In this document: piece after piece, positions 1 through 64,000 of the stretch
Numbering within the stretch: the stretch's first letter is position 1
Layout: each line of letters begins with the position of its first letter
DNA from: Fulvivirga imtechensis AK7
Lineage (GTDB): Bacteria > Bacteroidota > Bacteroidia > Cytophagales > Cyclobacteriaceae
Length of the DNA stretch: 64,000 nt
Assembly: GCF_000331535.1 (NCBI RefSeq)
Contig: NZ_AMZN01000048.1
Coordinates: forward strand, 1-64,000
Reading direction: 5' to 3'
Program-made: the position numbers and the translations under genes
The notes under the pieces: generated by a model
The model's input: only the letters and a program-made list of their open reading frames with translations
What the model was told of the DNA's origin: nothing
Databases searched by the model: none

Positions 1-2
1 GC

Positions 3-1301
3 TACTCCACCCAGGTAGGGCTAACCTCCTTCATAGCAGCGATAGCCGGAGGCTTTGGCGGAGTGAATGGCGGTACGGTAGAACAACAAGCCACCTACAA
101 CTCCTTCGACAATGCCCTGAACGATATCGGCCTGCTCGGCACCTCCAACGACAATCGTCCTGCAGCCTACCTGAACTACATCCTGTTCGATGAGCATATG
201 CAATTCTACCAGCATGGCCACGTTCAGATAGGAACAGCGGCCAATGGCGCCCATGAAAAGCTGATGCTACAGGACATAGTAGCAGAAAAGGCAGGATTTG
301 TGTATGTTTATATCAGCAGCGAAAGTGCTGCCACCTACTGGGTATATTTTGATGACATGAAGGTGACCCTGAATGAGAGTCCTGTGGTGCAGGAGGATGA
401 TTATTATCCTTTTGGTCTGACCTTTAACTCTTATCAGAGAGTCACTGCAAAGGAGAATAGATTCCTTTATAACGGCTTTGAATTGCAGAAATCCCTTGAC
501 TGGGGGGTATACGATTATCAGGCAAGATATTACAATCCCGAAATAGGAAGGTTCTTAAATGTTGATCCTGCAGCTGACCTGATGAGAAGGCATAGCCCGT
601 ACAATTACGCTTTTGACAACCCGATTAGATTCATCGATCCAGACGGGATGGTGCCAAATGACAATGTAACTGACCCTAAACCTAAAAAAGTTGAAGATTT
701 AAATGTAGCTGAAAAGGTAGCACTGGTTTATTTTATTCTCATGGACAAACTAGGGGCTGCGTTGAATGAATCAGAAGGAAATGAAGGTTCATCTTTCGGA
801 GAAAACCTTCAAAGAAGCTCAGAGTTCATCACAGAGACAACCTTGGAAGTGCAAGGTGCTCGTGAAATGACGAATGCCAGCCTTAGCTCTAAGTCCTCCA
901 AGAATACGAAAACAGTTGCTAAAGTTGTAAATACTGTTGATGATAAGGTTGATGATGCAGGTAAAGTTTACAGTAAATCACAAGGGACTTTCGGAGGAGA
1001 AAGAGCGGGTAAAAAATTTACATCTTCTGGACGAACCGAGATTTCAAAAGAAAACGTATCAAAATATGGCGTTGAGAAATGTGAAAATTGTAATGTCGAG
1101 TTGGTTCCAGGAACACAGTCTCAGAAGGGGGTTTCCCCGGTGTCTAATGAGAGAAGGTATGACCACATATATCCTATGTCAAAAGGAGGAGACGGGGCTG
1201 CTAGTAATGGACAATTGTTGTGTATGCCATGTAATGCGAAAAAAAGCGACAACTTGCCTGTAGTTAAACCATTGAGGGAGCAATTATTACCAAGAAATTA
1301 A
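3..1301 (+). CDS. RHS repeat-associated polymorphic toxin with C-terminal HNH nuclease tip (5' end outside window)
   Basis: The frame is open from base 3 and no stop precedes the first GTG at 63, so the gene starts upstream of the window. Bases ~390-650 encode an RHS core end: DDYYPFGL, YNGFELQKSLDWGVYDYQARYYNPEIG (shown here as YDYQARYYNPEIGRF), then the DPDGM that closes the shell domain. Behind it lies a variable tip. Its last ~90 residues carry an HNH/zinc-finger nuclease pattern: CENC, RRYDHIYP, SKGG, then NGQLLCMPCNAKK. In this family the RHS shell encapsulates the tip, which is released into a competitor cell; the DNase role of this tip is inferred from the motif. Base composition drops to AT-rich after ~650, as expected for an exchanged tip. 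The likely immunity gene starts 3 bases after the stop. Confidence 0.88.
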   Translation, partial: YSTQVGLTSFIAAIAGGFGGVNGGTVEQQATYNSFDNALNDIGLLGTSNDNRPAAYLNYILFDEHMQFYQHGHVQIGTAANGAHEKLMLQDIVAEKAGFVYVYISSESAATYWVYFDDMKVTLNESPVVQEDDYYPFGLTFNSYQRVTAKENRFLYNGFELQKSLDWGVYDYQARYYNPEIGRFLNVDPAADLMRRHSPYNYAFDNPIRFIDPDGMVPNDNVTDPKPKKVEDLNVAEKVALVYFILMDKLGAALNESEGNEGSSFGENLQRSSEFITETTLEVQGAREMTNASLSSKSSKNTKTVAKVVNTVDDKVDDAGKVYSKSQGTFGGERAGKKFTSSGRTEISKENVSKYGVEKCENCNVELVPGTQSQKGVSPVSNERRYDHIYPMSKGGDGAASNGQLLCMPCNAKKSDNLPVVKPLREQLLPRN

Positions 1302-1304
1302 GAA

Positions 1305-1763
1305 ATGAGAAGTAAATCATTAGATCACCAAAAATTATGTTTTAGGTATTTTAATGAAGATACCAATGCGCATGAAATCGAGATGCTTTGGTGTATCAAA
1401 AGTGGTAACCACTATATTGTAGATAATATACCTGTTTATGTTCCTAGTGTTGCTTTTAAAGATGTAGTCGAGGGTAGAAAAGTTAATGGAGAATTATTTG
1501 CTACACAAATCCTTGAAGTATCGGGAAATAGTACCGTTAGAGTATTGTTCAAGAACAAAGCTTTAATAGGGGGTACTATTGATAAAATGAGGCTGCTGGG
1601 ATGTGATTCAGAAATTAGTAACATACCTCATTTAGTGGCATTTAATATTCCAAAGGAAATCGATTATTTTAATTTAGTACAACCCTATCTACAAGAAGGG
1701 GAAAATAAAGGAAAGTGGGAGTACGAGGAAAGTTGCCTAGCCCATGATCAAATAAAGGGGTAA
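1305..1763 (+). CDS. Putative immunity protein for the upstream RHS/HNH toxin
   Basis: This 152-residue soluble protein has no signal peptide and no membrane segment. The ATG follows the toxin stop after 3 bases, so the two are almost certainly co-transcribed. I do not recognise a named domain. The protein is mixed alpha/beta, rich in acidic residues, and ends in a charged tail. Immunity proteins of polymorphic toxins are usually encoded directly after the toxin tip, and the AT-rich composition matches the tip rather than the RHS core; both support the role, but it is inferred from context alone. Confidence 0.65.
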   Translation: MRSKSLDHQKLCFRYFNEDTNAHEIEMLWCIKSGNHYIVDNIPVYVPSVAFKDVVEGRKVNGELFATQILEVSGNSTVRVLFKNKALIGGTIDKMRLLGCDSEISNIPHLVAFNIPKEIDYFNLVQPYLQEGENKGKWEYEESCLAHDQIKG

Positions 1764-1810
1764 TAATTTTAACGTTACTTCAAGGAAAAAGCCTTGCATT
1801 GCTGGCTTAT

Positions 1811-1936
1811 TTACTTAGTTGCAAAAGCTCTTTTAGTTCGGACGTTCTGCAGCAGGTTATCAAGCGTGTAAAGGATGTGTCCTTTATCTTCATCAGGTAG
1901 TCCCTGAATCTCCAGTACCCTGTCAATAACTGTTTC
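1811..1936 (-). pseudogene. 3' remnant of an XRE-type HTH regulator
   Basis: Reading the minus strand gives 41 residues that end in a proper stop: ETVIDRVLEIQGLPDEDK followed by GHILYTLDNLLQNVRTKRAFATK. The pattern LPxEDKxxILxTLDxLLxxxxTKxAFA resembles the C-terminal tail of short Bacteroidota XRE-family helix-turn-helix regulators. The frame is cut by a TGA (1937-1939), directly where the inverted repeat at 1941 begins. The DNA-binding part is not found beyond the repeat. I read this as a decayed gene whose 5' part was lost or displaced. The family assignment is by eye. Confidence 0.5.
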
Positions 1937-1940
1937 TCAA

Positions 1941-2087
1941 CAGTCGCTCGGCTGTGCCGAGTGATTAAATATTGAAGAATAAGGTCAAGAAAGACATTGT
2001 TTTAAGCTCGGCTGAGCCGAGCAATATAAAAAGTTGATTAGAATCGTAAAGTGGCAATAGTGGTCACTCTTCACAGCCGAGCGACTG
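1941..2087. repeat. Inverted repeat with an internal palindrome (MITE- or BIME-like)
   Basis: The 16 bases at 1941-1956 (CAGTCGCTCGGCTGTG) recur exactly, inverted, at 2072-2087, with partial pairing continuing inward (GAGTGA on both sides). The left arm itself holds a small palindrome, CTCGGC-TGT-GCCGAG (1947-1961). Midway lies a perfect palindrome, GCTCGGC-TGA-GCCGAGC (2006-2022). The core CTCGGC/GCCGAG therefore appears three times in about 150 bases. No open reading frame lies inside. It separates the regulator scrap from the promoter region of the next gene. Confidence 0.65.
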
Positions 2088-2235
2088 GATTGAGGGGTCT
2101 TGTGACACGGGCTTGGGAAGTACGCTCACTTATTTTGCATTCTAGATTTCATCTTAAAGAGGTGATTTTTTTATTATTTGAAAAATAGTATATTTTGCTT
2201 GTGATTAAATTTAAACATGTTTAATATCTATTTTT

Positions 2236-3489
2236 ATGAAAATTAAGCTATATATTTTGGTATTATATTTAATAATATCAACCCCTGTTTTATTTGCCCA
2301 GAAAAACTATGTGCCGGGTAAGGTCTTTACAAATGAAAATGATACCATAAGCGGCTTAATTGACTATAGGAATTGGGAAAAGAATCCTGATGTTGTGAGC
2401 TTTCAAAGAGAAACGGGCGAGGTAGGCATCTATACACCTTTAGATATACATGGCTTTGAGGTGAATAACGAAGTGTATATTAGCGCTGTGGTTGATTTGG
2501 AAATAAGCCCTTTTAGAGCGAACGAATTGACTGATGACCCTGCACTTAACATTAAAGTGGACACCACGTTTTTACTTACGATTTTTGAAGGACGTAAAAG
2601 TCTCTACTCAAATATCAGTGACAACGGAGTAGAAAACTTTTATATTAAAAATGGGATAGATTTTGAACTGCTAGTCTACAAGATATTCCTGAAAAAGGGA
2701 AGTTACTCTTCTGTTAAGGCAGAGAACAAAAAGTTCATTGGTCAATTAAAATTGTACTTGAATGACTGTAGCAGCTTAGATGGCCAACTCTCCAACCTTC
2801 GCTACACGCAAGGTAGTCTGGTAAGTCTTTTTAAAGACTATTATTCTTGCGTGCAATCCTTTCCATCATATGCAAAAAAGAAGGATAGGGCTAAAGTGAG
2901 TGTCGGAAGTCTGGTGGGTTTGAGTCTTACATCGATAAATTTTAAGAGTGAAGAATTTGAGGCCTTGACCAATACAGACTTTAAAAATTCCGTGAGACCT
3001 GCTCTGGGGGTTTTTATCGACTTTGGACTTAAAAGAAACAATGAAAAATGGTCTATCAACAACGAATTGCTATTCACTACATACAAATTTTCAGAAAAGT
3101 ATGAACGATATCAAAATGCCGACAATTCTTACTCAACATCAATGGAGTTAGGTTTCTCATATTTAAAGGTGAATAACATGGTACGTTATGCCTACCCACT
3201 TGCCAGGCTTCACGCCTATATCAATGTAGGCATGAGTAATGGCATAGTAATAAAAGAAACAAATTCTCAAAAAGGGACGATGATAATTAACACTGTACAC
3301 AACTCTCGTTCAGGAAAAATAATAGAGGATGTTAGAAAGCATGAACAGGGGTTCTTGATAGGCACCGGCCTCAGACATAGAAATCACCTATTTGAGTTAA
3401 GGTACGAAATGGGTAATGGAATGTCTAAACTTGTTTCACTGAATTCCCAAAGCAGAGCGCTTTACGTTCTTTGGGCATTTAGGTTTTGA
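2236..3489 (+). CDS. Secreted, probably outer-membrane beta-barrel protein of unknown function
   Basis: The 417-residue product has a clear signal peptide (MKIKLYILVLYLIISTPVLFAQ). The N-terminal half reads as a soluble domain starting YVPGKVFTNENDTISGLIDYRNW, a motif common in uncharacterised Bacteroidota proteins. The second half has alternating hydrophobic strands and ends in ALYVLWAFRF; a terminal aromatic is the usual signal for insertion of an outer-membrane barrel. I do not recognise a specific function. The gene stands alone between the toxin locus and the respiratory operon, and its AT-rich start region lacks a Shine-Dalgarno sequence. Confidence 0.7.
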   Translation: MKIKLYILVLYLIISTPVLFAQKNYVPGKVFTNENDTISGLIDYRNWEKNPDVVSFQRETGEVGIYTPLDIHGFEVNNEVYISAVVDLEISPFRANELTDDPALNIKVDTTFLLTIFEGRKSLYSNISDNGVENFYIKNGIDFELLVYKIFLKKGSYSSVKAENKKFIGQLKLYLNDCSSLDGQLSNLRYTQGSLVSLFKDYYSCVQSFPSYAKKKDRAKVSVGSLVGLSLTSINFKSEEFEALTNTDFKNSVRPALGVFIDFGLKRNNEKWSINNELLFTTYKFSEKYERYQNADNSYSTSMELGFSYLKVNNMVRYAYPLARLHAYINVGMSNGIVIKETNSQKGTMIINTVHNSRSGKIIEDVRKHEQGFLIGTGLRHRNHLFELRYEMGNGMSKLVSLNSQSRALYVLWAFRF

Positions 3490-4011
3490 CAGCCCTTGCT
3501 GCTCTTCCACACCATCGGAGTCACTCAATGAGGACTCTGGTGCTTTCCAGGCTGGATTTTTTAGGTAAATACATGCGTTACGCTACCGCTAAACATGCGC
3601 CAGCAAAAACTAAACGCATACCAGCAAAGGCTTTGCAATATCAACTTCAGCGTAATAAAACCCACTTAAACAAAATATTCCCACCTTATCTTCTTGTGAA
3701 ATTTTTGACCGGTTAATTCTCCCTTTGAGTGGTAGGTAGATGTGGCATGTCAATATCGGTCAATCCAATGATCTAAAACGGTTGAAAAACGCATTTATTA
3801 TTTATAAAAATTCTAAATAACAATGTTTAAACTTGAAATCCCGCTTAAAAAAGCAGATTTTCAATGTCTCCTACGTAAAATCTCTTCAATAAGTTGCCAA
3901 AGGTGGCAAATGGTGCGGTAAATATGTTTGAAATAAACTTATCCGATAGTAGATTTGTGCCCGGGTTAAGACATGCAAGAGCTGCATTAAAGAGTTATAA
4001 ATTACATTAAC
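3490..4011. other. Intergenic region upstream of the respiratory operon
   Basis: There is no convincing gene in these 522 bases. A 76-codon open frame at 3486-3716 lacks any recognisable feature. The distal part holds a small hairpin, TTGCCA-aagg-TGGCAA (3894-3909), about 20 bases upstream of the promoter -33 element. It could be an operator but has no independent support. Confidence 0.6.
3927..3957 (+). promoter_or_regulatory. Bacteroidota-type promoter for the act/cox operon
   Basis: TTTG (3927-3930) is followed after exactly 19 bases by TAGATTTG (3950-3957). This matches the primary sigma consensus of Bacteroidota, TTTG near -33 and TAnnTTTG near -7. Transcription would begin near 3963, leaving a leader of about 50 bases before the actA ATG at 4012. 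Confidence 0.7.
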
Positions 4012-5331
4012 ATGACGCAAAACAGACCATTGACTCGCGTTTTTTTAGCATTTACACTAGCAGGTTCACTTTTATTTACTAACATTTCACGGGCTCAGGA
4101 AGCCGATCAGCAAAATGCAGCCGAGGGTACGCAGCAGGGAACTGAACAGGCCGCTCCAGCTACTGATGGTGGTTTGCCTGCTGACGATGCTAGCATAAGC
4201 GAAGGAATGTCGCTATTCAACTCCAATTGTAAGAGTTGCCACAAAATTGAAGGTAAACTTGTTGGTCCGGCTCTCAAGGACGTACATAAAAGAGCCCCAT
4301 CTATCGACTGGATTGTTGACTTCGTACACAATTCATCAAAAGTGATCGCCAGTGGCGATGCCTATGCCAACAAAATTTATGAAGAGTATAACAAAACTCA
4401 GATGACTGCTTTCCCTACACTAAGCAGACAGCAAATACTGAACATACTCGGATATATCAAGCAGGAGACAGACGCACTGGCGGCTGCACCAACAACTACA
4501 GCAGTACCTGGTGATGCTACCGGCCAGGGGCAAGGCACCGATACCGGCATACCTGCTTCATACATGAACATCATCATGATTGCACTCGTAGTAGTGCTTT
4601 TATTGATCCTTGTAGTGTTGATCCTGATCACTACAGTACTGAAAAAATACATCAATCAAAAGGGAGAACTTGAGGAGGCAGACAAAGAGATCGTAGACGC
4701 CTCTTTTAACATCAATGCCGTTGTTAAGAGTAAGCCATTTATCTTCCTTGTTACTTTTATATCTGCTGCAATCGTTTTCAAAGTAGTGATCCACAACTTG
4801 TATGCAGTGGGTATTCAGCAAGGGTACGCTCCCAAGCAGCCGATAGCTTTCTCGCACAAGTTGCATGCCGGTCAATACGAGATCGACTGTAACTACTGCC
4901 ACACCGGGGTGCGAAAGAGTAAGAACGCTAATATCCCGTCACCAAATATTTGTATGAACTGTCATGTCGCTATCAAAACTGAGTCTCCTGAGATCCAGAA
5001 AATATATGCTGCTATTGAAAATGACAGACCTATTGAATGGGTAAGAATTCATAACCTGCCTGATCTAGCCTATTTTAATCACGCTCAGCACGTAGAAGTG
5101 GGTGGTATTGAATGCCAGACATGCCATGGAGAAGTACAGGAAATGGAAGTAGTTGCTCAGGCTTCTCTACTGACTATGGGATGGTGTATCGATTGCCACA
5201 GAAAAACTGACGTCAACACCAAGGGCAATGAGTACTACGATAACCTTGTGGAGTTGCATAATGCAGAAGGAAAGGGTGCCCTTAAGGTTGAAGACATTGG
5301 AGGACTGGAGTGTTCCAAGTGTCACTATTAA
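4012..5331 (+). CDS. actA: Alternative Complex III subunit ActA, multiheme cytochrome c with an extra N-terminal monoheme domain
   Basis: ActA carries electrons inside the quinol:cytochrome c oxidoreductase ACIII. The 439 residues begin with a signal peptide (cut near AQ, residue 29). A mono-heme cytochrome c domain follows (CKSCH 73-77, likely distal Met131 in MTAFP), then a Ala/Thr/Gly linker. Two membrane segments lie at ~185-210 and ~242-265. A cytochrome c3/c7-like region then binds five hemes (CNYCH 293, CMNCH 314, CQTCH 368, CIDCH 392, CSKCH 434). The well-studied Rhodothermus ActA is pentaheme, so the N-terminal heme domain is an addition, probably an electron exit towards the cox oxidase downstream. 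It is the first gene of the operon. Confidence 0.93.
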   Translation: MTQNRPLTRVFLAFTLAGSLLFTNISRAQEADQQNAAEGTQQGTEQAAPATDGGLPADDASISEGMSLFNSNCKSCHKIEGKLVGPALKDVHKRAPSIDWIVDFVHNSSKVIASGDAYANKIYEEYNKTQMTAFPTLSRQQILNILGYIKQETDALAAAPTTTAVPGDATGQGQGTDTGIPASYMNIIMIALVVVLLLILVVLILITTVLKKYINQKGELEEADKEIVDASFNINAVVKSKPFIFLVTFISAAIVFKVVIHNLYAVGIQQGYAPKQPIAFSHKLHAGQYEIDCNYCHTGVRKSKNANIPSPNICMNCHVAIKTESPEIQKIYAAIENDRPIEWVRIHNLPDLAYFNHAQHVEVGGIECQTCHGEVQEMEVVAQASLLTMGWCIDCHRKTDVNTKGNEYYDNLVELHNAEGKGALKVEDIGGLECSKCHY

Positions 5332-5372
5332 TTAAATTTAGATTTTGTTAAGATTCCATCTATAGATAGATT

Positions 5373-8300
5373 ATGAACGATAATAAAAAGACATACTGGA
5401 AAGGTATTGAGCAGTTATCCAATGATCCTGAGTTTGTAAAAAATGCAGACAGGGAATTTCCCGAATTTCTTCCTATCAATGGAAATAGCGAGGGTGGAGG
5501 AAGCAGCAGAAGGGATTTTCTGAAAATGATGGGTTTCGGTATAGCTGCAGTATCATTAGCAGCTTGTGAGGCTCCGGTGAGAAAGGCCATTCCTTATGTT
5601 AACAAACCCGTAGATGTCGACCCCGGTATTCCTAACTACTATGCTTCTACCTATACTCATGGTGGAGATTACTGCAGCATATTAGTGAAGACAAGAGAAG
5701 GCAGACCCATAAAAATAGAAGGTAACAGCCTTTGCAAAATAACTGAAGGAGGTACCAGCGCCCAGGTGCAGGCATCTGTATTGACATTATATGACAGAGA
5801 GCGTTTGGGATTACCTGTTATTGGTGGAAAAGACGGTACCTGGGAGGATCTGGACAAAGAAGTTATTGCGAAGCTGCGTAGCATAGCTGCTCAGGGAGGT
5901 CAGATCAGGATTGTAAGTAATACAGTGCTTAGCCCAACTACTAAGCAGGTTATTGAAGACTTTAAGGCACAATACCCAACGGCACAGCATGTAGTGTACG
6001 ATGCTGTTTCTGCCCATGGTATACTAGCTGCCAATGAGGAGTCCTTTGGCACGAGAGCTATTCCCCGTTATGATTTCAGTAGAGCAGACGTAATTGTAAG
6101 TTTTGCTGCTGATTTTCTGGGCACCTGGTTGTCTCCGGTTGAGTATTCAAGGCAGTATAGCAAAACCAGAAAGATAGGCGCCAATAAAAAAACGATGTCT
6201 CGACACTACCAGTTCGAGTCATTGTTGTCTATGACCGGTGGTAATGCCGACTACAGAACAAGGATCAAACCCTCTGAAGAGGGAAAGGCGGTAGTAGCGC
6301 TTTATGAGGCCATCACTGCAAATAAAAAATCAGATATAGAATACATCAACAAAGCGGCTGCTGATCTGAAAAAAGCACAAGGCAAATCCCTTGTTGTAGC
6401 CGGGTCCAACGATCCTCGGGTTCAGGTGGTGGTTAATGCTATCAACAGCGCTTTGAATAACTACGGCACTACCATAGACTTGTCATCACCGGCATACTAC
6501 AAGCAGGGCGATGATGCTGCGATGGATAGGTTTGTAAATGATGTAAAAGGTGGAAAAGTAGCAGGAGTGATTTTCTACAACTGCAACCCGGTTTACAACT
6601 ACAAAGGAGGAGCGGAACTGGCAGAGGCTTTAAAGAAAGTGTCTCTTAAGGTTTCCACATCAGACAGGCCCGATGAAACTGCAGCTATATCAGACTATGT
6701 GGCTCCGGATCATCACTTCCTGGAGTCATGGGGAGACGCTGAGCCGGTACAGGGTTATTATACTTTTGTGCAGCCTGCCATAACTCCTATATTTAATACA
6801 AGACAAGCACAGGAGAGTCTGCTCACATGGGCAGGTGTTCAAACTCCTGATTACTATACTTACCTTAAAAATGCCTGGGCACGCAGAGGTGTAAGCGGCA
6901 ATGCCTGGGATAAAGCTTTACATGATGGTATCCTTGGTGCAAGGAGTGCTTCGGCAGGTGTTGAGGGAGATACCACATCATTGGCATCTACAGTAACGGC
7001 AGCGGCTGGTGCCGCAGCTTTTGCAGGTGATGTTAGCAAGGCCTCAGCAGCTATTAACAATATCAAAGGTTCCGGGCTGGAGCTGGTGATCTATCAAAAA
7101 GTAGCTATTGGTGATGGTTCTCAGGCCAACAACCCGTGGTTGCAGGAAATGCCGGATCCCGTAACTAAGGCGACATGGGATAACTACCTGAGCGTTTCTC
7201 CAAAGTGGGCATCGGAAAATGATGTAAAGAGCTTTGAAGGCAAGTGCAACATGGCCCGTATCACTGTAAATGGAGTGAGCAAAGATGTGCCTGTCCTTAT
7301 TCAACCCGGACAAGCAGAAGGAACTGTTGGTCTGGCATTGGGCTATGGCCGTGTGAACGGAGGCCTGGTAGCGAATGGTAGAGGCGTAGATGCTTATCCT
7401 TTTATGCAGGTTCAAAATGGCGTAGTTGCTTATCAGGTGTTGAGCGGTGTACAGGTAGAGGTGCTTTCTGAAGTATATCAGATCGCTCAGACACAGACAC
7501 ATCAAACCTATATGGGTCGCGATACAGTGGTTCAGGAGTCTGTTCTTTCTAAATATCAGGACGATCCGTTTGCGGGAAGACATGATCCTAAGATCGCTAC
7601 GTGGATGTCTGAGGAGGGAAGCGTGCATCCCGGAGCCTTGTCTTTGTGGAAGGGACATAAATACAACAATCATCACTGGGGCATGGCTATAGACCTCAAC
7701 TCTTGTACAGGATGTAGCGCGTGTACTATTGCCTGTCAGGCGGAAAACAACGTGCCTGTAGTAGGTAGGGATGAGGTGATTAACAGAAGAGATATGCATT
7801 GGCTGAGGATCGACAGATACTACAGCAGCGATGCTGACCCGGAAGATAAAAGAGGACTGGAGATAGCAGCAGCTAACCCTGAGGTTACTTTCCAGCCGAT
7901 GCTTTGCCAGCATTGTAATAATGCACCTTGTGAAACAGTTTGCCCTGTGGCGGCTACAACGCACAGCACAGAAGGCCTTAACCAGATGACATATAACAGA
8001 TGTATCGGAACCAGATACTGTGCCAATAACTGCCCTTACAAAGTGAGACGTTTCAACTGGTTCAAATACCATGACAACGGAAACTTTGAGGATATAAATA
8101 CTCCTATGAACAATGACCTGGGTAAGATGGTACTTAACCCTGATGTTACCGTAAGGTCAAGAGGGGTGATGGAGAAGTGTTCTTTCTGTGTGCAGAGGAT
8201 CCAATACGGTAAGCTGGAGGCCAAGAAAGAAGGTAGAAGACCTAAGGATGGCGACATTACAACAGCTTGTGCCAGCGCTTGTCCTACTGATGCCATTGTG

Positions 8301-8498
8301 TTCGGTGATATGAACGATACGGAGAGCAGGATCTACAAGATGCTTAATATCAATGATACTGATGGTCCTGATTACATTACGGAAAAAGAGATCCTTGAGC
8401 CGAGAGCATACCATGTAATTGGTGAAATAGGAACGAAGCCAAATGTAACTTACCTGACCAAGATCAGAAACAAGGACATAGAGGAAACCAAAGCTTAA
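5373..8498 (+). CDS. actB: Alternative Complex III subunit ActB, molybdopterin-oxidoreductase-like and iron-sulfur protein
   Basis: The 1041 residues fuse a molybdopterin-oxidoreductase-like region (which carries no Mo cofactor in characterised ACIII) with a ferredoxin-like C-terminal part. The N-terminus has a twin-arginine motif (RRDFLK, 46-51) and a lipobox ending LAAC (Cys65), suggesting Tat export with lipid anchoring. Four cysteine clusters are visible: CTGCSACTIAC from 778, CQHCNNAPCETVC from 845, CIGTRYCANNC from 877, and CSFC from 936 with a later CASAC. In the family these bind three [4Fe-4S] and one [3Fe-4S] centre. It sits between actA and actC with short gaps. Confidence 0.95.
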   Translation: MNDNKKTYWKGIEQLSNDPEFVKNADREFPEFLPINGNSEGGGSSRRDFLKMMGFGIAAVSLAACEAPVRKAIPYVNKPVDVDPGIPNYYASTYTHGGDYCSILVKTREGRPIKIEGNSLCKITEGGTSAQVQASVLTLYDRERLGLPVIGGKDGTWEDLDKEVIAKLRSIAAQGGQIRIVSNTVLSPTTKQVIEDFKAQYPTAQHVVYDAVSAHGILAANEESFGTRAIPRYDFSRADVIVSFAADFLGTWLSPVEYSRQYSKTRKIGANKKTMSRHYQFESLLSMTGGNADYRTRIKPSEEGKAVVALYEAITANKKSDIEYINKAAADLKKAQGKSLVVAGSNDPRVQVVVNAINSALNNYGTTIDLSSPAYYKQGDDAAMDRFVNDVKGGKVAGVIFYNCNPVYNYKGGAELAEALKKVSLKVSTSDRPDETAAISDYVAPDHHFLESWGDAEPVQGYYTFVQPAITPIFNTRQAQESLLTWAGVQTPDYYTYLKNAWARRGVSGNAWDKALHDGILGARSASAGVEGDTTSLASTVTAAAGAAAFAGDVSKASAAINNIKGSGLELVIYQKVAIGDGSQANNPWLQEMPDPVTKATWDNYLSVSPKWASENDVKSFEGKCNMARITVNGVSKDVPVLIQPGQAEGTVGLALGYGRVNGGLVANGRGVDAYPFMQVQNGVVAYQVLSGVQVEVLSEVYQIAQTQTHQTYMGRDTVVQESVLSKYQDDPFAGRHDPKIATWMSEEGSVHPGALSLWKGHKYNNHHWGMAIDLNSCTGCSACTIACQAENNVPVVGRDEVINRRDMHWLRIDRYYSSDADPEDKRGLEIAAANPEVTFQPMLCQHCNNAPCETVCPVAATTHSTEGLNQMTYNRCIGTRYCANNCPYKVRRFNWFKYHDNGNFEDINTPMNNDLGKMVLNPDVTVRSRGVMEKCSFCVQRIQYGKLEAKKEGRRPKDGDITTACASACPTDAIVFGDMNDTESRIYKMLNINDTDGPDYITEKEILEPRAYHVIGEIGTKPNVTYLTKIRNKDIEETKA

Positions 8499-8528
8499 TA
8501 ACTAAAGAACTAAATTAAAGAACATAAT

Positions 8529-9896
8529 ATGCAAGTTACTTCATCCGTTCGCGAACCATTAGTAACCGGTGGAAAAACCGTTCACGATGTTACGGAAGAT
8601 ATCTGCAGACAAGTAGAAGGAAGACCTACCAAATCATGGATGCTGGGCATGGCCATTTCTCTGGCTACGCTGGGTATTGGTACCTATGCGGTATTCATGT
8701 TGCTTTGGGATGGTATTGGCGTCTGGGGATTGAACAAGACAGTGGGATGGGCCTGGGATATCACCAACTTCGTATGGTGGGTTGGTATTGGTCACGCAGG
8801 TACCCTTATTTCAGCTATTCTTTTACTTTTCAGACAAAAATGGAGAATGTCTATCAACCGTGCGGCTGAGGCGATGACCATTTTTGCTGTTATATGTGCT
8901 GCATGTTTCCCGGGTCTTCACATGGGCCGTTTGTGGCTGGGCTTTTACTGGGCGTTGCCACTACCTAACACGTGGGGGTCTTTGTGGGTCAACTTCAATT
9001 CTCCACTACTATGGGACGTGTTCGCGATCAGTACTTATTTCACAGTATCACTAGTGTTCTGGTACATAGGTCTTATTCCTGACTTTGCTTCTATCAGAGA
9101 CAGGGCCACCAATAAAATATCTAAAGCAGTTTACGGGGCATTAAGCTTTGGATGGGACGGAGCCGCTAAAACATGGGCTCGTTACGAGTCGGTAGCGTTG
9201 ATACTTGCCGGCTTGGCTACCCCTCTGGTACTTTCGGTTCACACCATCGTATCTTTTGACTTTGCTACGTCAGTCATCCCCGGATGGCATACCACAATTT
9301 TCCCTCCTTACTTCGTTGCAGGGGCGATCTTTTCAGGGTTTGCCATGGTACTTACCCTTATGCTGGTAACCAGGAAGGTCTTTAAACTGGAAGACTATAT
9401 CACCATCAACCATATTGAGCTGATGAACATAGTGATCATCATTACAGGATCTATCGTAGGAGTGGCGTATATTACCGAGTTCTTCATCGCATGGTATTCC
9501 GGTGTTGAGGCTGAATTCTATGCCTTCTACAACCGCGCTACGGGTCCCTACTGGTGGGCATACTGGACGATGATGACCTGTAACGTGATCTCGCCTCAGC
9601 TTTTCTGGGTGAAAAAGATCAGGACCAACATCGCTGCCACATTCATACTTTCGATCATTGTAAACATCGGTATGTGGTTTGAACGCTTTGTGATCATTGT
9701 AACGTCACTACACAGAGATTACCTGCCTTCAAGCTGGGCAATGTTCTATCCTACATTCTACGATGTAGGGGTATATTTATTCACCTTCGGTTTGTTCTTT
9801 ACAGCATTCTTGCTTTTTGCAAAATTCTTTCCTGTGATCAACATGGCTGAGGTTAAAAGTATTATCAAGTCTTCATCTTTAAAAAGCAATAAATAG
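8529..9896 (+). CDS. actC: Alternative Complex III subunit ActC, NrfD/PsrC-like quinol-binding membrane protein
   Basis: This 455-residue protein has about ten hydrophobic helices and the NrfD/PsrC pattern ([18 protein letters not shown], then [14 protein letters not shown]). It is one of the two NrfD-like membrane subunits of ACIII and is expected to bind menaquinol at the periplasmic side and pass electrons to the ActB clusters. The ATG follows actB after 30 bases, and actD begins one base after its stop, so translation is likely coupled. Confidence 0.94.
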
Positions 9897-9897
9897 C

Positions 9898-10428
9898 ATG
9901 GAAAGTAATAAGCACTTTGTATTAGGTATTTATGATGATGAGGATGTTCTCCTGAGTGCCGTTACCAAGGTGAGAGAGAGCGGAGTCAAAATTCATGAAG
10001 TATATTCACCCTTTCCCGTTCACGGGCTGGATGAAGCATTGGGATACAAAAGAACAAGATTGCCTATAGCAGCCTTCTTATTTGGCCTGTTGGGTACTAC
10101 TCTGGCGCTCACAATGCAGATATGGATGTTGGGTTATGACTGGCCTATGATCATCGGTGGTAAGGATTATGTTGCTCTTCCAGCTTTTATCCCCGTTACT
10201 TTTGAGCTCACAGTATTACTTTCGGCTCTTGGAATGGTGGGTACATTCATGGTAATCAGCGATCTGAAGCCCTACAAGAAGCCACGATTAATGGACATAC
10301 GCATTACCGATGATAAACATGTAATGGCGATAGACCTTGCAAAAAATGCTTTGGCGAAAGAGAAGATCAGAGAGATAGTAGGTGGTACGGGTGCTACTGA
10401 AGTGAATGATAAAAATTTTGAAGAATAA
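9898..10428 (+). CDS. actD: Alternative Complex III subunit ActD (DUF3341)
   Basis: The 176 residues match the DUF3341 family: an N-terminal cytoplasmic alpha/beta part with the conserved EVYSPFPVHGLDEALG, then two membrane helices (~55-80 and ~100-122), then a short cytoplasmic tail. In ACIII, ActD is a structural membrane subunit without cofactors. The start lies one base after the actC stop. Confidence 0.94.
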   Translation: MESNKHFVLGIYDDEDVLLSAVTKVRESGVKIHEVYSPFPVHGLDEALGYKRTRLPIAAFLFGLLGTTLALTMQIWMLGYDWPMIIGGKDYVALPAFIPVTFELTVLLSALGMVGTFMVISDLKPYKKPRLMDIRITDDKHVMAIDLAKNALAKEKIREIVGGTGATEVNDKNFEE

Positions 10429-10444
10429 AGAATTTTAACTGAGC

Positions 10445-11086
10445 ATGAATATATACAGACATATAAAATTCGCTTCTTTAATGGCAGTCGGTGCGGCGCT
10501 TAGTGCGTGTGGTGCCGGAGGGGATAATCCGGGGTATGAATATGCACCTAATATGTACCATGCAGTGCCTTACGAGCCTTTGAAGCAGATTGTTGATCCG
10601 GAGGCAGGAACGGCTGCGGAGTGGCTTGATGCTAACAGTGATGGTCATGGAGAATACTATAACTCCAATCCGCTAAATCCTTACGGCATGACTATGAGAG
10701 TGCCTCCCGCTAATACTGTGCCTCGCACAAAAGGTGGATACCTGCCTTATAGAATACCAAAGGATAGCCTTGAGGTGGCTTCCGCCACTGCGAAAAATCC
10801 TTTGCCTAACACTAATGCTGTGCTGGCTGAGGGACAGATATTGTATGGAAGATTTTGTGATCACTGCCATGGTGGTAACGGACAGGGACCTGATGAGGGT
10901 AGTGTAGGTGAAGTGTTTGCCGGTGTACCTTCTTATTCTTCTGCTGCTGTTAAAAATGCTACTGAAGGACATATTTTCCACGTGATTACTCATGGAAAAG
11001 GTAGAATGGCTGCCCATGCTTCTCAGATTGGTGTAGAAGACAGGTGGAAGATCGTTAGATACGTACAAAAACTTCAAAATCAATAG
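10445..11086 (+). CDS. actE: Alternative Complex III subunit ActE, monoheme cytochrome c lipoprotein
   Basis: The 213-residue product has a lipoprotein signal ending LSAC (Cys22), the conserved linker MYHAVPYEPLKQI, and one heme site CDHCH (138-142) with a probable distal Met188 in GKGRMAAH. ActE is the mono-heme c subunit of ACIII, held on the periplasmic face by its lipid. Together with ActA the complex would carry seven c hemes in this organism. Confidence 0.94.
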   Translation: MNIYRHIKFASLMAVGAALSACGAGGDNPGYEYAPNMYHAVPYEPLKQIVDPEAGTAAEWLDANSDGHGEYYNSNPLNPYGMTMRVPPANTVPRTKGGYLPYRIPKDSLEVASATAKNPLPNTNAVLAEGQILYGRFCDHCHGGNGQGPDEGSVGEVFAGVPSYSSAAVKNATEGHIFHVITHGKGRMAAHASQIGVEDRWKIVRYVQKLQNQ

Positions 11087-11156
11087 TTCACAGGATCTAT
11101 ACTGATAGGATCTGATAAATGAGATAAAATGCCTAAGGCATAAAACATAAATTGAA

Positions 11157-12518
11157 ATGACTGAAGAAAGATTTTCGTTTACCTCCGGAGCTAAAAAGAC
11201 TTTAATTATCACTGGTATCATTGGTGTGGTACTATTGATCCTGGGTGTTATCTTAACCAGCGGCTCTGATCACGGACATGGCGGGGAGCACCACGCTTTG
11301 AATGAAGCTACTGAAAACCTGCTGGCAAGCGCAACACCACCACAGGAAGCGGCCGTAGAGCATGCAGCACAGAATGAACACGCTGAGGAGGGTGGCCATC
11401 ACGAATCTCCAATATGGCTAAAGAGAATTTTTGCCAACCTATGGGTGAACAATGTTTACTTCACTGGTTTAGCAATCATAGGCCTCTTCTTTGTTGCTAT
11501 CCAGTACGCGGCACAGGCAGGATGGTCCGCCGGTATGAAAAGAATACCCCTGGCTATGGCACACTGGCTGCCAATAGCGGCATTGCTAATGATAGCATCA
11601 TGGTTTGTAGTGAAGGCTGATGTGTTTCACTGGACTCACAGCAATCTATATGGCGAAGGTGGTGACGAGATACTTCAGCATAAGAGCCCTTTCTTCTACT
11701 GGCCGCTTGAAGCCGGTTCTTTCCCACTGTTCTATTTCCTGAGGATGGTGATCTTCTTTGTACTTTGGTATATGTTCTTTATCTGGATCAAAAGGGAAAT
11801 GCTTGCGGAAGACATTGATGCAGATGTAAAGCATTGGTATCAAGCCAGAAAGTACTCTGCTATTTTCCTGGTGGTATTCGCAGTAACATCTTCCGTATCG
11901 GCCTGGGATTGGGTAATGTCTGTTGATCCTCACTGGTTCAGCACCATGTTTGGATGGTACGTGTTTGCAAGTTGGTGGGTTACTGGCCTGGCTGTGATCA
12001 CCCTGATCGTGGTTGTGTTGAAGGAAAACGGATACCTGAAAATAGTTAATGCTAACCACCTGCACGATATTGGAAAGTTTATTTTCGGTTTCAGTATTTT
12101 CTGGACTTACATCTGGTTCTCCCAGTTTTTGTTGATCTACTATGCCAATATCCCGGAAGAGACCGTTTATTTTATTGAAAGGCTTGACGCAGAACAGTAT
12201 AAGTGGGTGTTCTTTTTAAACCTGCTGTTGAACTTCTTCTTGCCATTCTTACTGCTAATGACCAGGGATGCGAAGAGACATATGGCATTGCTTAAGCTGG
12301 TTTGTCCCATAGTTATTGCAGGACACTGGTTCGACTTTTATCTGATGATCACTCCCGGAGTGATGAAGCAAGACGGAGGCTTTGGCTTCATAGAAATTGG
12401 TATGCTGATGATCTTTGGTGTGGCATTTTTGTTCGTAACGCTGAGCAGTTTGACAAAGGCTCCGTTATTTGCGAAAAATCACCCTATGTTGAAGGAAAGT
12501 TTACATCATCATATTTAA
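11157..12518 (+). CDS. actF: Alternative Complex III subunit ActF, second NrfD-like membrane protein
   Basis: This 453-residue membrane protein has about ten helices and is a paralogue of ActC. The first helix (~15-38) is followed by a His/Glu/Ala-rich loop (HGHGGEHH, ~42-82), then the core region with QAGWSAGMKR and HKSPFFYWP. ActF completes the membrane arm of ACIII. The gap to actE is 70 bases with no clear terminator, so co-transcription is likely. Confidence 0.92.
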   Translation: MTEERFSFTSGAKKTLIITGIIGVVLLILGVILTSGSDHGHGGEHHALNEATENLLASATPPQEAAVEHAAQNEHAEEGGHHESPIWLKRIFANLWVNNVYFTGLAIIGLFFVAIQYAAQAGWSAGMKRIPLAMAHWLPIAALLMIASWFVVKADVFHWTHSNLYGEGGDEILQHKSPFFYWPLEAGSFPLFYFLRMVIFFVLWYMFFIWIKREMLAEDIDADVKHWYQARKYSAIFLVVFAVTSSVSAWDWVMSVDPHWFSTMFGWYVFASWWVTGLAVITLIVVVLKENGYLKIVNANHLHDIGKFIFGFSIFWTYIWFSQFLLIYYANIPEETVYFIERLDAEQYKWVFFLNLLLNFFLPFLLLMTRDAKRHMALLKLVCPIVIAGHWFDFYLMITPGVMKQDGGFGFIEIGMLMIFGVAFLFVTLSSLTKAPLFAKNHPMLKESLHHHI

Positions 12519-12559
12519 TAAATACACTGAATTAAATTTAAAGATTAATATATAGGGAT

Positions 12560-13624
12560 ATGTTCGAAGTGATTATTGCTATAGGTGCCATTCTTCTTCT
12601 CGTTATTCTATTCATGTTATTTAGAATAGGCACGTTGGTCAATGTAGTAAAAGGTACGGATAAGAAGATCGTTGGCACCAGTAATAAAGTGAACGCAGTA
12701 CTTATGCTGTTGTTCATGGTGGGATCTTTTGGTCTTTTTTTCTGGTACTCATGGGTATATTTCGATGATTACACAGTGCCTTTGGCTTCTGAACATGGAG
12801 CAGCCATTGACAGCACTTTCTGGATCACCATGGCTGCAACTGGTTTTATCTTTATTCTTACCAATGTGCTATTGTTCTACTTTAGCTATAGGTATCAACA
12901 TAAAGAAGGTCGGGTGGCTACATTCTACCCTGATAATACCAAGCTGGAAATACTATGGACTGTTGTGCCGGCAATTGTTCTTGCTGCCCTGGTATTCACA
13001 GGTTTGCGGGCGTGGAATGATATTACTTCTCCGGCTTCGGCAGATGCTGAGGTAGTAGAAGTGATGGGTTATCAGTTTGCATGGGCCGTGAGATACCCAG
13101 GAGTAAAAGACAACCAGCTAGGGAATTATGATTACCGACTGATCAATGACAGAGAGGGTAACCCTTTTGGTATTGATGTTACTGATGAGAATTCCTATGA
13201 TGATTTTGCTCCTTTGGAATTACATATCCCTAAAGGGAAGGAAGTATTGCTGAGCATCAGAGCAAGGGATGTATTGCACAGCGTATTTATCCCGCATTTC
13301 AGGCTGAAAATGGATGCTGTTCCCGGTATGCCTACCCATTTTAAGTTTACAGCTACCAAAAGTACTCAGGATATGAGAGCTGAATTAGGAGATCCGGAGT
13401 TTGATTACTTCATCACGTGTACTGAAATATGCGGAAGAGGTCACTTCTCAATGAAACTGAAAGTGATTGTTGACGAACCTGAAGACTATGAAGCCTGGAA
13501 GGCTGAGCAGCCCACATGGCTGAAGTTGAATCCGGACTTTCTGGAGAAAGTACCTGCTGATAAGCGAGAGTTGGCTATTATAAAAGCCGGAATTGATAAA
13601 GAAGAATTAGAAGCATCATTATAG
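12560..13624 (+). CDS. coxB: Cytochrome c oxidase subunit II
   Basis: The 354 residues carry four hydrophobic segments (~3-26, 48-69, 87-112, 129-152), two more than the usual hairpin. A periplasmic cupredoxin domain follows. The CuA site is intact: the ligand His in VLHSVFIPHF and CTEICGRGHFSM with Cys287, Cys291, His295 and Met298. There is no fused cytochrome c, so electrons probably come from ACIII heme domains or a carrier. It directly follows actF and precedes coxA by 12 bases. Confidence 0.95.
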   Translation: MFEVIIAIGAILLLVILFMLFRIGTLVNVVKGTDKKIVGTSNKVNAVLMLLFMVGSFGLFFWYSWVYFDDYTVPLASEHGAAIDSTFWITMAATGFIFILTNVLLFYFSYRYQHKEGRVATFYPDNTKLEILWTVVPAIVLAALVFTGLRAWNDITSPASADAEVVEVMGYQFAWAVRYPGVKDNQLGNYDYRLINDREGNPFGIDVTDENSYDDFAPLELHIPKGKEVLLSIRARDVLHSVFIPHFRLKMDAVPGMPTHFKFTATKSTQDMRAELGDPEFDYFITCTEICGRGHFSMKLKVIVDEPEDYEAWKAEQPTWLKLNPDFLEKVPADKRELAIIKAGIDKEELEASL

Positions 13625-13636
13625 AAAGATTAGATT

Positions 13637-15517
13637 ATGGCTACTGCTGATATACACATTACTGAAGAAACTCATCATGATGGTCATGAGCATGATCACG
13701 ATCATCATGGCAATTTTTGGACTACTTACGTTTTCAGTACCGACCATAAAATGATCGCCAAGCAGTTCCTGATCTCAGGGATTTTCTGGGCGCTTATTGG
13801 TGGTATATTATCCGTAATTTTCAGGTTACAACTCGGTTTTCCTGAAGCCCAACTAGATTGGCTTAAACCGGTTTTAGGTGAGTGGATCACTCCTGAGGGT
13901 AAGCTTGACCCGGAGTTTTACCTGGCTTTGGTTACTATGCATGGTACCATCATGGTATTTTTCGTTCTTACGGCCGGTTTGAGTGGTACTTTCGCCAATT
14001 TCCTTATTCCGCTGCAGATCGGTGCGCGTGATATGGCTTCAGGCTTTATGAACATGTTGTCATACTGGTTCTTCTTTGTTTCGAGTGTGATCATGTTTAC
14101 ATCACTCTTCATTGAAACAGGTCCTGCTTCAGGTGGCTGGGTTATCTATCCTCCATTAAGCGCACTGCCTCAGGCGATGAATGGCTCAGGACTGGGGATG
14201 ACACTGTGGCTGGTCGCTATGGCGCTGTTTATTGTATCGTCATTATTGGGAGGTATCAACTATATTGCAACCGTTATTAACCTGAGAACCAAAGGGATGT
14301 CTTTTTCTAAACTTCCTTTGTCAATATGGGCATTGTTCCTTACGGCTGTAATTGGTCTGCTTTCTTTCCCGGTTTTATTTGCCGCTGCTTTGCTACTGAT
14401 CTTCGACAGAAGCTTTGGTACAAGTTTTTACCTTTCTGACATTTATATCAATGGTGAAGCGCTTCCTAACCAGGGAGGTAGCCCTGTATTATTCCAGCAT
14501 TTGTTCTGGTTTCTGGGACACCCGGAGGTGTATATAGTATTGTTGCCGGCTCTTGGTATTACTTCCGAGGTTATTGCCACCAATTCGCGTAAGCCAATCT
14601 TCGGTTATAAAGCCATGGTGGGTTCCATTTTATTCATTGCGATATTATCGTTCGTTGTTTGGGCACACCATATGTTCGTATCAGGTATGAACCCATTCTT
14701 AGGTTCAGTGTTCATGCTGTTAACCCTGATTATTGCAGTGCCTTCAGCAGTTAAGGTGTTCAACTACTTAACCACTTTATGGAGAGGTAACCTGAGGTTT
14801 ACGCCTGCCATGTTGTTCTCCATAGGTTTGGTGTCATTCTTCATTTCCGGTGGTCTTACAGGTATATTCCTGGGCAACTCCGCCATTGACATTCAGCTTC
14901 ACGATACATATTTCGTTGTGGCTCACTTCCACCTGGTTATGGGTAGTGCATCTTTCTTTGGAATGCTTGCCGGTATCTACCATTGGTTCCCTAAAATGTT
15001 TGGAAGAATGATGGATGCCAAACTGGGATATATTCACTTCTGGTTGACATTTGTAGGTGTTTATATGGTATTCTTCCCTATGCACTACATTGGTATTGCC
15101 GGATACCCGAGAAGGTATTATTCATTTACTAACTACGATGTATTTAACTCATTCAGTGATTTGAATATGCTGGTAAGTATTGCGGCCATTGTTACACTGG
15201 CGGCACAGTTTATCTTCCTGTTTAATTTCTTCTATAGCATGTTCAGGGGTAGAAGAGCTTCTGCTAACCCCTGGCAGTCAAATACGCTGGAGTGGACTAC
15301 ACCTATTGAGCCGGGCCATGGAAACTGGCCGGGAGAAATACCTACTGTATACAGATGGCCATATGACTATAGCAAGCCAGGTGCAAAAGAAGACTTTATC
15401 CCTCAGCACATTCCCTTCTCAATGACTCCTGAGTCTAACTTGCCTCATGAGAATGACCTGATCAAGTTGGAAGGAGACAATGATGTGGAGGTAGTAAAGG
15501 TGGATGAAAAGAAATAA
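13637..15517 (+). CDS. coxA: Cytochrome c oxidase subunit I (A1-type heme-copper oxidase)
   Basis: This 626-residue catalytic subunit has twelve membrane helices. The active-site helix carries GHPEVY, giving the CuB His, the D-channel Glu and the cross-linked Tyr. HH in VWAHHMF adds two CuB ligands, and HDTYFVVAHFHLV holds the heme a3 and heme a His. The K-channel Lys is present in PSAVKVFNY. The N-terminus is a His/Asp-rich stretch (HHDGHEHDHDHHG) that could bind metal; this is inference. Its last 14 bases overlap the start of ctaA. Confidence 0.97.
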   Translation: MATADIHITEETHHDGHEHDHDHHGNFWTTYVFSTDHKMIAKQFLISGIFWALIGGILSVIFRLQLGFPEAQLDWLKPVLGEWITPEGKLDPEFYLALVTMHGTIMVFFVLTAGLSGTFANFLIPLQIGARDMASGFMNMLSYWFFFVSSVIMFTSLFIETGPASGGWVIYPPLSALPQAMNGSGLGMTLWLVAMALFIVSSLLGGINYIATVINLRTKGMSFSKLPLSIWALFLTAVIGLLSFPVLFAAALLLIFDRSFGTSFYLSDIYINGEALPNQGGSPVLFQHLFWFLGHPEVYIVLLPALGITSEVIATNSRKPIFGYKAMVGSILFIAILSFVVWAHHMFVSGMNPFLGSVFMLLTLIIAVPSAVKVFNYLTTLWRGNLRFTPAMLFSIGLVSFFISGGLTGIFLGNSAIDIQLHDTYFVVAHFHLVMGSASFFGMLAGIYHWFPKMFGRMMDAKLGYIHFWLTFVGVYMVFFPMHYIGIAGYPRRYYSFTNYDVFNSFSDLNMLVSIAAIVTLAAQFIFLFNFFYSMFRGRRASANPWQSNTLEWTTPIEPGHGNWPGEIPTVYRWPYDYSKPGAKEDFIPQHIPFSMTPESNLPHENDLIKLEGDNDVEVVKVDEKK

Positions 15518-16556
15518 TTCGAGTAGCAGGCTATTTTCAAACTTTAGCCTGCTTACCCTTATAGCCGTCTATATATTGATCTTGGTAGGTGGCATTGTGA
15601 GAAGTACGGGATCCGGAATGGGATGCCCTGACTGGCCCAAGTGTTTTGGCAACTGGGTGCCACCAACAGATGTTAGTGAGCTACCTGAAAATTATAAAGA
15701 GATATACTCCCAAAAGAGGGAGAAAAAGAACGAGAGATTCGCAAAGTATCTGAGTACGCTTGGTTTTGAAAAGACAGCAAACAGGATATTAAAGGACGAG
15801 TCTATCTTGGAGGAGGCTGATTTTAATAAAACCAAAACCTGGATTGAATACTTTAACAGGCTGTTGGGAGTGTTGATCGGATTATTTATTCTGGGGACAT
15901 TTATCTTATCGATAAGATTTTTGAAAACTGATAGAACGATATTTTTTGTGGCGCTGGCTACGCTGTTAATGGTAATATTTCAGGGTTGGATAGGGTCTAT
16001 TGTGGTTTCTACCAATCTGGTACCATGGATGGTCACTGTTCATATGTTTTTGGCTTTGGTTATTGTGGCTCTTCTTATTTTTCTGGTATACAAAACCAGT
16101 GCTGGCTTGGGGGGCAATCTCAAATTGACAAACCAAAAGCTTTTTCTGGGGGTATTAACGTTGTGTGCCATAACCCTTTTGGTTCAGATCGTGTTAGGTA
16201 CACAAGTAAGAGAGGGCATTGACAGGATCGCAGCTTCATTGAACTATGAGGGCCGCCATCTTTGGATTGAAAGAGTTGGAGAAGTATTTATAATCCACAG
16301 ATCATTTAGCTGGGCCATACTCATCTTACACATATTACTGCTTTTTATAATAGGCAGACAGGGGCGTTCTATAGTTACGGTGTTTTTGCTGGCGGTGATT
16401 GTGGTAACCATAATCTCAGGCGCGGTAATGGGGTATTTGGCCATTCCTGCTGCCATTCAGCCGGTGCATTTATTGCTTGGAACACTGGCCTTCGGGCTTC
16501 AGTTTTTGCTATTTTTGCAGGTCAGTAATGTAAAAGGAAAATTAACGACTTCATGA
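15504..16556 (+). CDS. ctaA: Heme A synthase
   Basis: CtaA converts heme O to heme A for the adjacent oxidase. The 350 residues start within the end of coxA (14-base overlap) and show GGIVRSTGSGMGCPDWPKC in the first helix and loop. Histidines are visible in VTVHMFLAL, IIHRSFSW and IQPVHLLLG. At the position where many family members have EYxHR, this protein has EYFNRLLG, with Asn in place of His. A longer charged loop (~55-105) lies between helix 1 and 2. The 3' end overlaps ctaB by 4 bases (ATGA). Confidence 0.92.
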   Translation: MKRNNSSSRLFSNFSLLTLIAVYILILVGGIVRSTGSGMGCPDWPKCFGNWVPPTDVSELPENYKEIYSQKREKKNERFAKYLSTLGFEKTANRILKDESILEEADFNKTKTWIEYFNRLLGVLIGLFILGTFILSIRFLKTDRTIFFVALATLLMVIFQGWIGSIVVSTNLVPWMVTVHMFLALVIVALLIFLVYKTSAGLGGNLKLTNQKLFLGVLTLCAITLLVQIVLGTQVREGIDRIAASLNYEGRHLWIERVGEVFIIHRSFSWAILILHILLLFIIGRQGRSIVTVFLLAVIVVTIISGAVMGYLAIPAAIQPVHLLLGTLAFGLQFLLFLQVSNVKGKLTTS

Positions 16557-17443
16557 TTATTAATAATGCATATGGTGTTTCATTGTTGAATGCTAAGCTC
16601 CGGGCTTACTTTGAGCTGGTGAAATTCCGTTTGTCATTTCTTGTGGCATTTTCGTGTGGTTTTGGATACATCCTTGCCTCAAATGGAGTGATGGACTGGC
16701 TTCATCTGGGTGTGCTTTGCCTTGGCGGATTTTTGGTGTCAGGAGCATCTATCACCATAAATCAGATCATAGAGAAGGACCTTGACAAGCTGATGACGCG
16801 TACCATGAACAGACCACTTCCGACCGGTCGTGTTACACCTGCTGAGGCAGCCGTTTTTGCATTTGTTATTGGAGCCGCGGGTCTCTTAATATTGATGGTA
16901 TACACCAATATGCTGACCACAATGCTGTCGCTGCTTTCAATGATCTTGTACAGCTTTGTGTACACACCATTGAAGAGGGTAGGGCCAATAGCTGTTTTTG
17001 TAGGGGCCATTCCCGGTGCTTTGCCCCCATTATTGGGCTGGACAGCAGCTACAGGCGCTATTACATACGAGGCGCTGATCATTTTTGGAATCCAGTTTAT
17101 CTGGCAGTTCCCACATTTCTGGGCTATAGCATGGGTTGCTGATGAGGATTACAAAAAAGCAGGATTTAAACTGCTGCCTGTTAGAGGGGAGAAAGATCTT
17201 AATACGGCCATACAAATTATGATCTATACGCTATTTCTGATTCCTTTAGGGTTGCTGCCGGCTAAATTTGGGATAACAGGGATAGATTCTGCCGTGGTAG
17301 TAACGATTTGTGGGATATTGTTTTTAAGCCAGACCTTTGCCCTGATGAAAAATGGCAATAGAAAGTCTGCCTTAAGGATTATGTTTGGATCCTTTTTGTA
17401 TCTGCCTATTGTGCAGATAGCATTTTTGTTGGATAAAGTGTAG
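16553..17443 (+). CDS. ctaB: Protoheme IX farnesyltransferase (heme O synthase)
   Basis: This is a UbiA-family prenyltransferase of 296 residues with about eight helices. It farnesylates heme B to heme O, the substrate of CtaA encoded just upstream. The first Asp-rich motif is NQIIEKDLDKLMTRT, followed by the family signature NRPLPTGR. The second loop has ADEDYKKAGFKLLPV. The start overlaps the ctaA stop, and subunit III follows after 2 bases. Confidence 0.95.
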   Translation: MIINNAYGVSLLNAKLRAYFELVKFRLSFLVAFSCGFGYILASNGVMDWLHLGVLCLGGFLVSGASITINQIIEKDLDKLMTRTMNRPLPTGRVTPAEAAVFAFVIGAAGLLILMVYTNMLTTMLSLLSMILYSFVYTPLKRVGPIAVFVGAIPGALPPLLGWTAATGAITYEALIIFGIQFIWQFPHFWAIAWVADEDYKKAGFKLLPVRGEKDLNTAIQIMIYTLFLIPLGLLPAKFGITGIDSAVVVTICGILFLSQTFALMKNGNRKSALRIMFGSFLYLPIVQIAFLLDKV

Positions 17444-17445
17444 AA

Positions 17446-18036
17446 ATGAATATAATGACTTCAGATTTGAAACTTGTAGAAGAACCAAAGAAGCCTTTGG
17501 CAATGGATCCAAAGAAGTTTGCGCTTTGGCTATTTATAATCACGGTAGTGATGGTTTTTGCGGCTCTTACCAGCGCTTACATAGTGCGGCAGGCCGAAGG
17601 AAACTGGATGGTTTTTGAGCTACCGGTGGAAATGTGGCTAACAACAGCCACTATTTTCTTGAGCAGCATCACTATGCACTGGGCATATCTCGAAGCTAAA
17701 AAGGATAATCTGGAGAGGGTCAAGCTGGCTTTGGGTATCACTACATTGCTGGGGATATTGTTCCTGGTGGGGCAGTTTTATATTTGGGGGGTATTAGTTG
17801 AACGCCAGGTATACTTTGTTGGGAATCCTTCGGGGTCGTTTTTATATGTCATATCAGGACTGCATGGCTTACATATTGTAAGTGGTGTCATATTTCTGAT
17901 TATTGTATTAATTTCGACTTTCAAATATAAGGTGCATTCCAAAAAATTGTCACAGATACAGATGTGCGCTACATATTGGCACTTTCTGGATGTGCTTTGG
18001 ATTTATTTATTTGTATTTTTATTGTTGAATCATTAA
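17446..18036 (+). CDS. Cytochrome c oxidase subunit III (first copy, short form)
   Basis: This 196-residue protein has five predicted helices and the subunit III signatures TSAYIVRQAEGNW, SGLHGLHIVSGV and YWHFLDVLWIYLF. Two subunit III-like genes lie side by side; this shorter one comes first. Subunit III stabilises subunit I and supports proton uptake. Tandem subunit III genes are seen in other Bacteroidota oxidase operons, so the copy number is not alarming. Confidence 0.93.
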   Translation: MNIMTSDLKLVEEPKKPLAMDPKKFALWLFIITVVMVFAALTSAYIVRQAEGNWMVFELPVEMWLTTATIFLSSITMHWAYLEAKKDNLERVKLALGITTLLGILFLVGQFYIWGVLVERQVYFVGNPSGSFLYVISGLHGLHIVSGVIFLIIVLISTFKYKVHSKKLSQIQMCATYWHFLDVLWIYLFVFLLLNH

Positions 18037-18057
18037 TTAGAGATTAAAGAATCATTT

Positions 18058-18828
18058 ATGTCAACTACCGCACATACAATTGATCAGCCCAATAGAAGTA
18101 TTTGGGACGGTGGGCAATCGCCATTGAAGGCTAGTTATGGAAAACTGATGATGTGGTTTTTCCTGTTATCAGATGCTTTTACATTTTCTGCCTTACTTAT
18201 TACTTATGGATTGGTGAGATCTGCACATCCCGCTTATGAAGGAGCTGCTGATGCCTTTACATTTTCTAACAACTACTGGCCTATACCTGAAAAGGTGTTT
18301 GAGGCAGTACCTTTTTTACATGGGGTAAATCTTCCTCTTGTATTCGTGGGTATCATGACCTTCATCCTGATCATGAGTAGTGTTACCATGGTATTGGCGG
18401 TAGAGGCCGGACATAGAATGGACAGAAAGAATGTCGAAAAGTGGATGCTATGGACGATTATAGGTGGATTGACCTTCCTTGGCTGTCAGGCATGGGAGTG
18501 GGCTCACTTTATTCATGGCACAGACTCAGGTACAGTGATGAAATTTCTGGTAAATGGTGAGTGGATCGAGAAGACTATTTTCGGAGCTAATCTAAGCGTA
18601 AACCAGTATGGACCTCCGGATTTTGCCGCTTTCTTCTTTTTTATCACCGGATTCCACGGTACACACGTATTGAGTGGGGTGGTATTGAATTTCATCGTTT
18701 ATTATAATGCTGTAACAGGTGTGTACGAGCGAAGAGGCCACTATGAGATGGTTGAGAAGGTGGGGTTATACTGGCACTTTGTAGACCTTGTATGGGTATT
18801 TGTGTTCACATTCTTTTATCTCGTTTAA
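18058..18828 (+). CDS. coxC: Cytochrome c oxidase subunit III (second copy, longer form)
   Basis: The 256-residue paralogue of the preceding gene has the same signatures (FHGTHVLSGVVLNF, LYWHFVDLVWVFVFTFFYLV). It also has a longer central loop around WPIPEKVFEAVPFLHG. It starts 21 bases after the first copy. The two probably form a heterodimeric or alternative subunit III; which one is stoichiometric cannot be told from sequence. Confidence 0.94.
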   Translation: MSTTAHTIDQPNRSIWDGGQSPLKASYGKLMMWFFLLSDAFTFSALLITYGLVRSAHPAYEGAADAFTFSNNYWPIPEKVFEAVPFLHGVNLPLVFVGIMTFILIMSSVTMVLAVEAGHRMDRKNVEKWMLWTIIGGLTFLGCQAWEWAHFIHGTDSGTVMKFLVNGEWIEKTIFGANLSVNQYGPPDFAAFFFFITGFHGTHVLSGVVLNFIVYYNAVTGVYERRGHYEMVEKVGLYWHFVDLVWVFVFTFFYLV

Positions 18829-18846
18829 GACTTTAAAATATTAAAT

Positions 18847-19185
18847 ATGCATACTGAAGAAACAACACACGTTCAGGTACAACCCGCTGATAAAGCCAAG
18901 ATAAGAAAGATATGGGTGACTGCTGGAATATTGGCAGTTGTCACTGCACTGGAATTTCTTGTTGCTTTTACCATTCCTCTTGAAATGGCAACATTAAGGA
19001 TAGCCATATTCGTAGGAATGACCATCGTAAAAGCATTTTATATAGTAGGTGAATTTATGCACCTTAAGTATGAAACCAAAGTATTGATCTGGTCGATACT
19101 TGTACCTATGATATTTGTAGTATGGATGCTCGTTGCTTTTGTGTACGAAGGCATGTCGATCTTCGATGACAAGTATCTTAATTAG
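18847..19185 (+). CDS. Cytochrome c oxidase subunit IV (bacterial)
   Basis: The 112-residue protein has three helices and the conserved KAFYIVGEFMHLKYE of the prokaryotic subunit IV family. It is the last gene of the structural oxidase cluster. The final Asn codon and TAG stop (AATTAG) lie within the outer arm of the nested-hairpin repeat that follows, so the repeat may have supplied the present stop. Confidence 0.93.
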   Translation: MHTEETTHVQVQPADKAKIRKIWVTAGILAVVTALEFLVAFTIPLEMATLRIAIFVGMTIVKAFYIVGEFMHLKYETKVLIWSILVPMIFVVWMLVAFVYEGMSIFDDKYLN

Positions 19186-19331
19186 TGTCTCTAAGAAAAC
19201 GCCAATGTCCGCGTTACACTCGTTCCAAAAATGCTCATGTACCTCAGTACGCTCCGCTTTTTGGAACTTCGTCCCGCCCTTTGGCGGGAACGTTTTCTTA
19301 AAGGCACTTCGAGTTTTCTTACGAACACTAA
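19184..19331. repeat. Nested-hairpin repeat element, copy 1 (most complete)
   Basis: An inner pair TAAGAAAACG (19192-19201) / CGTTTTCTTA (19291-19300) encloses GTTCCAAAAA...TTTTTGGAAC, CCCGCC-CTTT-GGCGGG and GTAC-CTCA-GTAC. An outer pair, TAGTGTctcTAAGAAAAC and GTTTTCTTAcgaACACTA (19314-19331), encloses the whole. Copies at 45.6 and 63.9 kb share the sequence. The element begins within the stop codon of the subunit IV gene and can fold into a long branched structure. Confidence 0.8.
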
Positions 19332-19354
19332 TTAAGATTCGATAATGATTTAAG

Positions 19355-19387
19355 AAGGCTAAGGTGGATCACTTTAGCCTTATTTTC
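19355..19387 (+). terminator. Intrinsic terminator after the oxidase operon
   Basis: AAGGCTAAGGTG (19355-19366) pairs with CACTTTAGCCTT (19370-19381) over 12 bp with one G-U pair and a three-base loop, followed by ATTTTCTGTT. It lies between the repeat element and the SCO-like gene, so the assembly genes downstream probably rely on partial read-through or their own promoter. Confidence 0.75.
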
Positions 19388-19399
19388 TGTTATAAGGCT

Positions 19400-19936
19400 G
19401 TGAATAAATTTCTAAAAATATCTTTTCTCGTCATTATGCTCGCTATACCATTGAGCATTTTTATTTTTCTGAAAATTTTTGGCGAGAACAAATTTGATAT
19501 TCCCATACAGCACGCTGATGGAGTTGATGAAAAATTTGGAGCATGTGAATATGAGACCGGGCAATTCCTGGTTCCGGATTCGCTATTGAGCAAAGGCGGA
19601 CCGTCATTGATCTTTATTTACAATGCTCAGGGAATGAACGCCAATACCCTAAGTAATCAGTATGAACGCATCAGGCATCTGTTTAAGGAGGATATGCCGT
19701 CCATGCGGGTGTTTACCGCTGATAGTATAGAAGTGGATACCGTTCAAATCACACGGGTCTCTCCTCATACCCTTAAACAGGTGATGAACTGTGGCTTCGT
19801 TACCGATACGTACAATCAGTATATATTGGTGGATGCAGATCGCAGGGTCAGAGGATATTATAATACTGAGCTTGATGAGGTGGATAGACTTATTGTTGAA
19901 ATAAAAATTTTATTGGAAAATGGAAATAGCGGGTAA
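19400..19936 (+). CDS. SCO1/SenC-like thioredoxin-fold protein lacking the copper-binding CxxxC
   Basis: The start is taken at GTG 19400 because the upstream GTG at 19364 lies inside the terminator hairpin. The product (178 residues) has one N-terminal membrane anchor and a periplasmic thioredoxin-like domain. Its position after the oxidase genes and the pattern around SLIFIYNAQG, VFTADS and YILVDADRRVRGYYN fit the SCO family. The CxxxC copper motif, expected near IYNAQGMN, is absent. If it is an SCO it cannot bind copper in the usual way; a chaperone or redox-inactive role is possible. It overlaps the next gene by 17 bases. Confidence 0.65.
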   Translation: MNKFLKISFLVIMLAIPLSIFIFLKIFGENKFDIPIQHADGVDEKFGACEYETGQFLVPDSLLSKGGPSLIFIYNAQGMNANTLSNQYERIRHLFKEDMPSMRVFTADSIEVDTVQITRVSPHTLKQVMNCGFVTDTYNQYILVDADRRVRGYYNTELDEVDRLIVEIKILLENGNSG

Positions 19937-20447
19937 AGATGATAGGTATAGGAAATTGATTGTTGGACTTTCGGTGATCATACCGCTGGCCGTAGCGGTT
20001 CTTTTTGGAGTTAAGGTGGAGGGATATGATTTTTCATTTTTGCCACCAATATATGCCACCGTCAATGGTGTGACGGCAATAATATTGATAGCTGCACTGG
20101 TAGCGGTGAGGAGCCGGATGTATAAGCTTCATGAAAATCTTATGAAGATATGTATCGGTTTGTCAGCGTTATTTCTTGTAATGTACGTGTTGTATCACAT
20201 GACAAGCGAACCGACACAATATGGAGGAGAGGGTGCTTCACGTTATATTTATTTCACGGTTTTAGTATCACATATCCTGCTGTCGGTAGCGGTAATCCCG
20301 TTGGTGCTGTTTACCTTTGTGAGGGCGCTTTCACAGCGGTTTGACAGGCATAGAAAGCTGGCCAGATGGACCTTTCCCATATGGCTATATGTGGCGGTAA
20401 CAGGGGTGATCATTTATTTGATGATCAGTCCGTACTATACCAGTTAA
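19920..20447 (+). CDS. DUF420 membrane protein (CtaM-like oxidase assembly factor)
   Basis: The 175 residues form about five helices with the DUF420 features: PPIYATVNGVTAIILI, KLHENLMKICIGLSALFLVMYVLYHM, YFTVLVSHILLSVAVIPLVLFT and HRKLARWTFPIWLYVAVTGVIIYLM. In Gram-positive bacteria the family member CtaM is needed for aa3-type oxidase activity. Its place next to the oxidase genes fits that role. Confidence 0.88.
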   Translation: MEIAGKDDRYRKLIVGLSVIIPLAVAVLFGVKVEGYDFSFLPPIYATVNGVTAIILIAALVAVRSRMYKLHENLMKICIGLSALFLVMYVLYHMTSEPTQYGGEGASRYIYFTVLVSHILLSVAVIPLVLFTFVRALSQRFDRHRKLARWTFPIWLYVAVTGVIIYLMISPYYTS

Positions 20448-20485
20448 GCACGAACCAAAGGAATGAAGATGTTGTTAATTTCAAA

Positions 20486-20755
20486 ATGAAACTACTTAGA
20501 AAAATATTAACCTTGCTTCCTGCATTTGTAATGGCAGCTTCGTCAGATCTGCTCGCACAGTGCGCCATGTGCAGGGCTACAGTAGAAAATAATGTTAGCA
20601 ATGGTGAAATTGGCATTGGAGCTGGACTCAATTTTGGCATTCTGTATTTGTTTGTAATGCCTTACCTGGCCATTGGAGTAGTAGGATTTTTGTGGTATAG
20701 AAAAAGTAAAGCCGATGCAAAAGCCCAACAAAGCAGGCGCTATTCTCAGGGGTAA
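20486..20755 (+). CDS. Small CxxC-containing membrane protein in the oxidase assembly cluster
   Basis: The start at ATG 20486 gives an 89-residue protein with a signal peptide or first helix, then QCAMCRATVENN just after the predicted cleavage, then one helix (~50-72) and a basic tail. The CAMCRA motif at the periplasmic face suggests metal or thiol chemistry. Short proteins of this pattern are found near cytochrome oxidase genes in Bacteroidota, but I know of no assigned function. An upstream in-frame start at 20366 overlaps the DUF420 gene heavily and is unlikely. Confidence 0.7.
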   Translation: MKLLRKILTLLPAFVMAASSDLLAQCAMCRATVENNVSNGEIGIGAGLNFGILYLFVMPYLAIGVVGFLWYRKSKADAKAQQSRRYSQG

Positions 20756-21095
20756 GTGTCCACGTTGTCATCAGGGAGATATTTTTAAGCATTCTCCACT
20801 GACTGTACCGGGTTTTCAAAAAATGCATAGCCATTGCCTTGTTTGTGGGGTGCAGTATGAGCGAGAACCCGGATTCTTCTTCGGGGCGATGTATATCAGC
20901 TACGCATTCTCTGTGGCTATATTTGTAGCGGTTGGAGTTGCTCTTTCCTTTATCGGAGATTTTCCTTTGCATGTCTATTTGATAACTATAGTAGTGGTAG
21001 TGATATTACTACTCCCTTTCCTTTTCCGGTATTCACGCATTTTGTTTCTCCATCTGTTTGGTGGTATAGATTTTGATCCTAAGTATAGCAATTAG
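20715..21095 (+). CDS. DUF983 zinc-ribbon membrane protein
   Basis: The 126-residue product has a zinc-ribbon (CPRC near the N-terminus, CLVCG ~20 residues later), the family motif REPGFFFGAMYISYAF, and two helices. DUF983 genes often accompany cytochrome oxidase clusters. It overlaps the preceding small gene by 41 bases, which implies translational coupling. Confidence 0.85.
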   Translation: MQKPNKAGAILRGKCPRCHQGDIFKHSPLTVPGFQKMHSHCLVCGVQYEREPGFFFGAMYISYAFSVAIFVAVGVALSFIGDFPLHVYLITIVVVVILLLPFLFRYSRILFLHLFGGIDFDPKYSN

Positions 21096-21143
21096 TGGAA
21101 ATCCATTATATTTAATGGAATAGGATCATTCGAGATTAATAAT

Positions 21144-24100
21144 TTGTCAAAGAAATATCAATATTATTTTTTACTGGCAGCGATTGGCTTTTTATTTATG
21201 GCCGCTGTGCTGTCGATTGGTTTTGTTAAAGAGGAGCAAACTGCTGAAAAAAATGTTGAGGACATTGAGCGGCTGCTGAAGAGGGAAGTCACCAGCCTGC
21301 AAAGAGAAGTGGTTCAGATATTGGAACAGCTTGAGAAAAAGGAGGGTGTGGCCTTTTCTGATTTTAAAACTTCGAAATACTCCTTTTACATATTCAACGC
21401 AGGAAAACTGGTATATTGGTCTGACTACCGGTTTGTTCCCGATTACCGATACCTTCAGGGCGACTATCGGATAAAGCGGATAAAAACGCTGAGGAAGGAT
21501 TTTCTTTCCAGGAAATGGGATATACACGACAGCAATCTTGAAGTATTTGGCATAATACCCTTATATGACGACTATAAGATTGACAACAATTATGTACAGT
21601 CGGGCTTTAATCCTGCAATTTTTTCCGATCAGGAACTGATGCTTCATGATCCGACCTTCGAAAAGGGCATGGACGTCTGCCTGGGTGAGGATCAATGTTT
21701 TTTTAAGGTAACCTTTCACGAAGATTATGCCAGAAAGAATGTGGCGCTCAGCATTATAGTCTTTGTGCTTTATGCACTTAGTGGTATTATGTTGCTGATA
21801 TTTATTGTCAGGCAAGCTTTTTATATTGCCATTTCACAAATGGAAACAGGCCTGTTGTTTCTGATAGGCTCATTGATGCTGGTAAGGGTGGTGATGCTGA
21901 TATTTGACTTCCCGGCTAATTCACTGGAAACTTCAATGTTTGACTCCCACCATTTTGCTTCATCGAGTTTTAACCCCTCCTTTGGTGATCTTTATCTCAA
22001 CATTATATTTTTCCTGCTTGTTGCTGTGTATATTTTTCGCTTTTACCATCGTTCCTTACTAGTGGCGAAGCTTCTGAACACCAGAGGTAATATCAGAACA
22101 ATTGTTTCTGTAGTGCTTGCAGGCGTACTGTTCTTAATATTTCACTACCAGTACCTGATTTTCCAAACCATATATCACAACTCCCAGATTACTTATGATA
22201 TCAACCAGTCAATAAAATTTAGCAGTATCCGGGTGATAGGCTTTGTTATTTTTATTAGCAATACGGCTATCGCATTTCTGCTGTTTCATGTTTTTTTTAG
22301 GTTATTGGAAAGTATAAGCGGGAACATTCGGAAGCTTATCTACTGCCTGGTAGGTGGGTGGGTCACTTTTTCGGCTATTAACATCGTAATAGAACAACAC
22401 TTTTTGCCGGCAGTTGTTGTTACGCTTCTCTTTGTGATAATTTTAATTGTTACCGGCCTTTCCAGGAGCATCGCTCAATTAAAATACAGCACCTTCCTTT
22501 ATTTTTTCATGGCTATTCTATCCTCGTCTCTGCTTGGAGCTTTGGCAATCTATGAGTTTGAAAATGAACGCGAACTGGACAGGAAATTTAAATTTGCCAA
22601 CCAGTTTCTTATCGAAAATGATAATCTGGCCGAATTTCTCCTGTCCGAGGCTAATAAAAATATTAAGGAGGACGTTTTTATTCAAAGCCGGATGTCCAGC
22701 CCCTTTATGTCCAAAGACATTATTCGATCAAAGATCAGACAGGTGTATCTAAGCAATTATTTTGATAAGTATGATGTGCAGATATATCTATACAATGCGA
22801 ATGGACAACCTTTTGAAGATATACCTGGCAATCAGATGGCCGGTGAGATCAGGAAGTTTAATGTGGAGGAGTACAAAACCAGCTATGATGGGATTTATTT
22901 CATCAATCGGCTCGGTGCTAATGCTTCAAAGAGATACCTTAACTTCATTGAGATCAAGAAGCGGGGCATATTGTCGGGATATATAGTACTCGACCTGAAT
23001 CTTAAGCGTATAATTCCTGAGAACGTTTACCCTGAGCTATTGGTCGACAACCGTTTCCTGGTGCCTTATCAAAATTCGAATTATAGCTATGCTGTATTTG
23101 CTGATAGTGTCATTACATACCATTCGGGAGATTTCAATTACATTACCGACTTCAGCAATGAATATTTGGCCGATGAAGATCTGTATGAAGCGGGAATAAA
23201 AGTAGAGCAATACAGACACCTGGCAGTTAAAGATCAAAGCGGTCGTATAATAGTTATCAGTTCCAACAACCATCCGGTATCAGACCTTATTTCTAATTTT
23301 TCCTTCCTCTTTTTGATCCAGGTTTTTACTATTTTGGTATTGGCGGGTGTGTATGCTCTATATTTTAGTTTTCAGAATGTAAGCTTGAATTATTCCGCCA
23401 AAATTCAGTTATATCTTAATATTGCTTTCTTTCTTCCCCTGTTTGCTGTGAGTATTACTACACTTAGCCTTATTAACTCATCGTTTAAGCAGGAGGTAAA
23501 TGAAGAATACTATAAGAAAGCGGAAAGCATCAGTAGCAACATCAGTGATGATCTGGATGAGTTTGTTAACAGTGTACAGGCCGATAGAGAGGAGTTGCCA
23601 AATAAGTTGGCTCAGATATCCAAGTTTTCAGGAGCAGATGTCAACCTGTTCAACATCAGAGGGAAACTGCTGGCAACCAGTCAGCCGTTGATATATGAAA
23701 ACAATTTGCTTTCACCGTACATCAACCCAATGGCTTATGCCAAGATCAAGGAACAGCGTGAAAATGCCTATGTTACCAAGGAGTCTGTCGGTAACCTGCA
23801 ATATAACTCAACTTTTTACGGGGTAAAATCATTTGATACCGGGCAGCTAATCGGTATTGTGAGTATTCCTTTCTTTCAGTCTGAATATACTTTGGAACAA
23901 AACCAGATACAGGTACTCACCAATGTGATCAATATTTTTACGGTTATCTTCATTGTTTTTCTGATAGGATCTTTCCTCGTGGCCAAATGGCTCACCTTTC
24001 CATTAGTATTCATTACTCAGAAGCTTAGGAAAACGACCCTTACCGGGTTTAACGAACCTTTGGTATGGAGCGCTGATGATGAGATTGGCCTCATGGTGGG

Positions 24101-24827
24101 GGAGTATAACCGCATGCTGGTGAAGTTGGAGGAAAGCAAAAAAGCCCTTGCCCGAAGTGAAAAGGAATCAGCCTGGCGGGAGATCGCTCAGCAGGTGGCG
24201 CATGAGATCAAGAATCCGCTTACACCTATGAAGCTTACCCTTCAGCACCTGAGCAGGAGGCTGCAAGGTAAGCATCAGGATGAAGAGCTTGAAAAGCCTA
24301 TTAACAGCCTGCTGCATCAGGTGGAAACATTGAATGATATCGCTTCCTCTTTTAGCTCTTTTGCTAAGATGCCTATCCCTGAAAATGAACGATATGAATT
24401 TGGAGCAGTGGTGAGAAATACGGTCAATCTCCATAGCAACAGAGAAAATGTGACGATACATTTACAAACACCCGGCCATGCCGTATATACAATTGGTGAT
24501 GAACAACTAATGGGCAGGATCATTTCCAATATTATTATAAATGCGATACAAGCTGGTGAAGATCAAGACCATCTGGAACTTGAAGTCATTTTGATGGACA
24601 TCAATGGAACTAAACTTCAACTGGAGATCAGGGACCATGGACCAGGTATCGATGAAACTATACATAGCAAAATATTTATACCCAATTTTAGCACCAAGGA
24701 GTCTGGTTCGGGTATTGGTTTGGCCATAGCCAAGCATGGGGTAGAACATGCCGGAGGCAAGATATGGTTTGAAACGGAGATGGAAGTAGGTACTTCATTT
24801 TTTATAGAACTGCCAATGGTAGATTAG
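21144..24827 (+). CDS. Large NtrY-like membrane sensor histidine kinase (orphan)
   Basis: The 1227 residues start at TTG 21144; a later ATG (21198) would cut the first helix in half. After helix 1 and a ~170-residue periplasmic part come about seven helices (~200-460). A second extracytoplasmic region, helices near 720 and 755, and a third sensor region follow. The last helix is at ~930-950, then a HAMP-like linker. The kinase core is AHEIKNPLTPMKL (His1020), with N-box NIIINAIQA, G1 DHGPGID and G2 GSGIGLAIAKHG. The DHp sequence resembles NtrY. No response regulator lies nearby. The next gene starts one base after its stop. Confidence 0.88.
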   Translation: MSKKYQYYFLLAAIGFLFMAAVLSIGFVKEEQTAEKNVEDIERLLKREVTSLQREVVQILEQLEKKEGVAFSDFKTSKYSFYIFNAGKLVYWSDYRFVPDYRYLQGDYRIKRIKTLRKDFLSRKWDIHDSNLEVFGIIPLYDDYKIDNNYVQSGFNPAIFSDQELMLHDPTFEKGMDVCLGEDQCFFKVTFHEDYARKNVALSIIVFVLYALSGIMLLIFIVRQAFYIAISQMETGLLFLIGSLMLVRVVMLIFDFPANSLETSMFDSHHFASSSFNPSFGDLYLNIIFFLLVAVYIFRFYHRSLLVAKLLNTRGNIRTIVSVVLAGVLFLIFHYQYLIFQTIYHNSQITYDINQSIKFSSIRVIGFVIFISNTAIAFLLFHVFFRLLESISGNIRKLIYCLVGGWVTFSAINIVIEQHFLPAVVVTLLFVIILIVTGLSRSIAQLKYSTFLYFFMAILSSSLLGALAIYEFENERELDRKFKFANQFLIENDNLAEFLLSEANKNIKEDVFIQSRMSSPFMSKDIIRSKIRQVYLSNYFDKYDVQIYLYNANGQPFEDIPGNQMAGEIRKFNVEEYKTSYDGIYFINRLGANASKRYLNFIEIKKRGILSGYIVLDLNLKRIIPENVYPELLVDNRFLVPYQNSNYSYAVFADSVITYHSGDFNYITDFSNEYLADEDLYEAGIKVEQYRHLAVKDQSGRIIVISSNNHPVSDLISNFSFLFLIQVFTILVLAGVYALYFSFQNVSLNYSAKIQLYLNIAFFLPLFAVSITTLSLINSSFKQEVNEEYYKKAESISSNISDDLDEFVNSVQADREELPNKLAQISKFSGADVNLFNIRGKLLATSQPLIYENNLLSPYINPMAYAKIKEQRENAYVTKESVGNLQYNSTFYGVKSFDTGQLIGIVSIPFFQSEYTLEQNQIQVLTNVINIFTVIFIVFLIGSFLVAKWLTFPLVFITQKLRKTTLTGFNEPLVWSADDEIGLMVGEYNRMLVKLEESKKALARSEKESAWREIAQQVAHEIKNPLTPMKLTLQHLSRRLQGKHQDEELEKPINSLLHQVETLNDIASSFSSFAKMPIPENERYEFGAVVRNTVNLHSNRENVTIHLQTPGHAVYTIGDEQLMGRIISNIIINAIQAGEDQDHLELEVILMDINGTKLQLEIRDHGPGIDETIHSKIFIPNFSTKESGSGIGLAIAKHGVEHAGGKIWFETEMEVGTSFFIELPMVD

Positions 24828-24828
24828 T

Positions 24829-27800
24829 GTGATCAGGAGACTTTCCATAGCATTTTTTCTTATCTTATCCTTCACTTTGTCATGGGCGCAGGAGGAGAAT
24901 CAGATATGTGTATGGGTCGATGTTTTTGACAGGCCTCTTATCCTCGACAGCTTGTCAATTATACCAGGATCTGTGATTATCCATCACCAGGATAGTGCGC
25001 ATTTTAAAATAGATCATGAGTTGAGCACAGGGCAGATTACCATTTCTGCTCCAAATGCCACAGATTCTATTCAGGTTTGTTTTAAGGTGTTTCCGGTTAG
25101 CTTTCATCAACAGTATTACCACCGTAGCCTGCAGGTGTATGATTCTAATGCCTTTTTTAAGGATCCTGTTCAGGAAGACGACATGCTATTTCAAAGGGAG
25201 GAACTGTTTGCAATAGAAGGATTGAATAAAAGCGGTAGTATCAGCAGAGGGGTGTCCTTTGGGAATAACCAGGATGTTTTTGTAAACTCCACTTTGAATC
25301 TGAATATGGAGGGCAAGCTTACCGATGATCTGAACATCCGGGCAGCCATCACCGATCAGAACGTGCCATTTCAGCCCGAGGGTAACACACAGCAGCTTCA
25401 GGATTTTGACAATGTGTTCATCCAGGTGTACAATGAAAAATTTTCAGTGACAGGGGGTGATGTGGTACTCAAAAGCCGGCCTTCCTACTTCATGAAGTAT
25501 TACAAAAATGTGCAGGGCGGATTGGCAGAGTTGAACTACCACCTATTCGATAGCACTAAAGCCACTACTTCCCTGGGTATTTCCGTTGCCAAAGGCAGAT
25601 TCGCATCAGTTCAGATACCGCCGATCGAAGGTGTGCTTGGGCCTTACAGAATCCCGGGGCCAAACAATGAAGCCTTTGTTATTATTCTTGCAAACTCTGA
25701 AAGGGTATTCCTGGATGGAAAACAGCTCACCAGGGGCTTTAACAATGATTATGTGATTGACTACAACAGTGCCGAGATCACTTTTACCAGCAATGTGCTG
25801 ATCACTCAATTTTCCAGGATCAGGATTGATTATGAGTATTCTGATCAGAACTATAGCAGAACAATAACAGCGGCCAGTCATTACCAGGAATCAAAAAAGC
25901 TGAGTTTATTTGTAAGCGCCTACAGTGAAAAAGACAATCGCAATCGCCCCTTGCTGTTGGATCTGGAAAATGAAGATAAAGTGCTGCTCAGCCAGATAGG
26001 AGATAATCTGGACCTGGCAGTTACTTCAGGAGTTGATAGTATTGGTTTTAGCAGCGATCTTATATTGTATAAAAAGACCACAGCCACTGACGAGGTGGGT
26101 ATGTCATATACGATTTACCAGTATAGTACACATCCTGATAGTGCTGTTTACAGAGTTACGTTTTCCAGCGTTGGCCTCGGCAATGGAAATTATGTGCAGG
26201 CTCAAACCACTGCCAATGGCCGTGTATATGAATGGGTGCCTCCGGTAAATGGGGTGCCACAAGGAGAATATGAACCCGTAATCGGTATCAGAGCTCCTAA
26301 TAAGAAGCAACTGATTACGATGGGTGGCAGCTATAAGGTCAGTCCATATGAAAGCACCTATACCGAGCTTGCTTTTTCAGATCATGATATCAACCTGTTC
26401 TCTGAACTAGACGATGGCGATGATAAAGGGTATGCTGTTAAGGGTGGCTTTACTTCTGAGGGTAGGCCTGTATCTTTTCTAAATGGTTATAAATGGCGCA
26501 TTTTTGCCAGTTATGAGTTGGATGGTAAATATTTCAATCCTATCGACCGGTTCAGATATATAGAATTTGACCGCGATTGGAATTACGACCCTGCTATTGA
26601 CCTGAGGCGAGAGAACGATCAGATCATCAACGCAGGGATTGGCTTTGGAAAAGATCAGGATAATCGTTGGCTGTATGAGGTGACACACCGGAGAAGGGAT
26701 AACCAGGTGAATGGATTCCAGCACAAAGCCAATGTGGATAAAACCCTGGGGAAATTTCAGCTTCGTACTTCGTTATTCTACCTGGACAATATGCTGGACT
26801 CACTGGAAGCTACCTGGGTCCGGTATGCTACGGATATTTCCTATAATTCAAAATTTTTTGTGCCCGGATATATTTATCATATAGATAAAAACCGAATAGC
26901 TACGGATATTGCTGACTCAGTTGTACGATCATCCATGTATTTTGATGAACATGTATTTTATCTGAAAAACGGTAAAGGCATCAAGCTCAATTATGAGTTG
27001 AAGCACAGTATAAGAGAGGATAGGATACCTGTAAGTGGCGATATGGAGCCTTATACCTATGCCAATACCACGCAATTTTTCTTAAATAAAGATGCCGGGA
27101 AGCATAAATTAGGGATAGTGTTGACCTATCGGAAGCTGGATTATCAGATGCTTGAGGAAACAGACGAAAGTATAGCGGGGAGGCTGGACTGGCAAAGCTA
27201 CTGGTTGAACAGGCACCTGCGTTCTGATCTTACCTATGCCATATCTAACGGGCGGGAGCTTAGACGCGAATTTGTTTATATCAAGGTGCCACCCGGAGAG
27301 GGCACTCATACCTGGAGGGATTTGAATGATGACAATGTGCAGGACCTGAACGAGTTCTTTGAAGCTGTGAACCCGGATGAAAGAAATTATGCCAAAATAT
27401 TCGTGCCTACCAATCAATATGTGACAGCCTTTCAAAATTTGCTGATCTACCGTATTGCTATTGAAGCACCACGTACCTGGAGCAGGGAGGAAGGTGTGAA
27501 AAAGGTGCTAAGTAGATTTTCCAATAACACATCCTGGACGGCTGATGTAAAAACTACGGATGATGCTATTGAGACCCGCTTGCTGGGATTCGCACGAAAC
27601 GTAGAAGATACATACTTATTAGCAGAAAGAAATATTCTGAGATCTACCCTTTTTTATAATCGGGCAAGCCCTCGGTATGGTATTGAGCTTAGCTATTCAG
27701 ATGCAAAAAACAGGCAACTACTTACCAACGGGTTTGAATTTGTGGGTACGGAAGAATATTTATTAAGTGTGAGGGTTAATCTGGGGCGTCTATATAGTTT

Positions 27801-28275
27801 TAATATAAAGACATCGACTTCACTTCGTGAGGTGAATTCAGATTTTCTAGAGGGAAGGAACTACCTGATAGACTCCTACAGGATCAACCCGGAGATTGCA
27901 TGGCAGCCCAAAGGAAATATCCGGGTCTCCGGTCAGTACGGATACGAGGCTAAGGAAAATATTTATTCGTCTGAATCAGGTGAGAGCGCTTTTTTTAATG
28001 AGTTCATACTGGATCTTAAATTAAATAAAGCCGTAAAAAGTACGTTTAATGCACGAATAAGGTGGGTGGAGATTGATTTTACCGGAGAGGAGAATACACC
28101 TATTGGATACGATCTGCTTAATGCTTTACGACCCGGGAGAAACATTACGTGGGGGGTTAATTGGCAGCAGCGGGTGGCATCAGGCCTTCAGCTTAGTCTG
28201 AGTTATGATGGCAGAAAATCAGAAAGTGCCGATGTGGTGCATGTCGGACGTGTACAGGTAAGCGCGCTTTTTTGA
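24829..28275 (+). CDS. Very large outer-membrane beta-barrel-like protein, SprA-like motif
   Basis: The GTG at 24829 gives 1148 residues with a signal peptide ending SWAQ. The middle contains GSISRGVSFGNNQDVFVNST and TDQNVPFQPEGNTQQLQDFD, patterns also present in SprA/Sov-type gliding and type IX secretion translocon proteins, but the protein is only half their usual length. The rest alternates polar and hydrophobic residues with many aromatic girdle positions, as in large barrels, and it ends in RVQVSALF with a terminal Phe. I infer an outer-membrane barrel related to that group, not SprA itself. It is probably co-transcribed with the kinase upstream. Confidence 0.6.
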   Translation: MIRRLSIAFFLILSFTLSWAQEENQICVWVDVFDRPLILDSLSIIPGSVIIHHQDSAHFKIDHELSTGQITISAPNATDSIQVCFKVFPVSFHQQYYHRSLQVYDSNAFFKDPVQEDDMLFQREELFAIEGLNKSGSISRGVSFGNNQDVFVNSTLNLNMEGKLTDDLNIRAAITDQNVPFQPEGNTQQLQDFDNVFIQVYNEKFSVTGGDVVLKSRPSYFMKYYKNVQGGLAELNYHLFDSTKATTSLGISVAKGRFASVQIPPIEGVLGPYRIPGPNNEAFVIILANSERVFLDGKQLTRGFNNDYVIDYNSAEITFTSNVLITQFSRIRIDYEYSDQNYSRTITAASHYQESKKLSLFVSAYSEKDNRNRPLLLDLENEDKVLLSQIGDNLDLAVTSGVDSIGFSSDLILYKKTTATDEVGMSYTIYQYSTHPDSAVYRVTFSSVGLGNGNYVQAQTTANGRVYEWVPPVNGVPQGEYEPVIGIRAPNKKQLITMGGSYKVSPYESTYTELAFSDHDINLFSELDDGDDKGYAVKGGFTSEGRPVSFLNGYKWRIFASYELDGKYFNPIDRFRYIEFDRDWNYDPAIDLRRENDQIINAGIGFGKDQDNRWLYEVTHRRRDNQVNGFQHKANVDKTLGKFQLRTSLFYLDNMLDSLEATWVRYATDISYNSKFFVPGYIYHIDKNRIATDIADSVVRSSMYFDEHVFYLKNGKGIKLNYELKHSIREDRIPVSGDMEPYTYANTTQFFLNKDAGKHKLGIVLTYRKLDYQMLEETDESIAGRLDWQSYWLNRHLRSDLTYAISNGRELRREFVYIKVPPGEGTHTWRDLNDDNVQDLNEFFEAVNPDERNYAKIFVPTNQYVTAFQNLLIYRIAIEAPRTWSREEGVKKVLSRFSNNTSWTADVKTTDDAIETRLLGFARNVEDTYLLAERNILRSTLFYNRASPRYGIELSYSDAKNRQLLTNGFEFVGTEEYLLSVRVNLGRLYSFNIKTSTSLREVNSDFLEGRNYLIDSYRINPEIAWQPKGNIRVSGQYGYEAKENIYSSESGESAFFNEFILDLKLNKAVKSTFNARIRWVEIDFTGEENTPIGYDLLNALRPGRNITWGVNWQQRVASGLQLSLSYDGRKSESADVVHVGRVQVSALF

Positions 28276-28335
28276 GCAAAACATCGTCAGCACTGGAAAA
28301 ATCCATACATTGGATAACCCACTAGATTTTCTGGT

Positions 28336-28710
28336 CTACCTGTTTAACCACTCTACAGCGGCTTCTTCAGTATAAAAAGGTTTGAATTCTACCCCGCACT
28401 GCTCCTCGTTCACCAAAATAGGCATGATCACCTGTTCCGGCTTTTGCATAATAAGAGCTACTTTTGCTTTAGAGAATATATGATTTCGCTCTTTGTATAT
28501 ATTGGCGATATCTTTCACCCGGTCAGGGTCTACTCTTAACCGGGCTTCTCTATAGTCGATAATGAATTGTTTAGTATGATCAGGAAATAGCTTTGCATGA
28601 ATAATGGATTCCCAACTGGTGATCAGATCACCCAGATAGATATCTCCTGAGAGCTTTTTATAAAATATTCCCTTTTCCTGATCGTAGTAGCAATTAACCT
28701 TTTTATCCAT
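28336..28710 (-). CDS. Small STAS/SpoIIAA-like protein
   Basis: The 124-residue cytoplasmic protein has the layout of SpoIIAA-like (STAS-fold) regulators: an N-terminal strand pair CYYDQEKGIFYKKLSGDI, the central FIIDYREARL, the helix ending FSKAKVALIM, and the C-terminal FKPFYTEEAAVEWLNR, a tail common to these proteins. Such proteins act in partner switching or unknown signalling. No partner kinase of the SpoIIAB type is adjacent. It is convergent with the large barrel gene. Confidence 0.55.
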   Translation of the reverse strand: MDKKVNCYYDQEKGIFYKKLSGDIYLGDLITSWESIIHAKLFPDHTKQFIIDYREARLRVDPDRVKDIANIYKERNHIFSKAKVALIMQKPEQVIMPILVNEEQCGVEFKPFYTEEAAVEWLNR

Positions 28711-28832
28711 GGATTTCGCTTTAGGCCGAAACTCATAAATATAAAAAGACTTTGATGAAAGGATAATATATTTCTGCTAAAATATAAGAACCGTTTAACG
28801 GCTAAGCACGGACAAAAATTTTGTTTATAAAC

Positions 28833-29093
28833 CTAAGGCTTTATAATATTCTGCTTTTTCAGCATTTCCGTTCTTCGTTCTTCCTGGCGCAGCCAGTCTT
28901 TAAACATCTCAGGATATTTAGCTTCGAAATCCGTTGTTTTTTCTATTCCCTGAGATAAAGTATAGAATACGCCTCTTTCAATATCGTAGAACAAACCAGG
29001 CTTATTTACCAGGCGAAATTTTCTATCAAAGAAGCTCTCTATTTCGATGTATTCATTAGTAGTAGTTTGTATGAATTTCGGGTGCCGTCTCAT
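28833..29093 (-). CDS. Short hypothetical protein
   Basis: An internal start at 29093 (MRRHPKF) gives 86 residues; the longer open frame to 29246 would begin in the intergenic region of the sigma operon. The product is soluble with a charged C-terminal helix (DWLRQEERRTEMLKKQ). I do not recognise the family. It is divergent from the ECF sigma gene. Confidence 0.5.
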   Translation of the reverse strand: MRRHPKFIQTTTNEYIEIESFFDRKFRLVNKPGLFYDIERGVFYTLSQGIEKTTDFEAKYPEMFKDWLRQEERRTEMLKKQNIIKP

Positions 29094-29232
29094 TTTGTAG
29101 AACTTTATCCACAAATATACATGTATTTGCGAAATTTCATTGCTGTTATTTGATGTGTCAGGGCTTAGCATGCACCAATGCCCCTTTTGAGTTGATGGAT
29201 AAAAAAAATTACTTCGCCATACAACCTTTTGA

Positions 29233-29250
29233 GTTAGTGAAAGCACTAAC
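29233..29250. promoter_or_regulatory. Perfect 7-bp inverted repeat upstream of the ECF sigma gene
   Basis: GTTAGTG-AAAG-CACTAAC lies 26 bases before the sigma factor ATG and between two divergent genes. It could be an operator or a 5'-leader hairpin. There is no U-tract, so it is not a terminator. Confidence 0.45.
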
Positions 29251-29276
29251 TTATATTAAAAATACAAAATAAATTA

Positions 29277-29819
29277 ATGCAGGCAGATAAGGAATTGGTG
29301 CAAAGTTTTTTAAAAACAGGCAGCGAAGCGGCTTTTCGAGACTTGTACAGCGCTAAAACTCCGGATTTATATCGATTAGCGCTACACCTTAGCGGGCAAG
29401 ACCAATACATGGCCGAAGAAGCTATACAGGAAATGTGGTTAATAGCCATTCGGAAACTGCAGATGTTCCAGTGGCGGTCTACGCTACAAACATGGCTGAC
29501 GGGAATACTGATCAACATAGTGAGGCAATTACGCAGGAAGGCCTTTCAACAGGCTGTCGGGATGGATGAAATAATGAAGAACGGGGGGCAACTTCAAAAG
29601 CCTATGGATATAGATGTTTATGATTTGAAAAGCGCCATTGCAAAACTGCCGGATGGCTACCAGCAAGTACTGGTCCTGCATGACATTGAAGGGTATACAC
29701 ATAAGGAAATTGCAGAAATGTTAAATATTAATGAGGGGACCAGTAAAAGTCAGCTATTTAACGCCAGAAAGGCTTTGCGAGTACTTATACATCAAAATAT
29801 GAAGGAGGTAAGACCATGA
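29277..29819 (+). CDS. ECF-type RNA polymerase sigma factor
   Basis: The 180 residues have sigma region 2 (AFRDLYSAKTPDLYRLALHLSG, then AEEAIQEMWLIAIRKL) and region 4 (LPDGYQQVLVLHDIEGYTHKEIAEMLNINEGTSKSQLFNAR). Regions 1 and 3 are missing, as in ECF factors. The stop overlaps the start of the membrane anti-sigma-like gene (ATGA), the usual arrangement for a sigma/anti-sigma pair. Confidence 0.92.
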   Translation: MQADKELVQSFLKTGSEAAFRDLYSAKTPDLYRLALHLSGQDQYMAEEAIQEMWLIAIRKLQMFQWRSTLQTWLTGILINIVRQLRRKAFQQAVGMDEIMKNGGQLQKPMDIDVYDLKSAIAKLPDGYQQVLVLHDIEGYTHKEIAEMLNINEGTSKSQLFNARKALRVLIHQNMKEVRP

Positions 29820-30376
29820 ACAATCACGAGGAGCTGACAGATCGGGAAAAGGAGCTTTTTCAGGAACTGCACCAACCGGTTGAGATACATCCCGGGGTGG
29901 AGGAGAGACTCGTACAGAAGCTTAAAAATACCGGATTGATAAAAGATACAAAATCAAAACTTATGAATTGGACTATTGGCATAGCAGCGGCTGTTGCACT
30001 GCTGGCAACGGGAGCTTTTATGGGGAGATATCTTATTAATGTGGCGCCAAATGCAGAGCCATCATACAACTACATGCTGGTATTATATGAGGATGAGGCC
30101 TTCTCTGTTGGCGACCCCGAGGCCTTGTTTAATGAATATTCCGCATGGATGCAGCAGGTTTACCAAAAGGGGATAACCATTGATGGACAGGAGATGAAAC
30201 CTGTGTCAGTAATAATTGAAGCAGAAGGCCAAAACCATCAACCCGATAAAAAGGTAGGAGGGTATTTTGTATTGAAAGCATCTTCTTTGGACGAGGTGAT
30301 AGCCATAGCAAAAGATAGTCCGCATTTGAAATATGGAGGTACTATTGAGGTAAAAGAATTTATGATACGAAATTAA
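29816..30376 (+). CDS. Membrane anti-sigma-like protein with a periplasmic YCII-type domain
   Basis: The 186 residues comprise a cytoplasmic N-terminal part (1-45), one helix (~48-72) and a periplasmic domain. From ~80 the domain reads YNYMLVLYEDEAF, FNEYSAWMQQVYQKG, GGYFVLKASSLDEVIAIAKDSP and IEVKEFM. That succession is the YCII-related (dimeric alpha/beta-barrel) pattern, normally a stand-alone cytosolic protein. Position and topology point to an anti-sigma factor for the overlapping ECF gene, but no zinc-binding ZAS motif is present. The YCII domain as sensor is inference. Confidence 0.7.
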   Translation: MNNHEELTDREKELFQELHQPVEIHPGVEERLVQKLKNTGLIKDTKSKLMNWTIGIAAAVALLATGAFMGRYLINVAPNAEPSYNYMLVLYEDEAFSVGDPEALFNEYSAWMQQVYQKGITIDGQEMKPVSVIIEAEGQNHQPDKKVGGYFVLKASSLDEVIAIAKDSPHLKYGGTIEVKEFMIRN

Positions 30377-30382
30377 AAGAGA

Positions 30383-30859
30383 ATGAAAATAACGGTACTA
30401 ATACTGGCTGGTTTGCTGAAAGCCTTGACAGTCCAAGCACAGTCAACAGGCCGAGAAAAACCTGTATTCTCATGGGAAAGCGCTCAATGGCTTACCGGAT
30501 ATTGGGTAGGTGATGGTTTTGGAGGTGTTTCGGAAGAAATATGGGCGCCAGCTAAGGATAATACCATGATGTGCATGTATCGTCATATCAAAGATGATAA
30601 GGTCACCTTTTATGAATTTGTGCACCTGACCCCCGAAGGTATGAAGCTAAAGCATTTTAATCCTGATCTTACAGGTTGGGAGGAGAAAGACAAGTTCGTA
30701 ACCTTTCCTTTATTGGGCATAACGGAAGATAAGATCATTTTCGATGGGCTCGAAATATGGAGAAAATCCGGGAATGAAATGGACGTTACGCTCACGTACA
30801 ATCAAAATGGACAGGAAAATAAAGAAGTTTTTCACTATCGAAGACGGGTGTTGGAGTGA
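30383..30859 (+). CDS. Secreted DUF6265-like protein
   Basis: The 158 residues carry a signal peptide (ending TVQAQS) and the pattern WLTGYWVGDGFGGVSEEIWAPA, then MMCMYRHIKDDKVTFYEFVHL and LEIWRKSGNEMDVTL. This matches the calycin-like DUF6265 family of Bacteroidota, whose function is unknown. It follows the anti-sigma-like gene by 6 bases and is probably part of the sigma operon, perhaps a target. Confidence 0.75.
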   Translation: MKITVLILAGLLKALTVQAQSTGREKPVFSWESAQWLTGYWVGDGFGGVSEEIWAPAKDNTMMCMYRHIKDDKVTFYEFVHLTPEGMKLKHFNPDLTGWEEKDKFVTFPLLGITEDKIIFDGLEIWRKSGNEMDVTLTYNQNGQENKEVFHYRRRVLE

Positions 30860-30957
30860 TTCTTTAGAAGAACGGCAGCATACATCCTATTTCGGATGCC
30901 TTCTCTTCTGATTTTCCAACTCAGGATCTTCTCTTCGTCAACTTTGGTACTTCTTCC

Positions 30958-31707
30958 TCATATTTCCCGGAGCTTTCTCATCACCTTGTTGGCAAAAACG
31001 AAGTCATCGAATTCTTTAATTCCGGAAGTCATGATCTCGTTTTTATTGCCCTCCCAAAGCTTTTCACCCTTGTAAAGGAACATGATCTTGTCACCTATGC
31101 CTAATACCGAGTTCATATCGTGTGTTACCACAATTGTGGTAATGTTGTATTCCTCGGTAATTTCCAGGATCAATTCATCAATAAGTATAGAAGTTTGTGG
31201 GTCCAGCCCCGAATTTGGCTCATCGCAGAACAGATAGCTGGAGTTATTGACAATAGCCCGGGCAATGCCTACACGTTTTTTCATCCCACCGCTGATCTCA
31301 GAGGGCATTTTGTGATTTTGACCGGCCAGGCCAACACGCTCCAGGCAGAAATTAACACGGTCCAGCTTTTCAGCTTTAGGCATTTTTGTCAGCACATCAA
31401 GAGGAAACATCACATTTTGCTCAACTGTTTTTGAATCAAACAATGCTCCTCCCTGAAATAACATGCCTATTTGCCTTCGGATCTCCGTTTTTGTGTCTCT
31501 ATTGGAGTTAGTAAACTCCTTATCATCAAAGTAAACGTGTCCTTCATCAGGTTCGATGAGCCCTACAATACATTTTAAAAGCACACTTTTTCCCGTACCG
31601 CTGGAGCCGATAATGAGATTTGGCTCCCCCTTTTCAAAGGTACCGCTGATCCCCCTTAGCACGGGTTTACCATCGAACGATTTATGTATATTTTCGATCC
31701 TGATCAT
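30958..31707 (-). CDS. ABC transporter ATPase, MlaF-like
   Basis: The 249-residue ATPase has Walker A GSSGTGKS (34-41), signature SGGMKKR, Walker B YLFCDEPNSGLDP and the switch VVTHD. It groups by sequence pattern with MlaF/Ttg2A ATPases of lipid (Mce) transporters. It lies 3 bases after the MlaE-like permease. No MlaD (MCE-domain) gene is in the window. Confidence 0.88.
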   Translation of the reverse strand: MIRIENIHKSFDGKPVLRGISGTFEKGEPNLIIGSSGTGKSVLLKCIVGLIEPDEGHVYFDDKEFTNSNRDTKTEIRRQIGMLFQGGALFDSKTVEQNVMFPLDVLTKMPKAEKLDRVNFCLERVGLAGQNHKMPSEISGGMKKRVGIARAIVNNSSYLFCDEPNSGLDPQTSILIDELILEITEEYNITTIVVTHDMNSVLGIGDKIMFLYKGEKLWEGNKNEIMTSGIKEFDDFVFANKVMRKLREI

Positions 31708-31710
31708 ATT

Positions 31711-32439
31711 TTACAAAAGTAATTGGGCCAGTAAGTAATCGGCAAGCAATATGGCTATTACACTTTGCGTTACTGCTGAAGTACTGGCTTTTCCAACCTC
31801 TACAGCCCCTCCCGTAGTATAATAGCCTTTAAAAGAAGATATTGAGGCTACCAAAAATGCAAAAACAAAGGACTTAATTAGGGCAAACGTCACCGTATAT
31901 TCGTTAAAATCGAACCTGATGCCATATATATATTGAGTAGCTGTAATTACTCCGGTGAATACACCGGCCAGATATCCACCCACTATAGCCAGCAGTCCTG
32001 CTATTATAACAAGCATCGGGTACATCAGCAACGACCCTAATATTTTAGGAAGCACCAGGTAAGACGCGGAGTTGATGCCCATAACCTGGAGAGCATCTAT
32101 CTGCTCGGATATCCTCATGGTGCCAAGTCCGCTGGCCATGCTTGACCCTACCTTGCCGGCATATATAACGGCAATGATGGTGGGAGCCAGCTCCAGTATG
32201 GTCATATCTCTTACTACCAGGGAAATAACATAGTTGGGGATCAGTGGATTTACAAGATTGTAGGCTGTTTGTATCGTAGTAACAGCCCCCATGAAAAATG
32301 ATACCAGCGATACCAGGAAGATTGAATTTATACCTATGGCGATACATTCTTCGATAGTCAGCTTGAAGTATGTTCTGAAGGTCTCCCTGTTGACGAAGAG
32401 AGAACCCAGGAACATGAAGTATTTACCTATGGTTTCCAT
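31711..32439 (-). CDS. MlaE-like ABC permease
   Basis: The 242-residue membrane protein is a MlaE/YrbE-family permease: IEECIAIGINSIFLVSLVSFFMGAVT near the N-terminus, then LELAPTIIAVIYAGKVGSSMASGLGTMRISEQIDAL, the family hallmark. With the ATPase it should form the inner-membrane core of a phospholipid transporter. It is divergent from the SDR gene. Confidence 0.9.
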   Translation of the reverse strand: METIGKYFMFLGSLFVNRETFRTYFKLTIEECIAIGINSIFLVSLVSFFMGAVTTIQTAYNLVNPLIPNYVISLVVRDMTILELAPTIIAVIYAGKVGSSMASGLGTMRISEQIDALQVMGINSASYLVLPKILGSLLMYPMLVIIAGLLAIVGGYLAGVFTGVITATQYIYGIRFDFNEYTVTFALIKSFVFAFLVASISSFKGYYTTGGAVEVGKASTSAVTQSVIAILLADYLLAQLLL

Positions 32440-32569
32440 TAATTTCTTATAAATTTATAGCCGTATGCGGATTTTTGATCATCGCCCGGTAAAAAGATAG
32501 TAATATTATGATTAATGGCTTTGCTATAAAAATGTTTTGATAAAAAAATAAAAATCGTACAAACAGGAA

Positions 32570-33274
32570 ATGAATAAAATAGCTGTAGTAACAGGAGGAA
32601 CAAAAGGAATAGGAAAGGCATTGGTAGACCTATTTTCCGAATATGGTTTTGACATAGCGGTGTGTTCAAGAAATTCGGAGCAATTGAATATCCTTAAAAA
32701 AGAAATTGAACAAAAGTATGACAATAGAGTCTATGTGATGAAAACCGATATGGCTGAGCAGAAAGAGGTGCTTCGGTTTGCTGAATATATTGGAGAGCAG
32801 GATGGTGAAGTAGAGATATTAGTGAACAATGCAGGGATTTTCATTCCGGGACAGATACACACTGAAGAAGATGGTGTACTGGAAATGACCATTAATACCA
32901 ACTTGTACAGCGCTTATCACATGACCCGGGCTCTTATTCATGGCATGAAAAAGCGCAAATCAGGACATATTTTTAATATTTGCTCCACGGCTTCGTTTGT
33001 ACCTTATGTTAATGGCGGCTCTTACTGTATTTCCAAATTTGCCATGCTGGGTATGTCGAAGGTGTTAAGAGAGGAGATGAAGGAGCATGGTGTGCGGGTT
33101 ACATCAGTAATGCCCGGAGCGACACTCACGGCTAGCTGGGAAGGGGTAGATCTTCCGGAAGACCGGTTTATGCGGCCTGAGGACGTGGCAGCGGCTATTT
33201 GGAATGCTTATAAAATGTCGGACCGGACGGTGATCGAAGAAATCGTGATGCGTCCGCAATTAGGTGATATTTAA
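32570..33274 (+). CDS. Short-chain dehydrogenase/reductase
   Basis: The 234-residue classical SDR has the cofactor motif TGGTKGIG (8-15), NNAG after the fourth strand, and an active-site triad with Ser (ICSTAS) and YCISK. Specificity cannot be told; it resembles 3-ketoacyl-ACP reductase-like enzymes. It stands alone between the divergent Mla genes and ispG. Confidence 0.88.
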   Translation: MNKIAVVTGGTKGIGKALVDLFSEYGFDIAVCSRNSEQLNILKKEIEQKYDNRVYVMKTDMAEQKEVLRFAEYIGEQDGEVEILVNNAGIFIPGQIHTEEDGVLEMTINTNLYSAYHMTRALIHGMKKRKSGHIFNICSTASFVPYVNGGSYCISKFAMLGMSKVLREEMKEHGVRVTSVMPGATLTASWEGVDLPEDRFMRPEDVAAAIWNAYKMSDRTVIEEIVMRPQLGDI

Positions 33275-33362
33275 ACAGGTTCAGAGTTTTGAGCTTGCAA
33301 TTTTTTCATCTGCCGACTGTAAACGGAGAACAGGGAACTATCAAACTGATAATATGTTTTGT

Positions 33363-33370
33363 TACTTTTG
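33363..33370 (+). promoter_or_regulatory. Probable -7 element of the ispG promoter
   Basis: TACTTTTG matches the TAnnTTTG consensus and lies 20 bases before the GTG start. A good TTTG at the proper upstream distance is not seen, so support is partial. Confidence 0.45.
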
Positions 33371-33390
33371 TAGAATAATAGATCAGGGAA

Positions 33391-35379
33391 GTGAATACAG
33401 AAATTACTAACGCCAGGCAGTACTGCAATAGCTTAACATCCTACTCAAGAAGGAAGACGCGGGTTGTGAATATTGGGGATGTGCCACTGGGTGGAGAACA
33501 TCCTGTTCGTGTACAATCGATGACCACAGTGGATACCATGGATACGCTTGGTTCTGTAGAACAGGTCATTAGAATGGTGGATGCGGGCTGTGAGTACGTG
33601 CGAATAACTGCTCCAAGTATAAAAGAGGCTCAAAATCTGGAGAACATCAAAAAAGAGCTGCGAAAGCGAGGATACCAGGTGCCACTGATCGCAGATATTC
33701 ACTTTACCCCAAATGCTGCCGAGCTTGCTGCGCGAATAGTGGAAAAGGTGCGGGTTAACCCGGGCAACTATGCCGACAAAAAAAAGTTTCAGCAGATAGA
33801 ATATACAGACGAATCGTACCAGGCCGAGTTGGAGCGGATCAGGGAAAAGTTTACCCCTTTGGTTAATATATGTAAAGAATATGGCACGGCCATGCGTATC
33901 GGCACCAACCATGGCTCGCTGTCTGACAGGATCATGAGCCGTTATGGTGATACGCCACTGGGGATGGTGGAATCTGCCCTCGAGTTTGTAAGGATCTGTG
34001 AAGAGTTGAACTACTACGACATAGTGCTTTCCATGAAAGCAAGCAATACGCAGGTAATGGTGCAGGCTTACAGACTGCTGGTGAACAAGCTGAATGAGGA
34101 AGGCCTGCAGCCTTATCCATTGCACCTGGGTGTAACCGAGGCAGGCGAAGGTGAAGATGGGCGAATAAAAAGTGCGGTAGGCATTGGCGTGCTTTTGGAA
34201 GATGGATTGGGTGATACGGTGCGTGTTTCCCTTACGGAAGAACCTGAGTTTGAGGCGCCTGTGGCCAAAACTATGGTTCACAGGTACTACGACAGAGCCG
34301 GACATGGACCCATCGCCCCTATTGATGAAAATCCGGTAGATCCTTTTAGCTATGGCAGGCGGCATACACGGGAAGTAGGCAACGTTGGTGGACAAAACGT
34401 TCCACGTGTGATTGCAGACATCAGCAGGTTAGGCGTTCGTGATTATAAAGACCTGAAAGGAATAGGTCATTTCTATTTGCCAGAGCCTGATAAATGGAGA
34501 ATGAACGATCTTGGCGCAGATTATATCTACTCAGGTTATGCTCCTGTTCCTTTTATGCTACCCAACGGTTTGAAAGAGATCCTGGAGTATGACACCTGGT
34601 CAACCCTGGACGATAAGGTCAACAAAGTACCCCTGCTTACTGTTCGGCAATTTCTTAACGAAGCACATCAACATAACACCATCAACTTTGTGGCGGTTGG
34701 CCTGAAAGACCTGGATGCCGTCCTTTTGGAACGCCTGAAAGGAGATGCTACTGTCATACTTGTTCTTTCTACCGATAATAAACACGGCCTTGCGGAGCAA
34801 AGGAGGGCATTCTTTGAGCTGATCAGAAATAACCTGGAGATCCCCGTGATCATCAAACGTTCTTATGCTGATCTCACCGATGACCAACTACAGATCTATG
34901 CAGCTACTGATGTTGGAGGACTGCTGATCGATGGGTTGGGAGACGGAGTTATGCTGGGAACCGAAATAGCTGCCGGAGGAAAGTCAAGAGAAGAGATGCA
35001 GAACCTTGTGCAGAGTTACAATAACACCGGTTTTGGAATACTTCAGGCGGCAAGAACCAGGATGACCAAAACCGAATACATTTCCTGTCCATCATGTGGA
35101 AGAACGCTTTTTGACCTGCAGGAAACAACAGCTATGATCAGAAAGCGAACCGACCACCTGAAAGGTGTTAAAATTGGTATTATGGGGTGTATCGTAAATG
35201 GTCCCGGTGAAATGGCTGATGCAGATTATGGATATGTAGGATCAGGCAAAGGAAAGATCACACTCTACAAGGGCCAGGAAGTGGTAAAAAGAAGCGTGCC
35301 TTCTGAAAAAGCAGTTGATGAACTGATCGAAATCATCCGGCAGGATGGGAACTGGTTGGAGAAGAAATCTGAAATCTAA
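33391..35379 (+). CDS. ispG: 4-hydroxy-3-methylbut-2-enyl diphosphate synthase, long form
   Basis: IspG (GcpE) reduces methylerythritol cyclodiphosphate to HMBPP in the MEP isoprenoid pathway. The 662 residues exceed the ~370 of the E. coli enzyme because of a central insertion, as in plants, Chlamydia and other Bacteroidota. The N-terminal TIM-barrel contains RVQSMTTVDTMD; the C-terminal domain has the cluster ligands Cys566, Cys569 (CPSCG), Cys600 and Glu607 (CIVNGPGE). The GTG start lies just after the -7 element. The last codons (KSEI and stop) are encoded by the beginning of a heptamer array. Confidence 0.96.
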   Translation: MNTEITNARQYCNSLTSYSRRKTRVVNIGDVPLGGEHPVRVQSMTTVDTMDTLGSVEQVIRMVDAGCEYVRITAPSIKEAQNLENIKKELRKRGYQVPLIADIHFTPNAAELAARIVEKVRVNPGNYADKKKFQQIEYTDESYQAELERIREKFTPLVNICKEYGTAMRIGTNHGSLSDRIMSRYGDTPLGMVESALEFVRICEELNYYDIVLSMKASNTQVMVQAYRLLVNKLNEEGLQPYPLHLGVTEAGEGEDGRIKSAVGIGVLLEDGLGDTVRVSLTEEPEFEAPVAKTMVHRYYDRAGHGPIAPIDENPVDPFSYGRRHTREVGNVGGQNVPRVIADISRLGVRDYKDLKGIGHFYLPEPDKWRMNDLGADYIYSGYAPVPFMLPNGLKEILEYDTWSTLDDKVNKVPLLTVRQFLNEAHQHNTINFVAVGLKDLDAVLLERLKGDATVILVLSTDNKHGLAEQRRAFFELIRNNLEIPVIIKRSYADLTDDQLQIYAATDVGGLLIDGLGDGVMLGTEIAAGGKSREEMQNLVQSYNNTGFGILQAARTRMTKTEYISCPSCGRTLFDLQETTAMIRKRTDHLKGVKIGIMGCIVNGPGEMADADYGYVGSGKGKITLYKGQEVVKRSVPSEKAVDELIEIIRQDGNWLEKKSEI

Positions 35380-35413
35380 AATTCGTAATTCGTAATTCGT
35401 AAATTGTAAATCA
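35365..35413. repeat. Heptamer array, 7 units, overlapping the ispG 3' end
   Basis: Seven consecutive 7-mers: AAATCTG, AAATCTA, AAATTCG, TAATTCG, TAATTCG, TAAATTG, TAAATCA. The first two cover the last ispG codons and the stop. The array ends two bases before the next ATG (35416). Confidence 0.8.
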
Positions 35414-35415
35414 AA

Positions 35416-35625
35416 ATGGCTGATAAGAGGGTAGAAGAAAAAAACGGGAAAAACACGCTGAAGGATTATTTTGCCTTTGGAGAGGTGTTCGGTTATTTCT
35501 TTAGAAAGAGAGATAAGAGCAGGCCATCTAATTTTAATTTAAAAATGATGCATGGCATTAATAAGTTGTCCATCATTATTTTTCTGCTGGCAATTATTTT
35601 TTTGATAGTTAAGCGCCTGTTCTGA
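35416..35625 (+). CDS. Small DUF6728-like single-helix protein
   Basis: The 69-residue protein has a charged N-terminus, FAFGEVFGYFFRKRDKSRPS, MMHGINKLSIIIF and one C-terminal helix. This pattern is shared by DUF6728 proteins of Bacteroidota, with no known function. Its stop overlaps the next start by one base. Confidence 0.7.
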   Translation: MADKRVEEKNGKNTLKDYFAFGEVFGYFFRKRDKSRPSNFNLKMMHGINKLSIIIFLLAIIFLIVKRLF

Positions 35626-35993
35626 TGAATATAGAGGAATTCAGAAATTTCTGCATGGCCAAAGCCGGGGTTACCGAGGGCTTTCCTTTCGATGAGACCG
35701 TTCTGGTCTTTAAGGTCATGAATAAAATGTTTGCACTGACTGGCGTGGATACATTTGAAAGCGCCAATCTAAAATGCGATCCTGACAGAGCGGAAGAGCT
35801 CCGTGAAAAGTATGCAGGTATCAAACCGGGATATCATATGAGCAAAAAACACTGGAATACTGTAATGATGGATGGTAGCGTTAGTGATCAACTCATCTAT
35901 GAACTTATTGATCACTCTTATGATCTTGTTGTGGAGGGTTTGCCTAAGAAGCTCAAAGTGGAACTCGAACTTTTAAAAACACAGAATATATAA
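35625..35993 (+). CDS. MmcQ/YjbR family protein
   Basis: The 122 residues match the MmcQ/YjbR (CyaY-like fold) family: FCMAKAGVTEGFPFDETVLVFKVMNKMFAL, then KPGYHMSKKHWNTVMMDGSV and LIDHSYDLVVEGLPKK. Proposed DNA-binding function is not well established. A clear terminator follows. Confidence 0.9.
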   Translation: MNIEEFRNFCMAKAGVTEGFPFDETVLVFKVMNKMFALTGVDTFESANLKCDPDRAEELREKYAGIKPGYHMSKKHWNTVMMDGSVSDQLIYELIDHSYDLVVEGLPKKLKVELELLKTQNI

Positions 35994-36009
35994 CTGAGGA
36001 GCTGCTATC

Positions 36010-36043
36010 AGGTAAAACAACCCCTCAGTTTTACCTATTTTTT
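36010..36043 (+). terminator. Intrinsic terminator after the MmcQ/YjbR gene
   Basis: AGGTAAAAC (36010-36018) pairs perfectly with GTTTTACCT (36028-36036), followed by ATTTTTT. An overlapping alternative pairing, AACTGAGG / CCTCAGTT (35992-36030), uses the same loop. The 3' arm reaches the stop codon of the convergent gene. Confidence 0.8.
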
Positions 36044-37921
36044 GTATAGCTTCAAATTATATTGGTCATTATTGGTTAGCACGGTAATGGTATAAATACC
36101 TTTCTTCAACTGTGATAAGTCCAGATCAGTAATAGTTTTAGAGGGAGCGTATTCCAGAACTACTTGTCCTGACGTATTAATTACCTGGATAAGTAATGGC
36201 TTCTCTGTTCCTTTAAGTACCTCAATGCTTACCTTATCTTTCGCGGGAACAGGAAATAATTTGATGTTTTGTTTTCTGACGTGGTCTAATGAAGTGGTAA
36301 CCTCATTAACATCTGTAACCGTAATGTCAAAAGCCCTCTCGTAGATATTACCGCCGCTGTCCTCAGTGCGTATTCTCACACTATAGAGTGATTTACTTTC
36401 AAAATCGAATGATTCGGCAGTTAGCAATTCTGCTCCGTCAATAGAGAATGAGCTATTGTCACTATCCCCATTGCCGGCTACAAGAGAATAGCTGAATGTT
36501 TCCCCGGCATCTTCGTCAGTAGAGGATAACGTGCCGACAAGAGTGCCTGTGGCTTCATTTTCGTTAACACTAGCACTGCTTAGCGAGATATCCGTGGGAC
36601 TTTCCTGGACATCGGAGACGGTAATTGTGAAAGCTTTCTCAAATCCGTTGCCTCCGTTATCCTCAGTTTTTATTCGTATATGATATGACGCCTTGCCTTC
36701 AAAATCAAATGATTCGGCAGCGATCAATTCGCTACCATTGATGGAGAAAGCACTATTGTCTGCACCTCCGCTACCTGCTATTAATGAGTAAGTGAAGGTG
36801 TCTCCGTTGTCTTCATCGGTAGTTGTTAAGGTGCCGACCACAGTGTTTGACGCCTCATTTTCATCAATGGAAGTATTGCTGAGGATGATGTCGGTAGGAG
36901 CCTCGGCAACATCATTGACTGTAATGGTAAAAGCCTTTTCATAGGCGCCTCCAAAGCCATCGTTTGTTTTTATTCTGATGCTATAAGTATTCTTACTTTC
37001 AAAATCAAAGGATGCCGCGGTCAACAATTGGTCTCCGCTGATGCTGAAAGAGGTATTATCGGCATCTCCTGTGCCTGCCACCAATGTATAAGTGTGGGTC
37101 TGGTCCGTATTACCATCGGTGGTGGAGAGTTTTCCGACTATAGTCGTTGTAGCGGTATTTTCATCCACAGAGGTATTATCCAGCATGATATCCGAGGGAG
37201 TGTAATTGGGCTCTTCGTTCACGACTACAGACCATGACTGCGTATTGCCTGCAGAGGAGGTGACTTCGAAAACAGCAGGGCAGGTAAAGTCGACAGCCAC
37301 TCCACTTGCAGGGCTGGCGTTTGCTCCGGTGGATAGAGTAAACGTTGATGTAAGGTTTGTCATGTCTGTGCCATGAAAGACATCAATTTCAATCGCGTGA
37401 TTGGTGTTATCAATAGTGGCTACGGAAGTTTGTTCATTTAAAGAGAAGGCTGTAATGTCAGCATCCGCAACAATGGTTGTGATTTCGGCAACACCTATAT
37501 TATTTGATGTGGAGCATTCTGTCATGGTTTCTCCACTTTTTAATTTAATCTCAATGATCACATAGGGGTATTCGGCAATAGTAGTAGTATTAGGATAGCT
37601 TCCCCGATTGCCGATATAGGTTTCCCCAGGTAATAAATAAGGAGTATCCGAAGGGAAGATCGCTCCTCCCGCGGCTACATCTCCACCTAAAACCTGATCT
37701 TTGGAAACATAGCTCTGGATAAGCATTCTGTTCAGAAACATGGTATCCAGACCCACATTTTTTAATTCATATTCATATTGAATATTATCATCGGTCGGAG
37801 TATTTGTAATTGTGATTCTCGATACAATAAGATCTGCATTCGGACAGCAGTCAAAAGCGTTGGTCTTGAAGGATATAACACAACAAAGCAATAGAAGAAT
37901 GTGTAGTAAAGTCTTTTTCAT
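36035..37921 (-). CDS. Secreted cadherin-repeat protein with type IX secretion sorting domain
   Basis: The 628 residues have a signal peptide (ending TNAF), then a CARDB-like beta domain (~25-150) and a short Ig-like segment ending WSVVVNE. Three near-identical ~100-residue cadherin-type repeats follow, each starting SVDENxAxxTxVGxLS or similar and ending YEKAFTITVNDV-like. The C-terminal ~75 residues (IKLFPVPAKDKVSIEV ... LKKGIYTITV) are a type A T9SS sorting domain. The protein should be exported by T9SS and attached to or released from the cell surface; an adhesive role is inferred. Confidence 0.9.
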   Translation of the reverse strand: MKKTLLHILLLLCCVISFKTNAFDCCPNADLIVSRITITNTPTDDNIQYEYELKNVGLDTMFLNRMLIQSYVSKDQVLGGDVAAGGAIFPSDTPYLLPGETYIGNRGSYPNTTTIAEYPYVIIEIKLKSGETMTECSTSNNIGVAEITTIVADADITAFSLNEQTSVATIDNTNHAIEIDVFHGTDMTNLTSTFTLSTGANASPASGVAVDFTCPAVFEVTSSAGNTQSWSVVVNEEPNYTPSDIMLDNTSVDENTATTTIVGKLSTTDGNTDQTHTYTLVAGTGDADNTSFSISGDQLLTAASFDFESKNTYSIRIKTNDGFGGAYEKAFTITVNDVAEAPTDIILSNTSIDENEASNTVVGTLTTTDEDNGDTFTYSLIAGSGGADNSAFSINGSELIAAESFDFEGKASYHIRIKTEDNGGNGFEKAFTITVSDVQESPTDISLSSASVNENEATGTLVGTLSSTDEDAGETFSYSLVAGNGDSDNSSFSIDGAELLTAESFDFESKSLYSVRIRTEDSGGNIYERAFDITVTDVNEVTTSLDHVRKQNIKLFPVPAKDKVSIEVLKGTEKPLLIQVINTSGQVVLEYAPSKTITDLDLSQLKKGIYTITVLTNNDQYNLKLYKK

Positions 37922-38119
37922 ACAACACGGTTAAATGGAACAAAATAATTCGTCAATATACGTTAAAAAGATTTCGCACGTTTTGAAATGTAAAAAAACC
38001 TGGCAATTCCTGATGTTCTTCGCGTAAGTTTGAACATCTTGCCAGTGCGTTCAAAGGTGTAGATGTACCAAAATGCATTAATTTATAAGTTTTTATTTTA
38101 ATTTATTACTTTTTAAAGC

Positions 38120-38127
38120 TACCTTTG
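38120..38127 (+). promoter_or_regulatory. Probable -7 element upstream of the lipoprotein gene
   Basis: TACCTTTG matches TAnnTTTG about 70 bases before the chosen ATG (38197). It overlaps the upstream alternative start codon at 38125, which argues for the later start. No convincing -33 element is seen. Confidence 0.4.
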
Positions 38128-38196
38128 AAGTTTGGCAAGAAATGTGTGAAAATGCCCCATATGGCCGTAGAGCTTGGGCTTCTTCAATTGGTTTGC

Positions 38197-38964
38197 ATGA
38201 GTAAATTGTATCAACCTTTAGCTGCGATTATCCTGTTTTTGTGCGTTCAGGCATGCACAGAAAGAGCGATATGTCCTGCCTATCAAAGTGCCTTTATACA
38301 TGATAAGGAGGTTTTAAAAAGGCACTTCAGCTACTTTGGAGAAGATTCCATGCCTAAGGTAATGGAGGCGAGTAAGGATAAGTTCCTTATTATCGAACCG
38401 ATGTCTTATCGCAAAAAGCTTAGGAGCCTGGAGACCATCCCCATGAAGGATATCTATCCTCAGGAAGCAGATTCGCTGCGATTTGATGATAAATTTTATT
38501 TGGCTGAACGCGATGGTTATGATTCCACAGCAGTAATTGCAGTGGATACACTGGCTTCCGCTGCTGATAGTATCTATATGATCTCTCTGAAAAAGGAGAA
38601 GTTTAACATAGATCAGGAGCTTTATCTATGGTATCTGCGTGATTACCTGGTGTATCCTGACGTGCGTTTGCATAGGCAGGAAATGGCAGAGCAAAAGCGG
38701 GTTGAAGAGAAGGAGGAGCGCAAGAAGAAGGGTGTATTTGGTTTTTTCAGGAACCTGTTTAATAAAAAAGAAGAGCCTTCTGACAGCACAATATTTGACG
38801 TAGAAACCTCTGCAACAGAGCTCGATGGCAAATCAAAAAAGAAGAAAAAGCCACTAGGCCTCTTTAAAAAGAAGGAGAGATCAGAGGAAGAACCACAAGA
38901 CCAGCTACCACCATCTCAACCAGCCCCGGTTGAGGAAGAAGATGATGGAGAAGACGATTTTTAG
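38197..38964 (+). CDS. Lipoprotein with a highly charged C-terminal tail
   Basis: From ATG 38197 the product (255 residues) has a lipobox ending LCVQAC, then CPAYQSAFIHDKEVLKRHFSYF. The centre is soluble. The last ~90 residues are Lys/Glu-rich with repeated GVFGFF/PLGLF-KKKE patches and a final acidic stretch (EEEDDGEDDF). I do not recognise a function. The stop codon lies in the start of the following heptamer array. Confidence 0.7.
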   Translation: MSKLYQPLAAIILFLCVQACTERAICPAYQSAFIHDKEVLKRHFSYFGEDSMPKVMEASKDKFLIIEPMSYRKKLRSLETIPMKDIYPQEADSLRFDDKFYLAERDGYDSTAVIAVDTLASAADSIYMISLKKEKFNIDQELYLWYLRDYLVYPDVRLHRQEMAEQKRVEEKEERKKKGVFGFFRNLFNKKEEPSDSTIFDVETSATELDGKSKKKKKPLGLFKKKERSEEEPQDQLPPSQPAPVEEEDDGEDDF

Positions 38965-39038
38965 ATTTACGATTTTAGATTTACGAATACCTAGCAACCT
39001 GTCCCCAGAGACCAGCTACCAGCTACCACTTACTATTA
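38955..39038. repeat. Heptamer array, about 12 units, between convergent genes
   Basis: A 7-base register holds from CGATTTT, TAGATTT, ACGATTT, TAGATTT through diverged units to ACCAGCT, ACCAGCT, ACCACTT. Both flanking genes end inside it: the lipoprotein stop lies in the first units, and the last residues (VSGSW) and stop of the minus-strand gene in the later ones. Confidence 0.7.
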
Positions 39039-39489
39039 ATTGTTCAGCATTAACCGGTATACGGATGTTATCCAGCAGCTTCTCTTCCAGCAGACTTGCC
39101 CATTCATTCAGGTAAAGTACCACATCTTCCTTTTTATTGGGTGTTAAAAATCGCTGACCCTTCTGTAAACGGTTAAGCACTTCTTTATCTGATAATTTTT
39201 CCAGCCGTTTCAGGTCATCCGTATCCAACCCAAAGTTGAGCATTTGGCTGATGAGGTCGTCCATAAGCAAGCCGCTGGTAGGGCAGTAATCGTTTAACTG
39301 CTCGTTCCAATCACCATATTTGTGCATAGCTCTACTATGGATCTCTGTTTTGGAGAGTTTGGTGATCTCCTGTGCCAAAAAGCCACAATTGCAGCTCCCC
39401 ATATGTCCCCACTGGTAGTTATTACTGGCAGCTAATGCGTTTGCCGTATTTCTGATCGCTTTTATGAGGTGTAGACTTGGTTTTGCCAT
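39016..39489 (-). CDS. Conserved hypothetical protein
   Basis: The chosen start (39489) gives 157 residues beginning MAKPSLHLIKAIRNTANALA. A longer frame to 39543 is less likely. The conserved-looking core has GSCNCGFLAQEITKLSKTEIH and DWNEQLNDYCPTSGLLMDDLI. The cysteines could bind metal, but no family function is known to me. Its C-terminus runs into the heptamer array. Confidence 0.65.
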   Translation of the reverse strand: MAKPSLHLIKAIRNTANALAASNNYQWGHMGSCNCGFLAQEITKLSKTEIHSRAMHKYGDWNEQLNDYCPTSGLLMDDLISQMLNFGLDTDDLKRLEKLSDKEVLNRLQKGQRFLTPNKKEDVVLYLNEWASLLEEKLLDNIRIPVNAEQLIVSGSW

Positions 39490-39922
39490 GGATTTAGTAT
39501 TTAACGTGCGTTTGATATAGAAGGACCGATTAAAGGTATACATATCTGAAAATAAAGTCCAAAAAACCTCTTTTAGGGAAGAATGAAGAATCTTACTAAG
39601 TTCAAGGGTGCTATTAGCAACTTAGGAAGATCCTACTCCCGTCAGGAGGATAAGCATTTTATTTTATATCGAACCCACCGTTATTTAATAAGAAACAAAT
39701 GACGGACTTGCATAGTTTCTGAATACTTAGCCGCGATTTCAAATTTCAAATTTTCAGATCGCAGATCTGCTCATACGCCGATTCATGCCCCGCACCCCTC
39801 GTGAACCTCCGCTGCACCACGGTTTCAGATTTCAGATTTCAAATCTGCCGCCCGTATAAGATCGCTCTGAAAATACATCAAAAACACCGAAGTTTAAAGT
39901 CTAAACACTAAACCCGTGAAAT
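39490..39922. repeat. Intergenic region with heptamer repeats
   Basis: No gene is seen. Heptamer stretches occur at 39735-39755 (GATTTCA, AATTTCA, AATTTTC) and 39821-39848 (GGTTTCA, GATTTCA, GATTTCA, AATCTGC), with the palindrome GCAGATCTGC near 39761. The M13 peptidase gene follows; no consensus promoter was identified. Confidence 0.55.
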
Positions 39923-42001
39923 ATGAAATTAAGTGATTTTAATCTTCGTCATGCTATATTGGCTTTTGGTGTAGGTGCGTTTGTAGCAGCCTGCACATCT
40001 GCAGAAGATGGTAAGTCTGACAGTGAAGCGGTGGTAGGGATCAACACTAGTTATATAGACTCTACTGTCCGGCCTTCTGATGATTTCTTTCGTTTTGTTA
40101 ACGGAAAATGGATTGACCAGACTGAAATTCCCGGTGACCAGGGTCGATGGGGCAGCTTCAATGAGCTGAGAGAAATGACTAATGAAACCGTACTTTCAGT
40201 ACTTGAAACAGCAGGTAAAAGCAACAAATACGGAGAAGGTACCGACCAGAAAAAAGCTACGGATTTTTATGCTATAGGTATGGATTCCCTCTTAGCAGAA
40301 AGAGTTGGTGCTCAGCCGCTGCAGCCTTATTTCGATAAAATAGGGCAGATCTCTGATGCCGGTGACCTTCAGAAATATCTTTCCGAGCAACAGACCTATG
40401 GAGGAGGCGCTTTTTTCAACTTTGCAGTATTTCCTGACCTGAAAAACAGCAAGGTGATGGCTACGTATCTGGGCCAGGGAGGCCTGGGACTTCCTGACAG
40501 AGATTATTATACCAAAATAGACTCAAAATCTCAGGAGATCAGAGATAAATATGTGAAGCATATAGCCAGAATGCTAACCCTGGCTGGCGATGAACCACAA
40601 ATGGCTGCCGATCAGGCTGCCAGGATCATGGCCTTAGAGACCCGGTTAGCCGAAGCATCAATGACAAATGTGGAGCGGAGGAATATTCCTGCTCTATACA
40701 ATAAAAGATCATTAACGGAATTGGCTGAACTGGCACCCTCCATTGATTGGGGGCAGTACCTCGAAGATATGGACGTGACCGGTATTGATACGCTGATCGT
40801 TATGCAGCCTGAGTTCATAGCTGAATTTCAAAAAATAACGGAAGAAGTGCCTGTTGCTGTGTGGAAAGAATACTTGCGTTGGAGACTTGTTGATGGTACA
40901 GCAGGATTTCTGAGCAACGAATTTGTTCAGGCCAATTTTGAATTTTATAGCAAAGAATTACGTGGTGTGGAAGAAATGCAGCCACGATGGAAAAGAGTTT
41001 TGGCTACCACAAACGGCTCACTTGGGGAAGCTATAGGGAAGCTATATGTAGATGAAAAATTTCCACCTGAGGCCAAGACTAAGGCACAGGAAATGGTAGA
41101 GAATATTAAACTGGCTTTTGCTGACAGGATCAAAAAGCTGGATTGGATGTCGGATTCCACCAAGGAGAAGGCACTGGAGAAATTGAAAACAATGACGGTG
41201 AAGATCGGTTATCCCGATGAGTGGCGCGATTACTCAGGCTTGATGGTAGAGGGTGATCCTGAAAAATCATCTTATATCCAGAATGTGCTGAACGCTTCGA
41301 AATTCGGATTTGAATACCAGATCAGTAAAATAGGCAAACCCGTGGACAAGAAGGAATGGGGCATGTCGCCACAGACGGTGAACGCCTATTTCAACCCCTT
41401 GTTTAATGAAATTGTATTTCCCGCAGCCATATTACAACCTCCTTTTTACAACTACAAAGCTGACATGGCAGTTAACTATGGTGGTATAGGCGCTGTCATT
41501 GGTCATGAGATCTCACATTGTTTTGATGACCAGGGCAGCAGATTTGATGCGGAAGGCAATTTGAAAAACTGGTGGACAGAGAAAGATGCAGAGAGCTTTA
41601 AGGCCAGAACGGGTCAGTTGGTGGCCCAGTATGATGCATATGAGCCGCTGGATAGCGTCCGGGTAAATGGCGCCTTTACACTCGGTGAAAATATTGGAGA
41701 CCTGGGAGGTGTAAGTGCTGCTTATGATGGCTTGCAACGCCACCTGGCCGAGCATGGTAATCCCGGCCTTATCGATGGCATGACCCCGGAACAGAGATTT
41801 TTTGTTTCGTGGGCTACTATTTGGAGGATCAAGTATAAAAATGAGACGCTGCGCACTCAGGTCAATACAGACCCTCATTCACCGGGCATGTATCGTGCCA
41901 ACGGCCCGCTTGCTAACCTGGAGACGTTCTACCAGGCGTTTAATGTTCAACCAGGTGATGGCATGTACCGGGCAGATAGTGTTAGAGTAAAGATTTGGTA
42001 A
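39923..42001 (+). CDS. M13 family metallopeptidase (PepO/neprilysin-like) lipoprotein
   Basis: The 692 residues begin with a lipoprotein signal ending FVAAC (Cys24). The N-terminal M13 domain contains TVRPSDDFFRFVNGKWI. The C-terminal catalytic domain has the zinc motif HEISH (528-532) and the second signature ENIGDLGG (Glu589). NAYFNPLFNEIVFPAAILQPPF is the substrate-binding region typical of the family. It should degrade peptides in the periplasm or at the outer membrane. A strong hairpin follows the stop. Confidence 0.95.
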   Translation: MKLSDFNLRHAILAFGVGAFVAACTSAEDGKSDSEAVVGINTSYIDSTVRPSDDFFRFVNGKWIDQTEIPGDQGRWGSFNELREMTNETVLSVLETAGKSNKYGEGTDQKKATDFYAIGMDSLLAERVGAQPLQPYFDKIGQISDAGDLQKYLSEQQTYGGGAFFNFAVFPDLKNSKVMATYLGQGGLGLPDRDYYTKIDSKSQEIRDKYVKHIARMLTLAGDEPQMAADQAARIMALETRLAEASMTNVERRNIPALYNKRSLTELAELAPSIDWGQYLEDMDVTGIDTLIVMQPEFIAEFQKITEEVPVAVWKEYLRWRLVDGTAGFLSNEFVQANFEFYSKELRGVEEMQPRWKRVLATTNGSLGEAIGKLYVDEKFPPEAKTKAQEMVENIKLAFADRIKKLDWMSDSTKEKALEKLKTMTVKIGYPDEWRDYSGLMVEGDPEKSSYIQNVLNASKFGFEYQISKIGKPVDKKEWGMSPQTVNAYFNPLFNEIVFPAAILQPPFYNYKADMAVNYGGIGAVIGHEISHCFDDQGSRFDAEGNLKNWWTEKDAESFKARTGQLVAQYDAYEPLDSVRVNGAFTLGENIGDLGGVSAAYDGLQRHLAEHGNPGLIDGMTPEQRFFVSWATIWRIKYKNETLRTQVNTDPHSPGMYRANGPLANLETFYQAFNVQPGDGMYRADSVRVKIW

Positions 42002-42009
42002 TATTTTTA

Positions 42010-42047
42010 AACTTTATTAAACTTGTTTAAACGAGTTTAATAAAGTT
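42010..42047 (+). terminator. Hairpin terminator after the M13 peptidase
   Basis: AACTTTATTAAACT (42010-42023) pairs perfectly with AGTTTAATAAAGTT (42034-42047), followed by ATTTTAAT. It is AT-rich but 14 bp long. Confidence 0.65.
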
Positions 42048-42065
42048 ATTTTAATCAATATCTAT

Positions 42066-42230
42066 ATGGGAAAAGGAGATAAAAAGACTAAACGAGGAAA
42101 GATCGCCATGGGTACCTTCGGAGTTTCCAGACCCAGGCCGAGTACTGGAAAAGGCAAGAATACTTCAGTGGCCGGAGAGCTAAATGAAGAGCCAAAGACC
42201 CGAAAAGCAGGGCCGTCAAAAAAGAAATAA
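42066..42230 (+). CDS. 30S ribosomal protein THX
   Basis: This 54-residue, strongly basic protein begins MGKGDKKTKRGKIAMGTFG followed by VSRPRP. The pattern MGKGDKK(S/T)xRGKIxxGTYG is the hallmark of THX, a small ribosomal protein that sits in the head of the 30S subunit in Thermus and some other lineages. The ATG lies shortly after the peptidase terminator; the trp promoter begins about 10 bases after its stop. Confidence 0.9.
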   Translation: MGKGDKKTKRGKIAMGTFGVSRPRPSTGKGKNTSVAGELNEEPKTRKAGPSKKK

Positions 42231-42239
42231 TTTTTTTTG

Positions 42240-42270
42240 TTTGCTTTTAAGTTTTCCTTTTATACTTTTG
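42240..42270 (+). promoter_or_regulatory. Promoter of the trp leader and operon
   Basis: TTTG (42240-42243), 19 bases, then TACTTTTG (42263-42270): the same spacing as the act operon promoter. The leader peptide ATG begins at 42279, only 9 bases after the -7 element, so its mRNA would have almost no 5' untranslated sequence. Confidence 0.75.
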
Positions 42271-42278
42271 ATCTGAAT

Positions 42279-42332
42279 ATGAAAAACAATTTCTTTAATA
42301 GCGCATGGTGGTGGCACTTTACTAAACTGTAA
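42279..42332 (+). CDS. Trp leader peptide 1
   Basis: A 17-codon frame reads MKNNFFNSAWWWHFTKL and stops. Three consecutive TGG codons (42306-42314) are the sensing element: ribosome stalling here at low charged tRNA-Trp exposes the antiterminator. An intrinsic terminator and competing antiterminator follow directly, and trpE lies downstream. Confidence 0.9.
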   Translation: MKNNFFNSAWWWHFTKL

Positions 42333-42334
42333 AG

Positions 42335-42409
42335 GAACAGCGTTATTGTAGATTTGAAATAGATCAAAGACATTTTAAGCCCGCTGTTCTCCAACAGCGG
42401 GCTTTTTTA
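42335..42409 (+). terminator. Trp attenuator 1 (antiterminator and intrinsic terminator)
   Basis: Terminator: AGCCCGCTGTT (42378-42388) pairs with AACAGCGGGCT (42393-42403), loop CTCC, then TTTTTTAT. Antiterminator: GAACAGCG (42335-42342), just past the leader stop, is perfectly complementary to CGCTGTTC (42382-42389) in the terminator 5' arm. The two structures exclude each other, the classical transcription attenuation design. Confidence 0.9.
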
Positions 42410-42432
42410 TTATCGATTTACGGGTATATAAA

Positions 42433-42495
42433 ATGACAATATTCATAGCAAAAACAACTAAAGCATGGTGGTGGCACTTTAATCATTTCCAATGA
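42433..42495 (+). CDS. Trp leader peptide 2
   Basis: A second leader of 20 codons starts at ATG 42433 and contains the same AWWWHF with three TGG codons (42466-42474), ending at TGA 42493-42495. No separate promoter is evident between the first terminator and this ATG, so it is reached by transcripts that escape attenuator 1. Confidence 0.88.
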   Translation: MTIFIAKTTKAWWWHFNHFQ

Positions 42496-42558
42496 TGAGC
42501 AGTATCGCTATGCCAAATTTTAAAGGGCTTGCTGTTCATCCGGCAGGCCCTTTTTTAT
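42494..42558 (+). terminator. Trp attenuator 2 (antiterminator and intrinsic terminator)
   Basis: Terminator: AAGGGCTTGC (42523-42532) pairs with GCAGGCCCTT (42543-42552) with one G-U pair, then TTTTTATTT. Antiterminator: GATGAGCAG (42494-42502), overlapping the leader stop codon, pairs with CTGTTCATC (42532-42540) with one G-U pair. The design repeats that of attenuator 1 but the stem sequences differ. Confidence 0.85.
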
Positions 42559-42585
42559 TTAATAATGATTTGTAAACAACTAAAA

Positions 42586-43989
42586 ATGAAACGATTTACC
42601 TTAAAAACGAATACCAAAAAGCTGCTGGCGGATATGCTTACACCAGTGAGTATCTATCTAAGGCTGAGAGATAAATTTTCGGAAAGTATTCTTCTCGAAA
42701 GTTCGGATTATCATGGTACCGACAATAGCTTTTCCTATATCTGTTGCTCCCCCATAGCTTCTTTTGAGGTGAAAAAGGGACAGTTGCAGGTGGTATATCC
42801 GGGAGGGGATGTGCAACAAAAGGAGGTAACAAGGGAAAATATTCTGTCGGAGCTCGATGCTTTCCGCTCTGCGTTTGATTCGGAACCTACCGAACACAAA
42901 TTCGTGACCAATGGCCTGTTTGGTTACATGGCATATGATGGTATTAAATTTTTTGAAGATATTGAGATAAGCCAGGTAAACGATGTTATCCCCGATATCA
43001 TCTACAGGGTGTACAAGTACGTTATTGTTATAGATCACTTCAGGAATGAGCTTTACCTTTTTGAACATAAGGTGGAGGAGTTGGAGAAAAAGGGTAGTCT
43101 GGGATACCTGGAATCCCTCATTAAGGTAAATAATAACCCTCAGTTTGATTTTACACTTCAGGGTAAAGAACAGTCGAACTACACAGATGAAGAGTTTCTT
43201 CAGATCCTGACCAAAGGCCGGTCGCACTGCTTACGTGGTGATGTGTTCCAGATAGTATTATCAAGGAGGTTCCAAAGCAAGTTTTCAGGTGATGAATTCA
43301 ATGTTTACCGTGCCCTGAGGTCTATCAATCCTTCACCATATCTCTTCTACTTCGACTATGGCAGTTTCAAGATCTTTGGATCATCCCCCGAATCACAAAT
43401 AGTGATAAAAGGAAAGCAGGCGAGCATATATCCAATTGCAGGCACGTTTAAACGCACCGGCAATGACTCCGCTGATGCTGACCTTGCCCGGGAGCTGGCT
43501 GCCGATGAAAAGGAAAACTCAGAGCATGTGATGCTCGTTGACCTGGCCAGGAATGACCTGAGTAGAAGCTCGGAGAAGGTGGAAGTGGAGGTTTTTAAAG
43601 AGATACAATATTATTCTCATGTGATCCACCTCGTGAGTAAAGTCACCGGACAGCTTGCAGCACAATCATCACCACTAAAGCTTGTTGCGGATACCTTTCC
43701 TGCCGGCACCTTGTCCGGAGCGCCCAAACACATGGCCATGCAACTGATCGACAGGTATGAAAATATCAGCCGAAACTACTATGGAGGGGCTATAGGTTTC
43801 ATGGGATTCAACGGAGATTTTAACCATGCCATTATGATCAGGTCTTTTTTGAGCAAAGACAATACGCTGCACTATCAGGCCGGGGCAGGTGTGGTGGCCA
43901 AATCACTGCCCAACAGTGAATTGCAAGAAGTAAATAACAAGCTTGCGGCTTTAAGAAAGGCATTGGAAATGGCACAGAGACTGAACTAG
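42586..43989 (+). CDS. trpE: Anthranilate synthase component I
   Basis: The start at ATG 42586 (MKRFTLKTNTKKLL) gives 467 residues; an earlier in-frame start at 42529 lies inside the terminator stem and is rejected. TrpE makes anthranilate from chorismate with ammonia from TrpG. Visible motifs are LLESSDYHG (the tryptophan feedback region), GDVFQIVLSRRF, PIAGTFKRTG, VDLARNDLSR, TFPAGTLSGAPK and YYGGAIGFM with the final QAGAGVV. It is the first structural gene of the operon. Confidence 0.97.
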   Translation: MKRFTLKTNTKKLLADMLTPVSIYLRLRDKFSESILLESSDYHGTDNSFSYICCSPIASFEVKKGQLQVVYPGGDVQQKEVTRENILSELDAFRSAFDSEPTEHKFVTNGLFGYMAYDGIKFFEDIEISQVNDVIPDIIYRVYKYVIVIDHFRNELYLFEHKVEELEKKGSLGYLESLIKVNNNPQFDFTLQGKEQSNYTDEEFLQILTKGRSHCLRGDVFQIVLSRRFQSKFSGDEFNVYRALRSINPSPYLFYFDYGSFKIFGSSPESQIVIKGKQASIYPIAGTFKRTGNDSADADLARELAADEKENSEHVMLVDLARNDLSRSSEKVEVEVFKEIQYYSHVIHLVSKVTGQLAAQSSPLKLVADTFPAGTLSGAPKHMAMQLIDRYENISRNYYGGAIGFMGFNGDFNHAIMIRSFLSKDNTLHYQAGAGVVAKSLPNSELQEVNNKLAALRKALEMAQRLN

Positions 43990-43996
43990 AGCAACT

Positions 43997-44572
43997 ATGA
44001 AAAACATATTACTACTCGATAATTACGATTCATTTACCTATAACCTGGTACATATCATCAGAGAATTAGGGCATGCAGATCACCTGGATGTGATCCGTAA
44101 CGATAAAATATTGCTGGAAGAGGTAGCCAGGTATGATAAGGTACTGATCTCTCCGGGGCCCGGAATACCCGATGAGGCAGGCATCCTTAAAGCGCTGGTG
44201 AAAAGATATGCATCAACCAAGAGCATTCTGGGTGTTTGCCTCGGCTTGCAGGGCATAGCGGAAGTTTTTGGCTGTGAGCTTTATAACATGTTCACAGTGT
44301 TGCATGGAGTGGCGAGCAATATCACAGTGCAAGACCCGGAAGATTACATTTTCACAAATATCCCTCCGCAGTTTAAAGCCTGCCACTACCATAGCTGGGC
44401 TGTGCTGCCCGAGTCCGTCAATGGGGCTTTGAAAGTGACCGCCCTGGACGAACATAACAATATCATGGGACTTAGCCATGTGCAATATGATGTGAAAGGG
44501 CTTCAGTTTCACCCGGAATCAATTCTGACAGAGCATGGCAAATTAATGATCGAAAACTGGTTAAAAAATTAA
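43997..44572 (+). CDS. trpG: Anthranilate synthase component II (glutamine amidotransferase)
   Basis: The 191 residues show the class I amidotransferase triad region: LLDNYDSFTYNL, SPGPGIPDEAG, the nucleophile Cys81 in GVCLGLQG, and FHPES near the C-terminus. It supplies ammonia to TrpE. It starts 7 bases after trpE and is followed after 4 bases by trpD; it is a separate gene, not fused to trpD as in enterics. Confidence 0.96.
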   Translation: MKNILLLDNYDSFTYNLVHIIRELGHADHLDVIRNDKILLEEVARYDKVLISPGPGIPDEAGILKALVKRYASTKSILGVCLGLQGIAEVFGCELYNMFTVLHGVASNITVQDPEDYIFTNIPPQFKACHYHSWAVLPESVNGALKVTALDEHNNIMGLSHVQYDVKGLQFHPESILTEHGKLMIENWLKN

Positions 44573-44576
44573 AGAT

Positions 44577-45587
44577 ATGAAGGATATTTTAAACAAACTG
44601 ATAGAACATAAGTCGCTGGACAAAGAGCTTTCGCGCCAGATACTGCTGGAGCTGGCACAAGGTAAATACAATAACAGCCAGGTAGCCGCTTTTCTGACGG
44701 TATACATGATGAGGAGCATCACTGTTGATGAGCTGGAGGGGTTTCGTGATGCCATGTTGGAGCTGTGCCTGTCTGTTCCGATAGATGAATATGATGCCAT
44801 CGACCTTTGTGGAACGGGTGGGGATGGAAAGGATACTTTCAATATATCCACACTGGCTTCTTTTGTGGTTGCCGGAGCCGGACAGAACGTAGCTAAACAT
44901 GGCAATAATGGAGTGTCTTCTGTTTGCGGGTCGTCCAATTTGCTGGCGCATTTTGGCTATGAGTTCACCAATGATATTGGCGAACTAAAAAGAAGTCTGG
45001 ATCAGGCTAACATTTGCTTTCTTCATGCACCGCTATTTCATCCGGCCATGAAAAATGTAGCCCCTATACGTCAGGAGCTTGGAGTGAAAACCTTTTTTAA
45101 TATGCTGGGTCCTATGGTAAACCCGTCTTTCCCTAAAAAACAACTGGTAGGGGTTTTTAGCCTGGAACTGGCCAGGTTGTATGGCTATCTCTATCAAAAA
45201 ACTGATAAGGATTTTATTATCCTGCACACCCTGGATGGGTATGATGAGGTGTCCCTGACTGGCAGATTTAAGATGATCTCTAATCAGGGAGAGCAAGTGC
45301 TGGGACCGGAGGACCTGGGGCTGCAGACCGTAAAACGACAGGAAATATCAGGAGGGAAGACAGTTGAAGAATCTGCTAAAACTTTTGATCAAATATTGAA
45401 AGGACAGGGTACATCTGCTCAGAATGCCGTGGTTATCGCCAATGCCGGTATGGCATTGTATAGTGCTAACCGGGAAGCCGGGTTGGACTATTGCATCAAT
45501 AAGGCTGAAGAATCCCTGCTGTCAGGCCGGGCATTAAAGGCTTTCCAAAGGTTAATTAGTAGGAAAAAAATATACACAATTGCTTAG
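44577..45587 (+). CDS. trpD: Anthranilate phosphoribosyltransferase
   Basis: The 336-residue enzyme joins anthranilate to PRPP. The conserved DLCGTGGDGKDTFNIST, KHGNNGVSS and RQELGVKTFFNMLGPMVNP are present. The stop codon TAG (45585-45587) is immediately followed by copy 2 of the nested-hairpin repeat, which separates this gene from trpC. Confidence 0.96.
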   Translation: MKDILNKLIEHKSLDKELSRQILLELAQGKYNNSQVAAFLTVYMMRSITVDELEGFRDAMLELCLSVPIDEYDAIDLCGTGGDGKDTFNISTLASFVVAGAGQNVAKHGNNGVSSVCGSSNLLAHFGYEFTNDIGELKRSLDQANICFLHAPLFHPAMKNVAPIRQELGVKTFFNMLGPMVNPSFPKKQLVGVFSLELARLYGYLYQKTDKDFIILHTLDGYDEVSLTGRFKMISNQGEQVLGPEDLGLQTVKRQEISGGKTVEESAKTFDQILKGQGTSAQNAVVIANAGMALYSANREAGLDYCINKAEESLLSGRALKAFQRLISRKKIYTIA

Positions 45588-45718
45588 TTAGTGTCTTTAA
45601 GAAAACGCCAATGCCTGTGTTATGCTTGTTCCAAAAATGTTCATCCCGACAACTGTACAAGACTCCGCTTTTTGGGACTTCATCCCGCTCTTTAGCGGAA
45701 ACGTTTTCTTAAAGCCAT
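45588..45718. repeat. Nested-hairpin repeat element, copy 2, inside the trp operon
   Basis: TTAGTGTCTTTAAGAAAACG begins directly after the trpD stop. The inner arms are TAAGAAAACG (45598-45607) and CGTTTTCTTA (45702-45711). The left half matches copy 1 closely (CGCCAATG, GTTCCAAAAATG). The middle has diverged. The outer right arm seen in copy 1 is missing. Confidence 0.8.
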
Positions 45719-45734
45719 CCTAAATTATACCAAC

Positions 45735-45805
45735 CCCGATAGTGATCGGGACAGGCCGAGGGTGAATAAAGTTTGTAGCGAATTCATCCCCGAAACAAGT
45801 TCGGG
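45735..45805. repeat. Two short palindromes between trpD and trpC
   Basis: CCCGAT-AGTG-ATCGGG (45735-45750) and CCCGAA-acaag-TTCGGG (45789-45805) lie 38 bases apart in otherwise unremarkable sequence. No U-tract follows, so they are not standard terminators. They resemble the paired extragenic palindromes of many genomes and may affect mRNA stability or read-through into trpC. Confidence 0.5.
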
Positions 45806-45840
45806 ACAAGTTGTGACCATTGAAAATAAATTACATACAC

Positions 45841-46653
45841 ATGAATATTCTGGAAGAAATAATAGCGCATAAAAAGAAAGAGATAGCCGAGAGAAAAAGT
45901 CTGTTTCCAACAAAACTCCTGGAGCAGAGCATTTACTTTGCAGGCACTCCGGTCTCGCTGAAAAAATATATACTACGAGAGGATAAATCAGGGATCATTG
46001 CCGAGTTTAAAAGGAAGTCACCTTCTAAAGGAATTATTAATTCCAATGCCGCAGTAGAGAAGGTTTCCATTGGCTATATGCAGGCAGGGGCCTCTGCTTT
46101 GTCAATTCTTACGGATACTCAATATTTTGGAGGTAGGAGCGAAGACCTGACTGTAGCAAGGAAATTTAACTTTTGCCCTATACTTCGAAAGGACTTCATC
46201 ATTGATGAATACCAGATAATAGAAGCCAAGTCCATTGGAGCAGATGTGATTTTGCTTATTGCTGCCGTATTAGAAGAACCGGAAGTAGAACGGCTTGCGA
46301 AATTTGCCCGTTCGTTGGGCCTTGAGGTGCTGCTCGAGGTGCATAATGAGCAGGAACTATCCGCCATCAATCCTTATGTGGATCTTGTGGGGGTCAACAA
46401 TAGGGACCTGACCACTTTTAAGGTGGACCTGGCTACATCAGTGGCTTTATCGGAGCTGATCCCTGGTGATTTTGTAAAGGTGTCAGAAAGCGGTATCCAT
46501 ACCCCTGAAGATATTGTGGAGCTTAAAAAACATGGGTTTAATGGTTTCCTGATCGGCGAACGGTTTATGCAAAACAGCCGGCCGGAAAAAGCATGTGCCG
46601 GTTTTATAGAGCGACTAAGTGAAATAGAAGAAAGGGATTATGCCAAAGCTTAA
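45841..46653 (+). CDS. trpC: Indole-3-glycerol phosphate synthase
   Basis: Starting at ATG 45841 (MNILEEIIAHKKKEIAERKS) the enzyme is 270 residues. Hallmarks are IIAEFKRKSPSKG, ALSILTDTQYFGG, LRKDFIIDEYQI, VGVNNRDLTTFKVD, KVSESGI and GFLIGERFM. The last 14 bases overlap trpF. Confidence 0.96.
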   Translation: MNILEEIIAHKKKEIAERKSLFPTKLLEQSIYFAGTPVSLKKYILREDKSGIIAEFKRKSPSKGIINSNAAVEKVSIGYMQAGASALSILTDTQYFGGRSEDLTVARKFNFCPILRKDFIIDEYQIIEAKSIGADVILLIAAVLEEPEVERLAKFARSLGLEVLLEVHNEQELSAINPYVDLVGVNNRDLTTFKVDLATSVALSELIPGDFVKVSESGIHTPEDIVELKKHGFNGFLIGERFMQNSRPEKACAGFIERLSEIEERDYAKA

Positions 46654-47293
46654 TAATATCCGTCTGAAAATCTGCGGCCTGAGAGATAATATCTCCGAAG
46701 TAGTTGACCTCCAGCCCGACTATGCAGGTTTTATTTTTTATGACCGGTCACCGCGTTGTATGGCTACCAGAGTTGCTGCTGAGCAGGTAAAAGCTATTCC
46801 GGACACCGTGGCTAAGGTGGGGGTTTTTGTTAACCAGTCGCTGGGAGAGGTTTGTTCCACGGTAAAGGAATTTGACTTGCAGTATGTTCAACTTCATGGA
46901 GTTGAGAATGTGAATTATTGTAAAAGGCTACATGCCGAGGAGGTAAAGATTATCAAAGTGTTTTCAGGAAATGAAGACCTCAATGAACAATTGCTAGATC
47001 AATATGCCCCTTTTATTGATTTTTATCTGTTTGACACGCGTACGGATAAACCTGGAGGAACCGGAGAAAAATTTAATTGGGAGAAACTAAGACATTTTGA
47101 TCTTCAAAAACCGGTTTTTCTCAGCGGGGGTATTGATTTGGACAATATCGGTGAAATTGAATCGCTGGACTTCGGGCTTCATGCCATAGACGTCAACAGC
47201 AGGTTCGAGGTAGAGCCGGGTTTGAAAAATATAGATTTATTAAAAAAGCTGAAGAATAAGATGAAATCTGTTCTTCAGAAGGAAAAGCATTAA
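46640..47293 (+). CDS. trpF: Phosphoribosylanthranilate isomerase
   Basis: The 217 residues have KICGLRD (catalytic Cys), [37 protein letters not shown] and VFLSGGID. The start lies within the trpC end (14-base overlap) and trpB follows after 4 bases. Confidence 0.95.
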
Positions 47294-47297
47294 AAAT

Positions 47298-48479
47298 ATG
47301 AGTTATCTAGTAGACAAAAATGGTTATTACGGGCAGTTTGGAGGGGCTTTTATTCCCGAGATGCTGCATCCAAATGTGGAAGAATTAAAGGAGAATTACC
47401 TTCAGATAATAGAAGCTCGGGAATTTCAGGAGGAATTTGCTCAGTTGCTGCGGGATTATGTGGGAAGGCCCACACCATTGTATTTTGCTCACCGCCTTTC
47501 TGAGCATCACAATGCGAAAATATATCTGAAAAGAGAGGACCTGTGCCATACCGGAGCCCACAAGGTAAATAATACTATCGGACAGATCATACTGGCCAAA
47601 AAGCTGGGAAAGAACAAGGTCATTGCCGAGACCGGTGCCGGTCAGCACGGGGTAGCCACAGCTACGGTTTGTGCACTGATGGGCATGGAATGCGTTGTAT
47701 ATATGGGCAAAATAGATATGGAAAGGCAACGCCCCAATGTTGAGCGCATGAGAATACTTGGTGCCACAGTAGTACCTGCCACCAGTGGTAGCCAAACGCT
47801 TAAAGATGCAACCAACGAAGCCATGCGCCACTGGATCAGTAATCCTTTGGACACACATTATATCATTGGGTCGGTAGTGGGGCCACATCCCTATCCCGAT
47901 ATGGTGGCACGCTTTCAAAGTGTGATCAGTGAGGAAATGAAACTGCAACTCAAGGCAGCAACTGGCAATGAAGAACCTAATTACGTGATTGCCTGTGTTG
48001 GTGGCGGAAGCAATGCTGCAGGGGCTTTCTATCACTATCTTGATGCTGAAGAGGTAAAACTGGTAGCCGTAGAGGCAGCCGGGAAGGGAATAAATAGCGG
48101 AGAGTCTGCGGCCACTTGTGTGCTTGGTAAGGCAGGAGTGCTTCATGGAAGTAAAACCCTACTGATGCAAACAGAAGATGGGCAGGTAATAGAGCCGTAT
48201 TCTATTTCCGCAGGTCTGGATTATCCTGGAATAGGGCCCATGCACGCACATTTGTTTGAAACCGGACGGGTGAAATTTGAAAATGCAACCGATGAAGAGG
48301 CTATGCTTGCAGGCATTGAGTTGAGCCGCCTGGAGGGTATTATTCCGGCTATTGAATCAGCCCACGCACTGGCAGCGCTTAGTAAAATAAGCTTTAAACC
48401 GGACGATGTTGTAGTCGTTAATCTTTCCGGCCGTGGCGATAAGGATCTGGAGACATATATAAGATGGGGGAAGTACTAG
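47298..48479 (+). CDS. trpB: Tryptophan synthase beta chain
   Basis: The 393-residue PLP enzyme shows [19 protein letters not shown], the PLP lysine in [33 protein letters not shown] and the C-terminal SGRGDKD. It condenses indole with serine. The stop is followed by a heptamer array before trpA. Confidence 0.97.
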
Positions 48480-48481
48480 TG

Positions 48482-48628
48482 CTGGTTACTGGTTACTGGT
48501 TACTGGTCACTGGTTACTGGTCACTAGTCACTGGTCATTGGTTACCGATTACAAACGAGCACGCAACTAACTGAAACTGAGAAGTGGAAACTGTGAACTG
48601 AGAACTGAGAACTGAGAACTGAGAACTA
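48482..48628. repeat. Two heptamer arrays between trpB and trpA
   Basis: Array 1 (48482-48551) is ten units on CTGGTTA/CTGGTCA. Array 2 (48573-48628) is eight units on GAAACTG/AGAACTG. The 7-bp period is exact within each, the unit sequences are unrelated, and no gene fits. The whole 158-base gap sits within an otherwise tightly packed operon. Confidence 0.85.
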
Positions 48629-48637
48629 AAAACAGTC

Positions 48638-49435
48638 ATGAATATAAAAGTTACGAACAGAATAAATGAATTATTTGAACACAAGAAGTCCGGAATATTG
48701 TCGGTCTATTACACGGCCGGGTTTCCGAAGCTTAACGATACACTTGATATTGCACGACACCTGCAGGCAGCCGGGGCAGATCTCATTGAGATCGGCATAC
48801 CATTTTCAGACCCGGTGGCAGATGGACCTACAATTCAGCAAAGCAACAAACAGGCGCTCGACAACGGTATGACCTTGAAATTGTTGTTTAGCCAGTTGGA
48901 GGAGCTGAGACAGCACGTACAGATACCGGTTATCATGATGGGATATATCAATCCGGTGATACAATTTGGTGTCGATAACTTTTGCAAGGCGTGTGAAAAG
49001 TGTGGCATAGATGGATTGATACTGCCGGATTTGCCTATTAAGGAGTATGTAGCGGACTACAAGGATAAATTTGAGGCCCATGGGCTCAGGAATATCTTCC
49101 TTATCACCCCCCAAACCGCTGAATCCCGGATCAGGGAGATTGATGAACAGTCTGATGGCTTTATTTATATGGTGTCATCGGCCAGTACTACTGGTGCCAA
49201 AGCACACGTTGTGCAGGATCAGATAGCATATTTTCAACGGGTAAGAGCTATGCAACTCAAAAACCAGACACTCGTTGGGTTTGGGATCAGCAATAAGGAA
49301 ACTTTTGAAACGGCTGTCCAGAACAGCAATGGCGCCATTATAGGAAGTGCTTTTATCAACCTGCTGGAAAAAAGTGTTGATCTGGAAAAAGATATTAAAT
49401 CATTTGTAGAAGCAATTAAAGGGTTAAGTTCATGA
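48638..49435 (+). CDS. trpA: Tryptophan synthase alpha chain
   Basis: The 265 residues contain YYTAGFP, DLIEIGIPFSDPVADGP (catalytic Glu and Asp), GIDGLILPDLPI, VSSASTTGA and VGFGISN. It releases indole from indole-glycerol phosphate for TrpB. Its stop overlaps the next gene by 4 bases. Confidence 0.96.
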   Translation: MNIKVTNRINELFEHKKSGILSVYYTAGFPKLNDTLDIARHLQAAGADLIEIGIPFSDPVADGPTIQQSNKQALDNGMTLKLLFSQLEELRQHVQIPVIMMGYINPVIQFGVDNFCKACEKCGIDGLILPDLPIKEYVADYKDKFEAHGLRNIFLITPQTAESRIREIDEQSDGFIYMVSSASTTGAKAHVVQDQIAYFQRVRAMQLKNQTLVGFGISNKETFETAVQNSNGAIIGSAFINLLEKSVDLEKDIKSFVEAIKGLSS

Positions 49436-50442
49436 TAGTGCAATTAAAAAAGGGGCTTGATGATCAGTATAAACAGGAAATTATTGATAAGATCAATGAC
49501 CTTAAATACAAAACTACCGAGGTAAACACCCAAAAAGGTGATTATATCATTGGCATTGGGAGAACAGACTTTGACATCCGCCAGATCGGGCAATTGCCGG
49601 GTATTGCAGATATCCACCGCGTTTCTGATGACTATAAGCTGGTTTCACGGAAGTGGAAGGTGAAACCTGCCACTATTGATCTGGGAGATGGCATATTGGT
49701 AAAAGAAGGAAGTCTCTCTATTATGGCAGGCCCATGTTCCATAGAGGGGGAGGAACAAATTGAGAAGACGATCAGGCATTTGAAAACTAATAATGTTAAA
49801 ATTATGCGGGGAGGTGTTTACAAGCCGAGGAGTTCGCCTTACTCCTTTAGGGGGCTTGGTATTGAGGGTTTAAAGACCTGGTTCAAAGCTGCCAGAGAAG
49901 CAGGTATAAAAATTATTACGGAGGTGATGCAGGTATCGCAGATAGAAGAGATGTACGACTATATAGATATTTACCAGGTAGGAGCGAGGAATACACAAAA
50001 CTTTAACCTTTTGGATGAGCTAGGGAGGGTAGATAAGCCAGTACTCATAAAAAGAGGTATATCAGGTACCATTGATGAACTGTTATACTCGGCTGAATAT
50101 GTTTTCTCCGCAGGTAATGAAAATCTTATGCTATGTGAGAGAGGAATAAGGACCTACGAAAGAGCCAGTAGGAATACGATGGATATCAATGCCATCCCCA
50201 TTTTAAAAGAGAAGACTCACCTGCCGGTCATTGCTGATCCGTCACATGGTATTGGTATTCGCGACCATGTGGAGCCGGTGGCCCTGGCTTGCATAATAGC
50301 AGGCGCCGATGGAGTGATCTATGAGACGCATGAAAAGCCGCATGAAGCATTTTCTGATGGGCAACAGACGCTGAATTTCAATGAGTCGGAAAAGCTTATT
50401 CATAAAATGAGAAAAGTTTTTGAGCTCAGGGAATCGATGTAA
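49432..50442 (+). CDS. 3-deoxy-7-phosphoheptulonate synthase (type I-beta DAHP synthase)
   Basis: The 336-residue protein has an N-terminal ferredoxin-like regulatory domain (~1-70) and a KDPH/KDO8P-type TIM barrel: SIMAGPCSIE, RGGVYKPRSSPYSFRG, QVGARNTQNF, LIKRGISGT, RGIRTYE and IADPSHGIG. It commits PEP and erythrose-4-phosphate to the shikimate pathway. Translational coupling to trpA (ATGA) puts it under the trp attenuators. Confidence 0.94.
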   Translation: MIVQLKKGLDDQYKQEIIDKINDLKYKTTEVNTQKGDYIIGIGRTDFDIRQIGQLPGIADIHRVSDDYKLVSRKWKVKPATIDLGDGILVKEGSLSIMAGPCSIEGEEQIEKTIRHLKTNNVKIMRGGVYKPRSSPYSFRGLGIEGLKTWFKAAREAGIKIITEVMQVSQIEEMYDYIDIYQVGARNTQNFNLLDELGRVDKPVLIKRGISGTIDELLYSAEYVFSAGNENLMLCERGIRTYERASRNTMDINAIPILKEKTHLPVIADPSHGIGIRDHVEPVALACIIAGADGVIYETHEKPHEAFSDGQQTLNFNESEKLIHKMRKVFELRESM

Positions 50443-50559
50443 GAAGTATTTTTTTGCCCGGGCCTATTTGAAAAACTGACTTGCTGTAATGCGGGAAATT
50501 GTCGATATTACATTTTGGCTTTTAGTCTTTAAATGTAACGTCTTCAATATAATTGGCTT

Positions 50560-53500
50560 GTGAAAGGCTTCCTGTATAAACTTATAGCCATTTTCCTGAT
50601 CATATTCTTTTCAGGGAGCGCTATCCATGCCCAGAATGAGCTCAATGTAGATAAAAATCTGGATCAGTATAACTATGATCATTGGACCAGTGAGCAGGGT
50701 CTGCCGGTCAACTCCATTATTCACATTATACAGGCACGTACGGGATATATCTGGTTTGTGTCTTACGGAGGTATTACCAGGTTTAACGGAATAGACTTTT
50801 ATACGTACAGCTCATTTAATACTCCTGCTATTCAGAATAATTCCTACACACATATTTATGAAGATCGATCGGGTATAATATGGGCGAGTTCAAGTGGAGC
50901 AGGTGTGACAGCTATCGATGGAGAAAAGATTAAGATCTACGATATGGAGGATGGGCTACCGGGCAATTTTGTACAGGAGGTCGTTGCGGACCTGGAAGGA
51001 ACGCTATGGGTGGCTACCGATAACGGTTTGTATTATAAGGAAGGCGAACGTTTTCTGAATGAAGATACCCCCGGGGAACTGAAAGATGTGAACCTCACCA
51101 GTATTGATTGCTCGCAGGATGGGTATTTATGGGTCGGCACCGTGGATAAGGGTGTTTATCGGTTTAAGGGAAATGATATTCAGCGCTATGACATGAGTAC
51201 CGGGCTGACCAGTAACCATATCAACTATGTGAAATGCGAAATGGGAGCGGTGTTTATAGGGACAGACGGTGGCATGTCAGTAGTAGAAGGAGGAGGGATA
51301 AGACGGATGACAACTGAAGAAGGTTTGTTAAATAATTATGTTACCTCTTCTGAAATAGATAATAATGATATTTTGTGGGTGGGGACCTACAAGGGCTTTA
51401 CCCGGGTCGATGATGACAGGTATTCATATTTTTCAAAGGTACATCCTCTTTTTGGCCAAGACGTTACTTCAATGGTAATGGATAACGAAGGAAATTTGTG
51501 GTTGGGAACCTATCGGCAAGGACTCTACAAATTGTGGGACGGTAAGTTTACCAACTATTCAGACCTCAGAGCAACTGATCAGAAACCTTATGTGGTACAC
51601 GCTATTGTTGAAAGGAGTACAGGGGAGTACCTGGTTGTACACCAGGAGGGTGTCAGCATACTCAATGCAGAAAAGAATACGCTTCAGCCTTTAAATCTTG
51701 GCTATGACTTTTCATCTACAAATCTTAAAAGTGGGTTTCTGGATAGCAGGGGGAATCTTTGGATATCTACACTCAATTTCCTTTTAAAGTACAATGGGGG
51801 TGAGCCGGTAATATATAATACGGGAAAAGGCCTTATACATGATAACGTGCGTTTGGTATTTGAAGATTCAAAAGAGAATATCTGGGTGGGTACTACGGAT
51901 GGCATAACTGTGATCAATAAAAATGAACAGATAAGTTATTCTGTGGAAAATGGACTGTCTCATGAATACATTATGAGCATTGATGAAGATTCGGATGGTA
52001 ATATCTGGATAGGTACACGTAATGGCCTTAATGTATTTAAAGATGGAAAATTTACATCCTTTTACGCCAGAGATGGGCTGGCAGGTGATTTTGTGTTCAG
52101 AACAGTTGAGGATAGTGACGGTGTAAGGTGGATTTGTGGTAATGCCGGTCTTACAAGATATAAAAATGGGGAGTTCAAAAAAGTGCTGGCAACGAATGGG
52201 CTTACCAGCAACACGATTTTCCAGTTGATAGAAGATGATTTCGGTTATTACTGGTTCACCACCAATCAGAAAGGGATAAGTGTGTTCAAAGTGCGCAAAA
52301 GTGAACTCAACGACTTTCTTGAAGGAAGGATTGATCGAGTTACTTCTGTTGCTTACTCACAGGAAGACGGGTTAAAGGCAACAGCGGCCACATCATCAGC
52401 TCAGAGCCTGAAGGCAAAAGATGGTACCTTGTGGTTTGCTACTAACCGGGGAGTGGAGATGATCGACCCTGGAAATATCAAGCTGAATGCCAGAAAACCA
52501 CCGGTGGCTATTGAAAAGGTGTTGATCGACAATAAACCGGTAACAGCAGATAGTTTGATCACCATTCCTGCCGGAAAGCACCGCATTACGATCAAATTTG
52601 CCGCCCTTAGCTATATTGCACCTCATAGTATTACTTACAAATACAAGTTATCAGGATTTGATGATGACTGGCAGGAGTCTCAGGATAAGAAGGAGATCAG
52701 TTACACCAACTTGCCCTATGGAAATTATAGTTTTCAGGTGCTGGCGGCCAACAGAGATGGTATCTGGAATGACGAAGGGGCCGTACTTTCCTTTTATATA
52801 AAACCGGCATTTTATGAAACGAATGCCTTTGCTGTGATGGCTATTTTGATAGTGGTTTCTTTGATTTGGCTAGTGTACTATCTCAGAATCAGGTCTCTAA
52901 AAAATGCTCAGCAGGAGTTGGCGAGGATAGTGGCGGTGCGTACTTCTGAAATCACTCATCAAAAAGAAGAGATAGAAGCACAGAAGGAGGCTATTGAGGC
53001 GCAGCAGCGACAGATCGAGGATAAAAATAAGGAACTGCAAAAGATAAATCTACGGCTGGAAGATATTGTGGAGGAAAGGACAGATCAGCTTAAAAAAGCG
53101 TATAAAGAGCTATTGGAGGTGAATAAGGAGCTGGACACCTTCATTTACCGTTCGGTGCATGATGTAAGAGGGCCTATTGCCCGCCTGCAAGGGTTGAGTC
53201 ACTTAATTTCACTGGAAACGGCAGATCAGAAGATACTGGAGCTGGTGAATTTGTTGAATGTAACTGCTGAGGAAATGAATGATGTCTTTTATCGCCTGCT
53301 CAACATTGTTCGTCTGAAAGCCTCTGAACTGAATATTAATGAAGTAAATGTTGGTAAGCTCATAGACCGGGTGCTTGACAGGCTTTTGCCTAATGCAAGA
53401 AATGAAGTGCAGGTCAGCATTGACATAGAGGAGGGATGTCAGCTATTCTCAGATAAGGAGACAGTTGAAAATATTTTCTATCAACTGCTGGATAATGCTA

Positions 53501-53787
53501 TTAAATTTAAAAAAGAAAACGAAGTGCCCCGTATTGAGATCCGTTGCAGGAAAATGAAAGGACAGACTGTGTCAATACAAGTGACAGATTATGGTTTGGG
53601 CATTCCAAAGGATATTACTACCAAAATATTTGATATGTTTTTTGTGGGGCATGACGAGATCAGTGGTAGCGGACTTGGGTTGTATACTGTTAAAACAGCA
53701 GTAAAGGTTTTAAATGGGAAAATACATCTGGTGAACGATGAAGAGGGAAAAACCACTTTCGAGATTATATTGCCGGCAAATGCTTAG
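50560..53787 (+). CDS. Two-component-propeller sensor histidine kinase (orphan)
   Basis: The GTG start gives 1075 residues with a signal peptide (ending IHAQ). About fourteen propeller repeats with IWxGTxxG-like motifs (DGYLWVGTVDKGVYRF, NIWIGTRNGLNVF) form two beta-propellers. A Y_Y_Y domain (YKYKLSGFDDDW) and one helix (~755-775) follow, then a coiled coil with QKEEIEAQKEAIEAQ, and a kinase core with His867 (YRSVHDVRGPI) and GSGLGLYTVK. No receiver or HTH domain is fused, unlike the polysaccharide HTCS type. It is convergent with the next gene, overlapping 4 bases. Confidence 0.9.
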   Translation: MKGFLYKLIAIFLIIFFSGSAIHAQNELNVDKNLDQYNYDHWTSEQGLPVNSIIHIIQARTGYIWFVSYGGITRFNGIDFYTYSSFNTPAIQNNSYTHIYEDRSGIIWASSSGAGVTAIDGEKIKIYDMEDGLPGNFVQEVVADLEGTLWVATDNGLYYKEGERFLNEDTPGELKDVNLTSIDCSQDGYLWVGTVDKGVYRFKGNDIQRYDMSTGLTSNHINYVKCEMGAVFIGTDGGMSVVEGGGIRRMTTEEGLLNNYVTSSEIDNNDILWVGTYKGFTRVDDDRYSYFSKVHPLFGQDVTSMVMDNEGNLWLGTYRQGLYKLWDGKFTNYSDLRATDQKPYVVHAIVERSTGEYLVVHQEGVSILNAEKNTLQPLNLGYDFSSTNLKSGFLDSRGNLWISTLNFLLKYNGGEPVIYNTGKGLIHDNVRLVFEDSKENIWVGTTDGITVINKNEQISYSVENGLSHEYIMSIDEDSDGNIWIGTRNGLNVFKDGKFTSFYARDGLAGDFVFRTVEDSDGVRWICGNAGLTRYKNGEFKKVLATNGLTSNTIFQLIEDDFGYYWFTTNQKGISVFKVRKSELNDFLEGRIDRVTSVAYSQEDGLKATAATSSAQSLKAKDGTLWFATNRGVEMIDPGNIKLNARKPPVAIEKVLIDNKPVTADSLITIPAGKHRITIKFAALSYIAPHSITYKYKLSGFDDDWQESQDKKEISYTNLPYGNYSFQVLAANRDGIWNDEGAVLSFYIKPAFYETNAFAVMAILIVVSLIWLVYYLRIRSLKNAQQELARIVAVRTSEITHQKEEIEAQKEAIEAQQRQIEDKNKELQKINLRLEDIVEERTDQLKKAYKELLEVNKELDTFIYRSVHDVRGPIARLQGLSHLISLETADQKILELVNLLNVTAEEMNDVFYRLLNIVRLKASELNINEVNVGKLIDRVLDRLLPNARNEVQVSIDIEEGCQLFSDKETVENIFYQLLDNAIKFKKENEVPRIEIRCRKMKGQTVSIQVTDYGLGIPKDITTKIFDMFFVGHDEISGSGLGLYTVKTAVKVLNGKIHLVNDEEGKTTFEIILPANA

Positions 53788-56700
53788 TTAGCATGGTTAT
53801 CAGAAAGAGGCAGCGTTACCGTAAATTCAGTGTACTCATGGATCTTGCTCTGAACAGTGATAGTGCCATTGAGCTTCTCAACTGTCATTTTAACTAAGTA
53901 CAAGCCCAGACCACTTCCAATCGATTGGTTTACACCCTTATAGAACATTTCAAATACCCTGTCTATTTGTTCCGGATAAATTCCAATGCCGGTATCATAA
54001 ATTTTGATGGTCAACACTTCGCTTAAAACAGTAATTTCAATTCGAATTTGGTGTTCAACCCCTCTGGGCTTTCTAAAAACCAGGGCATTTTCCAGCAGGT
54101 TCTGGATAATAATACCTAGCAGGTCCTTGTCGCTACTTACTTCAAGGTCTTCAGAGAAGTTCAAATAGTACTCAATATTGCCATCCTTTTCCAGGTGACT
54201 GAGCATGTGCCGGCCGGAGGCAACTAAGTCAGCAATCCTGACACTGTCTTTTCTGATCTGCGCATTGTTCAGGTCGTGTACCTGTGTGAGCTTGGAGATC
54301 AGCACTTTCATATTGTTGGCAGTTTCTTCGATCAGAGCTACGAAATTTTGATCTGCATCCGGAGGAACAGCCATTTTTGCCAGTGTGGACAAGCCACTGA
54401 TCCTGCTGATCGGGCCTTTGAGATCATGGGAAGCCCGGTAGATAAACGTATCCAGCTCTTTGTTTTTGTTTTGCAGTTGCTGTAGGGTTTGCTTGATCTT
54501 TTTCGTGCGCTTCTCCACTTCTTTTTCCAGGTGATTATTTAGCTTTTGCAATGCTTCATTGGCGCTAAGGGTTTCATTCTGAGCAACCTGTAGTTCCCTG
54601 TTTTTTTGCTGAATACTGTCCCTTTGATTGCAGATCTCCTCATACTGATGCTGGAGCAGGTCTTTTTGCCGCTCAATCTCCTTTTTCTGCTGGATCACCT
54701 CGTAGGTTCTGTCTGCCACGATCAGTTTCAATCTCCTTCGCTGCATCCGGACCCTGAAAGTGTAGAGCAACGCAATAAACCAAATAAACAGAACTCCTAA
54801 AATGGAGAATCCGATGTATGCCCATACCGTTTGATACCACGGAGGCAGAATGGTAAATTCATAGGAAGCAATTCTACCTTCGGTGTCATAAATATTTTTA
54901 GCTTTTACATGAAAAGTATAAGTGCCTGCGCTCAGGTTGTTGTATTCTTTTTTAGTATCCGAGGTCCACTTTGACCAGCCGGGCTCGTTATTTTCAAGGT
55001 AATAACTATACACCGTCCTTTCGGGAGCCTCATAGAAAGCCGCAGCATATTCAAAGGTCAGGTTGTTGTCTTTGTATTCCAGTTCCGGTTTGAAATGGTC
55101 AGGTTGGTCGAGTATGATTGGTGGCACACCGGTCGTGTCAGTATTGTCATAATAATTTCCGTAGAAGATGACTGAATCGCGCACTGATACTCTGCTCACC
55201 AGCGTGTTAAAGGGGAGGGTGTAGTCTTTTTTAACAGTACGATCAAACCGGAAGAGACCTTCGCTGCCTCCGATCCAAATGTATTTATCGCCATCCGGGT
55301 AGATAGCGGTGATCTCCATTTCGGGTAGGCGCCTAAATGGAATATAATCCCTTACATATTCATCCCCCTCTTTTCTAAGCATTTCAACGTGAGCCGTTCG
55401 GTCCTCAGAAACTACCGAAATGATGTAATTGCCAAATTTGTCTTCTGCTATGTTATTGATATTGAGGCGTTCACTGATAATGCTGCTATCAGGTTCGAAC
55501 CTTTCGGTTTTTTCGTTGAAGTGGTAGAAGCCTTTTGTGGTGGTGAATAGAAGACGGTCGTCTTTTTTGATGATTTGAATTTCGTTGATATCAGGAAGGC
55601 CATAGGTGGTGTCGTATTTGACGATTTGAGGGTTTTCAAAATTAGAGATTTTATAAATTCCATTGAATTTGGCACTGACCCATAAGTTGTTGTCTGTGTC
55701 ATAAGTAACACTTCTATATGCGGGATTCGGAATATTTATTGTATATTTTTCAACCCAACTACCTTCTGAATATTCTAAAACACTTAAGCCATTATTATGA
55801 CCTATATGTAGTAAACTGTCATCAAAACTGAGAAATGTTGATTCCGAAAAATTCTGGATTTTTAGTTTTTTTTTAATCACATATACGCCTTCCTGGCTCG
55901 CTGCTATTAGCTCATGCTGAGATGCTGCCAAATCCCAAATTTTACTATCCAACTCCTTAATTTTATTTAAGCTTTGATTAAAGAGAAGAAATAATCCCTC
56001 TGACGAACTAACATATACTTGATTATTAAAGCGCAAAATAGAGGTAGGAATGCCAAAAAACTTTGAGTTATTATTCCAATATTCCCATGGTGAAGATAAT
56101 TCAATAAAAGATATACCTTCGTTTAAAGCACTCCATAAATTATCATGCGAATCAAACATCACATCCCTCACAGCATTTGTAATCAATCCCCCCCGTGCCT
56201 TATCAATAACTCTTTTTAATTCCAGTTCTTTATCAACTATACCTATCCCTCCATTTATCGTACCTAATGCGTAAAGATTTGACTTAATATGTTTGTCACT
56301 GGTAAGTAACTTATTTTCAATTAAGAAGCGCTCTGCGTTAGATTCTATGTCCTGAAAATCACCTTGACTGAAAAAATAAAATCCATTCTTGCTGGTTCCA
56401 ATGAGTAGACTGTTTTGAAGATGCTCTTCAATCATTACTATTTCATGCTCTATAATACTTTTACTATGAGGAATTACATTAATTGTGTCTGAGACTATTT
56501 TTAGAATACCTTGATTACGTTGCGTAGTATAGAAGTTATCAAAGACATGAAAACCATATCGAAACACGCCATTATTGACAGGGGACCAATAAGTTAATTT
56601 ACCATCGGTCCATCTTACTGTGAGACTGGGAGAGCTAAAATAGACACCATTTTGCGTTGGTATGACATGCCAAAATGGCGTTAGTCGTACATTGGAAGGT

Positions 56701-57113
56701 AAAAATTGGCTGAGCGTTACAAAATGAAGGTCACCTCTTAAGGTTGGCTGAAGATAGCCAAAGTCACCTAAGGTTCCGACAAAAATTCTATTTTTCTTGT
56801 CATGAGCAATTGATAAACCCGGTAATCCATTTTTAATAGGTAAGAATCGCCATTGAGAACCATTAAAATTTATTATCCCGTCATAATTCGCTGCATAAAT
56901 AACTCCTAGATCATCTTGCATAACTTGCCAATTTGCAACTGAGGCGTTGAAATCTTTTCTATTATAGTTCTTAATCAGCAATGAACCGTTTTCTTGAGCG
57001 ATGCCAGCTTTGGAACAGAAGAAATAGATAATTAAGATAGAAAAAAAATATACCCTTTTTCTAGAATTAAGTCCAAACGCAGGATGAAGATATGGCGCAA
57101 TAAAAATTAACAT
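53784..57113 (-). CDS. Second propeller-type sensor histidine kinase (orphan, paralogue)
   Basis: The 1109 residues share the architecture of the convergent neighbour: N-terminal signal/anchor, propeller repeats (VIYAANYDGIINFNGSQW, IWIGGSEGLFRFD), a Y_Y_Y domain, one helix (~775), a long coiled coil, and a kinase core with His896 (YRASHDLKGPI) and GSGLGLYLVK. The first ~420 codons are more AT-rich than the rest. The stop codon overlaps that of the neighbouring kinase. It lies downstream of the GRDP-like and peptide genes on the same strand, 79 bases after the GRDP-like gene. Confidence 0.9.
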   Translation of the reverse strand: MLIFIAPYLHPAFGLNSRKRVYFFSILIIYFFCSKAGIAQENGSLLIKNYNRKDFNASVANWQVMQDDLGVIYAANYDGIINFNGSQWRFLPIKNGLPGLSIAHDKKNRIFVGTLGDFGYLQPTLRGDLHFVTLSQFLPSNVRLTPFWHVIPTQNGVYFSSPSLTVRWTDGKLTYWSPVNNGVFRYGFHVFDNFYTTQRNQGILKIVSDTINVIPHSKSIIEHEIVMIEEHLQNSLLIGTSKNGFYFFSQGDFQDIESNAERFLIENKLLTSDKHIKSNLYALGTINGGIGIVDKELELKRVIDKARGGLITNAVRDVMFDSHDNLWSALNEGISFIELSSPWEYWNNNSKFFGIPTSILRFNNQVYVSSSEGLFLLFNQSLNKIKELDSKIWDLAASQHELIAASQEGVYVIKKKLKIQNFSESTFLSFDDSLLHIGHNNGLSVLEYSEGSWVEKYTINIPNPAYRSVTYDTDNNLWVSAKFNGIYKISNFENPQIVKYDTTYGLPDINEIQIIKKDDRLLFTTTKGFYHFNEKTERFEPDSSIISERLNINNIAEDKFGNYIISVVSEDRTAHVEMLRKEGDEYVRDYIPFRRLPEMEITAIYPDGDKYIWIGGSEGLFRFDRTVKKDYTLPFNTLVSRVSVRDSVIFYGNYYDNTDTTGVPPIILDQPDHFKPELEYKDNNLTFEYAAAFYEAPERTVYSYYLENNEPGWSKWTSDTKKEYNNLSAGTYTFHVKAKNIYDTEGRIASYEFTILPPWYQTVWAYIGFSILGVLFIWFIALLYTFRVRMQRRRLKLIVADRTYEVIQQKKEIERQKDLLQHQYEEICNQRDSIQQKNRELQVAQNETLSANEALQKLNNHLEKEVEKRTKKIKQTLQQLQNKNKELDTFIYRASHDLKGPISRISGLSTLAKMAVPPDADQNFVALIEETANNMKVLISKLTQVHDLNNAQIRKDSVRIADLVASGRHMLSHLEKDGNIEYYLNFSEDLEVSSDKDLLGIIIQNLLENALVFRKPRGVEHQIRIEITVLSEVLTIKIYDTGIGIYPEQIDRVFEMFYKGVNQSIGSGLGLYLVKMTVEKLNGTITVQSKIHEYTEFTVTLPLSDNHAN

Positions 57114-57192
57114 TCATTAATTATAATGAATGTTAAAAATAGAGCTTGTAAGACAATAAAAAAATAGATCTATATTTTACTATTAGTATCTT

Positions 57193-57672
57193 TTATTTCT
57201 TTATTGCTTGAAGGTGTTCGGGAGTATATTTATTAGCTAAAGTATCATACCATTTAATTAAGGTTTCTGGCCCAAGTTGGTCATAAATTAAAGCATATTG
57301 ATTTTTGATTCGATTTTCATACAACTCATTTTTTTGAGGGTTATTTTGTAGGTCATACGCAATTTGAATTTTCTCTGCTTGGGTTGTAGGCACATGATGT
57401 ACTAAGGTTTTTAGCTTATTAAAGCAATATTCATAGTAGATCTTGCTGTGGAGAAGAAAAGTATGCCACATTTCATCAATCACTAGAAGAGACTTATCTA
57501 TCAGCAGGCCTCCTTTATTATGAGATTTATTCTGCGCAGCCAGCCACAACCATTTTTTGGTTTCGGTAAATATGTCACGAGCTTCCTCAGAACTAACACT
57601 ATATCTGTCCATAAAAGCGTTAATGACCACTTCTTCATTTTCGCAATCCAAAGCTTTAAGTAGATTATTCAT
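57193..57672 (-). CDS. GRDP-like protein (WHxF ... HHxP)
   Basis: The 159-residue soluble protein has VIDEMWHTFLLHSKIYYEYC followed by VHHVP, the central pattern of the glycine-rich domain-containing-protein-like family (DUF1399-type), whose conserved His residues suggest metal binding; function is unknown. It lacks the glycine-rich part of plant homologues. The gene lies 69 bases downstream of the small cysteine peptide gene on the same strand, so the two are probably one transcript. AT-rich compared with the housekeeping genes around. Confidence 0.7.
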   Translation of the reverse strand: MNNLLKALDCENEEVVINAFMDRYSVSSEEARDIFTETKKWLWLAAQNKSHNKGGLLIDKSLLVIDEMWHTFLLHSKIYYEYCFNKLKTLVHHVPTTQAEKIQIAYDLQNNPQKNELYENRIKNQYALIYDQLGPETLIKWYDTLANKYTPEHLQAIKK

Positions 57673-57700
57673 ATCTTTTTTTTTTAGTTAATAAAAGATG

Positions 57701-57731
57701 GTCCAGCGCGAATGCTATATCCACACTGGAC
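57701..57731 (-). promoter_or_regulatory. Hairpin between the peptide gene and the GRDP-like gene
   Basis: GTCCAG (57701-57706) pairs with CTGGAC (57726-57731), loop 19. Only a weak T-rich tract follows on the minus strand. It could give partial termination or protect the peptide mRNA 3' end, so the peptide is made in excess. Confidence 0.4.
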
Positions 57732-57741
57732 AATTCTCTCT

Positions 57742-57894
57742 TTAAAAGGGTTCGCAGGTTTGGCAATTTCCCAGGCAAAATGGTGATTTTGTGTTTCCTT
57801 TTACTCTATTCTTTTCAAATAAAGCGTTGATTAAATCTTCCTTCTTATCAGTGGCTTTTACTTGTGGGGCGATTGTAGTGGTTGTAGTGTTCAT
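57742..57894 (-). CDS. 50-residue cysteine-tailed peptide, possible modified-peptide precursor
   Basis: ATG (minus strand, 57892-57894) opens 50 codons. The N-terminal part MNTTTTTIAPQVKATDKKED is soluble, the middle LINALFEKNRVKGNTKSP could form a short helix, and the end is FCLGNCQTCEPF with three cysteines spaced C-x3-C-x2-C. There is no signal peptide and no membrane segment. A leader-like N-terminus and a short Cys/Gly tail are what ribosomally made, post-translationally modified peptides look like; a metal-binding peptide is an alternative. The upstream sequence is AT-rich, ending TTAAA before ATG as at other starts here. Confidence 0.65.
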   Translation of the reverse strand: MNTTTTTIAPQVKATDKKEDLINALFEKNRVKGNTKSPFCLGNCQTCEPF

Positions 57895-58247
57895 TTTAAT
57901 TATTGTTTTAGTTAAAAAAATGTTTAAATCTTATACAATAATAAAAATGAATTAGATAAATTGCAAGCAATATTATTTTAATATTTTTATAATTTATAAA
58001 AATAGTTATAATAATTTTATTAAATCAATATTTTGAAAAAACCTTTTAAAAAATCATTCAAATAATCCCATTAATTTTTTCGAAAAATGATCACTTTAGT
58101 TACTAACAACTCAAATCATATTGTTTCTCAATGAGTTATGTGATTACGGGCGGGTGATTATTGGCTGTAAGGATTAATGAGGGGCTTCGAGTAATGCTAT
58201 CATTTCATCAATAGTTTTAGGTTGAGCTTATGATTAAATGGTGGCTC
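57895..58247. other. AT-rich intergenic region
   Basis: This gap of 353 bases is very AT-rich at 57900-58080 and holds the presumed promoter of the peptide gene (minus strand), though no exact TAnnTTTG was found. No gene or clear terminator is seen. Confidence 0.6.
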
Positions 58248-59192
58248 TCAAGACTGACTGGGAGCTTGTATATCCGGCAGTGTGAAATGAAATGTTGTGC
58301 CGGAACCTGGTTCGCTTTCTACCCATATCTTTCCCTGCAGATGATCCAGAATGTTTTTGCTGAGGTGCAGACCAATGCCTGTACCTCGTTCATTTAAAGT
58401 CCCTTTTTCACTGGACATCTGATGTATATTAAAAAGGTCGTCAATTTTTTCCTGGTCGATACCTATTCCGTTGTCTGATACACTTACAAAACATGCGTTT
58501 ATTTCGCAGGAATAATTAACGATAATATTTCCTCCCGGGTGAGTAAACTTAATGGCATTAGAGATAAGGTTGCGCAATACTACCTTAAACATTTCCCGGT
58601 CTGTATGAATACCCATTTCACCAGAGCCGGTACTCAATAAGTTGATGTCCTTTTTTTCTGCTATTGGTCGGTACAGTTCGATTGTTTCTGTAATAGCCTC
58701 ATTCAGCTTAAGGAAATGAATGTCAGGTTTGAAATCATCCTGCTGTACCTGTATCCACCTGATTATGTTTCTCGTCAGGTTGAGTGTATTAGCTATATCC
58801 CTGGAAAAGTTGTCAGAAAGTGCTAAAAACTCATCACCCTGAAGGGATGAATCCCTGATCATTTGTAAGGTCTGTTGAATGTTTGACAGTGGGCTTTTTA
58901 TATCATGACTTAGAATGTATATCAACCTGTTTTTTATCTCATTGTGCATCTTTACCTCTTCATTCTTTTTCTTTATTGTTTGGGCATAGAGAAAAACCAG
59001 ATGAGTGACCGGGTAGGAGACCAGTATCGAAATGATGACAGTTAACAGCAGGCCGTTGGTAAAGGATGTATAAGGTATGAATAATTGCAAAATGGCATAG
59101 CACAGCACAGCAAGCACACATGCCAGGATGGTGATGATATAACCTTTTTGTAGTTTTCTGGAGAGCTGAAATAGTTGGTTTTTTATCCTCAC
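58248..59192 (-). CDS. Small membrane sensor histidine kinase (orphan)
   Basis: The 314 residues have two adjacent helices (18-40 and 47-70) with almost no periplasmic loop, then a linker and a kinase core: His96 in LSHDIKSPLSN, N-box NLISNAIKF, G1 DNGIGID and G2 GTGIGLHLSK. With no extracellular sensor domain it may sense the membrane or be driven by a partner. No response regulator is adjacent. It is divergent from the flavoprotein gene. Confidence 0.9.
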   Translation of the reverse strand: MRIKNQLFQLSRKLQKGYIITILACVLAVLCYAILQLFIPYTSFTNGLLLTVIISILVSYPVTHLVFLYAQTIKKKNEEVKMHNEIKNRLIYILSHDIKSPLSNIQQTLQMIRDSSLQGDEFLALSDNFSRDIANTLNLTRNIIRWIQVQQDDFKPDIHFLKLNEAITETIELYRPIAEKKDINLLSTGSGEMGIHTDREMFKVVLRNLISNAIKFTHPGGNIIVNYSCEINACFVSVSDNGIGIDQEKIDDLFNIHQMSSEKGTLNERGTGIGLHLSKNILDHLQGKIWVESEPGSGTTFHFTLPDIQAPSQS

Positions 59193-59421
59193 AACTTATT
59201 GGTTAATTGCTTAATGTACTAATAAATTTTAGATTTTGCCAGTGCTAACAAATTGATTAATAAATCATTATATTTAGAAGTATTTTGTGGTTGGTTTTCT
59301 TAATGAAAAACAATGTATTGCGCTCTCTTCATTTTACATTATATTGAAGGCTTTAATTCGCAGCAACAATTGTTAATAAGCGCTGTATAGAAATAGTGAC
59401 CGTTGTCTAAATAATAGATGT

Positions 59422-60903
59422 ATGAAAAAGTATGATCTGGTAGTAATTGGAGCAGGGCCATCCGGCTATGCTGCAGCAATGCGTGCAGTGGATTTTCGAA
59501 AGAAAGTACTCTTGATAGAGAAAAACAGAGTTGGTGGTGCCGGTGTAACCAATGGTGCCTTATCATCTAAAACGTGGTGGGAGATCTCCCGCGAATCGCA
59601 CTTGTTGAGGAAACACCTGAAGCGCTTTAATATGGATATGCCGGAAGTTTCCTTTAAGGAAGTACAGGCTGAGGTAAACCGTGCCGTAGAGGAGCGCAAG
59701 GTACTTTTACAGGAGCATATGAATTTATTAAATTCTTCACTCTTTGCTGACCTGCTTGTGTTTAAGACCGGATCAGCGCGACTTTTAAGTCCTAATGACG
59801 TTGAAATAACATCCGGGGATGTGAAGGAAAGGGTAAAAACGGACTACGTGATATTGGCCACCGGTAGCAGGCCCAGAAAGCTGCCCAACATCCCGATTGA
59901 CGAAAAGATCATCATGACCAGTGACGGAATAGAGCAGATGGAGGATTTCCCGGAAAGTATGGTAATCCTGGGAGCCGGGGTGATAGGCTGTGAATTTGCC
60001 ACAATCTTTTCAGGGTTTGGAAAAACAAAGGTGCATTTAATAGATAAAGGCGAACGAATACTTCCTTTCGAGGATGAAGATGTGGTAAGGGTGATTGAAC
60101 GCAATATGGAAAATAACGGGGTGCATATCCATAGAAATGCGCAACTGATTCGCATGGACATTGTTAGAGGAAGGGTGGAGTATGAGTTAGAATATGATGA
60201 TGGATCTAAAGAGGTGTTTAATGTGGAAAAAGCCCTGGTTTCAGTAGGAAGGGTCCCGAATTATGAAGATCTGTGGGATGACAATGTTAGCATTGTTCTG
60301 ACAAAAAGAGGTATAGAAGATAATGATACGCAAACCAGCGTTTCTAACATTTATGCTGTTGGGGATATTACAGCCGATATAGCATTGGTAAATGTAGGAG
60401 AACTGGAGGGGCGATATGCTGTGGAAAAGATCTTTGGAGAACCAAGACGAAAGCTGGTTTATGAGAACATCTCTACTATTATGTTCCTCAATCCAGAGGT
60501 GGCAGGCGTAGGGCTGAATGAAATACAAGCAGCCGAAAAAGGGATCGCCTATAAAGTGGTGACTTTGGACTACGCATGTATACCTCGTGCTATAGCCAAA
60601 CGAAATACTCAGGGCTTCATCAAGCTTTTGGTGACCAACGATGAAAAAATGAAAATTCTTGGTATGCGTGTGGTGGGCAATCATGCTTCCAGCGCCATTC
60701 AGGCTGTGGCACTACTTATTAGCATGGATAAAGGTATTGAAGAGCTTGCTGAATGTGTGCACCCGCATCCATCGATTACTGAGGGGATACAGGAATGTGT
60801 GAGAATGTTGCTTGGAAAATCACTGTTTAAACCAGATGCCCTCCGAGGGAAGCTTTCATGCAGGATGTTTACTAATGGCGAATATGCAGATATATTGTTC
60901 TAA
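59422..60903 (+). CDS. Pyridine nucleotide-disulfide oxidoreductase homologue lacking both redox cysteines
   Basis: The 493 residues follow the dihydrolipoamide dehydrogenase/transhydrogenase layout: FAD motif VVIGAGPSGYAA (7-18), NAD motif MVILGAGVIGCEFA, second FAD motif IYAVGDIT and a dimerisation domain with HPHPSITEG. Where the family has CxxxxC (GGTCLNVGCIPSK) this protein has GGAGVTNGALSSK, with Gly41 and Ala46 replacing the cysteines. It therefore cannot form the catalytic disulfide. A transhydrogenase (SthA-like) or diaphorase function is the most likely alternative. Confidence 0.85.
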   Translation: MKKYDLVVIGAGPSGYAAAMRAVDFRKKVLLIEKNRVGGAGVTNGALSSKTWWEISRESHLLRKHLKRFNMDMPEVSFKEVQAEVNRAVEERKVLLQEHMNLLNSSLFADLLVFKTGSARLLSPNDVEITSGDVKERVKTDYVILATGSRPRKLPNIPIDEKIIMTSDGIEQMEDFPESMVILGAGVIGCEFATIFSGFGKTKVHLIDKGERILPFEDEDVVRVIERNMENNGVHIHRNAQLIRMDIVRGRVEYELEYDDGSKEVFNVEKALVSVGRVPNYEDLWDDNVSIVLTKRGIEDNDTQTSVSNIYAVGDITADIALVNVGELEGRYAVEKIFGEPRRKLVYENISTIMFLNPEVAGVGLNEIQAAEKGIAYKVVTLDYACIPRAIAKRNTQGFIKLLVTNDEKMKILGMRVVGNHASSAIQAVALLISMDKGIEELAECVHPHPSITEGIQECVRMLLGKSLFKPDALRGKLSCRMFTNGEYADILF

Positions 60904-60914
60904 AACCACATTCG

Positions 60915-61400
60915 TTAACTGATACCACTTTTGAGCTTCTCCAGGTCGTCACGAGAAAGTTCAAGGTCACTTTCCAGACGGTAAAGGGTCGGGCGATGGA
61001 TAAAAAACACAAAGAGTACGAGCGGCACCACCCCAAGTATTACAATTTTACCTGTAATAAAAGTGACAACACACGCCAAAAGTGCCGGGGCTTCTAAGAT
61101 AGCAGCCTTTATGATGATACCGGTTTGGTACGCTGCAAGCTTTTTGTTCAGGGGCACGTTCTGTTGTTTTGCACTACCTACAACTTTATTGAAAAGAAAG
61201 GTGCTAACAGGCAAGGCTATTATGAGCAGAACGGGAGGAGCGTATAGAAGGAGTAAGTCTGCATGCTCTCCAGTCATTGGCCGCATATAATTGACTACAA
61301 GCACTGCTGTAGCAAATAATGTAACCATTACCGGTAAGGCAGTGTATATGATATTGAGGGTGCGAAATTGCTGATAGGGTGATGAAGCTTGTTGTTGCAT
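60915..61400 (-). CDS. Four-helix membrane protein of unknown function
   Basis: The 161 residues form four helices (~17-38, 47-66, 90-112, 116-133) and a charged C-terminus (YRLESDLELSRDDLEKLKSG). No family is recognised. It is convergent with the flavoprotein gene, 11 bases apart, and lies downstream of yebC on the same strand. Confidence 0.65.
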   Translation of the reverse strand: MQQQASSPYQQFRTLNIIYTALPVMVTLFATAVLVVNYMRPMTGEHADLLLLYAPPVLLIIALPVSTFLFNKVVGSAKQQNVPLNKKLAAYQTGIIIKAAILEAPALLACVVTFITGKIVILGVVPLVLFVFFIHRPTLYRLESDLELSRDDLEKLKSGIS

Positions 61401-61470
61401 GCTTCAATATATGAAATTTCGCTCAGCAGTCCACTGAATTTATAACAACGCAATGGACAGCCTTATAATA

Positions 61471-62181
61471 TCAAGCAATATTGGTGTAAACGGCCTGCAC
61501 ATCATCATCGTCCTCTATCTTGTCCAGCATTTTTTCAATGTCCGCCATTTGTTCTTCCGTAAACTCTACAGGAGAGTTGGGCTCTCGTTTTAGTGAAGCA
61601 TTGTTTACTTCAATGCCCATGTTTTCAAGTGCCGCAGACAAGCTTCCGAAGTTGGTGTAGTCACCATATACATAAACCGTACTGTCTTTCACTTCAATTT
61701 CTTCCATGCCCGCATCTATCAGCTCCAGCTCCAGCTCTTCAACGTCCATACCTTCTTTTTTGTCGAACTCAAAAACCGCATTTCTGGAAAACATGAATTC
61801 GAGAGATCCTGAAGGGACGAGGCTACCCCCGGCTTTGTTGAAGTATGATTTTACATTCGCCACGGTACGGGTCGTGTTATCAGTGGCGCATTCTACAAAT
61901 ACAAGCACTCCATGGGGCCCTTTACCTTCATAGTTTACTTCCACATAAGCATCAGCATCCTTTCCTTCGGCACGTTTAATAGCAGCCTCAATATTATCTT
62001 TTGGCATATTTTGTACCTTCGCATTTTGTATGGCAGTGCGAAGCTTGGCATTCATTTCGGGGTCTGTGCCCCCTTCTTTGGCTGCTACAGTGATAGCTTT
62101 AGCCAGTTTGGGAAACAATTTGGACATTTTGTCCCAACGTTTTTCTTTGGCTGCTCGTCTATATTCAAATGCTCTTCCCAT
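61471..62181 (-). CDS. YebC/PmpR family protein
   Basis: The 236 residues begin [21 protein letters not shown] and contain [33 protein letters not shown], the signature of the family. YebC proteins act as transcription regulators and some relieve ribosome stalling at proline runs. Full length for the family. The start codon lies 36 bases after a repeat-free region. Confidence 0.94.
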
Positions 62182-62266
62182 AGTGTTAATATGAAGTTTC
62201 TGATGCCGCGAAAATAAAACAACTAACGTTTTCGGAGAAGAAAAATGTAAGAATTAATTGAAAGTA

Positions 62267-62301
62267 GACGTGAGATATGAGATATGAGACGTGAGATGTG
62301 G
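62267..62301. repeat. Heptamer array, 5 units
   Basis: GACGTGA, GATATGA, GATATGA, GACGTGA, GATGTGG lie between the DoxX-family and yebC genes. Confidence 0.75.
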
Positions 62302-62365
62302 AAAAGGAGGGGCAGAAGTTCAAAGATCCAAAAGGGGTTAGGTTGCAGCACTTATAAATTACTCC

Positions 62366-62788
62366 TTATTTATCCAGTTTATTACTGATGATCTGATCGA
62401 TAGAATACTTTCCACTGCCAAAAACAAACAATGTAATAAAGCCGAGAGCATAAAGAAGTGCAAACTCTTTCTTGCTGAAGGGATCATCTGCATGCACCAT
62501 AAAGGCTGCCACGAACATCGTAGTTATAAGAGGAATTGTAGCCAGACGAGTGCCTAATCCCAGCAAAACAAAAATAGAGCAAAGGAACTCTGCAAAAACT
62601 GCTAATACCAGGGAGGCTGTGTTGCCTATGCCAAGGAAATCATAGAAAGCAATTTCCCCACCCTGAAGAAGTGTTTTAAGCTTTGGATAACCATGAGTAA
62701 GCATAAATGAAGATAGAGATATGCGTAATATAAATAGCCATCCATTAGCTGCTGAGATACGGAAACTTGTGGAGAAAGCTCTTTTCAT
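62366..62788 (-). CDS. DoxX family membrane protein
   Basis: The 140 residues have four helices and the DoxX pattern: LRISLSSFMLTHGYPKL near the start, then AVFAEFLCSIFVLLGLGTRLATIPLI and FALLYALGFITLFVFGSGKYSID. The family includes thiosulfate:quinone oxidoreductase subunits, but most members, including this type, have no proven function. Confidence 0.88.
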   Translation of the reverse strand: MKRAFSTSFRISAANGWLFILRISLSSFMLTHGYPKLKTLLQGGEIAFYDFLGIGNTASLVLAVFAEFLCSIFVLLGLGTRLATIPLITTMFVAAFMVHADDPFSKKEFALLYALGFITLFVFGSGKYSIDQIISNKLDK

Positions 62789-63120
62789 GTTAGTATTGTG
62801 GTTTAGTATTGAGAAAGCTCGAAGACCGAAGCCGGAAGTCAGAAGTGTATCATTGAAGACTCCCGACTATATTACTCACACCTTTTTTGCCTACTGCTTT
62901 TGCCTACTGCCGACCATTCGTCCCCGGCTTGCCCTGGTCACTATCAGTATTGTCTATTTTAGGATATAAAATCTATGCTCATTTCATACAGGACAATAGT
63001 CGTTTTGAGCAAATATAGGATCATATGAGCGTTTAAAAAATTTATGCTTTGGTGACTTAACAATTTCTTAACAAGACCAGACTTTTTTATATATTCGCCT
63101 GTTATCAACACAATAGAAAT
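62789..63120. repeat. Intergenic region with a heptamer array and a 13-bp direct repeat
   Basis: The units CGAAGAC, CGAAGCC, GGAAGTC, AGAAGTG (62820-62847) keep a 7-base register. TTTTGCCTACTGC occurs twice in tandem (62885-62910). Near 63090, TATATTCG is one base off the -7 consensus and could serve the next gene. No coding sequence is seen. Confidence 0.6.
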
Positions 63121-63891
63121 ATGAAGGTGCTACGAAGCCTTTACCTCATCATCAACTATAAGACATTTATAGTTACTATTCTAGCCATAGCCTCAACATG
63201 GCTATGTGGCTACTACCACGTAAAAGCAGAATTTCCCCTTACCGTTATAGGTATTGCTATTGTGTTTCCGGTAGTATTTTCCATAGATAGCGCTTACAAA
63301 AGAAGGGAAAAGGCACTGGCCATGCTGGGTGATTTTAAAGCGCACCTGCTAGCGATTTATTATGCTTCACGAGATTGGCTTGAGCCTGCTAATAAGGACT
63401 ATGAATTGAAAATGAAAGCCCAATTGCTGGATATCTACAATTCGTTACGGGCATTTTTTACAGCGGACAGTAAACAAGTGTATCAGGCGGAAAAAGTGAT
63501 CTTCGATAAAATTTCAAATTTGTCATTGCTGCTTAAAGAGTTCAGAGATTTGGGACTTCAGTCGGGAGAAATGTCGCGGGTGAGTCAATATATCAGTAAA
63601 CTGGCGGTTTCAATTGAAAATCTTAAAGTAATACTTCATTACCGCACACCTATTACGCTACGGGCTTATAGCAAAGTGTTTATTTATAGCTTCCCCATTT
63701 TATACGGCCCATATTTTGGTTATATAGCTGAGCAATACAGCCCTGGTCTGGAGTATATGATGCCGGTAATGTTCAGTTTTATCCTTGTTAGTCTGGATAA
63801 TATTCAGGGACACCTTGAAAATCCTTTCGATCAAATCGGGGAGGATGATATTAAGTTTGATGTCGAAGAATTTGAAGAGATGATCAGCTAG
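63121..63891 (+). CDS. Bestrophin-like membrane protein
   Basis: The 256 residues have two helices near the N-terminus (~13-30, 38-55), a long charged helical region, and two helices near 185-225. The ending GHLENPFDQIGEDDIKFDVEEF resembles the ENPFGxDxNDLxLD of bestrophin/UPF0187 channels, and TPITLRAYSKVF the conserved PLxLRxYxK segment. The protein lacks obvious central bestrophin motifs, so the assignment is tentative. The repeat copy 3 follows 14 bases after the stop. Confidence 0.5.
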   Translation: MKVLRSLYLIINYKTFIVTILAIASTWLCGYYHVKAEFPLTVIGIAIVFPVVFSIDSAYKRREKALAMLGDFKAHLLAIYYASRDWLEPANKDYELKMKAQLLDIYNSLRAFFTADSKQVYQAEKVIFDKISNLSLLLKEFRDLGLQSGEMSRVSQYISKLAVSIENLKVILHYRTPITLRAYSKVFIYSFPILYGPYFGYIAEQYSPGLEYMMPVMFSFILVSLDNIQGHLENPFDQIGEDDIKFDVEEFEEMIS

Positions 63892-63905
63892 CATTAGCTA
63901 AAGTT

Positions 63906-64000
63906 GTGTTTGTAAGAAAACTCTAAGTGGCTTTAAGAAAACGTTGCCGCCAAAGGGCGGGACGAAGCGCCAAAAAGCGTACTGAGGTACATGAGCATTT
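63906..64000. repeat. Nested-hairpin repeat element, copy 3 (inverted, cut by window end)
   Basis: Read on the minus strand, the sequence matches the right half of copy 1: ATGCTCATGTACCTCAGTACGC, then CTTCGTCCCGCCCTTTGGCGG, AACGTTTTCTTAAAG and the outer arm GAGTTTTCTTAC (quoted in parts). It starts 14 bases after the last stop codon and continues beyond the window. Confidence 0.8.

Follow-up and report, generated by a model that had tools for sequence, protein, structure and literature searches.

The textbook trp attenuator consists of one leader peptide and one terminator, and the repressor TrpR supplies the rest of the dynamic range. T-boxes bind tRNA directly. According to the sections of PMC12452182 drawn on here, trp is the pathway most significantly regulated by contiguous riboswitches, and tandem T-box use before trp genes is exclusive to Bacillota. 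Two leader ORFs and attenuation come together in one transcript in mgtCBR of Salmonella, which senses proline and ATP, has been described as a singular example and does not have two intrinsic terminator sites as the metE leader does (PMC3641672, in part). Among Bacteroidota, strong clues of leader-peptide attenuation before amino-acid operons have been reported for Flavobacterium psychrophilum, and doubled units are not described in the sections of that source drawn on here (PMC9723704). Among the best-ranked matches in the open-licence literature, we found no earlier description of two leader-peptide attenuators for the same amino acid in series, and in the same literature no mention of the motif AWWWHF.

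We describe here a locus of Fulvivirga imtechensis AK7 that lies within a window of 64,000 nucleotides (the whole stretch of DNA analysed) and carries two Trp leader ORFs, MKNNFFNSAWWWHFTKL and MTIFIAKTTKAWWWHFNHFQ, within 42279-42553, upstream of trpEGDCFBA. In our reading, which we hold to be very probable, a single promoter upstream of leader 1 feeds the trp operon through two serial ribosome-mediated Trp attenuators whose read-through multiplies. All features are on the forward strand. Leader ORF 1 (42279-42332, MKNNFFNSAWWWHFTKL) is kept in relatives and has three consecutive Trp codons at 42306-42314; leader ORF 2 (42433-42495, MTIFIAKTTKAWWWHFNHFQ) has its three at 42466-42474 and has a counterpart in the genomes G197, G199 and G205 (labels of this kind denote the other genomes compared, the window's own being G000). 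The leader sequence of G199 matches that of Fulvivirga marina. In both leaders of the window the Trp codons sit inside AWWWHF. A search of the 6.74 Mb genome for the core TGGTGGTGGCAYTTY gave just two perfect matches, which lie in the two trp leaders, and seven further places with one mismatch.

Behind each leader comes a GC-rich hairpin without interruptions, of 12 pairs in unit 1 (42377-42404) and of 13 pairs, G-U counted, in unit 2 (42522-42553), and then a T-run, as identified by a terminator scan that found four terminator-like sites in 1601 bases where 1.5 were expected, and by folding. Direct reading thus confirms what the first-pass annotation had described, namely two leader peptides with AWWWHF and three Trp codons, each with its own terminator. 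The two antiterminator pairings it had written out were also correct, and both extend somewhat further. The pairing of 42335-42342 with 42382-42389 is Watson-Crick in all eight positions and gains a G-U at 42334/42390, such that the upstream strand of antiterminator 1 spans 42334-42342 and its partner 42382-42390; the pairing of 42494-42502 with 42532-42540 has nine pairs, one of them G-U, and continues to 42504/42530 (upstream strand 42494-42504, partner 42530-42540). Both units therefore show a short leader ORF with consecutive Trp codons, an intrinsic terminator before the first gene, and an antiterminator (2:3) that shares the 5' arm of the terminator and is mutually exclusive with it, the covariation of this last element being weak. 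When the leaders were folded, the z-scores were -4.5 for unit 1 and -5.1 for unit 2, and none of 200 shuffles was as stable for either.

Upstream of these elements lies a gene for a protein like 30S ribosomal protein THX (42066-42230; NCBIfam TIGR04560, 54.6 bits, cut-off 26). Downstream, trpE, encoding anthranilate synthase component I (42586-43989; best model TIGR00564 trpE_most, 413.3 bits and under its cut-off of 517.7), precedes trpG-D-C-F-B-A. Matches above cut-off identify trpG (43997-44572, TIGR00566), trpD (44577-45587, TIGR01245), trpC (45841-46653, NF001377; the ORF list begins at a TTG at 45820, the ATG at 45841 being the likelier start), trpB (47298-48479, TIGR00263), trpA (48638-49435, TIGR00262) and the final gene of the run, a 3-deoxy-7-phosphoheptulonate (DAHP) synthase (49432-50442, NF006421). 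For trpF (46640-47293), the 13 models matched all describe phosphoribosylanthranilate isomerase, alone or as a fusion, and no score passes the cut-off of its model.

In its parts the locus resembles the enteric trpL-type attenuator: a short ORF with consecutive Trp codons and an antiterminator competing with an intrinsic terminator lie directly before trpE. It differs from that type in its two serial copies, in the absence of a detectable TrpR, in a leader 1 predicted to be almost leaderless, and in scoring below the gathering threshold of the Rfam model Trp_leader (RF00513), for which unit 1 reaches 30.5 bits (gathering 41) and unit 2 is absent from the matches. Neither TrpR nor TRAP (PF02081) had a match in the window's genome, the Bacillus subtilis control for TRAP being detected. 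The Bacillota tandem T-boxes are closest in logic, since they too place two sensors of one tRNA ahead of the trp operon; however, in Fulvivirga the sensing would be done by a translating ribosome, and the 18 Rfam matches up to E 5 within 41500-43500 included no T-box. A PyrR match (34.9 bits, gathering 54) and other sub-threshold matches were set aside as terminator look-alikes. Salmonella mgtCBR shares two leader ORFs and attenuation in one transcript, but in Fulvivirga Trp would be the signal for both units, and there is one terminator per unit. The single amino-acid leader-peptide attenuators of Bacteroidota are like the Fulvivirga units in kind.

We propose that each unit would work as follows. 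A ribosome that reaches the stop codon would mask the upstream strand of the antiterminator, such that the terminator would form and transcription would end; a ribosome stalled on the Trp codons would leave that strand free to pair with the 5' arm and loop of the terminator, and polymerase would pass. Since polymerase must get past both units, read-through would be the product of the two, such that ample Trp would shut the operon down more fully and attenuation alone would cover a wider dynamic range. Constrained folds of the nascent RNA of the window are consistent with this scheme: with a ribosome on the Trp codons, 9 antiterminator pairs form in unit 1 and 11 in unit 2, and with a ribosome at the stop codon there are none. 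Across 15 tandem loci, the difference between the stalled and stop states exceeded three antiterminator pairs in all 30 units, and a stricter test (at least 5 pairs when stalled, at most 2 at the stop) was passed by 12 of 15 first, 15 of 15 second and 127 of 145 single units; the at-stop result is partly geometric, and only the difference between states is informative, because the strand tested had been picked as the best complement. In full-length folds the terminator was favored in every ribosome state, so the switch would rely on co-transcriptional folding and its timing, which these folds model crudely.

A race model with assumed parameters indicates what a second unit might add. Going from one unit to two in series raised the fold range from 12.5 to 156 and the maximal log gain from 1.87 to 3.75, and normalised steepness went from 2.72 to 2.87. 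The first-pass annotation had proposed that two attenuators in series would multiply their repression and steepen the response to charged tRNA-Trp. The multiplication follows from the series layout; the steepening holds in this toy model for log gain, which doubles, and hardly for normalised steepness. In these terms a larger range would follow from the layout, and a sharper threshold hardly would. The sensitivity of a single attenuator has been modelled as arising from control codons and synchronised starts (PMC1183508, in part), and such synchrony would be aided if the leader ORF began at the very 5' end of its transcript.

The series arrangement depends on where transcription begins. The Bacteroidetes -7 element TAnnTTTG (described in PMC7366714 and PMC9723704, both in part) is found in the window as the candidate TACTTTTG at 42263-42270, with TTTG at 42240-42243 as a candidate -33 element (an element taken from PMC7366714, in part). 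Placing the -7 motif at -12 to -5, as in the relevant section of PMC9723704, puts the predicted transcription start at about 42275. When we searched 12-75 bases upstream of the Trp codons, 14 of 15 tandem loci had TAnnTTTG ahead of leader 1 and none of 15 had it ahead of leader 2; it was also present in 85 of 145 single units, compared with 27 of 790 control windows. These counts point to one promoter and two attenuators in series. The alternative, in which a separate promoter, within terminator 1 or beyond it, serves leader 2 and the attenuators sit in parallel on separate transcripts, could draw on the AT-rich spacer and on the weakness of promoter scans as tools: a sigma-70 scan gave a single match in the region, on the opposite strand inside trpE, and missed the leader 1 promoter as well. 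Nevertheless, with the motif confined to leader 1 and a spacer between the units that is not conserved, we consider separate promoters very unlikely.

In the 14 tandem loci with the motif, its end lies 4-8 bases from the leader 1 start codon, and, with the motif assumed at -12 to -5, the predicted 5' leader of leader 1 is 0-4 bases. Such short leaders were reported to be rare in the phylum, where 3.7% of 5' UTRs were under 10 bases in one study (PMC7366714, in part) and 5.5% were leaderless in another (PMC9723704, in part). From its sequence the locus points to leader peptides that begin almost at the 5' end of the transcript. This proximity is one argument for a further reading, that the two gates are unequal: a near-leaderless leader 1 would be open without a ribosome and an internally initiated leader 2 closed, such that the operon would respond to translation-initiation capacity as well as to the charging of Trp-tRNA. 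In nascent folds of the window without a ribosome, antiterminator 1 forms with 8 pairs and antiterminator 2 does not form; unit 1 would therefore need a ribosome at its stop codon to close. The expected numbers of antiterminator pairs in G000, G197, G199 and G205 are 8.4, 8.6, 7.8 and 10.4 for unit 1 and 2.6, 0, 0 and 0 for unit 2. Elsewhere, however, the pattern is reversed (G080 and G157), both units are open (G107, G198, G201 and G011), both are closed (G170, G148, G116 and G055), or the outcome is intermediate (G075). Because other lineages show these other combinations, unequal gates would at best be a feature of one Fulvivirga clade, and we regard the reading as unlikely.

Conservation of the locus indicates that both units are maintained. 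In an alignment of G000, G197, G199 and G205, the share of invariant columns is 72% for leader 1, 57% for hairpin 1 (which is partly misaligned), 48% for leader 2 and 75% for hairpin 2. It falls to 18% (4/22) in the spacer from hairpin 1 to leader 2, compared with 46-75% in leader, linker and terminator parts; the figures are 41% (11/27) from hairpin 2 to trpE and 65% for the first 40 bases of trpE. Both units are common to three Fulvivirga relatives whose TrpE is 83% identical and the spacer between them has decayed, in agreement with the earlier statement that the second unit is not a recent copy.

Both terminators are under compensatory change. In the first or only units of 14 Fulvivirga, the terminator plus 1:2 helix is paired in 95.7% of cells and five pairs have changed on both sides, a number reached by 4 of 500 shuffles; 4 of the 12 terminator 1 pairs show both-side changes. 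Further pair types in these units were no higher than in shuffles (485/500). For the 11 second units (7 Fulvivirga and 4 Marivirga-like), the terminator plus 1:2 helix is paired in 82.8% of cells, seven pairs have changed on both sides (1 of 500 shuffles reaches this), both-side changes occur in 6 of 12 terminator 2 pairs, and the terminator alone is paired in 97.7% of cells. The protector helix (1:2) is paired in 92.9% of cells in unit 1; in unit 2 the hand-written helix is paired in 57.1% and is not conserved. The seven-pair core of antiterminator 1 is kept in 99% of cells (14 Fulvivirga units), and it hardly varies and shows no clear covariation (30/500 shuffles); that of antiterminator 2 is kept in 79% of cells of 11 unit-2 sequences, with both-side-changed pairs not in excess of shuffles (469/500 reach the number).

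By a score that does not depend on the alignment, at most 5 of 100 shuffles matched the antiterminator complementarity in 133 of 145 single units. The same holds for 10 of 15 first units, the other 5 failing to beat shuffles, and for 11 of 15 second units, with 4 failing. Weak antiterminators in some tandem units (shuffles as good per 100: 64 for the first unit of G075, 28 for the second of G199, 24 for the first of G080 and 21 for the first of G170), together with the seven of 14 Fulvivirga that do with a single unit, would fit a locus in which one unit works and the other is a decaying relic of duplication. We find this quite improbable for the window: both units have been kept across four Fulvivirga despite a largely scrambled spacer between them, both terminators carry compensatory changes, and both of the window's antiterminators score well, with 2 (unit 1) and 1 (unit 2) of 100 shuffles as good. 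The claim of two complete attenuators ahead of one operon is thus borne out by the sequence itself, by its folding, and by the conservation and covariation seen in relatives.

To place the doubled form in the family, we took trpE upstream regions from places among the matches listed in TrpE searches, which matched 189 of 196 genomes in the family sample and 15 of 15 in the genus. The 161 regions comprise 157 chosen by TrpE, 11 of them tandem, and four from Marivirga-like genomes that came in through their match to the tandem pattern; G196 was left out, its contig beginning inside trpE. A unit was called as a short ORF with WW or WxW, then a hairpin and a T-run. At least one Trp leader with terminator was called in 160 of the 161 regions (145 single and 15 double, with none in G002), and the same caller found no unit in 483 dinucleotide-shuffled trpE upstreams and one in 161 reverse strands. 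A Trp attenuator ahead of trpE is therefore close to universal in the family; most members have a single unit, which is probably also the older arrangement.

The first-pass annotation had looked to relatives for conservation of both leaders, and here the answer is mixed: seven of the 14 usable Fulvivirga upstreams have both units (G000, G197, G199, G205, G107, G198 and G201) and seven have one, so the second unit is lineage-specific. Outside Fulvivirga, four of 143 upstreams in the TrpE-chosen set are tandem (G075, G080, G157 and G011), and an order-wide scan for the tandem pattern added G055, G116, G148 and G170, which are all four order-sample members of one more genus. Both leader peptides of G148 recur unchanged in Marivirga aurantiaca. 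Close relatives with single and double attenuators before the same operon offer a clean comparison of what a second unit gains in range, leak, threshold and noise.

The double form is uncommon but recurrent. On the best TrpE tree of 45 family genomes, picked to include all 15 tandem ones, the tandem state changes five times, three of these changes being forced by supported branches, although trpE may have been transferred between genomes and some long branches are unsure. Wider scans used a pattern that demands WWW twice and a fixed spacing. A first, narrower pattern caught 3 of the 10 tandem loci then known and the widened version covers 7 of 10 by their gaps, missing G107, G075 and G201, so counts based on it are lower bounds. 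Among named genomes there were at least 118 pattern loci. Two short WWW ORFs together with two terminators are present in at least 19 of them (12 Pseudoalteromonas, 3 Marivirga, and one each of Fulvivirga marina, Ichthyobacteriaceae and Prolixibacteraceae, with one doubtful). A TrpE match is present in 16 of these; L145 and L191, which have none, stop within about 950 bases past the first leader. The doubtful one, a Verrucomicrobiota locus (L214), passed the ORF-plus-hairpin filter and was rejected for its TTG starts and lack of a TrpE match, and a Bacteroidales locus with one good and one poor unit (L150) was not counted. An even phylum sample of 395 genomes gave at least four pattern matches with G000 as the only real case (G215, G681 and G762 failed the ORF test and were rejected), and an order sample of 390 genomes gave at least 11, of which five are real. 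A Pseudoalteromonas family sample (147 genomes) has four pattern matches, each of which proved to have a TrpE match and two short leaders; the Pseudoalteromonas tandem loci lie in another phylum than Fulvivirga. Several further lineages of bacteria share the doubled layout, which therefore seems to be a genuine mode of trp control that has evolved repeatedly. It offers a translation-based counterpart to Bacillota's tandem T-boxes and suggests that trp operons repeatedly favor stacked sensors.

TrpR was undetected in all eight genomes with tandem loci that were searched for it, five of them Pseudoalteromonas, and the second attenuator might be thought to replace the repressor. We rejected this idea: TrpR was likewise undetected in all 147 genomes of the Pseudoalteromonas family sample, only four of which have the tandem pattern. 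Since TrpR is also undetected in genomes mostly lacking the pattern, its absence does not explain who doubles. A broader synthesis can be formulated, in which serial same-signal ribosome-mediated attenuation would be recurrent in TrpR-less bacteria, convergent in at least two phyla and a counterpart of tandem T-boxes, and in which, in at least one Fulvivirga clade, selection would have made the gates unlike (a leaderless default-open one, then an internally started default-closed one), the operon computing tRNA charging times translation-initiation capacity. Taken as a whole, we doubt that this will hold.

In Sinorhizobium, the leader RNA of the leader peptide peTrpL is rnTrpL. Action of a leader peptide in trans has its precedent in peTrpL (PMC7298713, in part), and doubling at the Fulvivirga locus would give two such products if terminated leader RNAs or peptides also acted in trans. 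We consider this extremely unlikely, as the peptide sequence outside the Trp core varies freely. The core itself had earlier been attributed to selection on the peptide or to functional constraint; selection on the peptide is one option only, and RNA pairing accounts for at least part of the conserved His. CAC or CAT follows the Trp run in 85 of 116 units examined, these being the units with GAAC or GAGC (10 of 175 without TGGTGG and 49 of 165 without GAAC/GAGC were left out). The bases of these codons pair with those leading into GAAC at a mean of 67.5% of the first seven positions, compared with at most 44.6% when the partner is slid by 1-3 bases. Because they pair in this way, part of the codon conservation after the Trp run reflects RNA pairing and not peptide function. 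First units of tandem loci fit the register of this post-Trp hairpin poorly; family-wide, the hairpin is supported.

At 42263-42279, which runs from the candidate -7 element TAnnTTTG to the start codon of leader ORF 1, the predicted 5' leader of this ORF is about 4 bases long, and the median gap between motif and start codon is 9 bases among those single units of the family that carry the motif. With distances this short, the trp leader peptides here may be made from transcripts that are almost leaderless.

Tandem leaders also occur outside the family. Two WWW leaders and two terminators are present in at least 12 Pseudoalteromonas records among the matches listed (loci L140, L141, L145, L147, L153, L172, L178, L191, L195, L226, L245, and L246), and 10 of the 12 have a TrpE match within the locus. 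The Pseudoalteromonas arrangement apparently arose separately, in a phylum other than that of Fulvivirga.

In the tandem Fulvivirga genome G201 (locus L084), ~130 additional bases containing an inverted repeat lie between terminator 1 and leader 2, and a near copy of this repeat is also found 3' of terminator 2; the extra sequence resembles a REP-type insertion separating the two attenuators.

Within the family, one of the 161 trpE upstreams (L112, genome G002) is the sole case without a recognisable Trp leader. At L041 (genome G076), the leader preceding trpE adjoins a THX-like gene and, when translated by eye, reads VWHWYF, a His splitting the Trp codons.

Directly 3' of the PepO-like peptidase gene in the window is an AT-rich inverted repeat of 17 uninterrupted pairs (42010-42047), perhaps the terminator of that gene.
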